From: Panopea generosa
Lineage: Eukaryota > Mollusca > Bivalvia > Adapedonta > Hiatellidae
DNA length: 64,000 nucleotides
Assembly (NCBI GenBank): GCA_029582155.1
Contig: CM055898.1
Coordinates: forward strand, 37,395,458-37,459,457
Direction: 5' to 3'
Shown: positions 1 to 64,000 of the stretch, piece after piece
How the letters are laid out: each line of letters opens with the position of its first letter
How positions within the stretch are numbered: position 1 is the stretch's first letter
Program-made: the position numbers and the translations under genes
The notes under the pieces: generated by a model
Database searches by the model: none
What the model saw: only the letters and a program-made list of their open reading frames with translations
Told to the model about the DNA's origin: nothing

Positions 1-59
1 ACAATTCATGAATAAAGACTATATTATAACTTCTAAAACAAAATGAGAGAATTATTTAA

Positions 60-590
60 ATATTAGAATTAATCTGAGAGGTAGTAAGTATTACGCTCTC
101 CCTTTCAATGTCACTAAAGACGCAAATTTACAATGGTTCCAATTTAGAATTAATTACAGAGTTATTGGAACAAACACATTGCTTAAAAAATGAATATTAA
201 AGAATCAGATGTATGCTCCTTTTGTCAAAGAGAAACTGAAACTATTAAACATATATTTATTGACTGCATAGTTACGCAACAATTCTTTCAAAGTTTTTAA
301 AATTATCCGAATGAAAAGTGCAATTCAATAAATACAGACTGGTCCTCAATAGACATACTTTTTTGCAGTATGGAATTCGAAACTGTTTTGAATAGGCTGC
401 TGTATACTGATAAACAGTTCATATACTGTCAAAAAAATGGAAAACAGTATTTCTATTTTTAACCATTCAAACACTATATTAAAATGTTGCATGAAATAGA
501 ACGATGTACTGCCAAAAATAACCTTGAGGTGGAAAAACTGGATTTGTTATGGAACATTTCCCTTATATCTTCAAAATAAAGACTATTAAT
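60..590 (+). pseudogene. Non-LTR retrotransposon (LINE) ORF2 C-terminus, broken
   Basis: The plus strand encodes the tail end of a LINE polyprotein. One frame (about 129-192) reads LQWFQFRINYRVIGTNTLLK. After a one-base shift it continues from 190 as MNIKESDVCSFCQRETETIK and then HIFIDC. The CSFC...H..F..C arrangement is the zinc-binding motif (zf-RVT) that follows the reverse transcriptase domain in L1/Tx1- and Jockey/CR1-type elements. A stop at 298-300 and the frameshift make it non-functional. Coding-like sequence continues in pieces to about 580. The N-terminal endonuclease and RT domains would lie left of the window or are lost. Clade assignment is inference. Confidence 0.75.
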
Positions 591-1059
591 TTTATATTTT
601 AACCGATTAATATACGATAAAAGACGCCCACCAGGATGGCCTCAGTGCTAATTTTATGGAGAAAATACTTGAGCGAAAATCTTCTGCTTCTTCGTTTTTT
701 ATTGCTCTTTTTTTTTCTTTTTCTACTTATATATTATTTAATAATCATCCAATTTCCGTTTTATTTCTCTTTAAAAGAAAAGGAAAGTGTTTATATAACA
801 ATTTTACAACTTTCACATCTTGTCATGGAACACACGTGTATTCTAATAAGAGTTTATCTTATTTGTGAAACTTTGCAACAATATAATATTTTAATTACTG
901 TTTACATGAATAATATAGCCTATATTTTTATGTCACGAATGGAATCAATATAATTATAAGGGACTCTGTGAAACTATAACTTTCTGCTTGGAAATAGTGT
1001 TTACACATCTACACTCTTAATCATGTTTCTTTCAAAACAGTTTTGTTTCATTTTATTAC

Positions 1060-2033
1060 TTTTTAATATTTGATTTTTAAAAATCAACAAAACTTGATTA
1101 ATTTAGTTTATTTCATGACTACAAAGCCATATGTAATGTTTCAATCAAATGCATTGAGCGGTTGGTGTAATGTTGACTTGACAGTACTTGTATGCAAAAC
1201 TTTCAGCAAAATTCTATATCACAGAAGAGCAATAATTTGTGCAAATATTCGTGCAAAAGTTATCTCACTTAGTTATTGTTGTATAATTGATGACTGGGAA
1301 GGCTTCTGTAAAGTTTCAAGCAAATACATTGAGTGGTTGGTGAGATATGGACTTGAAGGTACTTACATGCAAAACTTTAACCGGAATTTATAAGTCAAAC
1401 AAGGGTAATTATTTGTATTATATTCAGGCAAAAGTTATGTAACTTACTTATTGTAGTAAGGTTGGTGTAAAGGTTGGCTTGTGTAATGTTTCATGTCAAT
1501 ACATATGCATTCGTTACTGAGATATGGACTTGATGGTACTTGCACGCAAAACACTAACCAGATTTTCAATGTCAAACAATGGCAGTAGTTTGCAATATAT
1601 ACATGCAAAAGTTATCTAACTTAGTTATTGTAGTAGGGTTGATGACTGGGAAGACTTGTGTAAATTTTCAATCAAATACATTAAGTGGTTGGTGAGATAT
1701 GGACTTGATGATTATTGTAGAAGAGTTGATGAGTAGGTGTCAATTTTCAAGTCAATACATGCAATGGTTACTGAGATAGGGACTTGCATGCAGAACTTAA
1801 CCAGAATTTCAAAGTCAAACAATGGCAATAATTTGCATTATAATCAAGCAGGAGTTATCTATCTTAGTTATTGAAGTAGGGTTAATTACTAGGAAGGCTT
1901 GTGTAAAGTTTCAAGGCAATATATGCAATAGTTACTTAGAGAGGGACTTTCATGCGAAACTTTAACCGAGGTGTGACGCCGACGCCTGGGTGAGTAGAAA
2001 AGCTTTCTTTATTCTCCGAATAGTCGAGCTGAA
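1060..2033. repeat. Tandem-core element, about 180-bp units (family R)
   Basis: About five diverged units repeat the phrase 'acttgatggtacttgcatgc', a 'gttatctaacttagttattg' block and a 'gatgactgggaaggcttgtg' block. The right end is 'gacgccgacgcctgggtgag' followed by 'ccgaatagtcgagct' at about 2016-2030. The same ends and cores recur at 8920-9455, 10138-10490, 16600-17480 and 54785-55570. The start (for example 54787, 'gagctgtcggagggacagcg' then 'cgctcgactatt') carries the reverse complement of the terminal CGAATAGTCGAGC. These look like non-autonomous transposable elements with short inverted ends and a tandem core. Similarity to bivalve pearl or Helitron-like elements is inference. Confidence 0.7.
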
Positions 2034-2066
2034 AATGAAATAAAAACATTCTATCTATAGTTCGTG

Positions 2067-2088
2067 GTGGGGGGGGGGGGGGGGGGGT
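2067..2088. repeat. Poly-G tract
   Basis: A run of about 20 G interrupted only by one leading T/G switch lies between the family R element and the LDLa-5 exon. Its length may not be reliable in an assembly. Confidence 0.8.
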
Positions 2089-2212
2089 AAACAATTTCTG
2101 ACTTATGAATTACGAGAGGACACGATGACTAAATGCAAATTCTATGTTTCCTTTTCTAAAACGGCATACTAAAACAAAACATGCAAATTCACAATTGGAA
2201 ATAAGCACGTAC

Positions 2213-2335
2213 CAGTGTTATTGGAACAGTCATCCTCATCAGAGCCATCGGCACAATCAACTTCTTCGTCACATTTCCAACGGTTATCAATACACTGTCC
2301 GCTCGAACATTTGAATTCATTTTCGGAACAGGTTG
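2213..2335 (-). CDS. LDLa-5 exon
   Basis: This 123-bp exon is flanked by acceptor ttttaacag and donor GTACGTGC, phase 1-1. It reads [20 protein letters not shown] then [20 protein letters not shown]. All six cysteines and the DGSDE calcium motif are present. It belongs to the 123-bp subfamily with LDLa-4 and LDLa-1. It is the last exon of this gene visible in the window. Confidence 0.88.
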
Positions 2336-5300
2336 CTGTTAAAACATTAACATTACAGGTAAAATTGATCAGCTTGGTACCTGTGTGTCAAGACACACTG
2401 TATATATATCAACCGGTGATAGCAAGTGCAAAACTCGAATATTTTGCAAAAAGGCAAAGCGTACTTTTGCAAAAGGGCAATGGTTTAATTTAACTTAAAA
2501 TTACCGAAAACATCTTCCAAACGAAACTTTTCCCTGTAACCAGATAAGATAACGTTGAGATTTAAAGAACATTTGTATATATATCAACCGGTGCTAGAAT
2601 GTGCAAAAGGGCAACAGCGTACTTTCTGCGCATCACTCAATACCATAATTGTTAAAAAAAAAGAGCACAAAACGCAGTTGCACTTATTGCAAATATCGAG
2701 TGTTGCATGGTTTAATATCAAATTAAAATTTCCGAAAACAGTTTCCGGTCGAAACTTTTGCCTGTGACCGGATAAGATAACGTTGAGATTTAGAGAACAT
2801 TTGCTGTGAGTAAAAATCCAGAAAATAATTTTCTATATTTGGTGAGCATGATCCTGACCTTTTACTTTACAATAGATTAGGAATCACAAGTAATCGTACA
2901 GATGGTAATAATTAAATGGAGTAAACAAGCCTCTTTTTTATGTTATCTACAATACATTTTTGATAAAATATCATTAAAACCAAAATCCCATGGCCGTATT
3001 TTAATATTCAAGAAATCCCCCGTCTTTTTTTCAAAACAAAAGAAATTAAAAAAACGTGTAGTTTGCGGACCCTGACAAGATGGAGACGCCGGTGTTGTCA
3101 CAACGTCAAATATATTGGTATTTGAAGAGTAACATCATTGGTTTAATTCATCTAAATGTCGTTATCAAAACGCGCTTTTATTAAAAAACGTTTGAAACGT
3201 TTTCGTGAAACAAATTTGACATAAATATAATCAAATGAAGATATAAGTTGCTTAACATATTGATTCCATTATCATATACAAAAAGATGGAAGAGCACCAA
3301 AACCACGGCTATGTTAGGTGTCCTTGGGCGGGAAACTTTTCCCGCATATGCTAAGTACTGGTCCTACCCAAGAAGACTTCGAGCGTGACTTGTCTAAGTT
3401 GTAAGAACTTGTTTTAAAGTTAAAACTCACAAACAAAAAAAAACATCACATCTCCAACGTTGACTAACACACGATCCGCTCGAACATTGGAATTGATCCG
3501 TGAGACAGGTTACTGTGAAAACAGGACACCGCTTCATCTATACATGTATTTTTAATACAATAACGTATTAAGAGAAAAGGTAAAATGGTCTAGTCTAGTT
3601 CTTGTGGATTACGATATACACCTCATTTACCCGTTTGATGGTTAGATACCTGTTAAGAAGAGTAAGTTTATAACAGTCAGACAGCCTCTTTGAGCCAATC
3701 AGCCCAATAAAACGAAGATCAATCGACCTGACGCAGGTTGTATATGAAACAAGTCGATAATCCAATCAGCGATCGATATTGTTTCCTTAGCCGCAATTTT
3801 CCAAAGACAACAGTTTACATTAAAGCGTGACCTTGAACTTTGTATAACATTGACCTTGACATCTGATGTAACGGTCTGTGTATTTCTACAGGTAAATGCA
3901 GGTGACACAACATCATGACATGCTGATCATTTGTGTCAAGCTGTTTGAAAATCCCTCCATGTAAGACAATGTTACAGACCAGATATGAAATATCAGACAA
4001 ACTGAATGTGTGAAATTGAGGTAAGGTTTTTGATCTTAACGTGACACCACGTCATGTCATGTTGATCAATTTATAAATTGAGCCAATTGTTTGTGAAACC
4101 CATCAATGTATAACAAAGTTACAGGATGGACTTTAAAACCTCAAACTGACTCAAAGTGTTGTCATACAAACTCAAAGTGTGGCCTTGACCTTTGAGGTAT
4201 GGGTCTAAGACTAACGTGTGACATGTCGTAATGTCATCTTCATTAATTGAGACAAAGTTACAGACCAGACATGCAATATCAAATAAATTAAAAGTGTGAC
4301 CTTGACCTTTGATGGAAGGTTCTGGGTCTTAGATGCGACACTTAATTATGTTATGTTGATCAAATGAGCCGAGAGTTTTTGAAATTTATCCATACTTAGG
4401 TGATAAAGTTGCAAAGTTACAGACCGGACACTTAAATCTCAAACAGACTAAAAGTGTTGCCAAAATAAATTATATTGTGACCCTGACTTTTGAAGTGGGT
4501 GCTTAGTGCCACATAACATATTGATCATTTATAGCAAGTTTTTATAAAATCCATCTTTGCATGACAAGGTTACAGGCCGGACACGAAATCTCACACAGAC
4601 TCAAACAGTTGTCAAACAAATTCGGTGTGACCTTGACCTTTGAAGTATGCATGAGTGTCTTACTCGTGACACGTCGTCATGCCATACTAATGCATTGAGC
4701 CAAGTGTTTTTGATATCCATCCATAGGTGACAAAGTTACAGATTGGAAAAAAAAATCTCAATTAGTCTGAAAGTATCATCAAACAAAGTTAAATTGTGAC
4801 CTTGGCTTTTGAAGTAGGAGTCTGGGTGTAACGCTTAACATGTCATCATGTTATATTGATCATTTGGAGCAAGTATTAACAAAATCCATATATGCATGAC
4901 AAAGTTACAGGCCGGACATGAAATACCGGACGGAATGACGGACGAACGCTGCGATTAATAAATGCCTCCCCAAAAGATTTTTGTTTGCGGGGGGCGGGGA
5001 GGGGGGGGGATATAAAAAATAAACAAATAACGTTCAATTTGCCCAAATCCCCAAAATAACCATATGCCAGGAAAAAGTGATACATGACCTATGTAAATTA
5101 TGAAGTATGTGGCATCATCAATGCCATCACTCGCGGAATGTCCGGGAGTTTCATGCAATACACCCTTTGTTCCTTAAACTCCCGAGAATAAATCAAATGA
5201 CGTATCCTGTTTCAGTATAAACGGTTAATGCACCGTGCAAAATTGACAAAACCAATTTTCATAAAAACGTTTATAAAAACGTACCAGTGGTATTGGAACA

Positions 5301-8300
5301 GCCGGTCTCGTCAGATCCATCAGCACAATCAACTTGTCCGTCGCATCTCCATCGTTTACTAATACATGTTCCACTCAAACATTTGAATTCCTCTTTGGTA
5401 CAGGTTGCTGTAAAAACAGTATTCCGCTATGAGTATTTCAAATACATTAACAATAGAGGTAAATTGATCAGTCTCGTTCCTGTGGGTTATGGTACGCTAC
5501 CCCTACGCTATCCTTTTGTTGGTTAGCAACCCGGGGCCGGTTTCAATAAAAATACCAAGCTGAAATTTTCCTTTACTCAAAATTCTTAATTTCTGTCAAG
5601 GCTTTCTAACGTATAACACAGAACAGAACAGAACAGAACAGATATTTTTATTTCAGACTTGTACATAAATACATCGTCATAATAACATATTTACAATACA
5701 TAATATCACGTAAGATATATTGTTAATTAATAAATAAATTGTACCGCCATTTTTCATTTACATTTAAAGAAAGTTCTTTTTTTTATTAACAATATCGAAA
5801 TAAAGCATGAAAAAATGTTAAGTCATAAATTCATAAAAATAAGAGGATGAACAAATTTATTAAATATTTAAATGATTTTCTTTCATTGATTAAGTGAATG
5901 TTTCCAAAAATAGATAAAAGATATTCAATATATTTACATAAACTATTAAACGTTTAAAATGCTGTTTCTTAATTTCAGAAATTTCTTAACATACTGAGCA
6001 AAACTGACTAAAATACTTTTATCATTTGTTTTAAGCAATTCCATAAGCTTGTACATAGACGGTCTTTGAAAAAAAAATGTTTATTTATATACGTCTTTCT
6101 AAAATCACTGTAGCAAGGACAGATGCAAATAAAATGGAATATATCTTCTACCTCAGTAGAGTTACAACAAAGACAATATCTCTCATTTCTTGGAATGTAA
6201 TTTTTGCATAACGACCTGTTTGAATTCTAAGAGTATGTGCTGATAATCTAATTCTAATAACAAACATTCTTAAATCGTTTTGGAGAATATCTAAATATTG
6301 TTCGTATGCAAAACTACTTTTGAAATATTTATACTCTTCTATAACATGACTATTGTTAACTGAGCCATACCATTCTTGGATAAAACAATCAATAACACGC
6401 TTTTTGAATTTACAAGGAAATGTTAAAGGAAATAAACATTAAAGGACTACACAGAAATAATAAATGAACACTTCATGACTCATCAGTAAAGGATTGCAAG
6501 CAAATAATTATATCAGTGTGAATGAAGTTACAACATTTCAAAATCTCAAGCTCAGATGTTTTATGAAACAGGAACCTGTCAATGAGAGTACGTTTTCAAC
6601 CATCGTGCATCATTTTTAAGCAAATAAAATCAGTATTCTGCAATAAGTAAAACACTTCCAAGCAGGGACTTTAGATTCTACATATATAAAAGGAGATATT
6701 AGCAGATGCCTTGATATTGTTTCTATGGTTTGCATTGTAGCTAGGCGGACTCGCCTAAGTTTGATCTGTACATTTATGTCTGGTTATTCACAAATAATTA
6801 TCTCCATATATATATATGATAGGGAGAATCATACGTCTGATAGGGACACAGCTTTAATATTGTATTTATAGTGTTAATATTTACACAATAAATAGCAATA
6901 ATGTATTATCATAATGCGCTTTGACAGTTTTATTTCATTTATATACAGTTTTGATCTAATATTTAGTTTAAAATAAATGTCGCCGTCAAAAGGTCTTCAA
7001 CACGCATTTTTCTGTGATTCTATTTTTAAACGCTCTCAGCTCTGCGATTCTTTAAAAAGATTTATTCCTTTAACCGCTACCTCTGTGTTATGTATTTAAA
7101 CTACGTGTTGCTTATATTTGCTCCAACCCTTTTTGAAACATCAAATTTATAACTACCGTTATATGAGTTATGAGCGCGCGATCGCGCATTTGTAGCCTAT
7201 ATAGTTCAGTTTTAGTTTGTTGTTGTTGTTGTTGTTGTATGGTGTTTAACGTCGCTTTCAACAATTGTTAAGCCATATTGCGACGGTGTCTACTTGAGAC
7301 AGTATTCTAAGCTCTGTCACACTGGAGTACCTTGCCGTAAACACATGTTATAATACCCCATCCAGTCACATTATACTGACACCAGGCCGACCATACATAG
7401 AAATCTCCTCTAAATGTTGAGCGTCAAGCGAGGAAGCTTCTAGTACCATTTTTTAAGTATTTGACATGACCCGGCCGGGGATCGAACCCACGACCTTCCG
7501 TATGCGAGGCGGACGCTTTACCACTAGACCGTGCTGCGGTCATTTTAGTTTGTAATACTATAGTAGTTATCCTAGTCTGTCTGCAGTATCGTCAGTCAGT
7601 CTTTTCACTATTGTATATACAAATTATTATATAGAAATGTGTTTGTTTTGTGTTGTTTTTTATTCGATATTTCATGAAGGCGTAAAGCCTAAAGCTAGCT
7701 AAGGATATTTTGTTTTAAGTTTTAGCACTGCAAAGTGGTCATTCTCTCTAATATAATATTATATATATTGTTTAAAAGAAATAAGATGTGATAAATGTGC
7801 GTTCATATACTTAAGCATACGTTTTAAAAATATTCGGAAAAAACCTATTAACTGCGGAATGGCTATGGCACTATTTCTTCAAAGCATGTTCGTTCTATAC
7901 ATCGTCACGTCTATGAAAGCTTCACTACTTATTAAATCACGGTCAATTTTACTTTCCTAAAAACTAGACGGAAAACAGCATAAACACGTCCGTTCAGTGT
8001 ACTTTATCACATGTATGAAAACTGTGATCTACAAACGACATATATAAATTGAATAAATCAGTAATAATGTAAAGGCGTCATACATTCCACTAGAAATTTC
8101 TGTATAATAAACACTTCATTCCCGATTCCTCTGAAACTTCCGAAAACTAAATCCATTTGTATCTTGAGCCTTTTTATCTCTTGTTAAAGAAAAAGCAATT
8201 TTCGTCTATCTGATGTAACGGTCAATATAAAAGTATTCCTTTACGTCTCACTACACAGTTGTGTCCTCTTTTGAATATTGCGCTATAGAATGAGTCCTTT

Positions 8301-11300
8301 GTAATTCGGTTTGAATTATTCTAAAATTGGTCCAGAGGGGCTGTTATTTCTTGCTGAATATGAGTAGAGCAAATGCTGGCAGAACATATACTTAAAAAAA
8401 CTTGGGCTGATACATACGCCCCAACCCAACTATGTATAGCTTTATTTGTGCAATTACGTCAACTCCACATAATAAATCCTCCCTCTTTACATGATAATCG
8501 GACTTGTGATACCGACTTTAGACACATACTAAAAACCTGTATCTGTAAAATGTTTGATCTTTAGATTCACTTTATTGGACAATGATAACGCACGTATTAG
8601 TTCTATTGCCATTTAGTGGTATATCAATTTCAGATACATGTACCTATTTTTTACAATTTTAGTTAAATTATATTTAAAACATTACAAAAAGTTGATTTTG
8701 GTTGGTAAATTCTAATACAACATTTTGATAGATAAAAATCTTCTACGTTTAAGTTTATTCAAAATCAGACTTGTGTTATGAATTTGCTTACACGTTTGAT
8801 GTAGCGAAATCGTAGTTCGTGTAGTTGACCGATACACGTAAAAATGACAGTAGATTATGACATTATTTGCAATGTTTCTAAAGAACGCAATCATATTTTA
8901 ATATATAACACTATAAATAAGAGCTGTCGTAGGGACAATGTGCGCGACTATTCGAATATTTGTCACAGAAGTACAAATGTGATGGAGACTGATGACAAAT
9001 CAAGCAAATAAGAGTTATCTAAGTTACAAAATTGACAAACTGCAATATCTTGTATGAAGTTTCAATCAAATACATGCAGTGACTGCTGAGTTATAAAATT
9101 TCTAAGTAAAACAAAGGCCCTAACTTACAAAACAATCTGGCAAGAGTTATCCGACTTGATTAATTTAGTTGGTTTTATGATTACAAAGCCATATGTAAAG
9201 TTTCAATCAAATACATTATGCTGTTGGTGTAATATGGACTTGACAGTACTTGCATGCAAAACTGTAACCAGAATTTCTTAGTCAAACAAGGGCAAAAATT
9301 TGCATTATATTCAGGCAAGAGTTATGTACCTTAGGTATTGTAGTAGGGTTGGTAACTTGGAAGGCTTGTGTAAGGTTTAATCAAATACATTGAGAAGCAT
9401 GCAAAACTTCAACCAAAATTCTAAGTCAAACAAGGACAGTCATTTGCATGATATTCAACTGTTATGAATACACTCTCTGCTCGAACATTGAAATTCGGTA
9501 TTGGAACAGGCTACTTCAAAAATAAGGCACGGCTTCTTTTTTTAATTTATTTGAAATGCATTGACAATAGCGGTAACATTGATCAGATATTAGAGGTGGT
9601 CAGTAAGAGTAAGTTTCCAACCATCGGACATCCTCTTTGAACAAATCAGCCCAATAAAACGAGAATGAAAGACGAAGATGACGAACATGTCACGATCAGT
9701 AAATCCCCTCCACACAAGAATTGTAGACTATTTTTGTTGATACTTTTTCATATGTTCCAAAATATTACCTAATTACTGCGAAATGGACATAACATATCCG
9801 TTCGTTACATAGTCACGTCTAAGAAAGATACACCGCTTATTAAATGACGGTCAAGTTTAATTTTCTAAAATGAAAACAGATAAATTAAAAACATAAGCAA
9901 ATTACGTTGTATGTGCCAAAATTTGCCAAATTACCATACACCAGGGAATTGTGATATATAGCCCATGGTAATGGCATAATAAAGTGATAAAGTAATTGAT
10001 TCCATGCATGTCACCACCCATTGATATAAGTCTGCTGTTTCAATCCATGTGACTGTCAATACACCGCGAAAATTGACGAAACAAATTTTGCGTTGCTATT
10101 TTACCGCAATAGTAAATCAAATGTATTGATTTTAAATAACAAGAGCTGTCGGAGCCACAGCGCGCTAGACTATTCGAATATTTGTCACATAAGTACAAAT
10201 TCGATACAGACTGATGACAAATCCAAGCAAATAAGTTATCTAACATAAAATCGACAAATTGAGTTATGAAACTTTTAACTACAACAAAGGCCCTAATTTG
10301 CAAACAATTTGGCAAGAGTTATCCGACTTGATAAATGTAGTTGATTTCATGACTACAAAGCCATCTGTAAAGTTTCAATCAAATACTTTGAGCGGTTGGT
10401 GTAATATTGACTTGATGCAAAACTTTAAACAAAATTATATGTCAAAGAAGGGCAATACTTTGCATTATATTCGTGCAAGAGTTATTTAAAGACGTTTCTG
10501 CGGGTTGTTACTGCGCATCGCTACGCGCATAATTCCTTTCTGTTACTTTCAGTTTCGGGGTCAAATGTCGCCGTTTGGTTAATTAAAAGTCGAGTCGCAT
10601 TAGGATATTTACAAAGCGAAGTATTTTCATTTCGAGATGTCAGAAATGTAAATTTTGTCAAGGAAGCGATCGAAAAACACAGAAGAGTATATTGTTTTTC
10701 GTTCTAAACCACCAGAAGTGCTTGTACATAACGAAGTCGAAGAAACAACTACGAAAATATAATCAATACTCGTAGTGGTAACATTTCGGATAACTCATTT
10801 TTCGGATATGGATCATTTGTGAATTTGTTCCAAAGCGCTGAATACATAATGAATTTACCTGAAACAATATTATTCATACCGGGATTGAGACAAGGAAGAA
10901 TAAATCTTGAATTTTGACATTTAGCTGACCTGATGCATGTAAAAGTTTGGTATTGAAGGACACTATGGAAGACATTTATATGGGTCAACGTTATACATAA
11001 ACTGTATATGTGGAAGTATAAGAATAGTGGAAACAAACAAGACACATCGATTAAACAGGAAAAGTCCAATATGATTTGACATCAACACAAAGCAATTGAG
11101 TATAAGGTTAGTTGATGCTTTATCATAACTCACTGATCAATATTAATGTATCACATAAAATGATAACTTACTTTATGATTTCTAGAGATGAACAACTATA
11201 AAAAGTGATTCATTGGTTGAATATTTACATCATTTTCATGCCATCGAGGGCTAACAGACGATCACCTAACCACTGTTTCCTGGAATTAACCAGTATTTGA

Positions 11301-14300
11301 GCACACCCCATCTCCGCAAGTAACTGATTGCTTTCCCACTTGAATCAGTGGTGAGAGACGATTGATAAAGAGACATAATGCTGTATATCTATCATCCTGG
11401 AGACTGTTGCCAGGCGGGGATTCGAACAGTATTCTTACATTGAGTAAATGTTAAAAATAAATTTATACACCATCATGTTCTGTGTTTCCTGTTAAACAGA
11501 AAATTGTTACATGAACTATGAAAATAAGAAACTATTCAACACATTTCAGGAATGCTAAACAGAGGCTCAGGTTACAGATGGATTGAGATGTCGGTGCTTT
11601 AAATACATGTAGTGGTTTCATTAACTATGAAGAGACAATCAATATCGTGACATAGACAACGTGTACAGAAACACTAAATGAAAGAGTGACAATCATCAAA
11701 AGGGGCCAATGGTAATTATTAATGTAATTTAAACGTTTCAGTTTATTTCTACTATGGATTACAACAAAATAATCATGAGCACAGCAGGTGATCTGAGGGG
11801 GATCAAACCTGTGACTACTTGTTTAGCACACCCAATATCCGTGCAAATAACTGACAACTTTCCCACTTGAATCAGTGATTAAAGATGAATGAACATGAGA
11901 CACAATGTTGGAATTTGCATATATTTAAATCATCACAGAGACTGGCCAAGTGGGGATTTGAGCTTGCAACCCCTTGACTGCTTGTTTCATAACATAACAG
12001 TTTCATTATGTAAAAAAATGTCCACATACATGTATGCAAGTTTATAACCATAAGATTTTGTTCAATGGTTTGAACATAGATATCATAACAGGAATTGCTG
12101 CTCAGTTATAGCCCTTGAGTTGTCAAACTATACCCATATATTGTGCTGTTTTATGAAAATACATTGTTGTTTTTAGCCAGACCAATGAGCTCAGTCAGTA
12201 GAGCACGATACTTCTAGCTCAGGGTTGAAAGTTTGATACCTGAGGCTGGCTAACTTACAGTGCTAACTGTCATTCAGATGGGACTTTAAACTGAGGACTT
12301 TTATGAGCAAAAGCAAAAGAATCAGGTGAAACATATGATTAGGTTTCTTTGATATTTGTTTCCTGCACTATCCCCCACAAACCTAAAAAGTCTAAACTGT
12401 TCACTCTTCTGGGTGCATCACCCAAATGGGAAACTGGTGATGATGTAAATTAAGCTTACATACAAACAAACATTGTCATTTATTTCTTTATCTCATATAA
12501 GCTTCCTTTAATTTTCAGTGATGAAGTCAGTCAAGTAGTACACCAGGACCAGGCCAATTTATTACAATATATGTTGCCAGAAGAATGGATTGTGACAGTA
12601 AATCAGATACTGGGACCATGTTAACAAAAAGCATTCGAAAAACATATGATGTTTTTCCAGAAGACTAGGAAATGCACATATTATGAAAAATTAAGAACAA
12701 TCACTACCAGTTCACCAGGCAGTGTTCTAAAATTTTCATGACAATTCAAAAATTAAACTTGGAAGTAGCCCAGTACAGGAATAAAAATTTCAAGTTAATG
12801 TAATAACAATGGATGACAGTGCGACTACTATAGCCAAGATAAATACGAGAAAAAATGACTTGAATGGACTCGTAGATAAAACTCTGAAGATATAATGTTG
12901 AGTAGCAGGTCACTGGTGATCCAGCCTTCATTGACAGTACATGGTTTTACCACTAGGCCTCTAACATTTCAAACTTTTGACAACTATTGATGTTCATCAA
13001 TTACCCAGTATATATGAATGTATAAAAGCAATTTAACAGTAATTACATTATAAATTACAAATATTATAATTGCTATTTAGTGCATCATTTAGAAATATGA
13101 AAGTTACTTCTGCAATGAAACTTCATTTATAAAAATTTACAACAGATAATTTTCACAATTTTGACAAGTTTAGGCCATTTTATGAAAAGGGAAGCTAACA
13201 TTTAGCACTGTAGCTTGGTTAACAAGCAAGGTGACATGTATTTTTTATTTTATTTCATGATATTGTTTGTTGTTGTGCTTCTTTGTAGAAAGAATGAAAC
13301 AATTCTCCACGTAGAACATTTTTTTTTATTGAATTGGTGTGAAAATGCATCGATTGCGGCCATTTTATGAAAAGGGGAGTTAACATTTAGCACTGTAACT
13401 TGTAACAAGCATGGTGACCTGTATTTTTTATTTTATTTTCTGATATAGTTTGTAATAATGCCTCTTTGTAGAAAGAATGAAACAATTCTCCGCATTAGAA
13501 CTTTTTTTATTATTGAATTAGTGTCCAAATGCATCATTTACGGCCATTTTATGAAAAGGGAGGTAACATTTAGCTCTGTAACTTAGTAACAAGCATGGGG
13601 ACATCTATTTTTTGTTTTATTTTCTGATAAAGTTTGTTGTTGTGCTTCTTTGTAGAAAGAATGAAACAATTCTCCAGGTAGAACTTTTTTTTTTATTGAA
13701 TTGGTGTGAAAATGCATCGATTGCGGCCAATTTATGAAAAAGGGAGGTAACATTTAGCAATGTAACTTAGTAACAAGTAAGGTAACATATATTTTTTATT
13801 TTATTTTCTGATATAGTTTGTTAAAGGGCCTATTTGTAGAAAGAATGAAACAATTCTCTGCATTATAACTTTTTTTTATTATTGAATTAGTGTCAAAATG
13901 CATCGTTTACTGCCATTTTATGAAAAGGGAGGTAACATTAAGCACTGTAACTTAGTAACAAGCATGGGGACATATATTTTTTATTTTATTTTCTGATAAA
14001 GTTTGTTATGGTGCCTCTTTGTAGAAAGAATGAAACAATTCTCCGCGTTAGAACTTTTTTTATTTTTAAATTAGTGTAAAAATACATCGTTAACGGCCAA
14101 TTCTATAATCGTAGAAATTTATGAAAGTTACTGTATGAAATGTGAAACTCAAAAGAGCATCATGACTTTTTCTGTTTTAGATACTTTATCTTTTGTTACA
14201 TGAGTGACAACAATATTTTGTTGAAATATATCACTTTGTTAGTAAATTAAACAAGATTTATAACTTACACCAATTTCATGTTTTTTCTTTAAAAAATGTA

Positions 14301-17300
14301 AAACCGTGTAGTTTAAAAATAGTCATAGCAAAAAAACAAGCATGGGGACCTATTTTTTTTTTTTTAGTGTTTTAAACTTGTCTTACTTTAAAGTACTTGT
14401 GTGCAAAATTTAAAAAAGATCTCCGCGCTAGAACTTACTCAAAAAAAACGTCTTTAACTTAGTTATTGTAGTAAAATTGATGACTGGGAAAGCTTCTGAA
14501 AAGTTTCAATCAAATACATTGAGTGGTTGGTGAGATATGGACTTGATGGTACTTGCACGCAAAACTTTAACCAGAATTTAACCAAAATAATCAAAGCGCG
14601 AGATTTAATTCTTGATGGTTTAATTAAATTGAAAACATGAAACTTTTTCTTGAACCATGTTTGACATTGCCTGTTTAAACGAAGAACAGTATTAAAAAAC
14701 GAACCTGCGGCATTTTGACAATATTCTTCATCTGACCCGTCTGTGCAGTCTTTTTCACCGTCACATCTCCAAGTCTGCTTTATGCACATTCCGTCGTTAC
14801 ATTGAAACTGATCGCTGGAACAGGCTGTAGATACAATTTGTTTGATAGGCGTATTGGTTTTATATTTAAATTGCCGAGATGGGTCAGCTTTACCTTATAT
14901 TTGATTTTTATACCATACTGACCAGACGAATGTTAGTATAGTGATACACCTTCTTATGGAATAATTGAATTGATTGATTAAAAATTTAGCATCATTTTTA
15001 TGCCATCGACGGCTAACAGACGAACAGTTAACCTAACCATTGTTTCCTGGGATCCTGTAAGGTTAACAGGTATTTAGCACACCCCATCTTTGCAAGTATT
15101 TGACAATTTTCACAACTGAATCAGTGGTGAAAGACGAATGGTAATGGAATTGTGCTGACACAATGTCGTATATCACTCATCACGGAGACTGTCGCCGGAT
15201 GGGGGATTCGAAATCGAGACCCCGAGACCCCTGGATTGATAGCCAGACGCTCTTCCGACTGAGCTAATCTGACCCGGCGTCTTAAAATAAAACATATGAC
15301 ATACCTCTGTATGCTCTAACAACAATACTACTAGTAGTTCTTATTGATCAACAAAAATACTTGCTCCAATGACGTAATAAATACACCACTGGTCAATAGT
15401 CACAATTCTTGAATAATCACACGATTTGTATACGGACCGAAATGAAATACTAGTACATGCAATGACAGGTTTAAATATTTCTGTTTAATTCAAGAGAATA
15501 TTGTAAATTTCACAATAGCCGTGTGAGAAAAGTGATTGGTTTACCGACTCCGTCAAAAGTAACATTTGAAACAATGCCTTTAGATACGACAATCAAGGAA
15601 TTAAATTGGTTTTACGGCGCGCTCAATAACTGCAATAACGTCAATATCATCATAAGCACATTTAGCTTAATAAAAGGAAAGGAAAACCTGCAGAATCTGT
15701 CATTGCACTAATACATTTTTTAAGTATTGGTGATACTCATCACCTCTCGTTTCACTGCGTTTAACATCGGTGTGTTTTATAACCACAGAGAGATTATTTG
15801 TGGGTAAATTAACATTAAAACCAAAATACCTCCCCCTCCACCCCAACACACACTTTTGTTCTTAACACTTAACAAAACAAAACGTTCTGACATGATGTCG
15901 GTTTTGTTACAATATCAAATAGATTGGAAGGTAAATATAACCATTTGCCATTTGTTACATTTGTCTTTCAAGATTTAAAATTTATCAATACATTAACCAT
16001 TGCTGACAAATAATCCTAATGGGTGTGTCAATACCTAATTTGAGGCACACCATGTACATATAATAACCCTAAATACATCATTTGCATGACTAGAATAATA
16101 TAAATTGGTAAAGCATATTAGTAATACTAATAAAATACTACCTAAAATAATTCCAGCAAAATTTTAAAATATAGTGTAAGCGATAGAGATGATCTTCTGG
16201 TTCAAGATTATTTTATCAATGTTTTAAATATGCGATACCATTATGCACTACCTCCAAATCATTTGGTAATAAACCAGTTCTTGTTAATGGATCTATTGTC
16301 TTGTACCAACATATACAGTTTATTAATGCTGGATATCCTTCTACATTCGAAGTTGTTCAGTTTTATACATATATACAAAACAGACATATGCCATAACTTC
16401 ACCTCAGAGGGCATTATACCGGTACCAGTTCATGAAAAAGGATCTATAGTTGAAATAATCTTGTATCAGCATGCACATGTTAACCACAGCAGGATACCCG
16501 TTCACGAAAATGAAGAAATTACAGAAAATTAAACTTTCATGAAAATCAAAATAATAAATCTAAAAAAAAAAAAAGATTAAACCTTAAAAAACAAAACAGA
16601 TACACTTTAAAAAAGGGGCCAATTTTGCCCCAAGGGTCATGGTTTTGAACAAAGTTGAGAGAGGACCACAGACTGACCGTATTTGTCAAACGTCAAAGCT
16701 CAAGACCTTGTACTACAAACTTTAACATCCTAAAAAAACAAAATTTCTAAGTTCAAAAGGGAAATGATTCCATCAAAATGCAATCACGAGTTATGATTCT
16801 TGTCTCTATGAGTTTCCCAGAGGATGCTGAACACACATGTAAAGCCTCATTCATGTCCAATGACAGGTTGATGAAATAAGTAACATCTCACAAACTTTAA
16901 CCTGGTAAAAACCTCTTACCAAATTGTCTAAATCCAAAAGGGCCATTACTCAGTCAAAATGCAACCCAGAGTTATTGTTTCTATCTCTGTGCGTTCCATT
17001 GATGATGCTGAACACACACGTGAAGTTTCATTCATATCGAATGAGTGGTTGCATAAATATCTTACCTAATAAAAAACTTTTACCTGAAAAATTAAGTCCA
17101 AAAGGGCCATAATTCTGCCAAAATGCTACCAAGAGTATTATGGTTCTTATGTCTTTGAGTTCCATTAATGATCCTGACACACGTGTTGTTTCATTCATAT
17201 CGAATGAGTGATTGCATAGATATCTTACCGGATAATAAACGTTAACCTGAAAAATTAAATCCAGAAATGGCCTGCCAAATGCAACCCAGAGTTTTGGTTC

Positions 17301-20300
17301 TTTTATCTGCGTGTTTCATTGATGATTCTGAATACACATGTGTTTATGAATAAAACTTCACATCAAATGAGTGGTTGCATAGATATCTTAACTGATAAAA
17401 AACATCAACTTGAAAACCAATGCTGACGCCGACGTCGAGGCGAGTACAATAACGCCCCTATTCTACGAATAGTCGAGCTTAAAAAAACCTGTGCCATTTT
17501 GACAATTTTCTTCATGTGACCCGTCTGTGCAGTCTTTTGCACTGTCACGTTTCCAAATCTGCGCTAAAAATATTCCGTTGTTACATCGAAACGTTCCGCT
17601 GAATCAGGCTGTACATACAATTTGTTTAATAGGCGTATTGATTTTATATTTGAATTGCGGAGATCGGTAGTTTTACTATATATTTCTATAACATAAAATC
17701 GTAAATATGGCATACCTTTGAATGCTTTAACAACAATAATAGTTATTTTTTATCAAAAACATTCTCAAATGCTTGCTCCAATGGCATAATGACAACACTA
17801 AATATTTTATTTATAAAATCAAATATGCAAAACCAATTTCTATGTTTAACAAATTTTAAAAATATTTAAAATACATTACACAATATAGAAAGAATAATAA
17901 CAACAGCAAAAGAAAAACTTGGACAGCATAACGACAAATTGGACAAATTACAACTAAATTAATGACATCAACAAACTGATTTCTGATTACTGACTTCGAG
18001 TGTTAATTTCTTCTTCTCTTTACCTCAACCCTCCTACTCTTATCTACTACTCTTTCTTTACACTCTATTTAACTTATTTTATTTTTCATTTTATACAATA
18101 TTTAATTTAAAAAAAATAATTATTTATATAACACATTGTGGCATTGTTTCATTAAAAGACAGAACATATATTAGTAAAATGTAAAACAAACAAATAACAG
18201 TTATGTTGTTTTTGCTTTGTTTTATTATAACTTATTCTTTAGAAAGAAATTTCATTATTGTGAACAGTTTCAATATTCATTGTTAGAATTTATAAAAATA
18301 GTCTGAATGTACTTATTAATATAGACGTTGTAAATCTCAACATGTTAGTATAGTATAATAGTTTTGGACAATGTGTAACTATGTACATATATGAATGTGT
18401 ATAATGAGAAATTAAATATTTAAAGAGAAAAAAATAATGAATACACCAGCTGGTCAATAGACACAATGCTTGAATAATCACACAATTGGTATATGGACGA
18501 AAATGAAATACGTACAATAATGAAAGATTAAAATTTTACTGTTAAACTAGAGAATACTGTAACTTTCATAATCCCCATGTGAGAATAGTGACTGGTTTAC
18601 CAACTCCGTTAAAAGCAACATTTGGAACAATGACTTTTGAAAAGATGATAACTAAGGGAGTCAGTTTGTTGTCGGTTTTATGGCGCGGTCAAAAACTACA
18701 ATAACGACACTATCATCTTTAGCACATGTAGATAAAGTAAATATATATAACCAGGAGTCAAGAAAATCCGCTGAATCTTTCAATGCACTAATACATTTTT
18801 TAAATAATGGTGATACTCATCACCACTCGATTCGTTGTAATCGGTGTGTTTTATATCCACAGAGAGATTATTTGTGGATAAAGTAACATTGAAACCAAAA
18901 TACACACACATTCACACACACACACACACACACACATACTTTTGTTCTTAAAACTAAACAAAACGAAACGTTTTGACATAATGTCGGTTTTGTCACAGTA
19001 TCAAAAAGATTGGAAGGTAAATCACCATGGTGCCGACCTTATTAAAAGTATTAATCAAAGCGCGAGTTTCAATTAGTTTTAGATTATTAAAAACATTTGA
19101 AACTTGTTTTTTCAACCATGTTTGACATTACATGTGTAAACGAAGAACAATATTACAAAACGAACCTGTGGCATTTTGACAATATTCTTCATCTGACCCG
19201 TCTATGCAGTCTTTCCCACCGTCACATTTCCAAGTCTGCTTTATGCACATTCCATCGTTACATTTAAATTGATCGCTGGAACAGACTGTAGATACAATTT
19301 GTTTTATAAGTGTATAAATTTTATCTTTAAATTGCGGAGATGAGGAAGTTTAACGGTATTTTCGTTTTTTAAAGCATATGGATAAGACGTAGTATAGTGA
19401 CACACCTTGTCATAAAATCGAAATAATGGCATACCTCTGTATGCTTTAACAACGATAATAGTTCTTATTACTCAATAACATTCTCGAATACGTAATAAAT
19501 ACACCATCTGGTCAATAGACACAATGCTTGAATAATCACACGATTGGTAAATGGACACAAATGAAATATGTACAATGACAAATTTAAATTTTACTATTAA
19601 ATTCAAGAGAATATTGTAAATTTTATAATCCCTATTTGAGAATAGTTATTGGTTTACCGACTCCGTTAAAAGCAACATTTGAAACAATGACTTTAGATAT
19701 GATAATTAACGGTTTTGTGGTTTTGTAGCGCTCAATAACTGCAATATCGTCGATATCATCTTTAGCACATAAGTAAATCTACCCAAGCAAGAAAACCCGC
19801 TGAATCTGTCAATGCACTAATACTTTTTTTAAGATATTGGTGAAGGTCGTCACCTCTCGTTTCCCTGGTTTGTTTCATACCAACAAAGAGATAATTTATG
19901 GATAAACTTACATTGAAACCAAAATATAAAATTAAAAGCATATCAAACTTGTTCTTGAACCAAGTTTGCCATATATATGATTAAACAAAGACATAGTTGG
20001 CATAATGTTTTAAATGATTCAAGACGTTCCGATACGAAATTGATTGCAACATGATGTACAAAAAACGTACTAGTGTTATTGGGACAGTAAGCCTCGTCAA
20101 ATCCATCGCCACAATCATCATCGCCGTCACATATCGCAAGTACACTGATACATTTTCCGCTCGGACATTGGATTTGTTCCTCGGAACAGATTACTGTTAA
20201 AAACAAAACACCATAACATTTGTACATGAATTTGAATACATTAAATATCAGGATCGTTGACAAAGAAGACAGCATATCGAGATCAGCAAAACACCCCTTG

Positions 20301-23300
20301 GCACAATTAGCATTTCTTTAAATTAATATCTCTTGATTCAATATTTTTGGCACCAAATTAAATTGATAAAAATGGAGATAAAAGTGACCAGTCTCGTTCT
20401 TAATCAATTAGGATACGCATTTACCTGATCCGTTTACCTGACGAGGTACCTGCCAGATTTATTAGGATCGTTGACTAAAAAGACAATATATTGAGATCAG
20501 TAAAATACCCCTGGTGGATCTTTAACACGCCATATTTCTTTGTTAATAAATAATTTTGGTACTGAAGTAAAACTGATAAAAACGTTTACATTTTCTAATT
20601 ACTTTTCTTCTGAATTAAAACTATTATCAGTTGCAAACGAAAACTGTTGATTTTACAGCTCAGCAATTAAAGCCGGATAGTTCTAGATTTAGTCGGCCCA
20701 GTGTCAGTATAATGTAACAGATGTGGTAAAGCGTCCGGGTCATACCAAAGCCTTAAAATGGTACCAAAAGCTTCATCGCTTGGCGCTAAACATTTAGAAG
20801 ATATTTCTATGTCTGGTCGGCCCGGTGTCAGGATGATGTGACTGAGTGGGGTATCATACCATATGTCTGCGGCGTGGTACTCCAGTGTGGCAGCGCTCAG
20901 AATACTGTCGCAATATAACTTAAAATTGTTGAAAGCGACGCTACACACAATACAACAGCAACAACATACAGTAATCGTTGATCTGTCAATACAAGCGTTT
21001 TTTGTATTACTTACGAGAATCATTTACTGGCGGTAACGTGTCCTCTGCCGACGTGTTGTAGAGGTCACATGTATCTACGTGTAGTATGGACTGTGATAGT
21101 TCGCTTATAGACAACGCCAACGTATCCATTTGCAACGTTGTGTCATGTATATTTGAATTTAGAAAAGCAACTTCTGTTTCAACATCTCCAATTCTATCGT
21201 TTAACATGCTCGAACTACTACCCGCCGCATTCAGCACCTCGACCTCTCTCTGGAATTCCTTAACCTGATTGGCAAGCTGCTGAAGATCTGTTCCCACTGC
21301 TTGGACCTCGTCAAATGTATTATCTATGTCAGGCCCTATGGACAAAAACAGTGCAAGTTTACACTTTACACCAACAGTTATGGTGTGTGCATTTTAAGTA
21401 GAAGAAATAATAGATCTAGGCATTATTATCATTATTAGCCGAGCGTTATGCCAAAGGTATAGATAGCTCTGCTTTAATATGTTGTCGTGTTCAAGCTTTG
21501 CAGTGTTGATCACCGTCAAAATAATCATACGCGACAGGGACTACTTTTTATTCCACATTTTTTTACATGTATTTAAATAAAGGCAAGAAGAAACAAATCA
21601 TTCAACAAGGAGAAACAAATTATTCAATAAAAATATATTGTGAACATTGTATAATGGCAATTCTTTAAAACAATTGTTGCATAAAATAAACCGTCCAAAA
21701 CGCTATAATAATATTAATCAAATCAAGAAAGGCGTATGAATATTTAATAAAGACCGGCTATCAGTACTTTAAAATACTTTGATTTATGTTAACGTCTCAA
21801 AACTTGAGCTAATGACTAAAGTATGCATTAACCCATTACTTTATATAGACGACTTTGGACACCTCTAATATAGACGCCTTTGGATACCTCTAATATAGAC
21901 GCCTTTGGACACCTAATATAGACGCCTTTTGACACCTCTAATATAGAAGGCTTTTGAATTAGTGGATAAATTATGTTTATATTAACTGACAGAGTGGAAA
22001 ACAATGCAGGAAATGTTCTGATTGCTCATTACGAGCAATATAAACTCTTCTTGCACTGTTTTCAAAGGCCTTCCCTGATTAGTGCAGGAAAACGCGTATC
22101 TATGGAGAAAAGGGTTAAAGAACTCAAGGACATTTATTTCACCCAGTAATAATCAGACATGTGCTACTTTTTTTTCTACCATTTCACTCACAGCTATTAT
22201 ATGAAAAGTGAAGGAACTAGTATGGAAACAAGATCAAATATTGCAAACGTTGACAGTTCAATAACCGCTCTGGGAGAAATTATTAAATTATTTGATAATG
22301 CCGTTTTCATAAATTTTAAGTATCCTGATATTGTTGCATAACTACTATGTAGAGAGTGTTAATATTCATTGATGGAAAATGATAACGCGCACACAATTTG
22401 TTCCCAATTATGAATTTTTTGGCAACTCAAGGGTGTGTAACTCATCCAATAATGATCAGATTGGGATAATTGATAATAGAATCAAACTAAAGAGTTAAAT
22501 AATCATACTAAATAGTTAATGCATCATACTATAGAGTTAAAGAATCATATTATAGAGTTTAAGAATCAAATTATACAGTTTAAGAATCAAATTATAGAGT
22601 TTAAGAATCAAATTATAGAGTTAAAGAATTTTACTATAGAGTTAAAGAATCATATTATAGAGTTTAAGAATCTTACTATAGAGTTAAAGAATCTTACTAT
22701 AGAGTTAAATAATCAAATTATAGAGTTGAAGAATTATACTAGAGAGTTTAAGATCATTTGATGTTAACGAATCGTATTATATAGTTAAAAGGTCACGTTA
22801 TAGTGATAAGGTTCTTGCTATGAGTTAATGGTCACATTGTGAATTAAAAGGTCATATTATAGAGTGAGCCTCAGTATGAATGTGAAGATTGGAGTGAAAA
22901 AAGGTATGAATGTGAAGATTGGAGTGAAGCATAGTATGAATGTGAAGATTAGAATGAACCTCAGTATGAATGTGAAGATTTGAGTGGAACAAAGTATGAA
23001 TGTGAAGTTGGATTGAAACAAGGTATGAACGTGAAGATTGGACTGAAACATAGTATGAATGTGAAGATTGGAGTGAAACAAAGTATAAATGTGAAGTTTT
23101 GGAGTGAAACAAAGTATGAATGTGAAGATTGGAGTGACACAATTATAAATGTGAAAACTGGAGTGAAACAAAGTATGAATGTGAAGTTGGAGTGAAACAA
23201 TTATAAATGTGAAAACTGGAGTGAAACAAAGTATGAATGTGAAGATTGGAGTGAAACTCAGTATGAATGTGAAGATTGGAGTGAAACAAAGTATGAATGT

Positions 23301-25312
23301 GAAGATTGGAGTGAACAAAGTATGCATGTGCAGAAAGGAGTGAACTCAGAATGAATGTGAAGATTAGAGTGAAACTCAGTATGAATGTGAAGGCTGGAGT
23401 GAAACAAAGTATGAATGTGAAGATTGGAGTGAACAAAGTATGCATGTGAAGATAGGAGTGAACTCAGAATGAATGTGAAGATTAGAGTGAACCTCAGTAT
23501 GAATGTGAAGGCTGGAGTGAAACAAAGTATGAATGTGAAGTTGGAGTGAATCAATTATAAATGTGAAAACTGGAGTGAAACAAAGTATGAATGTGAAGAT
23601 TGGAGTGAACAAAGTATGCATGTGAAGATAGGAGTGAACTCAGAATAAATGTGAAGATTAGAGTGAACCTCAGTATGAATGTGAAGATTGGAGTGAAACA
23701 AAGTATGAATGTGAAGATTGGAGCGAAACTCAGTATGAATGTGAAAACTGGAGTGAAACAAAGTATGAAAGTGAAGATTGTAGTAAACAAAGTATGAATG
23801 TGAAGATTGGAGTGAAACAAAGTATGAATGTGAAGATCGGAGTGAAACTCAGTATGAATTTGAAGATTTGAGTGAAACGAGGTATAAATGTGAAGATTGG
23901 AGTTAAACTCAGTATGAATTTGAAGATTGGAATGAAACAAAGTATGAATGTGAGATTGGAGTGAACATCAGTATGAATAGGAAGGTTTATAAATATGTTA
24001 ATGTAATTAAATAATGAGTATTTATTTAAAGATACAAGCCACACTGTTCTGATCGTTATTTAGTGATCAGATTTCTATTCAATTAGTTTAGTTTATACTA
24101 ATTTATTAAGCTCGATGGCGAAGTAAGCACAGAGCTTATATGAATCCTCTTGAACCTGCTTCCTGAACAGAACCAGTACCGAGAATTGTTTATTAGTGAC
24201 CAACAGATCGAGCTGCGGATCGAACCCGCAACCTTTAAAGTAAGAAGCAAACACCATACCCACTGCACTACCGCCACGCTTAAATTCAGTTGGTGACATA
24301 CTGTTCAAATAAATCATATTGTTCAATCTTTAAAATAATTATGATGACCATTTAATAGGGTTTAATCACCGACGTGACTTTATGCTGTAGGGTGGTGTAA
24401 AAAATCGGAAGAAAAGTGTCCGCTTCAGTTACCATTTTGAAGATAACTTTCTAAATTTTTCAGTAAAATATGAGAATTCACGAAACAAAGACAAACGCTC
24501 TCTCTATATACCGGTTATATAAAGTGACCATGCAAAACTTGTGTTTTGGGCAAAAAAGGGCAACGGCATTTTGCGCTAAGTTGAGACAATTATGGCATGG
24601 AGCGGTGCAACTGACAAAAACAATGCACTTTTTTGCAAGTAATATATGCTTTTTCCATGCCTATTTGATATCACCGGTGATGCAGCAGCACTATACAGAG
24701 ACGGCGTACGTCTTTGTTCCGTGAATTTTCATGAAATATTAAGAAAGCGGACATTTTTCTTCCTATTTGTTCACCACTACGCAGCACACTTTGTCATCGC
24801 GCCCCTGCTAAACTGCCAGTAACAAACAAGCCAGAACCAATTTAGACTGCCGAGATACTTCCGCTGATAGCTAGATTAAACAACCAATGTACATTTATGA
24901 ATAGGAATATGAATAGCTGTCATTCTGAGGTGATGTAACTATATGTTAAGACGCTTAAAACAGTAAATAATCGATCGATATATTATATGTATGTACATTT
25001 ATAACATAATGCTGACTTGGGAAGTTTAAGCTGACTGGTTAACAATCCACAATCATGTTATTAACAAAAAGCATTATCTATTAATGAATTAGAATACCTA
25101 CCTTTTACAGAATCTTTGAGATTTAATCGAATCACTCGCCTCAGTTCCCTTTTGGTGGATTTTAAATTTCGCACCAGTTTTTTCTCGAATTGCTTTACGC
25201 TCTCAAACAACGCGTCACCTATTTCTCCGCAATCCTCTGTCGCTCTTACCTCCGACAAACAGCATATTAAACAGAACCATAAGGTTAGTAACCATGGTAT
25301 CTGTTTCCACAT
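2213..25312 (-). CDS. Secreted coiled-coil / multi-LDLa protein gene (3' end outside window)
   Basis: Gene-level entry; exons are listed separately. Coding exons in order are 25102-25312, 21015-21335, 20071-20193, 19166-19285, 14705-14824, 5285-5407 and 2213-2335, giving about 380 residues within the window. Every internal junction is phase 1, so LDLa exons can be gained or lost without changing frame. The product starts with a signal peptide ([18 protein letters not shown], cleavage likely after ..SEVRA), then a charged helical stalk and a heptad-rich coiled coil, then at least five LDLa modules of about 40 residues with six cysteines and the acidic calcium-binding D..DC.DGSDE motif. LDLa modules bind ligands and calcium extracellularly. 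No transmembrane or protease domain is seen, but the last LDLa exon ends in a donor site, so the gene continues left. Three decayed LDLa exons lie in its introns (17489-17608, 9458-9513, 3445-3513). I do not recognise a named ortholog. Confidence 0.8.
3285..3440 (+). mobile_element. SINE family 5 copy
   Basis: Shares 'ttttcccgcatatgctaagt' and the 'gacttcgagcgtgacttgtc' block with copies at 29865-29985 (+), 36225-36420 (-) and 63410-63615 (-). It ends in an A-rich tail directly against the truncated LDLa exon at 3445-3513, so its insertion may have destroyed that exon. Confidence 0.6.
3445..3513 (-). pseudogene. Truncated LDLa exon
   Basis: Reading from a normal acceptor (tttcacag at 3514-3521), the exon starts [20 protein letters not shown] then RCD. 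It stops being LDLa-like at about 3445, where the A-rich tail of a SINE begins. The second half, with the calcium-binding acidic residues and cysteines 5-6, and the donor site are missing, so it cannot be spliced as a complete module. It is closest to LDLa-4 and LDLa-5. Confidence 0.75.
3830..4995. repeat. Tandem array, about 160-180-bp units (family P) with terminal hairpin
   Basis: About six diverged units repeat 'tgtgaccttgacctttgaag', a 'gacaaagttacaggccggac' block and 'gtcatgttgatcatttg'. The array ends with 'cggacgaacgctgcgatt' followed by an imperfect hairpin with C-rich and G-rich arms at about 4967-5010. A shorter copy with the same end lies at 36600-36970. It sits in the intron between LDLa-4 and LDLa-5. 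Confidence 0.75.
5285..5407 (-). CDS. LDLa-4 exon
   Basis: A 123-bp phase 1-1 exon with acceptor tttttacag and donor GTACGTTT. It reads [20 protein letters not shown] then [20 protein letters not shown]. All six cysteines, the Trp before the fourth cysteine and the DGSDE motif are intact. The preceding G from LDLa-3 completes the first Ala codon. Confidence 0.88.
5618..6425 (-). pseudogene. LINE 3' end: ORF2 C-terminus plus repeat tail
   Basis: On the minus strand from about 6420, conceptual translation gives [20 protein letters not shown] and later [20 protein letters not shown]. After a frameshift near 6205 it gives [20 protein letters not shown] and HFICICPCY. The C..C...H....C zinc motif after an RLSAH..R..TGRY segment is typical of a LINE C-terminal region common in marine invertebrates. 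A (CAGAA)n tract at 5618-5643 sits at the expected 3' end as a simple-repeat tail. Frameshifts and stops make it dead. It may be the same family as the RT fragment at 62930-63335 (inference). Confidence 0.75.
6430..7210. other. Intron/intergenic DNA without recognisable content
   Basis: AT-rich sequence in the intron between LDLa-3 and LDLa-4. No coding-like reading frame, domain or clear repeat was seen. Confidence 0.5.
7213..7545 (-). mobile_element. SINE family 1, nearly complete, tRNA-derived head
   Basis: Read on the minus strand, it begins with a tRNA-like head at about 7545 that carries an A-box-like TCTAGTGGTAAAGCG and a B-box GTGGGTTCGATCC. It runs through a conserved body ('gagcgtcaagcgaggaagct', 'tgtctacttgagacagtatt' on the plus strand) and ends in a (CAA)n tail, seen as (TTG)n at 7218-7237. 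Related copies lie at 39160-39465 (same orientation) and 20690-20970 (opposite). It may belong to a V-SINE/RUDI-like molluscan superfamily; that is inference. Confidence 0.8.
7546..8919. other. Intron DNA, nothing recognisable
   Basis: AT-rich sequence between a SINE and a family R element. Short open frames here show no domain, splice context or codon bias that would support a gene. Confidence 0.5.
8920..9455. repeat. Family R tandem-core element, right-truncated
   Basis: The left end 'aagagctgtcgtagggacaa' then 'gcgcgactattcgaatat' is followed by about 2.5 core units like those at 1060-1960. The array stops abruptly against the truncated LDLa exon at 9458-9513, and the right end with CGAATAGTCGAGC is absent. 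Confidence 0.7.
9458..9513 (-). pseudogene. Truncated LDLa exon remnant
   Basis: From an acceptor-like tttttgaag the minus strand reads [19 protein letters not shown] and is then cut off by the core of a family R element. The first three cysteine positions remain, while the calcium-binding half and donor are gone. Flanking sequence to about 9660 ('aaatcagcccaataaaacga') matches that beside the truncated exon at 3445, showing that the two arose by duplication. Confidence 0.7.
10138..10490. repeat. Family R tandem-core element
   Basis: Begins 'aagagctgtcggagccacag', 'cgcgctagactattcgaata', followed by about 1.5-2 core units ending near 10490. It duplicates the left part of the element at 8920. 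Confidence 0.65.
10551..10700 (+). other. Possible decayed plus-strand coding exon
   Basis: After an acceptor-like ctgttactttcag (ending near 10550), one frame stays open for about 48 codons and includes [39 protein letters not shown] and VYCF before a stop. A one-base shift then gives [20 protein letters not shown] to a stop at about 10761. The residue mix looks protein-like, but I recognise no family and there is no partner exon. It could be chance or a gene relic inserted in the LDLa gene intron. Confidence 0.2.
11218..11440 (-). mobile_element. SINE family 2 copy
   Basis: Shares 'tgccatcgagggctaacaga', 'cacttgaatcagtggtgaga' and 'ggcggggattcgaac' with copies at 11815, 14965, 26320, 38325 and 41805. 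The tRNA-like head with a B-box lies at the right end, so the element reads on the minus strand. Confidence 0.7.
11815..11990 (-). mobile_element. SINE family 2 copy, partial
   Basis: Contains 'tcccacttgaatcagtgatt' and a decayed 'gtggggatttgagcttgcaa' B-box region. The left part of the element is missing. Confidence 0.6.
12175..12470 (+). mobile_element. SINE family 3 copy
   Basis: A tRNA-like head on the plus strand has an A-box-like GAGCTCAGTCAGTAGAGCA and a B-box-like GAAAGTTTGATACC. It is followed by 'cagatgggactttaaactga', a block shared with the element at 57865-58020. The body continues to about 12470. Confidence 0.6.
13165..14110. repeat. Tandem array, about 185-bp unit, five copies
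   Basis: The phrase 'ggccattttatgaaaaggg' recurs at about 13171, 13357, 13541, 13727 and 13910. Each is followed by 'gtagaaagaatgaaacaatt' and a T-rich segment. Units are 85-90% alike by eye. The array lies in the intron between LDLa-3 and LDLa-4. Confidence 0.85.
14440..14590. repeat. Single core unit of family R
   Basis: Matches one unit of the 1060-1960 array ('gatgactgggaaagcttctg', 'gagtggttggtgagatatgg') and ends about 110 bp short of the LDLa-3 donor. Confidence 0.65.
14705..14824 (-). CDS. LDLa-3 exon
   Basis: A 120-bp phase 1-1 exon with acceptor gtatctacag and donor GTTCGTTT. It encodes [20 protein letters not shown] followed by [18 protein letters not shown]. Six cysteines and the calcium motif are intact. 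It is almost identical in protein to LDLa-2 (19166-19285) and to the decayed exon at 17489-17608, with matching flanking introns. Confidence 0.88.
14965..15285 (-). mobile_element. SINE family 2, most complete copy
   Basis: The minus-strand head at about 15285 reads like a tRNA, with A-box TTAGCTCAGTCGG and B-box GATTTCGAATCCC. The body includes 'tcatcacggagactgtcgcc' and 'gccatcgacggctaacagac' on the plus strand. This copy defines the family boundaries used for the others. Confidence 0.75.
15286..15960. repeat. Duplicated LDLa intron segment, copy 1
   Basis: The stretch 'accgactccgtcaaaagtaa', 'aacaatgcctttagatacga' through 'gattatttgtgggtaaatta' is repeated at 18420-19030 and 19495-19930. 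It has travelled together with the LDLa exons of the 120-bp subfamily. Confidence 0.8.
16600..17480. repeat. Family R-type tandem-core element abutting a decayed exon
   Basis: Three to four units of about 180 bp repeat 'aaaagggccataattctgcc', 'gtgttccattgatgatgctg'-like and 'tatcgaatgagtggttgcat' blocks. The right end is 'acgccgacgtcgaggcgag' plus 'cgaatagtcgagctt' at about 17463-17480, directly next to the donor side of the decayed LDLa exon. The same core makes up 54785-55570. Confidence 0.75.
17489..17608 (-). pseudogene. Full-length but disabled LDLa exon
   Basis: It has the same 120-bp length and splice positions as LDLa-2 and LDLa-3, but it is dead: the first cysteine codon has become a stop (TGA), the third cysteine is Phe ([10 protein letters not shown]) and the fourth is Arg (KRDSAKDC). 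The DGSHEENC end keeps the last two cysteines with S-D changed to S-H. Inclusion would truncate the protein, so I infer it is skipped. Confidence 0.85.
18420..19030. repeat. Duplicated LDLa intron segment, copy 2
   Basis: Matches 15360-15960 and 19495-19930 ('ggtcaatagacacaatgctt', 'ttaccaactccgttaaaagc', 'cagagagattatttgtgga'). A CA microsatellite at 18900-18937 replaces part of it. Confidence 0.8.
18900..18937. repeat. (CA)n microsatellite
   Basis: An ACAC run with one CATTC interruption, about 38 bp. Confidence 0.9.
19166..19285 (-). CDS. LDLa-2 exon
   Basis: A 120-bp phase 1-1 exon with acceptor gtatctacag and donor GTTCGTTTTG. It encodes [20 protein letters not shown] then [19 protein letters not shown]. 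All six cysteines and the DGSDE calcium motif are intact. It is nearly identical to LDLa-3, pointing to recent duplication. Confidence 0.88.
19495..19930. repeat. Duplicated LDLa intron segment, copy 3
   Basis: The third copy of the segment at 15360-15960 and 18420-19030, sharing 'ggtttaccgactccgttaaa' and 'ctgaatctgtcaatgcacta'. Confidence 0.8.
20071..20193 (-). CDS. LDLa-1 exon
   Basis: A 123-bp phase 1-1 exon with acceptor gtttttaacag and donor GTACGTTTTT. It encodes [20 protein letters not shown] then [20 protein letters not shown]. Six cysteines are present. The usual Ser of DGSDE is Phe here (DGFDE) and the conserved Trp is replaced by Ala (VLAIC), so calcium or ligand binding may differ. 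It is spliced directly after the coiled-coil exon; the split codon makes a Leu. Confidence 0.88.
20690..20970 (+). mobile_element. SINE family 1 copy, head damaged
   Basis: The reverse orientation of the 7213 and 39160 copies, sharing 'ggtatcataccatatgtctg'-like and 'gttgaaagcgacgctacaca' blocks and ending in a CAA-rich tail at 20955-20968. Most of the tRNA head is lost. It lies 45 bp beyond the donor of the coiled-coil exon. Confidence 0.75.
21015..21335 (-). CDS. Coiled-coil stalk exon
   Basis: A 321-bp exon with acceptor tttttgtccatag and donor GTAAGTAATAC, phase 1-1. It encodes 107 residues including [50 protein letters not shown] and [10 protein letters not shown]. Hydrophobic residues recur with heptad-like spacing, which indicates a coiled coil and probable oligomerisation. 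A single Cys (DTCDLYN) lies near the end and could make an inter-chain disulfide (inference). It sits between the signal-peptide exon and the first LDLa exon. Confidence 0.82.
21832..22114. mobile_element. TTAA-flanked MITE (piggyBac-like), copy 1
   Basis: Bounded by TTAA at 21828-21831 and 22115-22118. The ends CCCATTACTTTATATAGACG and (reverse strand) CCCTTTTCTCCATAGATACG form terminal inverted repeats. It shares 'atattaactgacagagtgga' with copies at 52257-52478 and 56741-56947. In this copy the left end is expanded into about four 25-bp repeats ('ctaatatagacgcctttgga'). TTAA targets and CCC-starting ends are features of piggyBac transposons; no transposase is present. It lies in intron 1 of the LDLa gene. 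Confidence 0.85.
22505..22760. repeat. 21-bp minisatellite, about 12 copies
   Basis: Units like 'gagtttaagaatcaaattat' plus one base. Because 21 is a multiple of 3, the plus strand stays open and spells a seven-residue repeat ([14 protein letters not shown]). It lies in an intron, with no sign of being translated. Confidence 0.9.
22860..23985. repeat. 30-bp minisatellite, about 37 copies
   Basis: Units follow 'agtatgaatgtgaagattgg' plus 'agtgaaacaa', with lengths of 28-31. A near-30 period keeps several overlapping frames open on the minus strand ([10 protein letters not shown]-type and [10 protein letters not shown]-type repeats). These are repeat artefacts and not genes. The array is in intron 1 of the LDLa gene, 100 bp from the 21-bp array. 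Confidence 0.92.
24095..24300 (-). mobile_element. tRNA-derived SINE
   Basis: The minus strand from about 24285 has A-box-like GGCGGTAGTGCAGTGGGTA and B-box GGTTGCGGGTTCGATCC, followed by a non-tRNA body. The region does not fold into a complete tRNA, so it is a retroposon and not a functional tRNA gene. Confidence 0.6.
24301..25060. other. Intron 1 DNA without recognisable content
   Basis: Sequence between a SINE and exon 1 of the LDLa gene. It includes a mildly GC-richer stretch (24480-24880) with an 84-codon open frame on the plus strand, but no domain or splice context supports it. Confidence 0.45.
25102..25312 (-). CDS. Exon 1: signal peptide and helical segment
   Basis: Starts at the first ATG in frame (25310-25312); the frame is open about 30 nt further upstream but has no ATG. 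It encodes 70 residues: [20 protein letters not shown] (hydrophobic signal core), EVRA, then [20 protein letters not shown] and [20 protein letters not shown], a strongly charged amphipathic helix. The donor G|GTAGGTATTC ends the exon in phase 1, matching the coiled-coil exon 3.8 kb away. A TTTAAA about 100 bp upstream (near 25415) is a possible weak core promoter element. Confidence 0.82.
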
Positions 25313-25342
25313 AATTTGATATAAACTGTCAAACGTTTCCAA

Positions 25343-26310
25343 ACTTCCTATTCAAACTGACTTGCCGTCTGGTGATATTAGCGCGTTTTGTCGTCTGCAG
25401 CCCAGTCTCCAATTTAAAGCAGGTTGCCTCTACAACAGGTTTAAAACTTAACGTACTTCGTTTTCACTACTTTTAACCAAAACAATCATAAACACTATAT
25501 TGAAGAAGTCATACCAGATTTCACATTTATCTTCCAGACGAGACTTCACTTATGTATTCGTATCTTTCTAAATGAATTTAAAAACCCAAGTCGTCTATAC
25601 CAAGAGTGCTGCAAATCGTGTTTCGGGGACCAGTTGTCTGGTGTTTATGCTGCTTTTTGCCCACCGACTGACCGATACACACAGACTGGTACGTAAATGA
25701 TACAAATTGGAAATTACGATAACTTAATTGCTTCCTTTCCTAATTAGCTTATCTTTTTTTAGTAACTTCGTAATTATAGATAATCAAACATACGACAGAT
25801 AATCTAATTTAACTCATTTTATTAAGATAAAGTCTCATTAATTCACCTGGTATCCTTATACAGTACGTAACATTTTATATAGCCTTAGGGCATGGGCATA
25901 TTATTTTTGTATACACAATCTTCAATGTAGCTGATATCCATCCAAAAATGCCCCCACCTCAACCACCCCGCTCAAAAACTGTGTGAATTCTACAGATTCC
26001 AAAGCAATTTATTTACACTCGTACGTGTGCACGAATGCTGAACCTCTGTCACATATTTAGCTTCCACTCAGAGATATAAACTAGTCAATGCTTAAAAGTT
26101 CCCTTTCCGAAGTATAGACTAGTTGTCTCAATTCAACGATAGCCCCAGAGTTGATACTAAATTATTTAAAGAATGAGTGTTATTTGTTTTTGTTGACTCA
26201 AGCAAAAACTGATGTATTCCAAAGTACAATTTTGACCATGACCTTTAAAGAACACGTTCCTAAAATGTAGCCATGTTCTCTTACTTGTATGAAAATATAT
26301 TGGCAAACGT
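25343..26310. other. 5' flank of the LDLa gene
   Basis: Presumed promoter and intergenic DNA. No convincing TATA box or other gene was seen. Confidence 0.4.
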
Positions 26311-26319
26311 AACAAATGA

Positions 26320-26455
26320 AAATTTAGCGTCATGTTTCTGCCATCGAGGGGTAACTTGACCATTTCTTCCTGGGATCCTGGAAAGTTTACCAGTATTAGA
26401 GGACACCCATCTCAACCTGCAACTTAACCGACTGAGCAAACCAGGCCGGACAAAT
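26320..26455 (-). mobile_element. SINE family 2 copy, partial
   Basis: Contains 'tgccatcgaggggtaacttg' and 'cttcctgggatcctggaaag', then an A-box-like 'ttaaccgactgagcaaacca' on the plus strand. The middle of the element is deleted. Confidence 0.6.
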
Positions 26456-27247
26456 CAAACTGGAGTGTATGATTATAATAAGCATTCCAGAAAACGTTAA
26501 GGCTTATGTAAATTATATTACATGAAACATATACTGAGCGGAACAGCTGGCCTGCCACTTTTGTATTTACAATGTCTTCGTCAAATATTGAGTATTGTTA
26601 TTAAAATGTGTATACGACAACCACATGTCAAGTTTAATGATGCATACTTTCTTATTCGAGTTTAAACTTCAAGGAAATTGTTTTGATACTTTTTTTTGAG
26701 AAAACATATAAATAGCCAGATGGTTGGTTGGAACATAAAAGGTAAGCTGGCGGTTCAGTATAGCTTACAGAGGTAGGTACTGAATAGGGGCAGGACTGAG
26801 TAAGATGTGTTTCACTCCTATTCCTCACTGGATCCGCCTGTGTTGTCGTCTAAATTAGCAGAATATTCAGGATTCATGTTTGCGAATGGGAAAGGGTTAG
26901 CTAAAATATATTTTGCTGGGGTACGGCGTAGAACGGTTCAAGCTTTGGATTTTCAGTGAATTAAACCGCACTCTCTTCCGTTCAAAGGGTGCGAACTTGG
27001 ACCCGCTGGTGTAAATATAATTGATATGGTATTGTTATATATGTTTGTTTTTAATGCCAATATTCAAATATGTATATTGTAACAGCATTTATAAAGTTTT
27101 TTTAATAGCAGAAAATAAGTATTAGACAGAGAGAGAGAGGGGGAGATAAAGAGAGAAAGAGGTTGTGTGTGACAGCGAGTTATAGAGAGGGTTCGTTAGA
27201 CAAAGGGACCTTTTGTATATATTTATAAATGCTCACTTTAATATTAG

Positions 27248-27350
27248 GCTTCCCAAGTTGTTATTGCACCCGTCTTTTGTCCAAAATACCGAACATGGCA
27301 TGCCCCTTCCACATATAACCAGGCTACCTCCATTCTGTTGGCATACAATA
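27248..27350 (-). pseudogene. LU-like exon ii relic, copy A
   Basis: The minus strand reads CQQNGGSLVICGRGMPCSVF then WTKDGCNNNLG. The end resembles the C..TDxCN signature that closes Ly6/uPAR domains, and this copy keeps the most cysteines. The acceptor and donor are degraded. Confidence 0.45.
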
Positions 27351-28549
27351 CTATATATATGTATTTAAAATACGCATCAAAATGTCTATACCTTAAACCA
27401 ATACTGATGACTTAATCGTAGAATACAGGCCCTACGTTTTCATATTGTCTTAGACACTGTCTCAGTGACCATAGACCTCACTAAGCTGCTCTGGCGGGTT
27501 CGAATCCAGTTCATTCCAAAATCCGTATGCGAGTGGGAGGAGGTTTGCCAGTTACTTGCTGAAAGATGATGGGTACTCGAGATTCATTCTGATGTTCTCC
27601 TCTATAAATCTGGATGCCATATGTAACCGGCAATGTGTTAAAAATGTCATTATACATAATGCAAAAAAATGTTATGGTAAAAATATTAAGAAAGAACTAA
27701 CGTTGCACCCTGCAGCCATCTGCAAACATTGCACCATCAGTTTTCTTTCAGTATAACATTGCTAATTTACATTCAGAAACAATGACATGTTTAATAAGAT
27801 TTAGTCCCAAGAGTGCTTACCTCTCACTGCTGAAGTCGCGAGTTCGAGCACAGCCCGGTTAAAAAAACTTTATAGGACTCGTTGGTAATGCTGAAAAATA
27901 GTGGTTCGATTTAGAAGTAGACCGAGGTATTTCTCACACACTAAAACTAAATGCCATATAAACCACGCAATGTGTTGAAATTTGTGCCATTTGTTATTCA
28001 GGAGAACTATCAGTAGTCTCTCTCCACCAATAAATATGCATGCCACTAAAGCTTGCCATATGTTGAAAATTGAAAACTGCGTCTAACATTATGCAGGGAA
28101 ATCGCCAGAGACATTACTAGTTGACTCTTTTATCACCAATTCATCTCTCCTTGTCATACATACATTTGTATATAACCAATAATGCATTGTAAAAAAGTTT
28201 TACATTCCACTAAAATCAGATTCATTATGTCCACATGCCAACCATGTTAACCTGTTTTATGTTGAAATACCATGATATATCATTTAAACCATAAATAACC
28301 TGTAATGTGATGAAACGTCATTCCTAAATTCTTCATTCTGAGGTCCACCTCCAATAAAGTAAATGATGCAATATAGAACTCTTAATGTGTTAAAAGTGAC
28401 ATTAAAATTCACTAAACACTGAAAAATATCATTAAATTCATTTTGAGGTTTTCTTCCACCAGTAAAAAGAAAATGTTGATAAACACGTGAATTTAGCTTA
28501 ATTAATAATTAAAACAATAAAAAACATTGGATATGTCACAATAAATTAC

Positions 28550-28630
28550 CTGATTTGGTGAGCATGTTGTTCCCGTTCTTCTAATCTTGTATGTTTGCCA
28601 CATTAGTACACACGTAACAGTTAAGGACAT
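28550..28630 (-). pseudogene. LU-like exon i relic, copy A
   Basis: An 81-bp segment with acceptor tttcaaacag and donor GTAATTTA, phase 1-1. It reads VLNCYVCTNVANIQD, a stop (TAG where copy B has Cys TGC), then KNGNNMLTKSG. LxCYxC is the classic opening of a Ly6/uPAR three-finger domain. The stop makes it non-functional. Confidence 0.5.
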
Positions 28631-28904
28631 CTGTTTGAAAAAAAAAATCGTTTATTTTTATAATCATGTTTAAGTTAAACCTGCATAATGCAATCATTAT
28701 TTTGCAAAGCATACTATTGAATACTGTTATATGGACTGTTATATGAAATTTACATATGCTATATATTTAGTTAAATAAAAGATTCATAGCTTGGGGGAAA
28801 AGGAAGCAATTACTTGTCAACAATGTATTGAATGATTTATTACGGGACCATTTCTAGTATTTTATTGGAGGATTTGATGCATTTCAACAATAACCGTTTC
28901 ATCA

Positions 28905-29250
28905 AGAGAGATAGAGAGAAAGAGAGAAATATGTGTGTCAGTGAGAGAGCATTGATTGATTGATTGAATATCTGTAGTCATAGAATACGGGTCCTTGGTC
29001 GTCATGCGGTCTAAGACGTTGCCTCAAAGACCATACTACTAAGCGCTGAGGTCGTTAGTTCGAGCCCAATTAAGTATAAATATTCATGCGATTGGGAGAA
29101 TGTTTGCTGAAGGTCGCTGGATACTCGGATTCACAAGCGCTTCCTTCTTTATGAATATATACTCCATATTTAACACGTCGTGATGCGTTAATCGCCATTT
29201 AAATATATATATAAAAAACATATAACTACATGGATACTGAAAACCACGAG
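28905..29250. repeat. Partial copy of the A/B/C segment
   Basis: A GA-rich tract, then 'tagaatacgggtccttggtc' and a decayed SINE segment with 'gtcgttagttcgagcccaat'. Both LU-like exon pieces are missing. Confidence 0.6.
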
Positions 29251-29864
29251 TTAAGTTAAATATACATGAGTACATTTAAAGCCGGATGTGTGCTTGGATA
29301 TGGAAATTATATTTTGAAAAACGCAGTCTGAAATTCAGTCTAGGTTTGTAACAAACAGAATCTTTGATAAATAACGTAAACCAACTTTCAATCTGGTGAT
29401 ATCCGTCATTCTAAATCGTCCAAATTTCAATGCAAAGGGAGGTAATTTACCGACTTTCTTAACTCTCAAGAGGGAATGCATGTAAAGTAATGACATGTTA
29501 TTAATATTTTTACCGGTTCTACATTCTGTGGTGTAATATCTCATCATATACACAGTTCCAGTTGTTTAACAGGACAAATAATGCTTTTATTTGACTAAAT
29601 GCTGATTTACATTAATGAGCAATAACTTTCAGACAGATGTTGATGTTGCTCTTCATACTTCGACAAATATAGTTAAATTAAAAAAAAAATCAAAATCTTT
29701 TGTATTGTAGTTAAACTTACACGAGAATACCGACGAAACGTTTGGATCTCAGTACAGTAACTATGTAACGGAGTACTTCAAATCCATATAATTTTCTTGA
29801 TGGCATCATTTTGACACATGTCGTGAAGCTGAGCAGTCGAGGAAAGAGCATATGGATTTAAAAT

Positions 29865-29985
29865 ATATCAATATATTGAGCAAGACACTTTTCCGCATAT
29901 GCTTGGTACTCGTTTTTAGCAGGAAGACTTCGAACGCGATTTGAGTAAGAACTCGTTTCACAATCGAAGTAAAATAGATAAGTTT
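29865..29985 (+). mobile_element. SINE family 5 copy, partial
   Basis: Contains 'ttgagcaagacacttttccg' and 'tttcacaatcgaagtaaaat', matching the reverse complement of 36225-36420. The tRNA head is missing. Confidence 0.6.
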
Positions 29986-31685
29986 AAAGACCCAACATCC
30001 GATCAGACTATCGGATGTAAATTAGTTACTCTACAGGACGTGTTTTATCAACTGGGAGTGTATAATATTGTCCAACAATCGAACAGTGATAATAGCAGAC
30101 AGTACAATGCTGAATGTTTACGTTGTAACTGATACAGGAATGTTGACTCTGGGGTCAATATCACATCCCACTTTAGCATTAGGGACTACAGGGTCTTTAA
30201 TTAATCATTATCAGGTAATTACTGTTTTATCAACACTATTAAGTGATGTGATAATGTTACTGATTGATATCAAAGTAATTATGTATATGAACATATGTGC
30301 CTATTAATTTTAAACCACAATTCAAGCATTATAATCAGTCTAACAGATATGCCCAAAATCCCTATATTCAAGTTGGTATAGCCCATTATGAATCATTTAG
30401 TACGATTTGGAGGGAAATTAAAATACATAGATATGTTACATGTTTTTGTCACTTTAGTGACGGAAAATAAGAACTTGCAATTATACTTGGATATTATATT
30501 AATACTGGGATGTTATTGATAAAAAGAGTAATAATCAACACTTTGTTAAATATATTAAGAATTAGATTTGAACTAATGTTAATGAAATTAAAAATTGCAA
30601 AAGGTGTCTTTCTCAAATCATACCTTGGGTACAAAGTTAAGTGATAGAGACTGTGCTAATAATAAACTTTAATTAATGTTGGTGTTTTATCATGCATGTG
30701 TGTTAATTGTAAATTATAAATTGTGGTGAACAACGTCAAGGCCGCGCATATAAAAAACAAAATAAAACGTGAAAAAATCATTAAAAAATTGGTCAGTGTT
30801 ATAACAATGTAATACACGGAGGGAGATAAAACCCTTCAACTTTATTAAAGCAGAAATCATGATGAAAAAAACAGTTGTAATTAAGAATTTACTGATAATT
30901 AATTAAGAAAAACACCAGAAATGTTTTTTGTTTTGGTAATTTTAAGTCAATTTCAAAAGCAGCCGTTTATATAAATATATATATATATATTCATGATATT
31001 CCTGGTGAAAACACTATCTTTAGTTTTAATCTAAAAGTATCATTTCTGTTTCATGTGATATAATACACATGAAAAATGATTCATTCATGTGGCACCATAA
31101 TTTTTTTTAATAAACAAGAAGAACAATTGTATAATTCAATTAAATATGGTGATATACAACTGTTGGTGATTAAAAAAAGGATAATAGAAGGAATCATTTA
31201 AAAGTTTGGTAAGTCTTGCATGATTTGTAGTTTGTATTTAACTATCATATCTTAAATACAACCATGTGAGCTACAGCATGCTAGTTTGTTTACAAACATT
31301 GGTTTCATGAAAAATATTGACCAGTTTGCTCCTCCCACAAAATTCAAATTTCTCTGTAACTGATTGTCTGTTGAAAACAATAAGTTATACATTATTGCAG
31401 ATTTTATTCTGAAATTTTCAGAAACTGTGAGTAATATTAAGACTATGTTGCATGACAAATTTCAAATTTTTCAATCCATGAATTTATTTTAGATTTGAAA
31501 ATTACTCTCCCAGATCTGAATGTGTTTTGAAAAATAAGGGAAAACACTCCCTACGCCATTACGTCCCTTTTATACCCAGGTTGGGTCTTTAAATTAATTA
31601 TAGCAATACATTCATTCCACTATATGCTGGTAGAAAACCAGAGACATGGACATGGCATTGTATATAGTAAGAATTTGGAATCTGA
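29986..31685. other. Intergenic AT-rich DNA
   Basis: No gene, element or array recognised apart from a short (TA)n at about 30975-30990. Open frames here lack domains and splice context. Confidence 0.5.
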
Positions 31686-31786
31686 TATGAAACGTGGAAG
31701 AGAGAGAGGTTATGTGTGTCAGTGAGAGAGTGATAGAGATGATGCAAGTGAGACAGAGGGACATTTTGTATATATCCAATACTCAC

Positions 31787-31896
31787 TTATTAGGCTACTA
31801 AAGTTAGTATTACACCATCTGTTGTCCAACACTCCGATAATGACATGCTCCTTCCATCTACTACTAGGCTACCCCAATCACGTTGGCATTGCAATC
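31787..31896 (-). pseudogene. LU-like exon ii, copy B
   Basis: Acceptor tattcgaccag and donor GTGAGTATTG are well formed. It reads GLQCQRDWGSLVVDGRSMSL, SECWTTDG, then shifts frame (one T missing relative to the NNN codons of copies A and C) and reaches stops just before the donor. The phase 1 start joins exon i of copy B. Confidence 0.5.
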
Positions 31897-32856
31897 CTGG
31901 TCGAATATATACAACAGTGCTCAATCTATTTTTTTAATATACTTCTCAAACTGAATATCTCTTAAACCAGGCTTGATGACTATTAATCATTGAATATGGG
32001 ACCTATGTGGTCACATGCTACAAAACACCGTCTCTACAATCATATACTACTCACCGCTAAGTCGCTGGTTCGAGTCTTGTTCAGTCAAAAATCTTCGTGT
32101 GAGTGGGAGGTTTGCTAATTACTTGCTGAAGAAAGGTTGTTACTTGGATTCATTCGGAGGTCCTCCTCCACTACATATATGAATGCCATATGTAACCGAC
32201 CATGTGTTGAAAATGTCGTTAACCATAATGCAAAATAATGTGTATATTAAACAAATAAAGAAAAACTTAACGTTCCAACATAAATAATCTTCTCTGCAAC
32301 CGTCTGCGAACATTTCATCATCAGTTGTCTTTCAGTATAACATTTCTTCTTTACACTATAAAGTAACCAAGCATGGCATGGTCAATAAGGTACGATAAGC
32401 TGCATAATAGCGGATCTACTCAGAAATATACTGAGGTCTTCCCCCAACAATGAAACTACATACAATAACATTGTAATGTGTTTATATTTACGTCAATCGA
32501 TATACAAGTTAATAATCGGGTTGTATTCATTATTAAGGTCTTCATCCACCAGTAAAAGTGTTTGCCATATATAACAAGTGCTGTGTTGAAAGTGAAGTAA
32601 AATGCCGTTTGAAAATTATCAGGTTCTTTCTGCGGTCTTTCTCAAGCAATAAAACAGGTTGCCATATATAACAAACAATGTGTTGAAAACTGAATGAAAT
32701 TATCTGATTGATTCTGCAGTTTTACTCTCCATCAAAAAAACTGATTGCCATATATTACAAATAATGTGTTGAAAATGGAGTGAAATGAAGAACTCAGCAA
32801 CGTAGTTCGATTTATAATCTAATAAAAAAGACATTGAGCAGGTTTAAATGAATTAC

Positions 32857-32949
32857 CCGATTTAGTGAGTATGTTATTCCGATTCTTGCAATCTGATATG
32901 TAGCCCACCTTAGCACACACATAAGCACACACATAACAGTAAAGGACAT
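32857..32949 (-). pseudogene. LU-like exon i, copy B (open)
   Basis: Acceptor aatttcaaggag and donor GTAATTCA; 93 bp, phase 1-1. It is fully open: DVLYCYVCAYVCAKVGYISD then CKNRNNILTKSG. Relative to copy A it carries an in-frame 12-bp duplication that repeats the YVC piece. Its partner exon ii is frameshifted, so the locus is probably dead or makes a truncated product. Confidence 0.5.
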
Positions 32950-33392
32950 CTCCTTGAAATTGAACAGTTTATTTATTTGTATGATTATTTTAAAGCTAGC
33001 TTTGCAAAATGCTATCACTGCAGAACATTTGTACCGAAACAAGTGCTCCGACATTCGTGCATTTTCTGAAATACATGTACGTTCATATTTTACATAATTA
33101 AATGTTTTTAAAGTTATAGCAGTTTGTACAGATAACTTAACTTAGTTACAGGTAAGCCTCAGTTTCTAATACTTATAACATGTTTAAAATATTCAATTAT
33201 TTTAGAATATTGTACAATACAATCGAAATGGTTTGGAAATGAGTTCTTCATACTGCTTAATTAAGTGTATATGGCAATATTAACAAAGTAAAATTTGATA
33301 TGAAACGAGAGAGAGACAGAGAAAGGTTGTTTGTGTCAGTGAGACAGTAAGAGAGATAGTGTTAGTGAGACAGAAGAAACTTTTATATATAG

Positions 33393-33577
33393 TTAAACCT
33401 GTGTAAGCGGTCACCTCTTTTAAGCAGCCACCTGCCTTAAGCAACCACATTTGCTGTTTCCCATGTCTATGCTTTCAGAGCAAATTAACCTGTATTCAAC
33501 AACAACCTGTTTTAAAATGTAACTTTTGCTCCATCCCTTGACTGGCTGCTTAAGACAGGTTAGACTGTCAAATACTT
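33393..33577. mobile_element. MITE (AAACCTG-type), copy 1
   Basis: Terminal inverted repeats are recognisable as 'agttaaacctgt' at the left and 'agacaggttagactgtc' at the right. The interior ('cttgactggctgcttaagac') is the reverse complement of 61232-61402. It sits within five bases of the exon ii donor of LU copy C. Confidence 0.75.
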
Positions 33578-33579
33578 AC

Positions 33580-33674
33580 TGATTAAGTTGTTATTTCATC
33601 CGTCTGTTGTCCAACACTCCAAACATATGCTTCTTCTATTATTAGGCTACATCCATTCCGTTGGCATTGCAGTC
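33580..33674 (-). pseudogene. LU-like exon ii, copy C
   Basis: Acceptor ttttcgaccag and donor GTAAGTATTT. It reads GLQCQRNGCSLIIEEAYVWS; the ancestral frame at the end would be WTTDG-stop-NNNLIS, with TGA where Cys is expected. There is at least one frameshift and one stop. Confidence 0.45.
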
Positions 33675-34647
33675 CTGGTCGAAAATATACAACAGTGTTC
33701 ATTCTTATTGCAGTAATATACTTCTCAAATTGTATATATCTTAAACCAATATTGGTGAATATCTATTATAGAATACGGGTCCTAATGGTCACATTATCTT
33801 AGGTAATAGATCTCACTCAGCTGCTGAGGCTGGTTCGAGTCCAGTTTAGTTCAAGAAAGATGTATACCCGAGATTCATTCTGAGGTCTTCCTCCACTACA
33901 TATCTGGATGCCATATGTAACCGGCCATGTGTTGAATATTCTTAAAACTTAAAAGCAAACAAAATGGATATGGTAAAATATAAAGTAAAAAAAAACGTTG
34001 CAACTTACATCATCTTCCCTTCAGCCGTCTGTTAACATTGCATGATCAGTTTTCTTCTAGTATAACATTGCTTAATTACATTGAAAGGAAACAATGATAT
34101 GGTTAATAAGTCGCGAGTTCGAGTCCAGCAATGTGTTAAAATCTGTATCATTCTTATTCATGAACATGATCCGTAGTCCCTCTCTACCAATAAATATACA
34201 TTCCATTAAAGCAGGCCATATGTTAAACACTGATAATTGCGTCTAACACTATGCAGGAAAATCACCAGATTCGTTCGTTATTGACTCTTTCTTCACCAAT
34301 AAATATTTCTTGTCATAAATAACCAATAGTGCATTCTACCCTCTTCTAAAAGCATATTCATTCTCTCCACCAACAAATCTTGATGCCATTTTAACCTGTT
34401 ATATGTTGAAATTGGCGTTAAATTCCACAATGTATCATTGAAACCTTAATGACCTGTTATGTGTTGAAACGCCACTACAAAACGTTCATTCTGAGGTCTG
34501 CCTCCACCAAAGTTAATTATGTCATATGTAGCCCTTAATGTGTTATAGGAGGTCACTAAAAATTGAAAAATATCCTCAAACTCATCCTGAGGTTTTCCTC
34601 CACCAATAAAAACTGAAAATGTTGATACACATGTCACAATATATTAC

Positions 34648-34724
34648 CTGATTTAATATATTGCTCCTGTTCTTCCATTCCAGTATGTTTGCCACATTTG
34701 TAAATATAAAACAGCCAATGACAT
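34648..34724 (-). pseudogene. LU-like exon i, copy C
   Basis: A 77-bp segment, 4 bp shorter than copy A, with acceptor ttttttcaaacag and donor GTAATATA. It reads DVIGCFIFTNVANILEWKNR then loses frame. The CYVC motif has decayed to CFIF. Confidence 0.45.
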
Positions 34725-34896
34725 CTGTTTGAAAAAAAACCAAAACAATTTAATTATCTTTATAATCATGTTAATGCTAGACCTGCATAATGCAATCATT
34801 ATTTTACAAATCATACTATCTAATAATGTTCTATGAAATTTTATATAAAAAGGACTTAAGCTATATTTTTAGTGATGTACATGTATACATGTATAA

Positions 34897-34903
34897 TCAG
34901 AGA

Positions 34904-34936
<33 letters not shown>

Positions 34937-34938
34937 TC
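34897..34938. repeat. (GA)n microsatellite
   Basis: AG repeats with one ACAG interruption, possibly the start of a fourth segmental copy: a GTGAGT donor-like site follows on the minus strand at about 34977-34982. Confidence 0.85.
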
Positions 34939-35980
34939 AGGTAGAAAAAATATAAAGAAATCTTAAATAAAAAAATACTCACCCTGCTTAAAGTAATTTA
35001 ATATGATTGTGTTGCTTTAATAATCAGTGGCACCACCGTGCGTCTTCTCCTTCGCACGTGCAACATGAGATCAGTGAGTGAAATAAATGTACAAGTGCAT
35101 CGTCATGTGTTGCATAAGTAAATCGTGCACCATCTTCTTGCAATTTCTACGCAGGTGACGCAGTGGAATGAAGATACATGTATAAAAGTGGTACTGCATG
35201 TGTGTCGGATGCAATATTTTAAACTGATTGCTAATCGTATTAAATTATGTAAACTGTACTTTATATTGCAGTTAACTATTGTAATTATATTATATATATA
35301 TATGTAATAAATAATATATTTTAGAGATGTCTCACTTATCTTCGATAAACGTAGATTGATATTTGCCTCATCAATATTTATATAAAATTTGAATTTTAAA
35401 ATACATGTAATCATTTGCTTTACAGACACACACTTATGGGTGGGACCTAATATTTTATTCAATAAGCCAAAATAAAAATTTCGCTTCTAAGTATATTCAT
35501 GTTATATTAGGACTGGACCTTCTTTTGGTTCTGTTGTCCCTTCTGGCTGAATGATCTGAATCGCCACCTCAAGCTTATTTACCTCTCAGCGTTTAGGTCA
35601 TGGGTTAGAGCCCAGTTCTGTTACGAAAGTTTTCCGACATGCGCTATTATTGACTTCATATCCAAACAAGTTGGGTCAAAACCGGTGGATAACTTTAGGT
35701 GAAGTATTCCAGACATCGATTATCATTAAAAATAATTAAAGAGCCATGAATAGGCTAAAAATCAATGGGCTAGAACGCGATGACGAAATGTACACCTAGA
35801 CCAATGGCGGATCTACAATCCAGTCCCCAACCCCTATATTTTTCTCGAAATCCACTATATTTCTACTGAAAAGCATATGTTACGGTTCAGATTTTGTATT
35901 GCACCCCCTCTGGACAAAAAATTGCGACGTATGTATAGCCAGAAGACGGACATGCAAGCCCCCTAAATTGAAGAGGCCCA
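34939..35980. other. Intergenic DNA, no gene recognised
   Basis: AT-rich sequence. 'accaatggcggatctacaat' near 35801 looks like the edge of a transposable element, but no partner end could be fixed. Confidence 0.4.
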
Positions 35981-35984
35981 CCGG

Positions 35985-36110
35985 GGGTTATGGAGATCTT
36001 GAGAACATGGCCATTTATTTTCAGAGATCTGGGGAACAATGGCCATTATTTTCAGAGATCCAGGGATCAAAGACTTAATTTTAAAGATCTAGGGATATTG
36101 TCCTTCATGA
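35985..36110. repeat. Short tandem repeat, about 35-bp unit
   Basis: Three to four units of 'cattattttcagagatc' with a 'ggggaacaatggc' variation. Related fragments recur at about 37375-37475. Confidence 0.65.
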
Positions 36111-36224
36111 AAAATGTACCTAATTTGATCAATTTTATCAAACTAAAACAGAGATAGGCATCTGGAGGCACATGTCTGAATTTCAGGTGGCACATTTTGG
36201 CTTTTTCTAGTTAAGTTTGAACCT

Positions 36225-36420
36225 ATTTATTTTACTTCGATTGTGAAACAAATTCTTACGACTTAGACAAATCACGCTCGAAGTAATCCCGGGTATAACC
36301 AGTACTAAGCATATGTGGAAAAGTGTCTTGCTCAAGGACACCACACATAGTCGTGGCGAAGGATTAAAATAACCACGACCTTCCGATCACGGGTTCGGTT
36401 CTTTACCACTAGATTTTCTA
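36225..36420 (-). mobile_element. SINE family 5, most complete copy
   Basis: The minus strand begins at about 36418 with TCTAGTGGTAAAGAACCGAA (A-box-like) and a B-box region, runs through 'ccttgagcaagacacttttc', and ends with 'cacaatcgaagtaaaataaa'. Confidence 0.65.
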
Positions 36421-36599
36421 GTTTTCTAAATCATGGAAACACATCCTCCAGAATCAAGCAACATATTTTTGTGATTATGGTATCAAAAGAAAGGGCTTGA
36501 TTTGAGAGATTATTTTTTTCTTTTTTAAATTTAAGGAATTTTACGCTTAAAGTTTTTTTGTGTGATCATTTTCTCTTTTTTAGCCCATTTTTGAAATAA

Positions 36600-36970
36600 G
36601 ACAAGAAATGTCACTGTTAAGTGTCACATGCCCCCCAACATGTCATGATGTTATGTTGATCATTTGTAGCAAATATCATTAAAATTCATCTATGCATGAC
36701 AAAGTTACATGCCACGAAATCTCGCATAAACTGAAAGTGTTGTCAAACAAACTCAAATTGTGAACTTGACATTTGAGGTACGGGTGTGGGTCTTACTCGC
36801 GACACATCGTCATGTCATGTTTTGTTGATCATTTGTTGCAAGTATCAACAAAATCCATCGATACATGACAAAGTTACAGGCCTGAAACGAAATACCGGAC
36901 GGAAGGACGGACGGACGCTGCGATTACTATATGCCACCCAAAAAAATTTTTTGGGGGCATAAAAAACGAC
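36600..36970. repeat. Family P element, two units with terminal hairpin
   Basis: Matches the array at 3830-4995, ending in 'aaggacggacggacgctgcg' followed by a palindromic segment (36930-36962) whose arms are TGCCACCC...TTTTTTGGGGGCA. Confidence 0.75.
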
Positions 36971-38320
36971 TTTAATAAATATCAATATGAAACTTTCGCC
37001 ACCGATGGAAAACTTAATGCTTCATATTTCTACCTATTATTTCTATTTTTATTGTGTTTTGCTTAAACGTACATGGTATCTGTTAAATCAAGACTACCGT
37101 TTTTTGTTTAATTTTTTTTTTCGTGAAATTTCAACATATTTCGATTTCTAACCGTAATAATTTAAATTCAGAAGAAAAATATTAAATAATTAAAATATTA
37201 AATAATTGATAATTGGAACTGGTCATCATTTTTATCAGCTTTTCTTCGGTACCAAAATTGTTAAACTCAGACAAAGAGTCGAAGAGTTTTTATAGAAATA
37301 CCAAAAGTGCCGAGGACCTTATATTGCTATTAGCCTGCCAGTTACTTTTAAAATAAGAACAGTGGAAATATTTTAAGAGATCTGGGCACGTGGACAAAAT
37401 ACTTTGAGGGAACTTTGGCAAATACTTTTGGAGATCAGGGGAACAATAGGCATTACTTTAAGACATCCAGAAAACAGGGTACCCCCCCCCCCCCCTCTGG
37501 GAGAGCCTCATTGAAGTTATTCTAGGAATAGCGTGCGAGAGCGATTAATTGGGAGGTTTTGTGCCACTTATGACCGTTCTAATTGCATGAGAAAAGAACG
37601 TACAAAACTATTACAACTGTGCTGTAAAACTATGTGTCGACTGGACATGCACTCAGGTCAGGCGTGACTGTTCAATGTTGTGTAGAACAGTTTTCTTCTA
37701 TTAATACATTTAATTTCATTAATTAAGGTGCGAAATAATTAAAACACATAATATGTTCAATAAAAACATAAGTTTACCTTGAACTTCGACTTTACACTGT
37801 TTAGAACAGGCTTTCGGGAGACTGGTTTATGAAAAATGTGCGACTGAATGTAAAACTTAGCAGACGAACATTCCCCTGACGTCAGCCTGTCACTCAGCAT
37901 GTAGATTTCAGCCTATTTTCATCTAAGGGAGGTTATTCATACCGTCTTTAGCATTTCAATGGAAATATTGAATATTGTTATTTTGTCATGATTTAATTAT
38001 ATTCAAATGATGCCCCCACCCCCAAAATTGAACATGCCCCCGGCTCCTAAGCCTATGGATGCTCATTGCAGCGGCAAAGAGCAATGTACGCTTTATATCT
38101 ATACCAAGGTATTTTCATTATATTGTGTTTTCGGTCACTTAAGAATCGCCGTAAAATATGTCACTGCGAAAGGGCTGTTGACTTTAAATGCTTATTATTA
38201 ATTATTCTGTCACTTTGACATCATTTATTGTAACGTATGTATTATGTTTATGCATTGTAATATTAAATAATAATAATAATAAAATAGGACTCACGGTCCT
38301 GAGAGTGGCCTATTTGTTTG
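36971..38320. other. Intergenic DNA with C-rich tracts
   Basis: No gene seen. A poly-C run at about 37482-37494 and the 'cccccacccccaaaattg' at 38010 look like transposon debris. Confidence 0.4.
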
Positions 38321-38324
38321 TTTG

Positions 38325-38555
38325 AATATTGAGTAATTTTATGCCATCAAGTACTAACAGACTATCAGATAATCTAACCACTCTTTCTTGGAATCCAGTA
38401 CTCGAGCAGACCCATCTCCGCAAACAAGTGAATTGTCCCACTTGAATCAGCAGTGAGAGAAAAATGCCATTGAGACATAATGTCATATATCAGTCATCAT
38501 TGAGACTGTGGCCGGGTGGGGATTCAAGCCAATGACTCCTCCGTGACTAATTCAG
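38325..38555 (-). mobile_element. SINE family 2 copy
   Basis: Shares 'gccatcaagtactaacagac', 'cccacttgaatcagcagtga' and 'ggccgggtggggattcaagc' with the family. It has the same orientation as the other five copies. Confidence 0.7.
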
Positions 38556-39159
38556 TTAAAAAATATAGATACATTACAGCATTTCCCCTGGATAACATGT
38601 ACATGAAATGAGATGGGGTGGGTACAACTGTCGGTATCTATTCCTGTGTTGAAAGCAAACAGTTTTGAATCCATGAATGGTAAATTTTCCAACATTGGCT
38701 TCTATTCAATATTAGAATAGCATTCCCAATAAAAAAATGAAATAAAATACATTATAAGAAAGTGCCATTGTAATGGACAGTATGCCATATACAAGAGGAT
38801 CAGATTGGCCCTAAAAGTGCTCACCTGTAGCAGAGGAGACTGCCAAAATATTTTTTGATAATGCAAGGCCTTACCACAGACATTCAAGTTTGGTTAGTAA
38901 AAATATTAGATATAAAGCTACCGTGTAAATTTGGTGAATATGAACTTTTTGATAATTCAAGTGCCATAAATCTGACAAAAATGATCCGGAGTGATATTAT
39001 GGTTATATAACTAATATGTAAGTTTGGAGAGGATCAAATGAAAATTTCTGTCACTACAGTGCACACAGTCAAATAGTGCAAATTTTTTATGTTTCAAGGC
39101 CCAGAACTCCTTAATCAGGACATTAATGATCAGATTTGGCCAGTTAAAGAACTTGTCCA

Positions 39160-39465
39160 AGATGTTGTTGTATAGCGTTGCTTTCAACAATTTTTCAGTC
39201 ATATCGCGATGGTGTCTACTTGAGACAGTATTCTAAGCGCTGTCACACTGGAGTATCATGCTGCAGACACATGGTATGATACCCCACCCAGTCACATTAT
39301 ACTGACACCTGGCCGACCAGACCTAGAACTCTCCTCTAAATGCTGAGCGTCAAGCGAGGAAGCTTCTAGTACCATTTTTAAAGTCTTTGGTATGACTCGA
39401 TAGGGGATTGAACCCACGACCTTCCACATGCGAAGCGGACGCTCTACCACTAGACCACGCGTCCA
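39160..39465 (-). mobile_element. SINE family 1 copy
   Basis: Near-collinear with 7213-7545: TTG-rich edge at 39162, 'gagcgtcaagcgaggaagct', and a tRNA-like head ('cgctctaccactagaccacg' on the plus strand) at the right. Confidence 0.8.
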
Positions 39466-39913
39466 AGATATTATGGTTATGTAACTTCTTAGTTTGGTGA
39501 GGAGCCAATGAAAAATGCAGGTGTGAGAGTGCATACAGCAAAACTTTCATGGACGGACAGAACAGCTCAACTTAACTTTGCTTTTAAAACACAGCATGTC
39601 CGGGTCGAAATAACTGACACTCCTCAAGTTTACTACCACTTTTATAATAATAGAAACTTTTATAATCATTTTTAGCATTAGTGAATTGAATGTCAAATCA
39701 AAATCATGATATTGAATATTGACCACAGCAGAAACTTCATAGAAGTGCGTCCAAATGTAGGCATTTTCTACGGACTTTTTCACTATTTGGCCAATAAATC
39801 ATTTATATGAAAAACCATATATTTCAGTCTTTGCTACGATCCATTAAATAGCAATCCTGTGCAGACATCGAATATCAAAAATAAAGACTCAAAACATTTG
39901 TGCACGTAATCAG

Positions 39914-39919
39914 TTTATT
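39914..39919 (-). terminator. Possible polyadenylation signal of the NT5DC1 gene
   Basis: AATAAA on the minus strand, about 1.07 kb beyond the stop codon, followed by a T-rich stretch. This is only a candidate; nearer variant signals cannot be excluded. Confidence 0.3.
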
Positions 39920-40796
39920 TTTCGTACATTGAAGAGTTACTTTCATTTAACAAATATATAAAAAAGTTTTAAAAAAAACATGAACTACATGTACTTCCTC
40001 TTGAGTAGTTTGAAACCATCAGGAAGCAGTTAATCGGTGCACGTGAAATGAGCTATCATTTCCATATACAACTATATAGTTCTAAAGTGTCACCAGAGAT
40101 TTGGCAGCTCAATGAATCCTATTAATGTTACCATACCAACAAATTATTACAATAAATGTTATGACTTTATAATTGCATGTTTGCATGTGTACCGATATTT
40201 ATCGAATGAAAATAAGACATGATTAAAATAAAAATCTTTACTCAATAATATAACAACAATTATTCGAAGAAACAGAGAATAAAACCCTCTTCACCCTTCT
40301 TTGAACGGCACGGGTATAAAGAATGTTGCAGATGATTTTGCATGTAAGTATGTGGTTATGAAAGACGAGTTTTTAATATACGTGCTACTTATGACCGTTT
40401 TACTGTAGTAAGTAGCAGTCAGTTGTTTTTTAAACACATCATTCCCGTTACGAAACGATATGGCAAATGGGTATAAATAGTACTCCATGTCAGACATACC
40501 ACACACCTCAGCAATATCACAGTACATATAATGACATACAGAACAGATATTCTTGCATACCAGATAAGGATATCTGCATTTTTACTGGGGTTAGGTGTTT
40601 TTATCTCACCTTAGGGCTGAGATAAAATTCTCGTGCTGTGACGTTGGATCCGTCTAAATGATGTAACATATAAAATATATGACATAAATCATAGAATAAA
40701 ACATCTTAAAAGTGGTCATTGTCAAATCTATAATGATAAAACTTATTCAAAATAGTTATTGAATGTTTTTGATATGCAAGAAAAAGAATCATTCAT

Positions 40797-40925
40797 GATT
40801 TTTAGATTTAGATAAAAAATTCTGTCCCTTGGGATAACTGTTTTTACGGGAACTCAGCAAAATCTCTTTTCCACCAAAACAGTTACTCCTCTGGACGGAA
40901 TTTTCTATCTAAACCTCAAACCTAT
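40797..40925. mobile_element. MITE-like inverted repeat in the 3' flank of NT5DC1
   Basis: The left arm 'tttagataaaaaattctgtc' and the right arm 'ggacggaattttctatctaa' are inverted copies, and the next blocks ('ggataactgtttt' / 'aaaacagttactcc') extend the pairing. It starts about 70 bp beyond the stop codon, so it is probably transcribed in the 3' UTR. Confidence 0.75.
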
Positions 40926-40993
40926 ATAATATTCTTATAATCACATATGATATACAGATCAGATAATATTAATCAGTTGCATGTATAATACAA

Positions 40994-41094
40994 TCACAGT
41001 GGTAGCAGTGGTTTAGGCTTGGCTGGAGAAAACCCGTCTGTGCTACCATCATCAGTAGCATTAAACCTCTTGAACTTGTGAGCAACTGACAGTC
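40994..41094 (-). CDS. NT5DC1: NT5DC1 exon 12 (C-terminus)
   Basis: Acceptor tttatgattgcag, phase 1. It reads GLSVAHKFKRFNATDDGSTD then GFSPAKPKPLLPL and a TGA stop. It aligns with the K.TRF..S end of the vertebrate protein. Confidence 0.9.
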
Positions 41095-44000
41095 CTGCAA
41101 TCATAAAACAAGATCATGGTCATGCAAGTGCTTGAGAAACAAAATCTATATTAACAAAATGACATCGAGGTTTTGCTTGTATTTCTTGTTATTTCACAAA
41201 AGTTGCAACCGAGAGCTACTAGTACTGTGGGGACAAATAGTTTAATAATAATCGGATTCAAAATAATGGGGTCATGGATTCAATCCTCTGCCATGATGTG
41301 TGTGGTATCCTTAAGCATGACACTGTATCCACATAATTTATTATGTTTAGTACTAGTTTTATCCATGAAGGCTTTGAGTGTGATACAATGTATGTCTAAA
41401 TTGTCAGATGCAAATTAAATTAGTTTAACAAAAAAATCAAGTTTAACTAAAAGTAAAAATGCTAAAACAATCTAAACATTTTGCAAGCTAAAGTATTTTC
41501 TGTATAAGTCAGTCACTAGAAAAAATGCTGCATGGACTTGATTTGTACTACCCATTACCCAATTATAGACCAAATTCATTGACTCTAGGGCAAAGAGTTT
41601 CTGAGAAAAAGTTTAATATTCATAGAGGTCAAGGTCATCTGAAAAAATGCTGCATAGGTTTGAGTAGTACCACCCATTATACATTTGGTGACTCTAGGTC
41701 TAACAGTTCCGGAGACACAGAGCGCCATGTAAACTGAATTTTGACCTGTCGATGCCATCAAGAGGAAAGTAACACCCATGTCTCTTTTTTTCTTAAATTG
41801 ACTGATTCAATATTTAGCACCATTTTTAAGCCATCAAGGGCTAACAGACGATCAGTTAACCTAACCACTGTTTGATAATGATAATGAGACACAATGTGGT
41901 ATATCAATCATCACGGAGACTGTTGCTGGGTGGGGATTCAAACTCACAACCCTTTGATTTAGAGTCAGACGCACTAACAACTGAGCTTATCTGGCTAGGG
42001 TTTTTTTTCTTGAAAAGGTGAGACAAATACTCTGTATGTTAGTAAAGCGTCTATGCCAACACACACAGTATTATAAGAGGCCAACTCAATGGTGTATTGC
42101 TTTATAGTATCTGACCCCAGTTTCACTAAACATCTCAAATTGAGATTTTTCTCAATTCAATTTTTTCAAAATGCTATTACCCGTACTTCATTTTCATTGA
42201 TCATTTTGCATGTTATCCTTTATTAATGAGGTAAAATCTGTTATAATGAGTTAAAATGATGTGGCTAGTGTGCTCCTCCCACTACAAGAAGTGTTTTTCA
42301 GAATGATTACATTACTACTGTATTAGATAGGCTATCATCGAAGCTAGAGTACACTCAACATTAATGAAAAGATAAATGTACAGTCAAGAATGTAGAAAAT
42401 GTGATTATTAATGCTCACCTGTAACCTTTGTCTTGATTAATCATTTTTATGTCATATATAATAATTAAGGCTCTCTCACCTGCAATATACTCAACACTGG
42501 GTATTGCAATATCTGCATATTTGGTGATCAGTTCACCCCAGAATGTGTTCATATGTCTGTTATGTAAGGGGTCATCTTCTGGATGATAGAAGAATGAGCC
42601 CCACTCACTGGAGAGTAGGTACGCCTCCTCGTCAACGTCTACATCAAGGTTAACCTGGTTCAAAGATACATGTACACAATTACAAAAGAGGTCGTGGTCT
42701 CACTACAGATTTGTTTTCGCCATTTTCTGGGTAATCTTTCCACACCGGCGGACAGATGGAGGGTCATTCTATACCAGCTAAGAACTGAATTGTAAACAAC
42801 AGCAACATCACCAATGGAAAAATAATACATTGTGTATACCAGTATATGTCATGTCTATAAAAAAATACCATAATCTGAAAAATGCAAATATTAATTAATA
42901 TCAAATCTATTCTTGCTCTGACCAAGGACATGTGCCATAATAATAACTGTATGTATCATTTCATGAATTATAGGAGTCACAATGTTTTTTTTGTCTAGTA
43001 AGTGACTGGTGCCTGAAATATGGCAAATAATAAGACGTTAAATACGGTACCTTCCGGATAATTCTGCGCTGTTTTTCATCTGGTTCCCAGTAGTGATGGG
43101 TATTATCATGAGGATGGTACCCCTCTGCTTCCATTTCTTCAAGTACCAAGACTAGGTCCCAATCAGTGCAGGTCTTAACAGGGAAGGCATCTGAACATAG
43201 ACTATCACCAAAATATACAACCTGAAACAGTCAATATTGTGTTGTGGTAAACCTACATGTATTTTGTATCTAATCTAACAATAGTGTTGTTAAATTAATA
43301 CTGCATTAATTAACTAATTTGCCTCATGTACAGTATTTAAAAAATACATCTGAAAATAAACACGAGCATTGTAATGCTGGTGTAAATGCTCGTCTTTCAT
43401 TGCCATTACTAGAGCTATCACTGAAGGTGATGAATACCCCCGAACGCCGCCATGACAGAAAATGGTTAACCATTGTATGAAGTTTTACTAAATTATATCC
43501 AATAGTTTTAAAGTTATGCTCCAGACAAATAAAATTCTTAATAAAAGAGAATGTTATGGATTGAGTTTTTTGTATTGTTAATTTTTTTATGGTTTTGTTA
43601 AAATTAAAAACGGTCTTTTTAACTATTGTGCAGTGTACAAGCTTTCATGGCAATCAATAAATGTTATACTTTTTTGAGTTATGTTGAGGGACAACAATTT
43701 TATGGATAAGAAACAAACAAGAGCACTAGGAATACAATATTGAACCTGCTTTGCTCGAACTCCATGTATTCATCAACTTGGTTCTTTCATGAACTTTATT
43801 AAACTGTTATCACTGATGGCTTTAAAAGTACTTTAAAAGTACTGCACCAGACAAGGGAAATATATCAAAGGGCAATAACTCTGTAATTAGCAAGAATAGA
43901 GTTATGTTTCTTGTACACTGCTCTTCCTGTCATTACATTCTACCATTGTATGAAGTTTGATGAAATTCCATCCAGTACTTTAAAAGTAATGCTCCGGACA

Positions 44001-47000
44001 AGGGAAATATATCAAAGGGCAATAACTCTGTAATTAGCGAGAATAGAGTTATGTTTCCTATACACTGCACTTCCTGTCATTATATTCTACCATTGTATGA
44101 AGTTTGATGAAATTCCATCCAGTACTTTAAAAGTAATGCTCCGGACAAGGGAAATATATCAAAGGGCAATAACTCTGTTAATTAGCAAGAATAAAGTTAT
44201 GTTTCTTGTACACTGCACTTCCTCTCATTATATTCTACCATTGTATGAAGCTTGATGAAATTCCATCAGGTACTTTTCAAGTTATGCTCCGGACAAGGGA
44301 AATATATCAAAGGGCAATAACTCTGTAATTAGCAAGAATAGAGTTATGTTTTCTGTACACTGAACTTTTTCTCATTATATTCCACCATTGTATGAAGCTT
44401 GATGAAATTCCATCCGGTACTTTTCAAGTTATGCTCCGGACAAGAAAAAACATCAAAGGGCAATAACTCTGTAATTAGCAAGAATAGAGTTATGTTTCTT
44501 GAACACTGCACTTCCTCTCATTATATTCTACCATTGTATGACGTTTGATGATATTCCATCCAGTACTTTTCAAGTGATGCTCCGGACAAGGAAAATTGCA
44601 ACGGACAGACCGACCGACAGACCGACCTCAGGGTGACTCCAATATACCCCCATCAAAACTTCGTTTGTCGGGGGTATAAATATATTGCAAACTAGAAATG
44701 CATCCATGGGACACAGATGCCCCCACCTTGTAACTACATTGTAGATATCAATAAAGCCAAATATAAAGTTTCATCAAAATCGATGCATCAATAAAGATTT
44801 TAGAGGTTGGAAACCGTTAGCCAATCAGAGTCCAGATCACCTTATTAATATGTGCCAATTCCATCCATTGTTGAACTTGACCTGGGCCTTGTTCATATTA
44901 AGCCAAATATAAATTTTTCGTCAAAATCGGTCCACAAATAAAGACTTTAGAGATCGGTAATTATCAGCCAATCAGAGCCCAGAACACCTAATTAATATGC
45001 AGGGATTTTGACAGAAATCAAACTTGAGATGAAGTTTATCACCATTCATCTTTTTTCAAAATATGAATCAAATCCATCCAATCCTTCAAGAGATATTGAG
45101 CGGGAAACAATTTCTTGACATTTGTCAATAATCTAAGTCCAAAAAGGGACATAACTCCATCCAAAATCATCAAACTGGAACGAAATACGAACTTAACTTG
45201 AATGTGAAGTCATACACCAAATACGGTTTAAATCAGTTCATTAAAAGGTATCAGTTGGAAACCATTTTGTACGTACGGACAGCAGTGATACTATATGCCC
45301 CCATTGAAAATAGTGGGGGCATAAAAATATGTCAATGTAACTTTTTGGTTTTGGTGAAATACATGTATTAATGGAGGGGAGGTGGAAAGGCAATTGCGCC
45401 CAAGGAGGCAGGAGGTAGGGATGGGGGAGGCAATTGTGCATTTACGGTCATGGCTTGAACAAACCTGAGAGAAAATAATTAGGAGATACTTCATGCAAAA
45501 TATCAAAGCTCTAGGTCTTGTCCCTGTGTATACATGAACATAGCTCAACGCAAAGTTTCTGTGTGAAAGATGCCAATTAACAATACCCAACACACACACA
45601 CAAAAATGAAATATTGTAAAATTCAATGATATAATTGATTCTTACTACTAGAACCATAATAAAGTGCAAGATAACATAATTGCAGAGTTCAAAATGACTG
45701 AATTCATTGTAATGCAAATTATTGTTACTTTGCAAGATAAAAAAAAGAGAGTGACAGACAAAAAGAATGAGAGGGAAGAGAGACAGATGCCATTATTGAG
45801 ACGGAGAGTATCCTATTTTACCACTTTGATCTCATAATGCTGGTCTAACCTTTGGTTTATTGGCCCCCGTGATTTTTGTAATGAGCTTTTCTAGATCCAG
45901 ATGATTTCCACTGGAATATACTCCATGCTGCTTCAGATCAGACCAGTCTACTGCTTCATGTTCAGTAACACCATCTGAAACAATTTAAAAATTGACAGGG
46001 CATCATTAAAAACAATCAACCAATCAATAAAGATTATCTTGACAACTGCACACTTAAGTAGGCAAACAACATCTTTTAATTTCTTAGTTTCAAATGCTTT
46101 CCATTTCATGTCTGCCATTTTGCCTAGGAACTAAGACAATTTATGGTGAAAATTTCCAGCTTTTAACTGATCAATGTGTAAACAATTATAGTCCCAAATG
46201 TTTTAGCGATTGGTTAGTATTGATACACGTTTCATAGTTTAAGGGTTCGACACAGAATACAAGAGGATCACGGTGTGCCTAAATTTTTTACTTTGACATA
46301 AGAGGCTGTATTAATGTTTGGTGGAAGAATATAACACATGTTACACTAAATTTCTATGATTTAGGAATGTTGTAAGTTCAGTACATGAAAGTAAAGAGAT
46401 TCAGAATTTTGTTCCTATTACAGTCTTTAGCAATAACGTAACAATGGGTTTAATGCCATTTTTAACATGTTTCATGTTATATATAGCCTATCCTGTTTTA
46501 TTGGTTGAGGAAGACTGCAGAATGAATTTGAGTAAAACCACCGTCCTTCGGCAAGTAATTGGTAAAATTTCTCACATAAAGTTTTTGAGGCAAGTGGGAC
46601 TCTTTGCAGTTGATAAGTAGGTAATCATGAGACAGCGCCTTAGACCAGAATGCCACAGAGGTCCCCCTTGCATAACAAATTAGAGAATCTCCACACGACA
46701 TAAGATCAACGCAATGCAATTATCTCAAGGAAATGATACATTTTGTATGTGATTGATGACAGTAGAGCTGTTTGCTTTTACCTTATTCTCATGCACGAAT
46801 GGCACGAGTTCAAATTAACTGAAATTATTTGCATTGAATATGCATGTTATACATTAGTTACTGGTTATAAAAAACTGCTTCAAGTGACTGACTTGCAGCT
46901 AGAACCATTGATATTTTGACAGATAGGCCAATTTACATCACAACATTCAAGGCATAGTAAAGATGCTTTTATAAATTCATTAATTACGAACAAAACAAAT

Positions 47001-50000
47001 AGGCTGACACATTTGCAACTTAGATATACAAATATATATACTATCCTATATATTACATGTATAATGTACAATCAAATTAAATTATGATAATTTATAAAAA
47101 ACTGAAGTGTAAAAATACACCAGAAGTTTATTTTTTTTATCAAAATATGACTTGCAAGAACCTTATACATGTACATACATGTATGCAACAACATTTTAAT
47201 GATAATTTAAAAAATATTTATATAAAAAGTCTGTAGTTTACAAGACAAAATTCATAGTTTGATGCAGTACCTAGAGATAGAAAGGGTTTCTGTTCCTTGA
47301 AGAAGCCAGGTTTTCTAGCATTGGTAACAACAATGTCAAAGTATGATCTCCACTCTGGCCTAAAATACACAAAATATCATAAACAGCCAAACTAATCTGA
47401 CACATTGTCCCGATTAGTCCACGTAAATGACTTCAATGTTCTCAGTGCAAATATTACACATTAAATATTTGAGCGACAAAAATTTATAAGGATCTTTCAT
47501 GAATAATATTAGGTTCAGATTAGAATATTGCAATTGGAGGTTTCGCTCAGAACCATCTTTGCTATAGAAGGTCATTCCCCATAACACATTCATCACTGAA
47601 TCCTTTTTTTTTTTTGAATACTACTATTAAAGATTATATTTCTTCTGACCAAATATGTTGATTTTCTTGGAATATCCAAACATCATTATACATACATGCA
47701 TGGGTGTTATGAACATCTCAATCCTAGAGCGAGACATTATACTAACATGCCAAGTGTTATGAACATCTCAATCCTGGAGCGAGACATTATACTAACATGC
47801 CAAGTGTCATGAATATCTCAATCCTAGAGCGAGACATTATACTAACATGGCAAGTGTTATGAACATCTCAATCCTGGAGTGAGACATTATACTAACATGC
47901 CAAGTGTTATGAACATCTCAATCCTGGAGCGAGACATTATACTAACATGACATGTGTTATGAACATCTCAATCCTAGAGCGAGACATCTCAATCCTGGAG
48001 CGAGACATTATACTAACATGCCAAGTGTTATGAACATCTCAATCCTAGAGCGAGACATTATAATAACATGCCAAGTGTTATGAATATCTCAATCCTGGAG
48101 CAAGACATTATACTAACATGCCAAGTGTTATGAACATCTCAATCTTGGAGCAAGACATTATACTAACATGCCATGTGTTATGAACATCTCAATCCTAAGC
48201 GAGACATCTCAGTCCTTGAGCAAGACATTATACTAACATGCCAAGTGTTATGAACATCTCAATCCTAGAGCGAGACATTATAATAACATGCCAAGTGTTA
48301 TAAACATCTCAATCCTAGAGCGAGACATTATAATAACATGCCATGTGTTATGAACATCTCAATCCTGGAGCAAGACATAATACTTACATGCCATGTGTTA
48401 TGAACATCTTAATCATGGAGCAAGACATTATACTAACATGCCATGTGTTATGAACATCTCAATCCTAGAGCGAGACATTATACTAACATGCCAAGTGTTA
48501 TGTACATCTCAATTCTGGAGCGAGACATTATACTAACATGCCATGTGTTATGAACATCTCAATCCTAGAGCGAGACATTATACTAACATGCCAAGTGTTA
48601 GGAACATCTCAATCCTGGAGCGAGAAATTATACTAACACGCCATGTGTTATGAACATCTCAATCCTAGAGCGAGACATTATACTAACATGCCATGTGTTA
48701 TCAACATCTCAATCCTAGAGCAAGACATTATACTAACATGCCAAGTGTTATGAACAACTCAATCCTAGAGCAAAACATTATACTAACATGCCAAGTGTTA
48801 TGAACATCTCAATCCTAGAGCAAAACATTATACTAACATGCCAAGTGTTATGAACATCTCAATACTGGAGCGAGACATTATACTAACATGCCATGTGTTA
48901 TGAACATCTCAATCCTAGAGCGAGACATTATACTAACATGCCAAGTGTTATGAACATCTCAATCCTGGAACAAGACATTATACTAACATGCCAAGTGTTA
49001 TGAACATCTCAATCCTAGAGCAAGACATTATACTAACATGCCAAGTGTTATGAACATCTCAATCCTAGAGCAAGACATTATACTAACATGCCAAGTGTTA
49101 TGAACATCTCAACCCTGGAGCGAGACATTATACTAACATGCATGGGCGTTATGAACATCTCAATCCTAGAGGGAGACATTATACTAACATGCCAAGTGTT
49201 ATGAACATCTCAATCCTAGAGCAAGACATTATACTAACATGCCACGTGTTATGAACATCTCAATCCTAGAGCTAGACATTATACTAACATGCCAAGTGTT
49301 ATGAACATCTCAATCCTAGAGCGAGACATTATACTAACATGCCAAGTGTTATGAACATCTCAATCCTAGAGCGAGACATTATACTAACATGCCAAGTGTT
49401 ATGAACATCTCAATCCTAGAGCAAGACATTATACTAACATGCCAAGTGTTATGAACATCTCAATCCTAGAGCAAGACATTATACTAACGTGCCATGTGTT
49501 ATGAACATCTCAATCCTGGAGCGAGACATTATACTAACATGCCAAGTGTTATGAACATCTCAATCCTGGAGCGAGACATTATACTAACGTGCCAAGTGTT
49601 ATGAACATCTCAATCCTAGAGCGAGACATTATACTAATGTGCCAAGTGTTATGAACATCTTAATCCTAGAGCAAGACATTATACTAACGTGCCAAGTGTT
49701 ATGAACATCTCAATCCTGGAGCGAGACATTATACGAACATGCCAAGTGTTATGAACATCTCAATCCTGGAGCGAGACATTATACTAACATGCCAAGTGTT
49801 ATGAACATCTCAATCCTAGAGCGAGACATTATACTAACATGCCAAGTGTTATGAACATCTCAATCCTAGAGCAAGACATTATACTAACATGCCAAGTGTT
49901 ATGAACATCTCAATCCTAGAACAAGGCATTATACTATTAAACATGCCAAGTGTTACAATCATCTCAATCCTAGAGCAAGACATTATACTAACATGCCAGG

Positions 50001-53000
50001 TGTAATGAACATCCCAATCATAGAGTGAGACATTATACTAGCACATGAATCTTATGAACATCTCAACCCTGGATTGACACATCCTACTTGCAATTCCTAA
50101 CATGTGTGTTTTATGAAATCTGGATCCCAAATTGATACATCTTGCAAACATGAGCATTTTTTGAACATCTAGCAGGAACAGTTTGGGATTATATACCTTG
50201 AAAAATTCTAAAAATTAGTTGCAAATTTCGTTATTGTATCGATACAATATTTATATCAAACCAACCACATAATATATTTACATAACACACAAGAAAAATG
50301 TGCACATATCGTAACACATTACCAGCTGTTCTTGGTTACATACCCTAACACATTACCAACTGTTCTTGGTTACATACCTTAACACATTACCAGCTGTTCT
50401 TGGTTACATACCCTTACAAATTACTAACTGTTCTTGGTTATATACCTTAACACATTACCAACTGTTCTTGGTTACATACCTTAACACATTACCAGCTGTT
50501 CTTGGTTATATACCCTAACACATTACCAGCTGTTCTTGGTAACATACCCTTACAAATTACTAACTGTTCTTGGTTATATACCCTAACACATAACCAGCTG
50601 TTCTTGGTTACATACCATTACACATTACAAGCTGTTCTTGGTTATATACCCTAACACATTACCAGCTGTTCTTGGTTACTCACCCTAACACATTTCCAGC
50701 TGTTCTTGGTTACATACCATTACACATTACAAGCTGTTCTTGGTTATATACCCTAACACATTACCAGCTGTTCTTGGTTACTCACCCTAACACATTTCCA
50801 GCTGTTCTTGGTTACATACCATTACACATTACAAGCTGTTTTTGGTTATATACCCTAACACATTACCAGCTGTTCTTGGTTACTCACCCTAACACATTTC
50901 CAGCTGTTCTTGGTTACATACCATTACACATTTCCAGCTGTTCTTGGTTACATACCATTACACATTACAAGCTGTTCTTGGTTACACACCCTTACACATT
51001 ACAAGCTGTTCTTGGTTACTCACCCTAACACATAACCAGCTGTTCTTGGTTACATACCATTACACATTACCAGCTGTTCTTGGTTACATACCATTACACA
51101 TTACAAGCTGTTCTTGGTTATATACCCTAACACATAACCAGCTGTTCTCGGTTACATAACCTAACACATCACTAGCTGTTCTTGGTTATATACACAACAC
51201 ATTACTAGCTGTTCTTGGTTACATACCCCAACACATTACCAGCTGTTCTTGGTTACATACCCCAACACATTACTAGCTGTTCTTGGTTACATACCCCAAC
51301 ACATTACCAGCTGTTCTTGGTTACATACCCAAACACATTACCAGCTGTTCTTGGTTACATACCCTAACACATTACTAGCTGTGAGCTCAGCAAAATCGAT
51401 ATGTGATGATGTTGTCAGGAATACACATTTATTTTCCTTCTTCAGGTCTTTAAGCCATTGTTTTACCCCCTCACTACAAGGACGGTAAAATTTACTTGAC
51501 ATCTTTTTCACAGTGGGGAAAAAATAACCAGAATTTTCTGAAATTATAGAAAAAACAAAATGTCACAATCTTGTACTATAAATCAAGTACATGTTTAAAG
51601 TATTGTCATCATCAGCAACCAGTGTTGTTTTTTTGTTATTTTGGGGGATGGGAAAAACATTGGCAACAACCACAGATCATCAGCAGTAATTGCAATATAC
51701 AGAAGAAACTCATTATCTCCATAATAGAGGGACTGGCAAAAGACATCAAGATATTCGAATATCGGCATAGATTTTGTCTCAAGATAAATATTTATTTTCA
51801 TCACCTGATAACTGTAGACTTGTCATATGTCAATTGTACTTTCACTTTCATATCACGGTCCATGCAGTAGAATTACACTGTCGTGATAATGCTCATTTCT
51901 GGGTCCATCTTTAAATTGCTTCGCAGCGTGAGATATAAGTTGAGGCTGATTTATTGAATCAAATATTATTATATAATTTACAGGCAATCACCCAATTCAG
52001 TGACCTGATGTTTGCAACTTTCTGTCAGTCATTAAAACTGACTTTTTTGCAGTAGACCAGTAACTTGTGTTGCACTGCACTGTTTTCCACTCTGTCAGTG
52101 AATATAAACATAATTCACCCAATAATTCAAAAGCGTTCTATATCAGGTGTCAAAAGGCATCAATATTAGAGGTGTCCGAAGGCATCAATATTAGAGGTGT
52201 CCAAAGGCGTCTATATTAGAGGTGTCCAAATGCGTCTATATGAAGTAAAGGGTTAACCCTTTACTTCATATAGATGCCTTTGGACATCTCTAATATTGAA
52301 AGCATTAATTCACCACATATCAGCAATGGGTGAATTATGTTTATATTAACTGACAGAGTGGAAAACAGTGCAGGAAGTGTTCAGATTGCTCGTTACGAGC
52401 AATCTGAACTCTTCCTGCACTGTTTTCAGAGGTCTTCTGTGATTGGTGTGGGAAAATGCGTATCTATGGAGTAAAGGGTTAAATGGCCTATTGAGAAGCC
52501 TGGGGCTGTTTAAGACAGGTTTGACTGTATCTATAACATAACGAGTTTAACTGTTAACAACAAACCTCCAAATGCCTGAAATCTATAATTATGATAAAGA
52601 CCACCTGGTACATCATGCCACAGAACTGGACCATAGTCATCCAGGGGAGCACCATTCTGAAATTATAAAAAATTAAAAGGTCTTAATACTTAATCATATT
52701 ATTATGTTTAAAATAAAAGGCTCATTAAACTTCTGAAACGACCGGTTTTGATTGATAATTTCAGTCTGTTCTACTATTCCAGTTCAAAGACTACATGATT
52801 ATTTGACCTCTGAGAAAGAAAGCAAACAAAGATATAAATAAAAGATGCATTATTTTTGAAAATTGCAAACGGGTGTTTGTTTACAAATCAATAGTTGATT
52901 TTTTTTCGATAAAACATATTTGGCATAAAGTGGGTAACCATGAGTACGACGGATGGTTATTTATAAGCATATCAATTTGTGTACTTACAAACATTGGCAA

Positions 53001-56000
53001 AAGAACAGTTGTTCACAACTTTTGACAACTTGCTGAAAACAAATGATTCATTACAGAATGTCAAAAATGCAAACAACAGGTATTTAAAAGCTTGGTCTGC
53101 TCGTTTAAGAAATACATTTTCCGATCAAATTTATCTTTTTTCTCATTTTTCCAAACAGTCACTAAAGGGTCTATATCAATGGTTTTAGCAATACTATTAA
53201 CACCCTAATTAAAATCCTTTTAGTGATTATCAAAAACTGCACATTTCAGAAGTTTAATAAACTAAAATCAGCAGTCTTATAAACCAGAACCAGCAGTCTG
53301 ATAAACGAGTACCAGATTTCTGATAAACCAAAACCAGCAGTCTGATAAACAAAACCAGCTGTCTGATAAACCAAAACCAGCTTTCAGATAAACCGGAATC
53401 AGCTTTATGATAAACCAGTACCAGCTGTCTGATAAACCAAAAGCAGCTGTCTTATAAACCAAACCAGCTGTTTGATAAACCAAAACCAGCAGTCTTATAA
53501 CCCAAACAGGCTGTCTGATAAACCAAAACCAGCAGTCTGATAAACCAAAACCAACTGTCTGATAAACCAGTACCAGCAGTCTGATAAACCAAACCAGCTG
53601 TCTTATAAACCCAAATCAGCTGTCTGATAACCCAAACCTGCTGTTTGATAAACCAGAACCAGCAGTCTGATAAACCAAAAACAGCTGTCTGATAAACCAA
53701 TACCAAGTCTGATTAAAAATACCAGCAGTCTGATAAAACAAATACAGCTGTCTGACAGACCAAAACAAACTGTCTGATAAACCAGAACTTGCTGTCTGAT
53801 AAACCAAAACCAGGTGTCTGATAAACGAATACCAGCAGTCTGATGAACGAAATCCAGCAGTGTGACAAGAGCCAAAGTATGGGAAATAAATAATTTTCTA
53901 CTAATTTCCAATTAGTTTAAATATACTTGATGGAAGTCCATTCCAACAATGGAGCTAGCTGACAAAAAAAAAAGTGAATTAAGAAAATGATACCAATGTT
54001 GATACTGTATCCAAATGTTTAACAAATCAGAGAAACATGTACCTGTTTATCAAGGTAATCTACCACTTGGCCACACACTAATATACCCGGCATGTCAAAG
54101 TAGTTCTCCCAAAACACAAAACTCTCATTTCCTGCAACATCAAACATACATGTAAAAACAATTGGTACCCCTCGATTTAACTAGCTGCTGGGTGAGCAAC
54201 TGGCCACAACAAAAAAAAACTAAGTGCTTCCACTGGAATTCGAACCTTCAACCTCTTGCTTCCGACACCTTAACCTTAAGTTGGCCATGGAAGATGGTAC
54301 ACGTGTTACACCTTGAGTCTACACATATATTACATGTATACATTTATTCAATAACCACTATATTTATGACCTCCTTTTATTCCTGATAATGACAGTACTG
54401 GAAAAACTGTATCTATGTGAAATAAAAAAGATGATTTCTAACAATAAAAAATCTTGGCCTAAAAAGTCTATTTCTGCTTATTTATTTTATTTACAAATGA
54501 AGATATTTTGTTCCAATGTAACAAGATACAGTCGTTCTAAATTATATGATGCATTAGTAATTAATTTATGTACATGTACCTGCACGTGGTCTGACAGCAT
54601 CCCGTGCCTCCTTAAAGTGATCCCATTGTAAAGATTCACCATAAATAGATACAAGTTCCTCCTTACTTAGCATTCTTGTGCCATGACTTCCTCTACAATA
54701 GAAAAAAAGATAAACTTGTAAGCCATCAAACCATGTCTCAGTTTCAATTATAACGTTCGAAAATATATTTAACATTTAATTAAACATAAGAGCTGTCGGA
54801 GGGACAGCGCGCTCGACTATTTTGATGCTGTTCTAAAACAACAACATTTTCAGGAAATAAGTAAAATGGACGACAATTAAAACTCAGGGGTGGTAAAATA
54901 AAGCTATAATTATTGTTTGTCTATTAAAAATAAATCAGCCAAATAATTCTAAAACGCTATTTATTTTCATGAAAATGAAGAATTTGTTTTTACAGAAAAT
55001 TAAACTTTCATGAAAATGAACCTCCCCCCAAGCCTCTCTCCCCCTGAAAAATTGACCCTTTTTGTCAAACATCTAAGCTCAACAACTTGTACTACAATCT
55101 TTAAGCTGCTAAAAAGCAAAGTCCGAAAGGGACATTACTCTGTAAAAATGCAACCAAAAGTTATGACTCTCATCTCAGTGTGTTCCATTGATGATACTGA
55201 ATACCAATGTGAAGTTTCATTTTTATCCAAGATAAGGTTGATGAAATATGTACCTGCTCCAAACCTTTAACCTGCTCAAAAACCAGATTTTCCAAGACTA
55301 AAAGGGCCATAATTCTGCCAAAATGCAACCCAGAGTTATGTTTCTTATCTCTGTGCGTTCTGTTGCTGATGCTGAACACACATGTGAAGTTTAATTCATA
55401 TGGAATGAGTGGTCACATAGATATCTTACTTGATAAAAAAACTTAACCTGAAAAATTAAGTCGAAAAAGGACCGTAACTGTGCCAAAATGCAATCCAGAG
55501 TTATGGTTCTTGTCTCTGTGTGTTCCATTGATGATGCTGAACACACATGTGAAGTTTTACTGGCTACATGGTGTTATTTGTCCAATCAAACACAATGTAA
55601 CGATTACTTAGAGACGATTTGCTTGTCTAAGGAAACGTATCAACCTATATCTTTGCTTATTGAATTACCAACTTGTTTGATTGACAGCCAACGTCAGGTC
55701 AATGAAATTAGAGGGTGTGTTTAATATTTAATAAATTTAACTTTATGATCATCTGGTACCTGAAATTGCTTTGTGTAACTCTATAATTTTCTTTGTGTTA
55801 TCTTTAATACTGTGCAAAATTTTGTAAATATTATTGTTGACATAAGGAATGATTCTCATATACATGTATGATGGTTTCACCATTTTTCACTGAAACAGTA
55901 TACTGGTAAACCTTTTTTTATGTTTGAAGAAATCTCAGGATAGGTGGAGCACCTGTTCCTCTCCAAACCTGTCAGGCTCTGAGGTTGTCAAACTTGTTCA

Positions 56001-58448
56001 TGCTCAACACAAAATTTGTACTCAAACACAATATTCAGGAATCATTTAAAAATTATACAAATTAAAGCACAAACGCTGGAAACAACCTTGAATATGACAG
56101 CATTTATGTAGATCTGGGGTAGAAAATTACAGGTATTTAAGCTGAGAATGAAACAAAGTTTTACAACACAGAGTTGATTCAATTGTGTTTACTTAACAAT
56201 TAGATCGACTATGATCTTTATCATCATTACTTACTTCAGAATCTTGCCCTTGTGAGAGAGTTTAATAATATTTCCTTTTAAGGTGTCCACAAACAAACCT
56301 TTGCACCTGAAATATATATATATATATATATATAAAAAAAATATTTTTCATGCATCTGATTGTAATTTTTTATTATAGCCTTGTAATTAAGGGCATAGCT
56401 TGGTCAATTTAATTAAGAGTGCAGGCCTAGAAATGTTTTCAGAGAATCTGGGGTTCCTCCAACAGAATATTTTAAAAATGTAAATTTCCAATTGGTAATG
56501 GTGCATCTCAGTTGTATTGTGTGTATTTTTTTTTAATGTAAAACATACAAAATAGTAACACATTTCTTTTTTTCTAGGCAAAAGTGCACGGCCCGACCTG
56601 CGGTGCCCAGGTTGTCCTTAAAAAATTAATTGTTTGTCGTGCTCCTACCTGCTCACTCAAAATTGCAGCTACCCAAACTTTTTTATCGACTTTCAAACTG
56701 TTTAATTTATTTTCAGTGATTTCTGTCCGTGTTTCTTTAAACCTTTTTCATATAGACGTGTTTTCCCGCACCAATCACAGAAGGTCATTGAAAACAGTGC
56801 AGGAAAAGTAACGAGCAATCTGAACTCTTCCTGCACTGTTTTCCACTCTGTCAGTTAATATAAACATAATTCACCCATTGCTGATACGTGGTGAATTAAT
56901 GCTTTCAATATTAGAGGTGTCCAAAGGCATCTATATGAAGTAAAGGGTTAAAATGACTATGCAAAATCAAAATTTGGCGGAAAAAAATTAGCTACCTACC
57001 TAACCACATGAAAAATACTGGGTTGGAGCACAGCAAACAAATATTATTTTAAGGATGGCCCAAGTGTAGCTACGCCAGAATAATTCCTGTAACTAACTTT
57101 CAGTGAGATTGATATAGATTGTTTGGTTTTCAGTGAAGTGGATTTATTATCACTCCTTCTCAATAATAATGGAATGTTAACTATGACGATGGAAGAGTCT
57201 ACATAGAAAATTAGTAAGTTAAGGCATATTTTGGATTAACTTAATATCTTGAAATGAATACAGCCATCTTACATGAAATCTTTATGGTGCGTAATATCTG
57301 AGCGTATGTCCTGGCTGTACCCTCTCTGGTGTACCAAGTAATCAACAATACTGTTATACGTCAACTGTAAATATACAATCCACCAGCATGGTAAACTAGA
57401 TAGCAATTTGAATATGGTATCAACAAATTTATTCATGGTCATAATTATATATATAAATGATCTGTTTAATATCAACATGTTACAATGTCATGGTAATGGG
57501 GAGTTGTGGTGGTCTAGTAGTTAGCAAGCTTGCTCAAAGATCCAGAGGTCGCCGAATCGATACCCAACTGGGTTTCGTCCAGGGCTTTTCAAATGTACTC
57601 CCACGTGTCTAAGTTGGGCAAGGTATTTATTGTGAAAGCATGCAAATTTAAAGCAGTTGGTCTCATGTGCTGGAAGAGTCATACCCAGTGCATGTAAAAT
57701 ATTTCACTAAACTTATGTGTTAATCTGTGATTCAAAAGCCCTTAAACCTATGAATGTTGTGCCTGCACATAATCCTCATGAAAGGGTGTTACAGTATCAA
57801 TAAGAAGATAAGATAGATTAATGAAGGTTTTACACCGTATGTATAGTACCAACTTTATACATGATATTTAATCAGTCCCATTCGCTCTGTCGGCAAAACA
57901 CAGACTTATAGACTCGAGGCTGCGGGTTCAATTCCCAGGGCTGGGAAGTCTCTAGTCATTGAGATGGGACGTTAAACCAACAGCACATGTGATAGGCCTT
58001 ATTTGCTTAAAGAAATGATGAAAAACTTTTATAAATAAATCTATAACTAAGAGAAAATGAGAATGCTTTAGATCACAGGGGCTAGTTACAATATATATAT
58101 ATATATACATTCTTAATACTATATACAAAGCTTTAGAATATAATAATTATATATTGTAACTAGTCCCCGTGATTTAGATATAACCTGCACCAGAGAACTC
58201 AACCAAGTTTATGTTGCATTGTATTTAGGTACACTATTATAAATGTCAAAACTGACAAAAGATGGAGTGATTTTCACCCGCATGCGATTATTACAGAACT
58301 GTAGTAAGCATATTGAATGTACTCTAAATAATAACTTTCATACATTTATCTGTTCCACAAGGTTATATTTCGCCAATGTATGGTCAAGATCAAACCCAAT
58401 CGCATCATAATCACTTAAACACATCTCAGATACATTATTTTCACCCAT
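40994..58448 (-). CDS. NT5DC1: 5'-nucleotidase domain-containing protein 1 (12 coding exons)
   Basis: Gene-level entry; exons are listed separately. The spliced CDS of 1398 nt encodes 465 residues starting at ATG 58446-58448 (G at -3 and +4); starting at the next Met (58424) gives 457, close to the 455 of human NT5DC1 as I recall it. It belongs to the HAD superfamily, IG-type 5'-nucleotidases. Visible motifs: motif I FDLDHT (Asp20 nucleophile, Asp22, Thr24), motif II TTSS (229-232), motif III Lys262 in NARKPGFF, and motif IV YFGDSLCSD (Asp323, Asp328). All residues needed for Mg2+-dependent phosphohydrolase chemistry are present, but the substrate of the family is not established. No signal peptide or membrane segment is seen, so it is probably cytosolic. 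All 11 intron phases agree across junctions. Introns are crowded with minisatellites and MITEs. Confidence 0.95.
41525..41740. repeat. Two-copy tandem duplication in NT5DC1 intron 11
   Basis: 'gaaaaaatgctgcatggact' and 'gaaaaaatgctgcataggtt' each begin a unit of about 120 bp, including 'tactacccattac' / 'taccacccattat' and 'actctaggg' / 'actctaggt'. Confidence 0.65.
41805..42000 (-). mobile_element. SINE family 2 copy
   Basis: Shares 'gccatcaagggctaacagac', 'atcatcacggagactgttgc' and 'ggtggggattcaaactcaca'. It lies in NT5DC1 intron 11. Confidence 0.7.
42480..42654 (-). CDS. NT5DC1: NT5DC1 exon 11
   Basis: Acceptor gaaccag, donor GTGAGAGA; phase 0 to 1. It encodes VNLDVDVDEEAYLLSSEWGS, FFYHPEDDPLHNRHMNTFWG and ELITKYADIAIPSVEYIAG. 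The SSEWGSFF and AIPSVE blocks match the family. Confidence 0.93.
43051..43221 (-). CDS. NT5DC1: NT5DC1 exon 10 (HAD motif IV)
   Basis: 171 bp, phase 0-0, acceptor ctgtttcag, donor GTACCGTA. It begins VVYFGDSLCSDAFPVKTCTD then WDLVLVLEEMEAEGYHPHDN. The GDS...SD pair supplies the metal-binding acidic residues. Confidence 0.95.
43405..44680. repeat. Tandem-core element, about 147-bp units (family Q1)
   Basis: Starts 'actagagctatcactgaagg' and ends with 'cgacctcagggtgactccaa' followed by a hairpin (TATACCCCC ... GGGGGTATA) at 44644-44678. In between are five units with phase points ('tatatcaaagggcaataact') at 43861, 44008, 44155, about 44300 and 44445. It lies in NT5DC1 intron 9. Confidence 0.8.
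44685..45330. repeat. Tandem-core element, about 175-bp units (family Q2)
   Basis: Starts 'aaactagaaatgcatccatg' and holds two units ('gccaaatataaagtttcatc', 'tagccaatcagagtccagat'). It ends with 'ctatatgcccccattg' / 'aaaatagtgggggcataaaa', a perfect C/G hairpin at 45293-45322. It directly follows Q1. Confidence 0.75.
45850..45974 (-). CDS. NT5DC1: NT5DC1 exon 9
   Basis: 125 bp, phase 1 to 0, acceptor attgtttcag, donor GTTAGACC. It encodes DGVTEHEAVDWSDLKQHGVY then SSGNHLDLEKLITKITGANK. The YS.GN motif is a family signature. Confidence 0.93.
46495..46690 (-). mobile_element. SINE family 6 (tRNA-Leu/Ser-like head)
   Basis: The minus strand starts near 46685 with GGCATTCTGGTCTAAGGCGC, resembling the 5' half of a type II tRNA. 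It ends 'caaattcattctgcagtctt', 'cctcaaccaataaa'. The same tail forms the repeated units inside segments A-C. It lies in NT5DC1 intron 8. Confidence 0.6.
47271..47359 (-). CDS. NT5DC1: NT5DC1 exon 8 (HAD motif III)
   Basis: 89 bp, phase 2 to 1, acceptor tgtattttag, donor GTACTGCA. It encodes PEWRSYFDIVVTNARKPGFF then KEQKPFLSL. The TNARKPGFF block carries the conserved Lys. Confidence 0.95.
47695..50070. repeat. 50-bp minisatellite, about 47 copies
   Basis: Unit: 'catgccaagtgttatgaaca', 'tctcaatcctagagcgagac', 'attatactaa'. Variation is mostly A/T at one position (ccaagtg/ccatgtg), tagagc/tggagc and gcgag/gcaag. A few copies have partial internal duplications (for example around 47966-48003). 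A decayed edge runs to about 50170. It fills over half of NT5DC1 intron 7. Confidence 0.97.
50312..51382. repeat. 34-bp minisatellite carrying exon 7 / donor-site copies, about 31 units
   Basis: On the minus strand each unit is ACAGCTGGTAATGTGTTAGG followed by GTATGTAACCAAGA. The unit nearest the gene's 5' side (about 51349-51382) is the real exon 7 end and donor: the exon stops after ..GTGTTAGG and GTATGT begins the intron. The other units lie downstream as copies of that junction. The donor hexamer varies as GTATGT (majority), GTATAT, GTGAGT and one GTGTGT. Between about 50600 and 50900 the variants recur every third unit (102 bp). Confidence 0.95.
51363..51537 (-). CDS. NT5DC1: NT5DC1 exon 7 (HAD motif II)
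   Basis: 175 bp, phase 1 to 2, acceptor tataatttcag, donor GTATGTAACC. It encodes NSGYFFPTVKKMSSKFYRPC, SEGVKQWLKDLKKENKCVFL, TTSSHIDFAELTASNVLG (last codon split). I chose the donor after ..TTAGG and not the nearer GTAATG because only it gives phase 2, needed by exon 8, and keeps the SNVLG segment that aligns with the family. Confidence 0.93.
52075..52252. mobile_element. TTAA MITE, truncated copy abutting a complete one
   Basis: It ends ..GAAGTAAAGGG at 52252 directly before a TTAA (52253-52256) shared with the complete copy that follows. The left end is lost. The 25-bp end repeat 'tattagaggtgtccaaaggc' is present three to four times. Confidence 0.8.
52257..52478. mobile_element. TTAA-flanked MITE (piggyBac-like), complete copy
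   Basis: 222 bp between TTAA at 52253-52256 and 52479-52482. Ends CCCTTTACTTCATATAGATG and (reverse strand) CCCTTTACTCCATAGATACG are terminal inverted repeats. The centre holds a near-perfect palindrome at about 52378-52409 (GTTCAGATTGCTCGT / ACGAGCAATCTGAAC). It lies in NT5DC1 intron 6. Confidence 0.9.
52495..52533. mobile_element. MITE (AAACCTG-type) end fragment
   Basis: 'ctgtttaagacaggtttgac' plus 'tgtat' matches one end of the elements at 33393 and 61232. Confidence 0.55.
52566..52656 (-). CDS. NT5DC1: NT5DC1 exon 6
   Basis: 91 bp, phase 0 to 1, acceptor tataatttcag, donor GTTTGTTG. It encodes NGAPLDDYGPVLWHDVPGGL then YHNYRFQAFG. H.HNY..AF matches the family. Confidence 0.93.
53270..53870. 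repeat. 22-bp minisatellite, about 26 copies
   Basis: Unit 'ctgtctgataaaccaaaacc' plus 'ag', alternating ctgtctg/cagtctg. It lies in NT5DC1 intron 5. It generates spurious minus-strand frames rich in YQTAG.GLSDSWF. Confidence 0.92.
54043..54131 (-). CDS. NT5DC1: NT5DC1 exon 5
   Basis: 89 bp, phase 1 to 0, acceptor gatgttgcag, donor GTACATGT. It encodes GNESFVFWENYFDMPGILVC then GQVVDYLDKQ. YFD.PG.L.C..VVDYL is the family block. Confidence 0.95.
54205..54300 (-). mobile_element. tRNA-derived SINE fragment
   Basis: The minus strand has AAGGTTAAGGTGTCGGAAG followed by a B-box GAAGGTTCGAATTCC. It lies in NT5DC1 intron 4. Confidence 0.5.
54580..54692 (-). CDS. NT5DC1: NT5DC1 exon 4
   Basis: 113 bp, phase 2 to 1, acceptor ctattgtag, donor GTACATGT. 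It encodes GSHGTRMLSKEELVSIYGES then LQWDHFKEARDAVRPRA. SHGT.M is conserved in NT5DC1. Confidence 0.94.
54785..55570. repeat. Family R-type tandem-core element
   Basis: Left end 'agctgtcggagggacagcgc' then 'gctcgactatttt'. Three core units ('gcaacccagagttatgtttc', 'gtgttccattgatgatgctg', 'aacacacatgtgaagttt') match 16600-17400. The right end is missing. It lies in NT5DC1 intron 3. Confidence 0.75.
56235..56306 (-). CDS. NT5DC1: NT5DC1 exon 3
   Basis: 72 bp, phase 2-2, acceptor tatatatttcag, donor GTAAGTAATG. It encodes CKGLFVDTLKGNIIKLSHKG then KIL. A CKGL..D...GN..KL block is diagnostic. An (AT)n run at 56311-56331 sits just upstream of the acceptor. Confidence 0.94.
56311..56331. repeat. 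(AT)n microsatellite
   Basis: About ten AT repeats lie immediately intronic of the exon 3 acceptor, inside the likely branch-point/pyrimidine region. Confidence 0.85.
56741..56947. mobile_element. TTAA-flanked MITE (piggyBac-like), copy 3
   Basis: 207 bp between TTAA at 56737-56740 and 56948-56951, in the opposite orientation to 52257-52478. Ends ACCTTTTTCATATAGACG and (reverse strand) CCCTTTACTTCATATAGATG. The internal palindrome has lost one arm. It lies in NT5DC1 intron 2. Confidence 0.85.
57273..57364 (-). CDS. NT5DC1: NT5DC1 exon 2
   Basis: 92 bp, phase 0 to 2, acceptor tatatttacag, donor GTAAGATG. It encodes LTYNSIVDYLVHQRGYSQDI then RSDITHHKDF. YNS...FLV...GY is the corresponding vertebrate block. 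Confidence 0.94.
57505..57700 (+). mobile_element. SINE family 4 (tRNA-like head)
   Basis: A-box-like GTGGTGGTCTAGTAGTTAGC, B-box-like GTCGCCGAATCGATACCC, then the body 'gggcttttcaaatgtactcc'. It lies in NT5DC1 intron 1. Confidence 0.6.
57865..58020 (+). mobile_element. SINE family 3 copy
   Basis: B-box GCTGCGGGTTCAATTCCC, followed by 'gagatgggacgttaaaccaa', the block shared with 12175-12470. Confidence 0.65.
58070..58178. mobile_element. Small MITE-like inverted repeat
   Basis: 'atcacaggggctagttacaa' followed by an (AT)n run is mirrored by 'ttgtaactagtccccgtgat' at about 58153-58172. The interior is about 60 bp. It lies in NT5DC1 intron 1. Confidence 0.8.
58344..58448 (-). CDS. NT5DC1: NT5DC1 exon 1 (HAD motif I)
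   Basis: Begins MGENNVSEMCLSDYDAIGFD then LDHTLAKYNLVEQIN, with donor GTATGAAAG in phase 0. The frame is open upstream to 58541 but with no ATG there. 58448 is the first ATG and has the better context; the Met at 58424 (MCLSDYD) gives a length nearer the family's. FDLDHT is the catalytic motif I. Confidence 0.92.
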
Positions 58449-58559
58449 TTCGTCACCAATTAGAAGCCCAACCGCCACATTAAGTGTCCCGTTAAAACCG
58501 CACGTTTGTAATAAAACGTTTTTATATCTGTTCAAACCCACATTTGTGGTAGAGAGAGT

Positions 58560-59040
58560 AGTGCGACATATTGCAAGTCTCTATAGAGCCTTTTAAAAAG
58601 ATTTTTGTTTTGCGTCTCCCGAGACAGCAGATCGATATCCAAATAATAAAAAAGTTGTCCATCCACGCTTTATCATATCAGGCTAGTAGAGAGAGCGCAG
58701 ATCTTATTAGCAACGAAGGCCTACATGGAATCTACATGCACGACGCTATCTGCACGACTACCAGTCGCAAAGCCTAAATTGTAGTACAACATCGACGTTT
58801 TAAGGTGGGGGATTTCCGGTTATGCAGGCGGGGGGTGGGGGTATGGTATTTTCATGAAATGCGTTTTACTAAAAAAATTTGTTTCGAAAATCGGAGAATT
58901 TATTTAATGAATGTGCGATATATTGCACGTCTCTATGGAGCCTTTTAAAGATTTTTAGTTTGCGTCACCCACAGCAGATCAGATATCAAAATAAATAAAT
59001 AAAAAAAAAGCTGTCCATCCACGCCTTATTTAATCAGGCT
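58560..59040. repeat. Direct duplication in the NT5DC1 5' flank
   Basis: A block of about 125 bp at 58560-58684 ('tctctatagagccttttaaa', 'ttgtccatccacgctttatc') is repeated at 58915-59040 ('tctctatggagccttttaaa', 'ctgtccatccacgccttatt'), about 355 bp away. The first copy begins about 110 bp upstream of the start codon, so it may cover the promoter or 5' UTR. Confidence 0.85.
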
Positions 59041-61225
59041 ATTCTGAAGTGTTCATAAAAGTGACCAAATTACTGCACTTGACGATCATCTTCTGTCATA
59101 TTTTCAAGCAGACAAGCTCTGTTTTAAATGTATAGACCATATAGTATTGTTTACGTACGCATACATTTATACATAAGGGAGGTCGTTCCATGAAGAAAAA
59201 TACAGTACAAAGCAGGCGAATACTTTATGTACGCAATGGTGCTATACATATAAGAACAAATTTACGTTCTCTGTATCAATGATGTCTATGTAGATGCACC
59301 CTCATATGTATTCTTGTTTGTATACACACAATTTTATAATGAATTAAGACACAAGACATGTGTAATTTCAGTTCTCAAGCGTTACGAATAAGATAAATAA
59401 TGTAGTTATGTCTCAGTTCTGTTATGATACTATAAAATGTTATAAATCAAAGCGTTGTTTGACTCCAGCTAACATTATAGTAGGAGTAATCACGGTGACC
59501 TGGCTAATTTACTATCAGTTTACATGATGAAGAGAGGGGTGGCGGGGGCGGTCGGGTTAACAGTGAATACAAAATGAAGGCAAACAGTTAACAGTAAGTA
59601 GCATGAAGATAACAGTTAACAACAAACTTACGTTTCCAAAGTAGCTCAACATCACTTCAGGAAGTCTGAGCTTATAACAGGAGAATGCTACAAGCACAGT
59701 GAAAACAGAATAAGAGTTGTCAGAACAGAGATAGCCCGGTTACAGCTACGTTGGATGGTAAATTACCTTGTACTGAGGCAAATCAGACAAAAAACATCCA
59801 TATAATATGGAAGGCAATGCTAAATCGAAGCAGTAAACCAAAAAAGAACATAATCAGAAAGACAGTTTTGGACTCAGAGGCTTAAAACTAAAACGCAAAC
59901 TTCACAATTTTTTTTAAATAACTTCACAATAACAGATAACAAAAAATAAATTAAGCTGAAAACAAATAACACTGAATCAGTCAAAAACAGATAACAGTGA
60001 AAAAAAGTCAGAGTGGGGACTCTAACCAAGATCCGTTACTCCTGTCTGTGGTAAGACACACCACAAAATAAATACATATAACAACTATAGTTGTTGTTAT
60101 TATTGCTCTACGCGCCATTAACTATTCATCTATTTATTATCTTGTTTATGTAGACGAGGTACCGCAGTATATGTTACCCCACAAGTTTCCGTCTTCTGAC
60201 ACCATGTTGTGATTTTGTCTGTTGGCGTGAAGGACAGATAATAAAACACCGTATGTCGGCGATGTTAGTTCCAGGAGTGACCGGTATGTTATGATGATTA
60301 GAAAGGATGAATGCAAGACTGATAAAGATTCAAGAACAATAACTTCAATATTGGTGATAGTGTGTACAATTGTAGCATAGCTAGAGTTGTGTCACATAAT
60401 GTAACAGTATACATTTAAAAGTGAAACAAAACTATTTTTCGGTTATTTTTTTTTATAATGTTTTGAATACCTTGAATAAATTGAATCCTTTATATATGCG
60501 TATTATTATTATTATGACAAATGTTGACTGTTTTATGTGATGTCAAAATAATTCCTTAGTATATACAATGAATTATATAGATATATAGGTGTAACCCCAC
60601 CATTGATTTTTGTTCTTTATTCTATAGTAAATAATAAAAGTTTGAAGACTTGTCATTCATAGAGAGTCCCAAATGAAAGAAGTGAAACCTACATTTTACT
60701 GTTTGTCAACCTCTGCACTATCAAAATATGATGAGAAAAGTAGGGGTCATGTGTCATATAAGAGATTTTTTTTCTGCTCAGTGTGTACACTGGTGACAAA
60801 GTGAAAGTAGACTTCCGAAATCATGAATTCATACCCCAATTTCCAAGCATCATTTTTTTTTCTAAATTCACAATTCAAACATGACAATGCTATCAAAATG
60901 TTCAAAATACATCAATAATGCCATTCAAATAAAAAAATGAGCATTAAAATAAGGAAAATGCATTTTTAAAGAAGAAGAATTGAGGATTATTTACAACCGC
61001 CATTATGCGACTACCCCGCGGAAGCACTTCCTTTTTGCAATGGTGGCACTATGCCTATACAAGTCTTTGGTATATGCAGGTAATAAAAAAGTACAGTTTG
61101 ATCAGTTGATATAACCAGAGACATAGACACATGCGTCTATGTCTCTGATATAACACAATATCACAAATGCTATTTTGAAATAGTGTACAGGAAAGGATCA
61201 TTATACTATTTATTTTAACCAATGA
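59041..61225. other. Upstream intergenic DNA
   Basis: No supported gene. It includes a possible decayed tRNA-like sequence near 60015-60065 and a 13-bp-arm hairpin at 61117-61148. One exon-like piece at 59632-59687 is listed separately. Confidence 0.45.
59632..59687 (-). other. Possible orphan exon
   Basis: A 56-bp segment between acceptor tgcttgtag and a consensus donor GTAAGTTTG. It reads FSCYKLRLPEVMLSYFGN and is open. No partner exon or family is recognised. Its phase 0 end does not join the NT5DC1 frame at any visible acceptor near 58545. Confidence 0.2.
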
Positions 61226-61231
61226 CTAATA

Positions 61232-61402
61232 TACAGTCAAACCTGTCTTAAATAGCCAGTCAAGGGAAGAAGCAAAAGTGGCCTCTTAAGACAGGTTGTT
61301 GCTTAATACAGGTTTATTTGCCCTGAAAGCATAGAAATGGAAAATAGTCAATGTGGCTGCTTATGAAAAGTGGCTGTTTAATAGAGGTAACCACTTTGAC
61401 TA
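61232..61402. mobile_element. MITE (AAACCTG-type), copy 2
   Basis: Starts 'acagtcaaacctgtcttaaa', ends 'agaggtaaccactttgacta'. The interior is the reverse complement of 33393-33577 ('cttaatacaggtttatttgc'). Confidence 0.8.
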
Positions 61403-62925
61403 TATAGGATAGAAACTTGCATCTCCTAACTAAATGTCGATAAAATATCACACAAAGGATTAATTATTTGGTATAAATCATTCATAATTTACAGGCAACT
61501 GATTTCTTGTACATAAAATATAACTTGTATGTAATCTTATATGATTTAAAATGTTTCGATCACGAAAAATGATCTTGAATTAAAGATATTGAGGTTTGAA
61601 GTAAAATTTCTAGTAATAAGGTGTTATTTTAGCTACAGTATACAAAATTTGAAATCAGAAATACTTCAACAGTTTTAAACACAAATAGCTGGGAATGGTA
61701 TTGTATTGGTGAGAATTTCATTCTGCAATGTAAGAATTTTTATTTGTGTTCCTGACACGAATGGAACTTAAGGTAATTGAAAACGAGATATCGCGAGATT
61801 TTGCGTGAATACGCAAGCGTTCTGAGAATACCAATCAGTTGCCTTTCTCTATATGGTTCCTTGTTTTAACAGTAACCATACACATAAGAATTAGTAACTG
61901 GTTTTTGAACAACGTTTAGAAACTAAGGTATTTTGGTATATATATTTCATTTTAATTTCAAATGAATAAATATATTTTTGGAGACATGGCATGGATGGAT
62001 CCAGGGCTTTATGTAAGAGGGAGCGCGCATAGAAGGCCACGGAAATCGTTAGTTATAGTTCAGGTTTTAATATATGAATAACACCTATATTTTCGAATTT
62101 TAGAGGGGCGTACGGGGTGTGTCCCCCCCCCCTAAATCCGCCCTTGCATTGGGTGTTGTTATATACAATAGTTACAAATTTAACTTATGGCTAAACATAT
62201 TACAGTTCATGGAGAAAACGTCTTTAAGAAATTCGCGGCAGTTCACCTTTAAAGGGTCAAAACAATGCTATCTTCAGGTGGGTTAAGGTAAGAACAGCTT
62301 CTAAATGACTTCATGCACATGTATGGAACTGCATAAGGTGTGCAATCCGCTTAGTTTGGTTTTCTCAATTATGTTCGATACTTCACAGTATGTAAATTTA
62401 GATCTAACTACATTGTTTATATGTCTGTGACGTGGGCGTCGTTTCTGGCAATGACCTAATTAGTCAGATTTTATAATAAAGTCACTGTTTCTGATAATAT
62501 TTCTCACGTTCTTTTAAGTACAATATCACGGTAAATACCGACCTAGCGACGTAACAGTTTTGCCTTACGGCATCGGGACTTGCATTATGGAGGGTATTAT
62601 CCGCCATAATTCAACTTGCTTAATTACTCATTTCAATTTACTAATCGCCAATTAAAATTAAATCAAATGGTAACTTTTAACTGCTATGTGCGTAAAGTAC
62701 ATGTTACAGTTAAAAAATGACAAATTACATTCATATATGAAACAGCAAATATTTTACTCTTGGATTCCCCTTTACTGTCAAAGGTGAAATAAAGAAAACA
62801 CTATTGTCGCTTAAGAGAAATACAAGTTGCGATATCAATAATAATGTAGCCGATTTCTTTATTGAGGCTATAACATGGACGAGTGCATACCTATGTACAC
62901 TTTTTAACAATATATATTTTACAGG
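61403..62925. other. Intergenic DNA, element edge at 61985-62150
   Basis: 'atggatccagggctttatgt' and 'cccctaaatccgcccttgca' at 62122-62145 look like inverted ends of a C/G-rich repeat seen elsewhere as 'gcggatctac' (35808). No gene recognised. Confidence 0.4.
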
Positions 62926-62929
62926 TGTT

Positions 62930-63335
62930 TACGCCGAGCCATGTTCTTAAGTAATAAAGCCCCTATTCGCAAGAAAGGTGATGCAAACAATCCCTCTAAT
63001 TATAGTGGCAAAACCATTATATAAGATAAGATATTTTCTTTAATCTTAAGAAATATAATTAATAAATGGTGCGAATCTGAAAACATTTTTAATGATTTGC
63101 GATATGGTTTTCGTTAAAATCGTTCTACAACCGATGCAATATTTTTATTACACACTTTTATCCAGAAGGTTTTGTCCAAGTATTTAAAGCTATGGTGTAT
63201 ATTTATAGATTGTGAAAAAGCTTTTGACATCGTTATACGTGATGCTCTATGAATTAAACTGTTAGAGTATGGTATTAGCTGTAAAATAAGTAATATGATT
63301 AAATCTTTATATACTGATGAAAAGCTATGTGACAA
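62930..63335 (+). pseudogene. LINE reverse transcriptase fragment, broken
   Basis: The plus strand encodes PIRKKGDANNPSNYSGKTII, then in a shifted frame IFNDLRYGFR, STTDAIFLLHTFIQKVLSKY, LKLWCIFIDCEKAFDIVIRD and KLLEYGISCKISNMIKSLY. The N.P.NYRGI, FGFR...ST.DAIF and FIDF.KAFD motifs are the fingers/palm of non-LTR reverse transcriptases. The catalytic YADD block is missing (to the right or deleted). Stops at the GFR, ..RDAL positions and others show it is dead. Confidence 0.85.
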
Positions 63336-63409
63336 ACACATTACTGTCAGGATTCTAATATTGTGAACGTTTATAATTAAAATGGTTCACAACAGCAAGT
63401 ATTCTTTTT

Positions 63410-63615
63410 TAATTATCAATTTAACATTGATTGTGAACAAGTTCTTTCAACTTTGACAAATCACTCTCGATGTCTTCCTAGGTAGAACCATTAAAATAAG
63501 ATGTGAGGATAAAGTGTCGTGTTCAAGCTTGAGGAAATGTCGCATAGCCGGCCGTGGTGGTGAATCGAACCCAAGACCCTCGATCTTGGATGCTGTACTA
63601 CTAACTCCACTTTAG
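63410..63615 (-). mobile_element. SINE family 5 copy
   Basis: The minus strand head near 63612 has GTTAGTAGTACAGCATCC and a B-box TTGGGTTCGATTCACC; the body matches 36225-36420 ('gacaaatcactctcgatgtc' on plus). It follows the LINE fragment by about 75 bp. Confidence 0.65.
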
Positions 63616-64000
63616 TTCTAAATTCACTCAACAGCGACAAACTCACTTTGCTAATATTTCTTTAATCAAAACGACCTTTACGGCTATCCACACTGTTCGC
63701 AACAAAGAAACAAAGTTATCACCAGAGATTTCAAGGAACTGTTAAACCGGGCCAGATATTTACATACTTTTGTGGCTTTCGGATCGCTTGGACACAACGT
63801 GTGAATAAGATGCACAAATATCGATTACAACCATTTTTGATACTTGATTTATTCTTACTATCATATTTTTTTTATCCCTGTTCACTTTTTTTCCTAAGTT
63901 ATGTTTTCTTATGGAAAATGAAAGAACAAGTATATTTACAACTATCTAGTCATTGCATATTGTGAATTTGCATACGCTTTATCAAGCTTGATTTCAGGTC
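63616..64000. other. Right-edge DNA without recognisable content
   Basis: AT-rich, no gene or repeat boundary recognised. Confidence 0.5.

Follow-up and report, generated by a model that had tools for sequence, protein, structure and literature searches.

The locus examined here raises a question of origin and a question of use: how did the 5' splice site of a coding exon come to stand at the head of a minisatellite that carries the same site about 30 times, and which of these donors would the spliceosome choose? The exon belongs to a gene on the minus strand of a 64,000-nt stretch of the Panopea generosa genome (assembly GCA_029582155.1, contig CM055898.1, forward-strand positions 37,395,458 to 37,459,457), which is referred to below as the window and whose own numbering is used throughout. 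In the sequence motifs, a slash marks a splice site or its position within a repeat unit.

Host gene and the end of exon 7

The minus strand of the window encodes an NT5DC1-type 5'-nucleotidase gene, in which 12 exon-like blocks were recovered in order from 58418 to 41015 with an approximate human NT5DC1 query, exon 7 being block 7. The subfamily, which we take to be NT5DC1, is named after that query. Membership in the wider family was established with the joined exon 6-8 peptide, which matches PF05761 (E = 1.2e-13) over residues 52-117, a span that includes the exon 7/8 junction, and scores 51.3 bits against a curated cut-off of 28.5. A search of the genome (1,474,161,289 bases, or 1.47 Gb, in 39 contigs) with the same peptide returned three matches, all at the window locus, indicating that the NT5DC1-type gene is single-copy. 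No orthologue of this type was found in a scan of viral contigs, and no report of NT5DC1 in bivalves was found in the literature searched.

Exon 6 (52566-52656, minus strand) corresponds to block 6 found with the human query. Exon 7 (51363-51537, minus strand) is 175 nt long, follows the acceptor TTTCAG/AAAATTC, has an open frame and ends in phase 2, and exon 8 (47271-47359, minus strand), at which PF05761 also matches, runs from TTTTAG/GCCAGAG to TCTCTAG/GTACTG. The introns flanking exon 7 measure 1028 and 4003 nt, and the longer of them, intron 7 (47360-51362, minus strand), consists to 86% of two tandem arrays with units of 34 and 50 nt. When exons 7 and 8 are joined at GG/G, a single open frame reads ...TASNVLG/PEWRSYFDIVVTNARKPGFF, or over a longer stretch ...HIDFAELTASNVLGPEWRSYFDIVVTNARKPGFF, and the human NT5DC1 query aligns without gaps through the VLG at the end of exon 7. 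The predicted end of exon 7 at 51363 is supported independently of the array by this in-phase join, by the PF05761 match across the junction and by the order of the blocks found with the human query. The internal GTAATG was rejected as the real donor of exon 7, as it scores -1.58 in unit 1 and its phase is wrong for exon 8. A self-comparison of all 12 exon blocks detected tandem copies at block 7 only; block 3 gave six matches at distant places in the window, which by eye represent its AT-rich flank.

The 34-nt array in intron 7

The 34-nt minisatellite occupies about 50297-51382 on the minus strand. Tandem Repeats Finder (TRF) reported it as one array (50304-51382, period 34, 31.8 copies, 88% matches), and cutting by hand on the minus strand from 51382 gave 32 units, 31 of them full, with unit 32 truncated and unit 6 shorter by 1 nt. 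Unit 1 (51349-51382, minus strand) reads ACAGCTAGTAATGTGTTAGG/GTATGTAACCAAGA and comprises the 3'-terminal 20 nt of exon 7 (51382-51363) followed by 14 nt of intron 7, with the authentic donor AGG/GTATGT, whose first intron base is 51362. It is contiguous with the exon end and in identical register, and it matches the array consensus at 33 of 34 positions, the exception being exon position -14, where it has A instead of G. The first-pass annotation had described the repeat unit as exactly this combination of exon end and intron start, which the hand-cut units and the verified exon end confirm; the unit sequence that it quoted is correct as the consensus of the array, whereas the exact exon end departs from it at that single position. 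Its placement of the authentic donor in the first, most 5' unit likewise agrees with the unit table and with the in-phase join to exon 8. Where it gave 31 units and about 30 downstream junction copies, the hand count is 32 units, the last of them truncated, with 29 downstream GT donors.

Units 2-32 all lie downstream of the authentic donor, on the intron side, and no unit sequence was found in the flank upstream of unit 1. A GT stands at the right place in 30 of the 32 units, that is, in the authentic donor and 29 copies; it is lost in unit 7 (GG/TTATGT) and unit 32 (CG/ATATGT), and unit 6, besides its 1-nt deletion, has a very weak donor. Mean entropy across the units is 0.49 in the donor core (-3 to +6) versus 0.20 at the other positions. 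Measured against units 2-5 and 27-31, unit 1 is no more distant than those units are from one another. In the middle of the array, units 13-23 follow a three-unit higher-order pattern, with an identity of 0.916 at lag 3 against 0.871-0.895 at other lags, as repeated amplification would give. In addition, units 27, 28 and 30 (50343-50499) carry TTAAG/GTAT, whose AGGT could in principle serve as an acceptor or a donor.

A 30-nt pattern of the unit, with up to three mismatches allowed, occurs 29 times in the window, against no occurrence in any of 100 dinucleotide shuffles, and in a search of the 1.47-Gb genome the matches to the 34-nt unit are confined to the window locus; an exact 30-nt piece of the unit consensus is absent from the whole genome. 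An origin from a transposon or dispersed satellite was set aside in view of this confinement to one locus, though such confinement is normal here: the other array of intron 7, a 50-bp repeat of 47 copies with mixed spacings (47704-50070, by TRF) that adjoins no exon, has 35 of 35 genome-wide unit matches at its own array. Because the 50-bp array is equally confined, the restriction of the 34-nt unit to this locus does not by itself prove that it came from the exon.

Several other repeats and frames were observed in the window. One 25-bp unit (AGGTGTCCAAAGGC... and its reverse complement) forms two separate short arrays at 52145-52241 and 21843-21954, the former adjoining an inverted repeat by eye, and the pair looks like a dispersed element that carries its own tandem repeat. 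Adjoining 21-bp and 30-bp arrays occupy 22478-23978, and the latter, with a period divisible by three, consequently keeps long open frames (162 and 138 codons) on the minus strand. An open frame on the minus strand at 14463-14894 has a cysteine pattern that by eye resembles the LDL-receptor class A repeat.

Consequences of downstream donors and choice of donor

Reading past unit 1 in the frame of exon 7 gives YVTKNSW followed by a stop, a TAA that occupies positions 9-11 of unit 2 (51338-51340, minus strand). This TAA precedes the second donor by 12 nt and is the identical first stop for all 29 downstream donors. The suggestion of the first-pass annotation that any later donor would create a premature stop is borne out for 29 of 29. 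Transcripts spliced from these donors should be targets of nonsense-mediated decay, since exons 8-12 follow. All 29 also share with latent splice sites the arrangement of a donor-like site behind an in-frame stop.

Donor strengths were compared with an approximate position matrix. By this matrix, 13 of the 29 downstream copies score higher than unit 1, including AGG/GTGAGT and AAG/GTATGT, and three score equally. The seven units nearest exon 7 all score below unit 1 on the same matrix (p 0.0017 when the units are shuffled freely; 2 of 60 when they are rotated or reversed), a result that is only suggestive because the matrix is approximate, the units are non-independent and the U1 pairing energy disagrees for units 2-5, which it does not rank below unit 1 (-8.1 against -7.8).

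Published human data (PMC9225289) provide a rule for such a choice. Under exon definition, minigenes carrying an identical pair of 5' splice sites were spliced exclusively at the upstream one (PMC9225289), and where donors are nearly equal and the flanking introns long, the donor nearest the acceptor of the exon is preferred (PMC9225289). Without a strength filter, the preference in about 60% of human events is for the downstream 5' splice site, and in 86% the stronger of the sites is the one chosen (PMC9225289). The exon-definition rule predicts unit 1 as the used donor in the window gene, with real uncertainty. The earlier description of the locus as a natural experiment on the choice of the most 5' donor is fair.

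With its variable donor core and two lost GTs, the array does not look like a set of maintained decoys. However, the retention of GT in 30 of 32 units could also reflect maintained function, and taken together the variability of the core and the retention of GT neither demand nor exclude function.

Exon-edge arrays at other loci

A control set of 70 loci was drawn from the same genome by family match, comprising PF05761 (10), WD40 (30) and Pkinase (30). Open frames of 150 codons or fewer were present at only 37 of the 70 loci, so many of those matched by Pkinase may lack an intron close by. Self-comparison of the matched exons flagged three of the 70 (L006, L032 and L074).

Locus L006 (contig C15, about 21288010-21302100), identified by self-comparison and a junction search, is an NT5DC2/3-like paralogue with a donor-side exon-edge array. 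Its exon is 118 nt long, ends in YPESLLEFEYDPTFPI(R) and is in phase with the next exon, which lies in L007. The 96-nt unit consists of the last 65 nt of the exon and 31 nt of intron, and the junction pattern has 147 matches genome-wide with up to three mismatches, those among the matches listed all being on C15. Reading past the donor meets a stop after FVL. Among 16 units compared, the exon part is 97.2% alike versus 99.6% for the intron part. The donor-side anatomy of the window array recurs at this paralogue, within the 70 control loci, and an acceptor-side counterpart is likely present at a WD40 exon in L032 (L032:1-1488; contig C12, 17129497-17131946). There, a 69-nt unit spans the acceptor (intron end and exon start) and its junction has 36 matches. 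L032 is graded as a likely acceptor-side exon-edge array because no upstream exon was found for it and its frame, of 906 codons, remains open across the array, so that a coding repeat is possible. The genome holds at least one further, far larger exon-edge array, that of L006, and probably a third, that of L032. The finding of two more such arrays among only 70 control loci suggests that they may be common in this genome.

At the third flagged locus, two tandem copies of about 124 nt (L074:2191-2442 in gene orientation, 93.6% identical) lie at the end of a kinase frame; this is ambiguous between a two-copy exon-edge repeat and a duplicated gene end and was left out of the array count. Minisatellites at L005:1184-1473 and L059:1-1460 start just inside the intron beside the donor, and both were rejected as exon-edge arrays because their units contain no exon sequence. 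The L059 unit contains AAAGGTAAGT on the strand opposite to the gene.

Tandem arrays with a period of at least 10 are abundant in this genome: they make up 11.3% of the bases in the control loci, 13.5% of those in the window and 28.3% of those in the span of the gene. Matched exons have 137 of 26,769 bases in arrays, versus 26,520 of 210,000 in their flanks. In the NT5DC1-type gene, arrays contain just one of the 24 ends of the exon blocks, against a mean of 6.8 under block rotation; 3.4% of rotations give as few, and most of the block ends are approximate. Exons avoid tandem arrays rather than attract them. A few exon-edge arrays need no dedicated process, because arrays arise everywhere and exons avoid them: arrays would form genome-wide, and the few that survive at exon edges would be those that grow outward.

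Comparison with known systems

To our knowledge, minisatellites of this kind, known as mirages, have so far been reported mainly from amphioxus, and no mirage in molluscs is reported in the titles and abstract openings of the literature matches listed. In amphioxus, mirage minisatellites have been described in Adh3 and in the globin genes BflGb6 and BflGb9 (PMC3087553), and a further mirage gene and TnC are mentioned in PMC3902484, TnC and PGBD5 being counted among the mirage genes. They occur at donors and acceptors, many but not all of the copies keep the splice signal, and RT-PCR showed that regular splicing is undisturbed (PMC3087553). Concerted evolution inside the clusters is also described (PMC3087553; PMC3902484).

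The window array shares with these systems tandem minisatellite copies of an authentic exon-intron boundary, many of which keep the splice signal. Its unit spans the authentic boundary, this boundary is outermost with the copies extending into the intron, and many but not all copies (30 of 32) retain the GT; since it has these structural features, the array can be classed as a mirage at the sequence level. The differences concern scale and evidence. The amphioxus globin mirages have units of 150-160 nt, with three or six copies in BflGb6, whereas the window array has 32 copies of 34 nt and the paralogue 147 junction matches; and regular splicing was demonstrated by RT-PCR in amphioxus, while the present array, from a different animal group, is described from genome sequence.

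Three further systems are partly similar. In human IFI6 (6-16), a minisatellite at the exon end supplies serial donors, as stated in the title of Turri et al. 1995 and in PMC4526556, and the window array shares this arrangement. Downstream units of IFI6 are reported to be used, yielding three mRNA species (PMC4526556), whereas every downstream use in the window array meets a stop. Latent intronic 5' splice sites (PMC3510495) are likewise donor-like sites behind an in-frame stop and are normally unused, but they are scattered unrelated sequences, unlike the 29 in-register copies of an authentic donor seen here. In-gene tandem copies of splice sites are also shared with the model of intron gain by AGGT tandem duplication (PMC3087553) and with the dual-specific sites of UBC (PMC10809524). 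In contrast to the intron-gain model, the window copies lie inside an existing intron, and a new intron was not seen.

Origin of the array and alternative explanations

The intron 7 array is best explained as a mirage-type exon-boundary minisatellite that was amplified from the edge of exon 7 and is mostly a tolerated by-product, with unit 1 still spliced, and we consider this reading probable. Slippage or unequal exchange would have duplicated the donor stretch of exon 7, which was then amplified into the intron; selection on the protein would hold the real exon end while the copies drift. Exon 7, lying between long introns (1028 and 4003 nt), would be recognised by exon definition, which gives preference to the donor closest to the acceptor of the same exon; unit 1 is therefore the expected donor. 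Donors from the fourth onward would also push the length of exon 7 beyond 250 nt. Occasional use of a copy would produce a transcript with the TAA of unit 2, which nonsense-mediated decay would be expected to remove. The array would be tolerated because its copies are mostly ignored under exon definition, and it would mostly be a by-product of a genome rich in minisatellites.

The alternative that deserves most attention, unlikely as we judge it, is a regulated decoy array, in which some downstream donors are used, nonsense transcripts result, and array length or stress tunes the output of NT5DC1. The 29 usable GT donors, some of them stronger than unit 1 by the approximate matrix and all leading to one stop, are consistent with it, as are the activation of human latent donors behind in-frame stops by heat shock (PMC3510495) and the use of the repeat donors in IFI6 noted above; the weakness of the seven exon-near units could further mean selection against near copies. 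However, variability within the 34-nt unit is highest in the donor core, and the order of strength has the limits given with that test, including the disagreement of the U1 energy. Neither a tuning of output through nonsense-mediated decay nor the length polymorphism that the first-pass annotation suggested found support in this analysis. Another alternative is that AG/GT units double as acceptor and donor, so that extra exons or nested introns are occasionally spliced from the array. This agrees with the motif in units 27, 28 and 30 and has parallels in papers reporting the use of AGGT sites of tandem arrays in human UBC (PMC10809524), proposing intron birth from mirages in amphioxus (PMC3087553) and linking tandem repeats at exon-intron boundaries to new introns in human paralogues (PMC2812944). 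The 34-nt unit has no pyrimidine tract, however, and any inclusion past unit 1 meets the unit 2 stop or shifts the frame, so such seeding seems very improbable.

An order of events with the array first, in which the end of exon 7 was recruited from the outer unit of an unrelated minisatellite, can draw on the fact that one genome cannot order the ends of an array in time, unit 1 being equally close to units 2-5 and 27-31. It is nevertheless a slightly fainter prospect even than seeding, because the exon 7 end encodes the conserved stretch of the family up to the expected Gly and runs without indels into exon 8, and because 65 nt of the L006 unit are conserved NT5DC2/3-like coding sequence, which the recruitment of a repeat would not provide. 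Least credible is an assembly artefact, or a repeat collapsed or expanded in assembly. The count of units could be off, as it comes from the assembly sequence, but the differences among units are ordered, three exon-edge arrays with different units lie on different contigs, and the assembly places 1.47 Gb in 39 contigs. Amplification from the exon edge, with the copies tolerated, is the reading that we retain.

Significance

Judged from the literature listings searched, the scale of these arrays (32 and 147 copies) and their recurrence in one non-lancelet genome are new. Exon-edge arrays are also traps for gene prediction and read mapping. Exclusive use of the first donor, out of 30 in the window array and 147 in the paralogue, would make the two genes natural in vivo counterparts of the minigenes with duplicated 5' splice sites on which the exon-definition rule is founded, with donors of graded strength at a graded series of distances. 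Use of downstream donors would instead make the arrays length-variable switches between productive and nonsense mRNA. We tentatively propose, as a possibility that falls short of being the expected outcome, that this lineage makes giant mirages at many genes, with hundreds to thousands of exon edges each carrying tens to more than 100 identical sites, from which the spliceosome would routinely pick the authentic one, and that the turnover of such arrays may feed new isoforms and introns.
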